Shown in pieces: positions 1-8,655 of a DNA stretch of 8,655 nt. Positions within the stretch are counted from its first letter, which is position 1; every line of letters begins with the position of its first letter. The translations under genes were made by a program, and so were the position numbers. The stretch comes from Thermoproteota archaeon (GTDB lineage: Archaea; Korarchaeota; JAOZGF01; JAOZFZ01): the NCBI GenBank assembly GCA_027492035.1, contig JAOZFT010000023.1, positions 1 through 8,655 on the forward strand, written 5' to 3'. The notes below the pieces were generated by a model. The model saw nothing but the letters and a program-made list of their open reading frames with translations, searched no databases and was not told the origin of the DNA.

Positions 1-325
1 ATGAACCATCAGGGTTTTGCCAGTTTCTAAGTAGTTTAAGGGTTTTATTCGCCCCGTCTAAGAATACTTCTTCACCACTTAACTTGTAGGCTTCAAGCAA
101 AACAATTGAAGCACATGCCAATATTAATGGATCATTTTCCTTTACGCTTCTAGCAGAAGGAGCCTTAAATTCTCCATTTCCTTCTTGGTTTTTAAGCAGC
201 CAGTTAGCAGATTTTAAAACGCTTTCTTTTGTTTTAAAGGTTAACGGTTGAGAATAAACTTGCCCAATTAACTGAAAAAGAATTAGGGCCAGAATCATGA
301 TTAAATACTTTCTCTTAGCAGTCAT
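1..325 (-). CDS. Secreted protein with alpha/alpha-toroid-like (prenyltransferase/squalene-oxidase type) repeats, N-terminal part
   Basis: The frame is open from an ATG at 325-323 to the window edge, giving 108 residues with the C-terminus missing. A ribosome site (GGAG within a GGAGAAGGAG-type run) lies just upstream of the ATG. The N-terminus is a Sec-type signal: basic TAKRK, then a hydrophobic stretch at about residues 7-22, then a VYSQ cleavage-like site. After it come repeated helical units with aromatic/glutamine-glycine motifs: NWLLKNQEGNGEF at 41-53 and NWQNPDGS at 101-108. These resemble the QW-type repeats of squalene/prenyltransferase-like alpha/alpha barrels. An intervening segment (about 64-82, DPLILACASIVLLEAY) looks like a packing helix. 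The protein is probably exported or surface-attached. Catalytic residues, if any, would lie outside the window, so it may be a binding scaffold or an enzyme such as a lyase or unsaturated hydrolase. The fold assignment is inferred from motif spacing only. Confidence 0.72.
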   Translation of the reverse strand, partial: MTAKRKYLIMILALILFQLIGQVYSQPLTFKTKESVLKSANWLLKNQEGNGEFKAPSARSVKENDPLILACASIVLLEAYKLSGEEVFLDGANKTLKLLRNWQNPDGS

Positions 326-373
326 TTCTCACTCCTTCTCCATGTCTAAGAAAGCATTTTTAAATGAACAAAT

Positions 374-559
374 TTAAATTTTTCCCAAAGCTATTAAGTA
401 ATAGAAAAATCTTTTTGAGATTCTTCCGTGCTTGACATGGAGGAATACTTCTACTGTTGGTTTTATTTTCTTCTGAAGCTTTTCTCTCTGTTTATTTCTG
501 GGTTTAGAAGGAAAATTAAAAGAATAGATATTTCTCTGGGTATTTTTACACTTGAACAT
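374..559 (-). CDS. Possible small basic protein, unknown function
   Basis: This 61-residue minus-strand frame starts at an ATG at 559-557. It has a very good Shine-Dalgarno (GGAGG at 571-567, 7-nt spacer), which is the main reason to list it. The same frame is open further upstream to a TTG at 730, but that start has only a weak ribosome site. The product is very basic, rich in Lys, Arg and Phe, with one Cys pair near the start (FKCKN). It has no membrane segment or family I recognise. It ends about 48 bp before the start of the secreted-protein gene at 325 on the same strand, so it could lie upstream in one transcript. Against it: the GGAGG lies inside a small palindrome (GGTG-TCCTC-CACC at 562-574), the composition is A/T-driven, and the opposite strand is also open here. 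It may be spurious. Confidence 0.25.
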   Translation of the reverse strand: MFKCKNTQRNIYSFNFPSKPRNKQREKLQKKIKPTVEVFLHVKHGRISKRFFYYLIALGKI

Positions 560-823
560 TAGGTGTCCTCCACCTGCGTTTTTAACAAGGAGAACTGTTT
601 CCCTGAGGATTTTGTTGAGATTTGTTTCCTCCCTGTTTATCCTTGAACTTATAATCCTTTCTTTTCTTCTTTTCTCAGCAGTTAAGCCTACAATTGTATT
701 TAAAAGAGTCCTGGATGCCTTTAACTTCAAAAACCTTTATTTTCTGGAAAAATAACGGCAGTGAAAAGTACCATAGGGTTTATACTGATTGTAACCGGAA
801 ATTTTCAGAGTTTACTGTTTCCA

Positions 824-955
824 CTATGTCTGCTTGGTTCTGAAGGCTCTGACAAAAACACATTGGCTGAAGCCTTAGCTTAAGAATCTAGAAAGTACAT
901 GTTTATATACTTACCCATAGTTACTACAGAGCCTTCAGAAGCCAAGTATATATAG
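824..955. repeat. 132-bp element with 28/29-bp terminal inverted repeats
   Basis: The left arm 824-851 and right arm 927-955 are inverted copies. The inner core (CTTGG, then TTCTGAAGGCTCTG) matches with a single-base indel. The outer 14 bases match at 11 positions. About 75 bp separate the arms and contain TATA-like TTTATATA near 902. No reading frame spans it. The size and terminal inverted repeats suit a MITE-like element or a large cruciform or transcribed hairpin. I see no clear target-site duplication. Confidence 0.55.
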
Positions 956-1269
956 AACTAAGTTTAAAAACTGTTCCTAGAAGTGTAGGGTTGAACATCC
1001 TCAACAGTATGATGTAGGTGAAGTGTTTGAAATGACAAAATTTGAAATAACAAAAATATGTTCTCTGAATAGTTTTTGCAAAAATACTGGAGTTTAAAGC
1101 TATCTCAAAAAATTTAAGTTAAGGGAAGGGGATCTGCAATGTACGGCTGCAAATACGAATTGAGGCTTGCTTCAGAACTTTTCAATAAAGGAGGACAAGC
1201 TTGCAAAGCCCTGTCAGTTGCAAAAAATGTGGGGAACATGTGACAAATTAATTAAAGAAAACTTTTAAA

Positions 1270-1309
1270 GGGAAAACAATTGAAAAACAGATATGGAATT
1301 TGTTTTCCC
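1270..1309. repeat. Hairpin-forming inverted repeat
   Basis: GGGAAAACAATT (1270-1281) pairs with AATTTGTTTTCCC (1297-1309), a 12-bp stem with one bulged base around a 15-nt loop. Read on the minus strand the stem is followed by a T-rich run, so it could end minus-strand transcription. The role is uncertain. Confidence 0.4.
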
Positions 1310-1436
1310 CTAACTTTACTCAACACTTATATGATGGGTAAACATAAGAAATTAATGGTTCATGTTTTTCTTTAAGAAAGTTTAAAAGAACCGCGAGAAT
1401 TTTTCACCGCGCAACTACTCTTTTTTAGGTGCTGGA

Positions 1437-1975
1437 ATGAAGTTAAAATAGGAATTTTTGAAACTTTTAAGAGGGGATAAAAACTTTCGTTACACAGTAG
1501 CTGGCTTCCTTTATTTAGAAGAAATCCTGCATAGATTAGGTAGGCATGGAGAAGAATTAGTTAAGCTTAGGGATGACATGAACAAACTTAGGAGTAACAT
1601 GAACAAAGGGTTCGAATTAATTAATAGGCATATTTCAGCTTTAGGGGCCAGATGGGGCTTAATGATTGAAGAAGCTTCCAGGAAGGAATTAAAAGTTTAG
1701 TGGAGAAAGAATTCAGCTTCAAAGTTGAAAGATGGGTAAAATATGATAAAGAAGGGTTGGTGTTCAATTACCCCAGTAACATTGACGTAGACATAACTGT
1801 ACATAACGAAAAAATAATACTTATAGAAATCAAGTCACATGTTAGAAAATCAGATTTTTACGGAAAAGTTGAAGGTAAGAGGCCTTTAAGGTTAACAATG
1901 GTAACACCTTACGCGGAAAAGGAGGCTTTTGAAGCAGCTTCACACTTAAACATAGAAATTTACACTAAAGTCTAA
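1437..1975 (+). pseudogene. Coiled-coil plus PD-(D/E)XK nuclease-like protein (DUF3782-type), broken
   Basis: The original start appears to be the ATG at 1437, 7 nt after an AGGTG ribosome site. An in-frame TAG follows at codon 5 (1449-1451), after which the frame is open from GAA-TTT-TTG to a TAG at 1698-1700. This part carries a FRYTVAG helix, a coiled coil (heptad-like LRDDMNKLRSNMNK) and the NRHISALGARWG segment typical of the family. Near 1681-1690 the reading shifts by one base. The rest continues in the other frame to 1975, with ERWVKYD, a nuclease core (D31, then E43-x-K45 in the second piece, counted from GTG 1700) and a C-terminal VTPY...IEIYTKV. From memory of the family, intact members have roughly ten more residues between HVRKSD and the VTPY strand, so a small in-frame deletion is likely too. 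The active-site triad is still present. The two halves abut as TAG/GTG sharing one base, so translation as two coupled polypeptides from TTG 1458 and GTG 1700 cannot be excluded. Decay is the simpler reading. Confidence 0.75.
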
Positions 1976-2000
1976 AGGTTTAAAGTTGTGAAAAGAGAAC

Positions 2001-2008
2001 TTTTAAAA
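2001..2008 (+). promoter_or_regulatory. TATA-like box upstream of the SDH protease gene
   Basis: TTTTAAAA lies in an A-rich context 56 bp before the ATG at 2064, leaving room for a leader of about 30 nt. The ribosome site AGGTG is at 2052-2056 with a 7-nt spacer. The box is seen by eye only. Confidence 0.35.
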
Positions 2009-2063
2009 GGAAAATAAAGAAAAAGTAAGCAGTAACAGGTTATTATTTTGTAGGTGTTAGTTC

Positions 2064-2936
2064 ATGGCTGTAGACTTAATTAGTAACCTTTGGAATATTT
2101 TCTGGATTTTTTTAATGCTTGCCATGATTATGCCTCTCATAAAAAAGAAAATGCTAGATAGTGCACGGACAAACTTGATACGTCGTTTAGAAAAGAAAAG
2201 GCAGTCAAGGGTGATAACAATGATTCATCGTCAAGAGTCCATGGCCATACTCGGCTTCCCTTTGTTCAGGTACATTGACATAGAAGATTCAGAAGAAGTG
2301 CTTCGTGCAATCAGGTTGACACCAAAAGACATGCCTATAGATCTCGTTTTACACACTCCAGGAGGCTTAGTTCTTGCGGCTGAACAAATAGCTTTGGCGA
2401 TGAAAAAACATGAAGCCCCTGTTAGGGTAATTATCCCACATTACGCCATGTCAGGTGGAACCCTTATCGCCCTGGCTGCTGACGAGATCTTAATGGATGA
2501 AAACGCAGTGCTAGGACCTGTTGATCCGCAACTGGGTGAATACCCAGCAGCTTCAATTGTGAAGGTTCTAGAAGAAAAAGATAAAAACAAAATAAAAGAT
2601 GAAACATTGATTCTTGCTGACGTTGCAAAGAAAGCATTAAAACAGGTTTACACTTTTGTTTATGAACTAGTGAAGGAGAAAGTTGGTGAAGAGAAGGCTA
2701 AAAACATAGCTGAAACACTAACCTCTGGGGTTTGGACCCATGACTACCCTTTAACACCTGAACATGTAAAAAAACTAGGGTTACCTGTAAAGGTAGGGTT
2801 GCCAGGAGAAGTTTATGCTTTAATGGAACTCTATCCCCAGCCAACTGGTAGACGTCCAAGTGTGGAGTACATACCTGTCCCGTACAGGAAAAAAGAAAAA
2901 TCAAAAGGTAAAGGGGAAACTTCCTTTCACTTTTAA
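2064..2936 (+). CDS. Membrane-anchored SDH-family Clp-fold serine protease
   Basis: This 290-residue protein belongs to the archaeal and bacterial Clp-class family with a Ser-Asp-His triad (SDH, formerly DUF114, related to SppA and ClpP). It has one N-terminal membrane segment at about residues 6-25, followed by a basic KKK stop-transfer stretch, so the catalytic domain probably faces the cytoplasm. A crotonase-like core follows. HTPGG at 97-101 forms the oxyanion strand, the nucleophile is Ser130 in AMSGGT, Asp154 lies in GPVDPQ, and His226 in WTHDYPLT. The C-terminal tail (about 275-285) is Lys-rich and probably disordered. The length is normal for the family and no key residue is missing. 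The ATG at 2064 has an AGGTG ribosome site. The expected role is peptide-bond hydrolysis of membrane or membrane-proximal substrates in quality control; the substrate is unknown. It stands alone, with 88 bp before it and 128 bp after it. Confidence 0.9.
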   Translation: MAVDLISNLWNIFWIFLMLAMIMPLIKKKMLDSARTNLIRRLEKKRQSRVITMIHRQESMAILGFPLFRYIDIEDSEEVLRAIRLTPKDMPIDLVLHTPGGLVLAAEQIALAMKKHEAPVRVIIPHYAMSGGTLIALAADEILMDENAVLGPVDPQLGEYPAASIVKVLEEKDKNKIKDETLILADVAKKALKQVYTFVYELVKEKVGEEKAKNIAETLTSGVWTHDYPLTPEHVKKLGLPVKVGLPGEVYALMELYPQPTGRRPSVEYIPVPYRKKEKSKGKGETSFHF

Positions 2937-3010
2937 AAATTATTTTTAAGTTTCCAGGGAAGAAATTCTCTGAACCCCCTTCTTTAGAAAAAATAAAAAG
3001 AAAAATTAAC

Positions 3011-3018
3011 TTTTAATT
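3011..3018 (+). promoter_or_regulatory. TATA-like box upstream of the MscS-like gene
   Basis: TTTTAATT lies about 50 bp before the ATG at 3065. A second TTTAAAG at 3038-3044 is too close to the ribosome site to serve well. The ribosome site is the full AGGTGAT at 3055-3061, three bases before the ATG, complementary to the 3' end of archaeal 16S rRNA. Confidence 0.3.
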
Positions 3019-3064
3019 TCGTTAAAGAAGGAAAAGTTTAAAGTTTTAGGAAACAGGTGATGTA

Positions 3065-3871
3065 ATGCAAATAATAAATATTTTTCAGCAAATAATTAAT
3101 CAGTTAATAGATTTTCTGCCGCAAATCCTTTATGCAGCATTAACTTTAATAATTGGGTACCTTGTAGGTCACTATTTCGGAAAAGCTTTAAACGCTATTA
3201 TTTCACGTTTAAAAATGAACGAGAAATTTGAAGAAACAGATATAGGGTCAAGTTTGGGGAAAGCAGGTTACACCTTTTCAGGTTTAATAGCCATCACTTT
3301 CAAAATTTTCATTTATTTATTAACAATAATGGTGGCTTTAAATTTCCTTAAACTACCCTTAATAAACCAAGTAAGTTCCGTTTTAACAATTTACCTTCCT
3401 AGAATAGTGGGTGCCGTAGTGGTTTTCCTTGTGGGAATAATAATTATTGATTGGTTAACAAATTTAATAGCAGGTGTAATGACTGGAACAAGCACCATCC
3501 TAGGCAGATTCTTTGTTTCAGGAATTAAGTACTTAATGTACATAGTTTTGATTTTGATGGCTCTTGATATTGCTCAAATAGCTACTTCAGTAACAAAAAC
3601 AGTTGCCCAATCAATACTGTTTGCTTTAGGTATAGGTGGAGGCTTAGCTTTCGCTTTAATGATTGGTTTAGGTTTCAAAGAAGACGCTAAAATTATTTTT
3701 TCCTCAGACTTAAACGTTTTAAAAGAGAACCAGAAAATAAAAGTTGGAAAATTACAGGGGAAAGTGAAAAGAATAGCCTTTTTAACTGTGGAGTTAGAGA
3801 ATGAAAAAGGCGCAAGAATAATTCTACCTAAAAAGAAACTTTTAGATGAAGGATTCGAAATACTTGACTGA
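3065..3871 (+). CDS. MscS-like mechanosensitive-channel-type membrane protein
   Basis: This 268-residue protein has five predicted membrane helices, at about 19-38, 76-95, 110-133, 152-172 and 182-203. Two segments, GYLVGHYFGKALNAII near 31-46 and the LPRIVGAVVVF...DWL region at 111-131, resemble the conserved TM-helix repeats found with MscS-type channels. The last helix (LFALGIGGGLAFALMIGLGF) is Gly/Ala-rich and ends in a KED turn, like the pore-lining TM3 of MscS. After it comes a short beta-type domain (about 224-260: KIKVGKLQGKVKRI...ARIILPKKKL), a reduced version of the MscS cytoplasmic beta domain. The large alpha/beta vestibule is absent. It probably forms a small-conductance or tension-gated channel in the cytoplasmic membrane. 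Gating and ion preference cannot be read from sequence. It begins an apparent two-gene unit with the gene at 3899, 27 bp downstream. Confidence 0.75.
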   Translation: MQIINIFQQIINQLIDFLPQILYAALTLIIGYLVGHYFGKALNAIISRLKMNEKFEETDIGSSLGKAGYTFSGLIAITFKIFIYLLTIMVALNFLKLPLINQVSSVLTIYLPRIVGAVVVFLVGIIIIDWLTNLIAGVMTGTSTILGRFFVSGIKYLMYIVLILMALDIAQIATSVTKTVAQSILFALGIGGGLAFALMIGLGFKEDAKIIFSSDLNVLKENQKIKVGKLQGKVKRIAFLTVELENEKGARIILPKKKLLDEGFEILD

Positions 3872-3898
3872 AAAAGAACAGAGGAAAGGGTTCCGTTT

Positions 3899-4291
3899 AT
3901 GCAAAACCAGTTTTTCCAGTTAATAAAAAATAACACTTTATTCTGGCCCTGGTTCATAGTTATGGTTACTGCTTCAGCTTTCACCATAGGTTACTACTTT
4001 TACTTAAAAATTGAAAAAGAGTTTAATGAAAAATACGGAGCCAGAAAACTGCCAAAAAGAATAGCTAACGGAATAGCCTACCTCATCTTTCTTTTACTTT
4101 TCAGAGAAGCAGTGTACCTACAGTTCAAACCCAACCCTGATACATGGATAATTATAGAAACTGTCCTGGTTCTAACCGTAGGCGTCGGGTTCTTTATTTT
4201 CCTAGAAATAACTATTTCAACCGTTAACTTCCTCAATTCATTAAAAAATAAATTGTCAAAAAAGCTTCAACCAAGAAAAGAGACTCCTTAA
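3899..4291 (+). CDS. Small three-helix membrane protein, unknown function
   Basis: This 130-residue protein has three hydrophobic segments, at about 15-36, 55-74 and 83-108. A charged loop (KIEKEFNEKYGARKLPKR, about 37-54) lies between the first two, and the C-terminal tail is strongly basic (KNKLSKKLQPRK). The start ATG at 3899 is preceded by a purine-rich GAGGAAAGGG ribosome site with an 8-nt spacer. Only 27 bp separate it from the MscS-like gene, on the same strand and with no visible promoter, so the two are probably co-transcribed. It may be an accessory or regulatory subunit of that channel, which is inference from context. I recognise no family signature. The following 110 bp contain no terminator hairpin that I can support. 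Confidence 0.7.
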   Translation: MQNQFFQLIKNNTLFWPWFIVMVTASAFTIGYYFYLKIEKEFNEKYGARKLPKRIANGIAYLIFLLLFREAVYLQFKPNPDTWIIIETVLVLTVGVGFFIFLEITISTVNFLNSLKNKLSKKLQPRKETP

Positions 4292-4404
4292 CAACCTTTT
4301 GACACCCCAAAAAACATATGCAAAAACTCTTCTAATCTCAACCTCCCAAATCTATAAAAATCACCTGCACCGGCAACCAATTACTACAAATTATGTAAAT
4401 AACA

Positions 4405-4759
4405 ATGAAATATGATGCTTTGGTTGCTGTTGAGAGGCTTAAACACTTAAGGAAACGTAATAGTAAAAGGTAAGAAGCCCAAGAAAGCCAACAGGAAAAT
4501 CACTGCACCCATTTTCTAAATTTAAGATGGCAATTCAATCTATAGCATGGCAGAATGGAATCGATGTCGTTGAAGTTCTTGTTACCAAAACATTGCAGAA
4601 ATGTCCGAGATGTAGCTATACTTCCAAGCCAAATTAGGTGCCTTCAACAACAAAAGGAAACTGTTTAAGTGTAGAAAGTGTGGTTATAAGGCAAATCCGG
4701 ATAGGGCAGCATCCCGTAATATTGCTACTCTGGCTCCTTTTCATTGGGGGGCCAAATAG
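4405..4759 (+). pseudogene. tnpB: Decayed TnpB (IS200/IS605-type) C-terminal fragment
   Basis: Three adjoining frames together spell the end of a TnpB. Frame one (4405-4470) gives YDALVAVERLKHLRKRNSKR, the strand and helix after the second RuvC acidic residue; it stops at TAA 4471. Frame two (about 4470-4634) gives LHPFSKFKMAIQSIAWQNGI, then DVVEV and the first zinc-ribbon knuckle CPRCSYTSK; it stops at TAG 4635. Frame three (about 4634-4759) gives the second knuckle CRKCGY and NPDRAASRNIA, with the last RuvC Asp in NPDRAA. At least two frameshifts break the gene. The N-terminal helix-turn-helix and first RuvC motif are missing, since a stop lies just before 4405. No TnpA is present. The fragment cannot encode an active RNA-guided nuclease. 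It marks past transposition next to vapBC. A TGGCTCC/GGGGCCA pairing at its 3' end could be part of an old right-end or omega-RNA structure. Confidence 0.85.
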
Positions 4760-4828
4760 AATGATATACCCTTAGAATAATGGTTAATTGTTTTTCTTTG
4801 CCTAGCAGACTTACAGGTTTTTCATGTT

Positions 4829-4854
4829 CCTCAACAGTTGGAAAACTGTTAAGG
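4829..4854. repeat. Strong imperfect hairpin 3' of the TnpB relic
   Basis: CCTCAACAGTT (4829-4839) and AACTGTTAAGG (4844-4854) form an 11-bp stem with one mismatch around a GGAA loop. It lies 70 bp after the TnpB stop, where IS200/IS605 elements carry a subterminal right-end hairpin. It could equally be a transcription or RNA-processing signal. The arm core CCTCAACAGT also occurs at 999-1008 without a partner arm. Confidence 0.4.
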
Positions 4855-4936
4855 ATGACTTTCATCTCTCTAAACTTTTTATTGTCCATATATTTTTTTC
4901 TTTAACTCACTGTAGTAAGAATGTGCTTTATCTAAC

Positions 4937-4960
4937 ACACATGTGTATAACATTTAAATA
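4937..4960 (+). promoter_or_regulatory. vapBC promoter with operator-like palindrome
   Basis: TTTAAATA at 4953-4960 is a good archaeal TATA box about 35-42 bp before the vapB ATG. Directly upstream, where the BRE would lie, is a perfect 10-bp palindrome ACACATGTGT (4937-4946). VapB ribbon-helix-helix proteins typically bind such palindromes to repress their own operon, so this is a plausible operator. The placement is seen directly; the role is inferred. Confidence 0.45.
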
Positions 4961-4994
4961 TTACAATTTGATATTAATTATTGGTGTGATTGAT

Positions 4995-5213
4995 ATGTCG
5001 ACTATAAGTGTGAGAATTCCGAAGGAATTGAAGGAGGAGATGAAGAAAGTAAATGTAGACTGGCCAGGTTTCATTCGCTCAATGGTTGAGCAGAAAATAA
5101 GACAGGTGAAGAGGGAGAGCGCCTCGAAAAGAATAGATGAAATTCGAAGTAAAACTGTTAAAGGGGTTTTTGAGGCAGCAGAATCCATACGTGAGGATCG
5201 TGACAAAGTATGA
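4995..5213 (+). CDS. vapB: VapB-type antitoxin (ribbon-helix-helix)
   Basis: This 72-residue antitoxin is the partner of the VapC encoded at 5210. The N-terminus STISVRIPKELKEEMKKVNVDW is a ribbon-helix-helix DNA-binding fold: beta strand TISVRIP, helix KELKEEMKK, turn, then helix PGFIRSMVEQKIRQV. The C-terminal part (about 45-72, ending ESIREDRDKV) would wrap around VapC and block its active site. I chose the ATG at 4995 because it follows GGTG and GTGAT (4983-4990) and fits the usual length. The frame is open back to 4824, but that extension reads as random hydrophobic residues and runs through the promoter. The stop overlaps the vapC start (ATGA), giving translational coupling. Likely autoregulated by the VapBC complex through the upstream palindrome. 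Confidence 0.9.
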   Translation: MSTISVRIPKELKEEMKKVNVDWPGFIRSMVEQKIRQVKRESASKRIDEIRSKTVKGVFEAAESIREDRDKV

Positions 5214-5641
5214 AAGTTGTTGCAGATGCAAGTGTTGTAGCTAAGTGGTTTAATGTTGAGGAGTACACTGAGGAATCTCTTATCCTGAAAGAAGACTTTG
5301 TCAGTGGCGTCATAAATATAGCAGCACCTCTCCACTTGGTCTATGAAGTTGGAAACAGTATCTGGAGGAATAAACAGTTAAATTTAAGGGATGCAATGGA
5401 TGCTGTGGCTTCCCTCATTGAGCTTGATCTAGAGCTTACAGCTCCAACGGCTAAGTCTATGTCGAGAACCATGGAAGTAGCGAGGGAAACTGGCCTCACC
5501 TTCTACGACGCATTATATATCCAGTTAGCAGAGGAGAAAGGAGTTACTTTGGTAACAGCGGACAGGAAACAGTTAGAAAAAGCTGAAAAATTGGTCACAG
5601 CAATCCATGTTAGAGAATATCCGGAGACTCGACGGTTCTGA
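5210..5641 (+). CDS. vapC: VapC-type PIN-domain ribonuclease toxin
   Basis: This 143-residue PIN-domain protein is the toxin of a type II system. All four acidic metal-binding positions are visible: Asp6 (VADAS), Glu46 (YEVGN), Asp100 (TFYDALY) and Asp118 (TADRK). The order and spacing are typical, and the length is normal for archaeal VapC. It would bind Mg2+ or Mn2+ and cut specific RNAs, often tRNA or rRNA, when free of VapB. The target here is unknown. Its ATG overlaps the vapB stop by 4 bases (ATGA), so the two are co-translated. The gene looks intact and functional, unlike its neighbours on both sides (TnpB relic and the decayed frames at 5710-6085). This is consistent with a self-maintaining pair in a decaying accessory segment. 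Confidence 0.93.
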   Translation: MKVVADASVVAKWFNVEEYTEESLILKEDFVSGVINIAAPLHLVYEVGNSIWRNKQLNLRDAMDAVASLIELDLELTAPTAKSMSRTMEVARETGLTFYDALYIQLAEEKGVTLVTADRKQLEKAEKLVTAIHVREYPETRRF

Positions 5642-5709
5642 ATCTAATGGACTTACACGTTGAAAATGCCGGAAAGAAGAAGCTAAACATTGGTCTCCCT
5701 TTATGTTTC

Positions 5710-6085
5710 CTATCTTCTCCACTTTTTCAGATCTAGTAATACTGTTTTCTTAAGTAAAAGTTTCTCCAGTCCTTTATTGACTTCCTTATCCGCTAAGTAG
5801 ACATCTTTCTTTTCTCCTTCTGATAGTTCCCTGAGAATAGGTAAAGCCTTCTTTAGTCGAGTTTTTCAGTTATCCTTGGCCATTGGTTCATTTGGAGAAG
5901 TTAACAGCGGAGCCTGAAAGATACACAGTAGCTCCTTCTATGTATAGCTGCATCGCCCTCTGCAAGGTTGTTTCAGTTTCATACTCTGAGCAACTGGGCT
6001 TGTTCAAGATGGAATCAAGGTTTACCAGATCGTTAAACTTCGTTACCTCTAAAATCAAATTCTTTATCACGTGAATTCTCTGCAT
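5710..6085 (-). pseudogene. Decayed minus-strand gene or gene pair, family unknown
   Basis: Two minus-strand frames lie in tandem. The first (6085-5888, ATG start, 65 codons) reads like a small helical protein with a segment TTLQRAMQLYIEGATVYLSG, which recalls the helix-turn-helix part of small archaeal antitoxins such as UPF0175. This likeness is weak. The second (about 5865-5710, no start codon of its own, 51 codons) is a charged helical stretch, LKKALPILRELSEGEKKDVY, then ADKEVNKGLEKLL, ending KKWRR. It opens right after a TGA and lies in a different frame. The amino-acid texture of both is protein-like and their order is co-linear, so I read them as remains of one frameshifted gene or of an antitoxin-like pair. 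A TTAAATT box near 6099-6106 could have been the promoter. The ORF on the opposite strand (5883-6074) looks like a shadow. Confidence 0.35.
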
Positions 6086-6132
6086 TATCAGGCTTGAGGT
6101 AATTTAAGTTGCGACTCCACTATAACTTTCTC

Positions 6133-7359
6133 TCATTTTTTACTCTGGGCAAGTTCCTTTATTGTTTCGTAAGTTTCAAATTCAGGAGCTAAGGCGTCGT
6201 ATTTATAGTATTTCCCAAAAGCAAGCTGGGTTGCGTCCCTTCCCATAAAACCACCATGGAGAGGGTAAGCAAATATTATGCCATTCTTACTAAAGAACTC
6301 ATCAAAATCCCTTAAGACATCTTTTTGTTCTTTTTTATTCAAGGTTTGGCTGAATACTCCAAGGGGAGTGTCTTTTGTAAATGCCCAGTCAATAAAAACA
6401 ACGATAGAAATACTATTACCATATATCTCCTTAGTTGTTCTTATTTCTTTCTGCCATTTATCTTTGTTTAGTTCCTTGTTCTCTATCTCTTTTACTGAAG
6501 GCGACATAGTTACAAAATCAAGCTTAGGATAAAAATCTTTTGGAATGCCAAGCTCATACCAACCTGTATAGGACCAAGAGCCAACATATATCTCTTTTCC
6601 TTTTGATCTGCTGTATTTATGGATTTCATCAACAATGCGTGAAGCTGCTTCAAAGCTTGCTTTTACGCCAGGGTGATTGACTGGATCCTTACCCCCTTTT
6701 TTAGCTAAACGAGCTAAAATACCTGCTTGAACATACAGTCCATCAATCCAAATAGCATCTATTCCAGAATCTATTTGTTTTTTGGCAAAACTCAAAAACA
6801 ACTGCTGGTAATCCGGATTTGTAATGTCCGGAAGAACATACTTGTTGCTTCCTGTCTTTTCCCAATATTTTTCGTGCAGCTCCTCTTTTGTCATATTAAA
6901 TCCAAATCTTTGTGGGTCTAAAGCCATCTCCCAAGTTTTTTCTTCAGGAATTATCTCCCCTGTCACCGGATTATGTTCAACTTTGTTAATTTCCTGAGCA
7001 GCAAGCGCACCACCAACAAGAACATTGGGGTTTTTCTTTTTTATCGTCTCTATGCCTTTAGTGAGTATTTCGTAAACATCATATTTTCTTTCGATTTCTG
7101 CCATTCCCATCCACCTGAAAAATCCTCTGTGAAGATAATCTGCTCCTGTTTCTTTAACTAAATCTGCTACACTATTAATGTCTCTAATTTGATCAATTAT
7201 TGACTCGTAAACAATGGCAACCTTAATATTGGAAATTTTGCCTTGGTTAGTGTTTTCTTCTTGGAAATTTAATTGCTTCTGATATCGCCAACCAATTAAC
7301 CCAGATGCCAAAATTAAAACTACGATAATGACTACTAAAGTTTTATTTTTCATCTTCAT
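6133..7359 (-). CDS. Signal-anchored TIM-barrel protein, putative glycoside-hydrolase-like
   Basis: This 408-residue protein has an N-terminal signal anchor (MKMKNK, then a hydrophobic stretch at about 7-24) and no lipobox Cys, so it is tethered outside the membrane. A spacer (about 25-44) leads to a barrel-like domain. IKVAIVYE at 45-52 is the first strand. GADYLHRGFFRWMG, VLVGGALAAQE, and GIDAIWIDGLYVQ at 199-211 follow. Later come KEIYVGSWSYTGWYELG (255-271), DFVTMSP and IVVFIDWAF (319-327), ending with IIFAYPLHGG. Asp201/Asp206 and Asp324 at strand ends are candidate catalytic acids. The pattern fits hypothetical glycosidase-like barrels; the substrate is unknown. The ATG at 7359 follows a strong AGGAGGT (7373-7367) with a 7-nt spacer. 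A TTTTAAAAAA box at 7395-7386 lies upstream, but so close that initiation from it might remove the ribosome site. It is the last gene of the putative cassette array; I see no attC-like site 3' of it. Confidence 0.72.
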   Translation of the reverse strand: MKMKNKTLVVIIVVLILASGLIGWRYQKQLNFQEENTNQGKISNIKVAIVYESIIDQIRDINSVADLVKETGADYLHRGFFRWMGMAEIERKYDVYEILTKGIETIKKKNPNVLVGGALAAQEINKVEHNPVTGEIIPEEKTWEMALDPQRFGFNMTKEELHEKYWEKTGSNKYVLPDITNPDYQQLFLSFAKKQIDSGIDAIWIDGLYVQAGILARLAKKGGKDPVNHPGVKASFEAASRIVDEIHKYSRSKGKEIYVGSWSYTGWYELGIPKDFYPKLDFVTMSPSVKEIENKELNKDKWQKEIRTTKEIYGNSISIVVFIDWAFTKDTPLGVFSQTLNKKEQKDVLRDFDEFFSKNGIIFAYPLHGGFMGRDATQLAFGKYYKYDALAPEFETYETIKELAQSKK

Positions 7360-7408
7360 AATCTATACCTCCTATTTTTAAAGTCTTTTTTAAAAGGCTT
7401 GCAATTTC

Positions 7409-7499
7409 GGACAACGTTTCAGGGGTAGATGGAGTTTGCGGGTGTAAGCGGAGCAACTTTGGGCAAAGGGGTAGCGAGTTACATATCCCTCTGTTAAGC
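7409..7499 (-). other. attC-like recombination site B (putative integron cassette junction)
   Basis: Read on the minus strand, the 91-bp element starts GCTTAAC (7499-7493, a perfect RYYYAAC) and ends GTTGTCC (7415-7409, GTTRRRY with two misfits). Inside, AGAGGGATATG (7492-7482) can pair imperfectly with CATCTACCCCT (7431-7421), 8 of 11 positions. One base lies between the outer box and the stem on the 5' side and five on the 3' side, the same asymmetry as in the site at 8233-8312. The two sites share TAACAG, GGATA, CGCTAC and TTTGCCCAAA in the same order. It lies 71 bp after the stop of the PH-domain gene and 50 bp before the TIM-barrel gene, as a cassette junction should. The weak 3' box may mean it is a degenerate copy. 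Confidence 0.4.
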
Positions 7500-7560
7500 G
7501 ACTCTGATAGGGGTGAGCAATCCGGAGAGTTACGAGAGTGTAAGCAAGCCGCATTAAAAT
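7500..7560 (-). repeat. Extra partial copy of the attC-like 3' arm
   Basis: Just before site B on the minus strand is a stretch with GCTTACAC and CACCCCTA, spaced similarly to GCTTACAC and TACCCCTG inside site B (minus strand, about 7448-7420). It looks like a partial tandem copy of that arm, or the remnant of an older junction. Outer GGCTTGC (7396-7402) and GCAAGCC (7544-7550) also form an inverted pair around the whole region. Confidence 0.3.
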
Positions 7561-7569
7561 ACATTTCAT

Positions 7570-8157
7570 TCATTTTTTAGAGGATTTTTCCAACAGTTTC
7601 CGTATTTTAACCAATTCATCAAGAATTCTTAAATTAATGTTTTCTTCCTCATAAGTTTCTACTGCTATTGGCTTTTTACCTCTAACAAATTCCATTATTA
7701 ACTCCCTTAAACCCTCAAATTGTTCAATTCCTTCTATTTTTATTTCAGCTCTAGCTTGTTGCCCGGAGTAACCTGCAGTTTGAATCTTAAGGGCAGCAAT
7801 CCCGAGTTTCCTTGAAATAGGACCTTGTGCAATATCGATATTTGTTATCCTGTTATAAGGGACAATTCCAGTCTTTTTAAACCACATTCCTCTTCCCCAT
7901 ATAATTTCATCTTTAGTAAGTTTATAGACTATCGAGTCATAGTATTTTGGAATCCAATAAACCACGAAAATCAAAATAGCCAAAATTGGTATTGAAATAC
8001 CAAGTTTTACTTCAAATGGGGTGAAAAGCAATACAGGAAGATACCATGTCAAAATACCAAAAAGAATAACTAACACCAAATAGATGTAATAAAGCTTCTT
8101 AAATTGTGGTGCTGGTTTGAATTCTTCACCTATTTTTATTTTGAGTTTTTCCCTCAT
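7570..8157 (-). CDS. PH-domain (bPH2/YdbS-like) membrane protein
   Basis: From the ATG at 8157 the protein has 195 residues. Two membrane helices near the N-terminus (about 24-46 and 54-71) are followed by a bacterial-type PH domain (about 75-157). Its family signs are a Y-x-LT-x-DEI start (YKLTKDEIIWGRG), then VPYNRITNIDIAQGP, and ISRKLGIAALKIQTAG. A charged, coiled-coil-like tail ends the protein. In other genomes such proteins sit in the cytoplasmic membrane; some are tied to stress or lipid functions, but no reaction is established. A GTG three codons upstream (8166) would also be in frame. I prefer the ATG because GTGAT at 8166-8162 then acts as a ribosome site four bases away, the same arrangement as at vapB. 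The gene lies alone between two attC-like sites on its own strand, the layout of a single-gene integron cassette. Confidence 0.78.
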   Translation of the reverse strand: MREKLKIKIGEEFKPAPQFKKLYYIYLVLVILFGILTWYLPVLLFTPFEVKLGISIPILAILIFVVYWIPKYYDSIVYKLTKDEIIWGRGMWFKKTGIVPYNRITNIDIAQGPISRKLGIAALKIQTAGYSGQQARAEIKIEGIEQFEGLRELIMEFVRGKKPIAVETYEEENINLRILDELVKIRKLLEKSSKK

Positions 8158-8215
8158 TTTTATCACTTCATGATTTTATCCTGAATTTTTAACTAGTTTT
8201 TGGCGGCGAGCAAGC

Positions 8216-8225
8216 ATTTAAATAA
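8216..8225 (-). promoter_or_regulatory. TATA-like box of the PH-domain gene
   Basis: On the minus strand TTATTTAAAT lies 8 bp after the GTTAAGT end of the attC-like site and about 60 bp before the ATG at 8157. Start of transcription about 25 bp downstream would leave a leader of about 35 nt that includes the GTGAT ribosome site. The putative cassette therefore seems to carry its own promoter. Confidence 0.4.
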
Positions 8226-8232
8226 GTATCTC

Positions 8233-8312
8233 ACTTAACGGTTGGCGGATAAAAGAAGGTGCCGAAGACAATTTGGGCAAAGCGTAGCGAAACCTTTTAT
8301 CCGCTGTTATAC
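8233..8312 (-). other. attC-like recombination site A (putative integron cassette junction)
   Basis: On the minus strand the 80-bp element runs from GTATAAC (8312-8306; RYYYAAC with one misfit) to GTTAAGT (8239-8233; a perfect GTTRRRY). Just inside is a perfect 11-bp stem: GCGGATAAAAG (8304-8294 on minus) against CTTTTATCCGC (8255-8245). TAAC and GTTA of the outer boxes pair as well. The spacer is one base (A) on the 5' side and five (CAACC) on the 3' side. The middle (about 38 nt, with CGCTACGC) would be the variable terminal structure. Size, box types and box-spacer-stem order agree with attC sites; the unequal spacers are atypical. It starts 33 bp after the CPBP gene stop, where a cassette's own attC should be. 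Cutting between G and T of GTTAAGT would join cassettes at 8239/8238. Confidence 0.5.
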
Positions 8313-8344
8313 GCTGTCGGCGAAGGGACATTTTTCACACCCCA

Positions 8345-8655
8345 TCAAGAAATTAATAGAGGAAAGATTAGAAAGCCGAATGCATCATTTACCCCATGAA
8401 CCACAATACATGGCCAAATACTCCCCTCTTTGAGATACAATAGGACGAGTGCCGCTGATAAGATACTTACATCTATCGTAGGACCCAAACCGAAAAACTT
8501 TAGATGCACAAAAGTAAACGCCAACCAGGATGTAACGGCACCTAACCATCTTCGTTCTGTTAACGAAGTTAATCTCTCTATGAGATATCCTCTGTAAAAT
8601 ACCTCTTCGAGAAAGGTCCCTGTAAAGAAAAGACTAAAGAGAATGAGAGGATTGT
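8345..8655 (-). CDS. CPBP-family (CAAX/Abi-type) intramembrane metalloprotease, C-terminal part
   Basis: The frame is open from the right edge to a TGA at 8347-8345, giving 102 residues with the N-terminus beyond the window. The CPBP motifs are in the right order: LEEVFYRG (EExxxR, residues 15-22), FTFVH (FxxxH, about 46-50), and HGVND (HxxxD variant of HxxxN, 86-90). Hydrophobic helices lie between them (about 61-74 and 92-101). The Glu and His residues bind zinc within the membrane. Family members process prenylated proteins in eukaryotes and act in peptide-toxin immunity or membrane-protein cleavage in prokaryotes; the substrate here is unknown. CPBP proteins are frequent cargo of integron cassettes, and an attC-like site begins 33 bp after the stop on the same strand. 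The shorter plus-strand ORF across its end (8242-8433) is a shadow. Confidence 0.85.
   Translation of the reverse strand, partial: NPLILFSLFFTGTFLEEVFYRGYLIERLTSLTERRWLGAVTSWLAFTFVHLKFFGLGPTIDVSILSAALVLLYLKEGSIWPCIVVHGVNDAFGFLIFPLLIS

Follow-up and report, generated by a model that had tools for sequence, protein, structure and literature searches.

A probable integrase-less integron cassette array in an archaeal chromosome

Organization of the locus

The window analysed here is the whole of an 8655-base contig (C15) belonging to a 1.87-Mb, 42-contig archaeal genome bin with a completeness of 93% (G000). On its minus strand lie, in this order, a gene for a CPBP/Rce1-like protease, a palindrome that we call site B, a gene for a bPH_2 protein, a second palindrome (site A) and a gene for a GH31-like protein (Table 1). 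Sites A and B are related imperfect palindromes, each placed 3' of one of two consecutive same-strand genes, and on the minus strand they share the same order of parts: an R'' box, a stem, a core with CGCTAC and TTTGCCCAAA, a stem, a spacer and a GTT box. The right spacer, which precedes the GTT box, reads CAACC in site B and GAAAC in site A. The first-pass annotation had reported two palindromes with a common part order just 3' of two consecutive genes of the same orientation; both were present as and where it described them, and the genes are those for the CPBP and bPH_2 proteins.

Table 1. Features of the cassette region of the window.
Feature	Position	Strand	Remarks
Putative attC site B, 82 bp, of the CPBP cassette	8233..8314	-	Near-identical sites in Altarchaeum, Atribacteria, Methanophagales and others
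Site B R'' box GTATAAC	8306-8312	-	
Site B R' box GTTAAGT	8233-8239	-	Predicted cleavage G|TT between 8239 and 8238
Site B inner 11-bp stem		-	GCGGATAAAAG/CTTTTATCCGC
Putative attC site A, 93 bp, of the PH cassette	7409..7501	-	Aligned to sites B and C
Site A R'' box GCTTAAC; R' box GTTGTCC	7493-7499; 7409-7415	-	
Complete PH gene cassette	7415..8238	-	Start TTAAGTGAG (8238), bPH_2 gene, end within site A
bPH_2 cassette gene, membrane protein with bacterial PH domain, 198 aa	7570..8166	-	PF03703 E 1.6e-16
CPBP/Rce1-like membrane protease cassette gene, followed by site B	8345..8653	-	Cut by contig end; PF02517 E 2.6e-17
GH cassette, own attC lost	6104..7414	-	Start TTGTCCGAAATTGC at 7414
GH31-like ORF, next gene on the strand after site A	6133-7359	-	

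The sizes of the two sites, 82 and 93 bp, are within the range of integron attC sites. Their boxes follow the attC consensus, RYYYAAC for R'' and GTTRRRY for R', with A and B each off at one or two positions, and other sites of the family carry the canonical boxes GCCTAAC and GTTAGGC. A cassette in an integron array begins with TTRRRY, directly after the G of the preceding site, and these first bases pair with the R'' box of the attC of the same cassette; the two boxes that adjoin in one arrayed attC site belong to different cassettes. This accounts for the poor match of the outer boxes within A and within B, since the right box of each site belongs to the next cassette. The weak GTT box of site B had been regarded as a departure from the norm; the outer-box match is indeed weak, but this is expected when the right box is that of the next cassette.

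Taken as single palindromes, A and B show no excess over chance. An 11-bp perfect inverted repeat was found in 26% of shuffled windows, and the DNA folding energies compared with shuffles gave z values of -1.3 for B and +1.4 for A. The bottom strand, which is the plus strand of the window, was more stable by 2-3 kcal/mol for A, B and a third site, C, described below, though not clearly better than shuffles. An Rfam scan of the window returned only a chance match. It is the shared architecture of the sites that is beyond chance.

Further copies in the same genome

Copies of the sites were searched for with R1, a covariance model built from sites A, B and C, and with R2, a wider model of the same site family. 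The 666-kb contig C9 carries a decayed paralogue of the GH-like gene of the window; 3' of it is site C, 80% identical to B (E 3.6e-13), and upstream of it is site D, a further divergent copy. Sites A and D look decayed. The two GH cassettes are homologous at the DNA level from precisely ACG|TTGTCC to about 6104, while the preceding sites, A and D, differ. A boundary of the ACG|TT type is the crossover point of integron-type recombination. All three occurrences of GTTGTCCGAAATTGC in the genome are cassette starts: one in each GH cassette, and one where a third array begins.

This third array was found by R1 on the 139-kb contig C21, where three sites lie within 1.3 kb. It consists of HicBA, a site, a 78 aa ORF, a site, an 80 aa ORF, a truncated boundary, a cassette with a degenerate ORF, and a site, and it is flanked by LeuRS and SurE genes on one side and an M20 peptidase gene on the other. 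The starts of its cassettes match their own R'' boxes at 7/7, 7/7 and 6/7 positions. Over the whole genome, R2 found nine sites on contigs C15, C9, C21, C37 and C10, eight of them at E <= 0.001 and the other weak. Further copies beside genes, which the first-pass annotation had proposed to look for, are thus present on C9, C21 and other contigs. As an empty-site comparison, the SurE neighbourhood of a second genome (G001) was of no use, its contig being too short and not syntenic.

These copies also bear on the origin of C15, which is a whole 8.7-kb contig of a metagenome-assembled genome and carries sites with near-identical counterparts in bacteria, as would bacterial DNA mistakenly assigned to the archaeal bin. 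We regard such contamination as highly improbable. On the 666-kb and 139-kb contigs, sites of this family and the identical cassette start recur, and there the sites adjoin genes for LeuRS, SurE and a protein that we read as an archaeal-type DNA polymerase II large subunit (a 1150-aa ORF). Additionally, the GH gene has homologues within the phylum, and 11 such sites are found in a single-contig archaeal genome (G242). The archaeal host suggested at first pass therefore holds, given the site family on these two contigs beside archaeal core genes.

The GH31-like family is present in 8/29 genomes of the phylum. Two longer GH31-like paralogues of about 50% identity are encoded on C2 and C21 of the same genome (L043 and L045), with no attC seen. 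Upstream of site D, an inverted pair of TTAACAAACTTTTTTTAACATACTAAGACTTAACAGAGCC surrounds a decayed ORF (L026, 8250-8900), likely an insertion sequence.

Cassette boundaries, covariation and orientation

We believe that the palindromes are integron attC sites. This reading, which is drawn from sequence comparison, is based on the complementarity of each site to its own cassette, the covariation of the inner stem, the orientation of the sites and a PH cassette shared with another archaeon.

The R'' box of a site fits the start of its own cassette. Among 47 consecutive pairs, complementarity averaged 3.00 of 4 variable positions, compared with 2.06 +/- 0.13 for permuted boxes, and 37 further pairs (84 in all) gave 3.14 of 4 compared with 2.07 +/- 0.15. 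The R'' box compared with the right box of the same site gave 2.1 in the first set and 1.9 in the second, which is chance. Of 83 sites, 41% had an exact start of their own cassette no more than 1.5 kb upstream, compared with 14% when the boxes were shuffled. In the window, the PH cassette has the R'' box GCTTAAC and a start whose complement reads ACTTAAC, and the two agree at 6/7 positions. No repeat, terminator or ordinary palindrome predicts such complementarity. We therefore have a tested statistic that separates true attC sites from look-alike palindromes, and the findings give clear cassette boundaries in archaeal chromosomes.

The inner stem shows changes on both sides in 11/11 pairs. 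Double changes filled 408 cells, compared with 157 after shuffling and 54-113 with the partner slid, although these pair counts are inflated because the alignments (A5 and A7) were fitted to the model structure. The sites are also oriented. By crude gene calls, with 46/131 sites falling inside a called ORF, 72 of the 79 sites that come after a called gene (91%; 72:7) lie 3' of that gene and on its strand, at a median distance of 25 nt from the stop. Tandem arrays were seen at four loci (L070, L105, L118 and L167). The possibility that the repeats would prove unrelated to gene ends, named beforehand as grounds for rejecting the integron reading, did not materialize.

The PH cassette of the window has a counterpart of 78% DNA identity in an Archaeoglobaceae archaeon (bin AUK153; L175, JAGGXN010000193.1). 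The aligned stretch runs from within a B-like attC to within an A-like one, and the cassette start there matches the R'' box at 7/7 positions. The genes beyond the cassette, one of which we read as iorA, differ from those of the window. One cassette is thus common to two distant archaeal groups. Homologues of the bPH_2 gene are present in relatives, with no attC visible beside those of four relatives (L017-L020).

Scattered singleton copies in some chromosomes, such as that of G242, are what might be expected of a dispersed palindromic repeat, MITE- or REP-like, that came to lie at gene ends by chance and is no cassette recombination site. We find this reading hard to credit for three reasons. 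The moving unit is a gene plus its site, with the homology boundaries of the PH and GH cassettes in or at the sites; the R'' box fits the cassette start rather than the right box of the same site; and the order gene-site-gene is strict, with 91% of sites in the same orientation. The cassette order and attC architecture recognized at first pass are thus borne out by the complementarity, the covariation, the orientation of 72/79 sites and the shared cassette.

An array without an integrase

No match to PF00589 or TIGR02249 was found in the 93%-complete genome, that is, no tyrosine recombinase, so the search for one with the integron-specific domain, proposed at first pass, came back empty. In the host phylum, no IntI scored over the cut-off, and relatives have only Xer-like proteins. 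These skip positions of about 176-235 of the IntI model, where we place the IntI-specific insert. A CALIN is defined by at least two attC sites less than 4 kb apart without an intI. Sites A and B are 0.8 kb apart, the C21 array has three sites in 1.3 kb, and no integrase accompanies them. A complete integron has an intI with the IntI-specific insert and an attI, and the genome has no integrase match. The window is therefore a CALIN and not a complete integron because the genome has no tyrosine recombinase; the CALIN was among the options listed at first pass, and it is the one that the attC pair without an integrase supports.

We conclude, with a probability of roughly 0.93, that C15 ends in an integrase-less integron cassette array of an archaeal chromosome. 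We propose that this array consists of a CPBP cassette, attC B, a PH cassette, attC A and a GH cassette without an attC. An IntI would recognise the attC as a folded single strand and cut it at 5'-G|TT, as predicted here, and the bottom strand would be the recombined one. The gene and its attC would then move as a circle and insert elsewhere. The IntI responsible may come from another member of the community or from an integron since lost.

Alternatively, the integron-type cassettes of archaea might be moved by a recombinase other than IntI, for instance a Xer-like one without the IntI-specific insert. Consistent with this, 48/50 carrier genomes have no IntI over the cut-off, and many encode Xer-like proteins that match the IntI model save for positions ~176-235. 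Such proteins are general, as they were matched in 14/14 control genomes, and the genome studied here has sites and zero tyrosine recombinase matches. Furthermore, the IntI-specific domain is present in published archaeal IntIs, and archaeal attCs are substrates of IntI1 (PMC9668308). We therefore consider a non-IntI mover very unlikely and retain IntI as the presumed recombinase.

The two carrier genomes with an IntI over the cut-off are those of a Desulfobacteraceae bacterium and of Ca. Argoarchaeum ethanivorans. R2 found no site on the intI contigs of either, and among the sites found no array lies directly beside an intI. The IntI-like gene of Ca. Argoarchaeum ethanivorans (L239, 3446-4360), which is over the TIGR02249 cut-off, has an apparently disrupted C-terminus and is surrounded by transposases and a serine recombinase.

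Spread across archaea, bacteria and phage

R1 found independent copies in other genomes of the phylum, with E values of 6e-8 and 8e-9. A sequence pattern for the conserved right half of the site (GCCCAAAT ... AACTTC-N12-AACGTT), searched in named genomes, matched at least 120 stretches, compared with about 14 that we estimate by letter count to be expected by chance. Among the matches listed are archaea of the Methanophagales, Methanosarcinales, Methanoperedenaceae, Bathyarchaeota, Aenigmatarchaeota, Altarchaeum, Diapherotrites, Thermoplasmata and Archaeoglobi, two Thermoproteota bins of the host phylum, and bacteria of the Dehalococcoidia, WOR-3, Patescibacteria, Atribacteria, Cloacimonadota and Ignavibacteria. 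In the matched and related loci, R1 found at least 135 sites and R2 at least 85 more, many of them in tandem. The "divergent archaeal form" considered at first pass is rather one attC family common to archaea and bacteria.

With R2, the site type was found in 42/198 archaeal species, 25 of them with a best E <= 1e-6; the E-values of R1 and R2 are rough, so this prevalence is an estimate. Genus g4, the largest of the host phylum, had no sites at the R2 threshold used. The single-contig archaeal genome mentioned above (G242, 1,390,915 bp) has its 11 R2 sites round the chromosome, as one four-site array and seven dispersed singles (L275-L282, G242:C1), and some of these are one-cassette insertions with recognisable starts. 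A phage contig (L208, 1629-3744; IMGVR_UViG_3300028595_000036) carries a terminase gene followed by about nine sites with cassettes under ~125 aa. The first exact pattern gave no match in viral sequences, and neither did site B in a distant blastn comparison with plasmids.

About one in five sampled archaeal species thus carries this attC type, often as single cassettes, and this observation is new. A broader picture can be drawn in which single cassettes are numerous and mostly dispersed in archaea, in about a fifth of species, with an attC family common to bacteria and phages and an archaeal mover that is not a canonical IntI. We think this picture, taken as a whole, unlikely.

Relation to known integrons

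Archaeal integrons and CALINs were described in 2022 from metagenome-assembled genomes that span nine archaeal phyla, Korarchaeia among them (Ghaly et al., 2022; PMC9668308). In that survey, 75/6718 genomes were identified through IntIs and attC clusters by IntegronFinder, with single attCs left out (PMC9668308). An integrase-less archaeal cassette array is therefore an already known kind. Like the published archaeal CALINs, the sites described here are of attC type, go with short same-strand ORFs, mostly lack an IntI and resemble sites across domains (PMC9668308). They differ in that one attC family was followed with a dedicated model, in 42/198 archaeal species and with many dispersed singles. 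The present work adds evidence on the boundaries, an attC family common to the domains, a cassette shared by two lineages, and signs that single cassettes are abundant. Our results suggest that archaea carry cassettes much more often than the published figure of 1% of genomes implies and that these are often singles, which cluster-based searches drop.

Class 1 cassettes (such as aacA4, blaOXA-1 and aadA) resemble those studied here in their R'' and R' boxes, their G|TT boundary and an attC 3' of one gene, and the class 1 attCs of aacA4, OXA-1 and qacG2 have the same right end, AAACGTTRRRY. In contrast to class 1, the sites here come without intI1 or attI1, and they have an AT-richer stem and the loop motif GCCCAAAT. 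Their left spacer is shorter and their right spacer longer, so that right exceeds left. R3, a narrow model built from 13 class 1 attCs and lacking a positive control from beyond that class, gave no match to the sites of the cassette region even with filters off. Comparison with a relaxed attC model, another check proposed at first pass, therefore gave a divided answer with our home-made models: R1 and R2 match many arrays, but the class 1-only R3 gave no match. Phage-borne integron cassettes are also known (PMC9892861), and the IMG/VR contig with its nine or so sites of the family is a similar case. Its cassettes are very short, unlike those of the chromosomal array.

Other features of the window

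The end of a TnpB-like zinc finger (CRKCGYKANPDRAASRNIATL) remains at 4550-4760 of the window, between a TM gene and a VapBC-like pair. In the latter (4824-5641), a ribbon-helix-like ORF overlaps a PIN-domain gene, and the two are probably a VapBC pair. In G001 (L056), an attC site is flanked by a similar VapBC-like pair and by a homologue of the window gene at 3899-4291.
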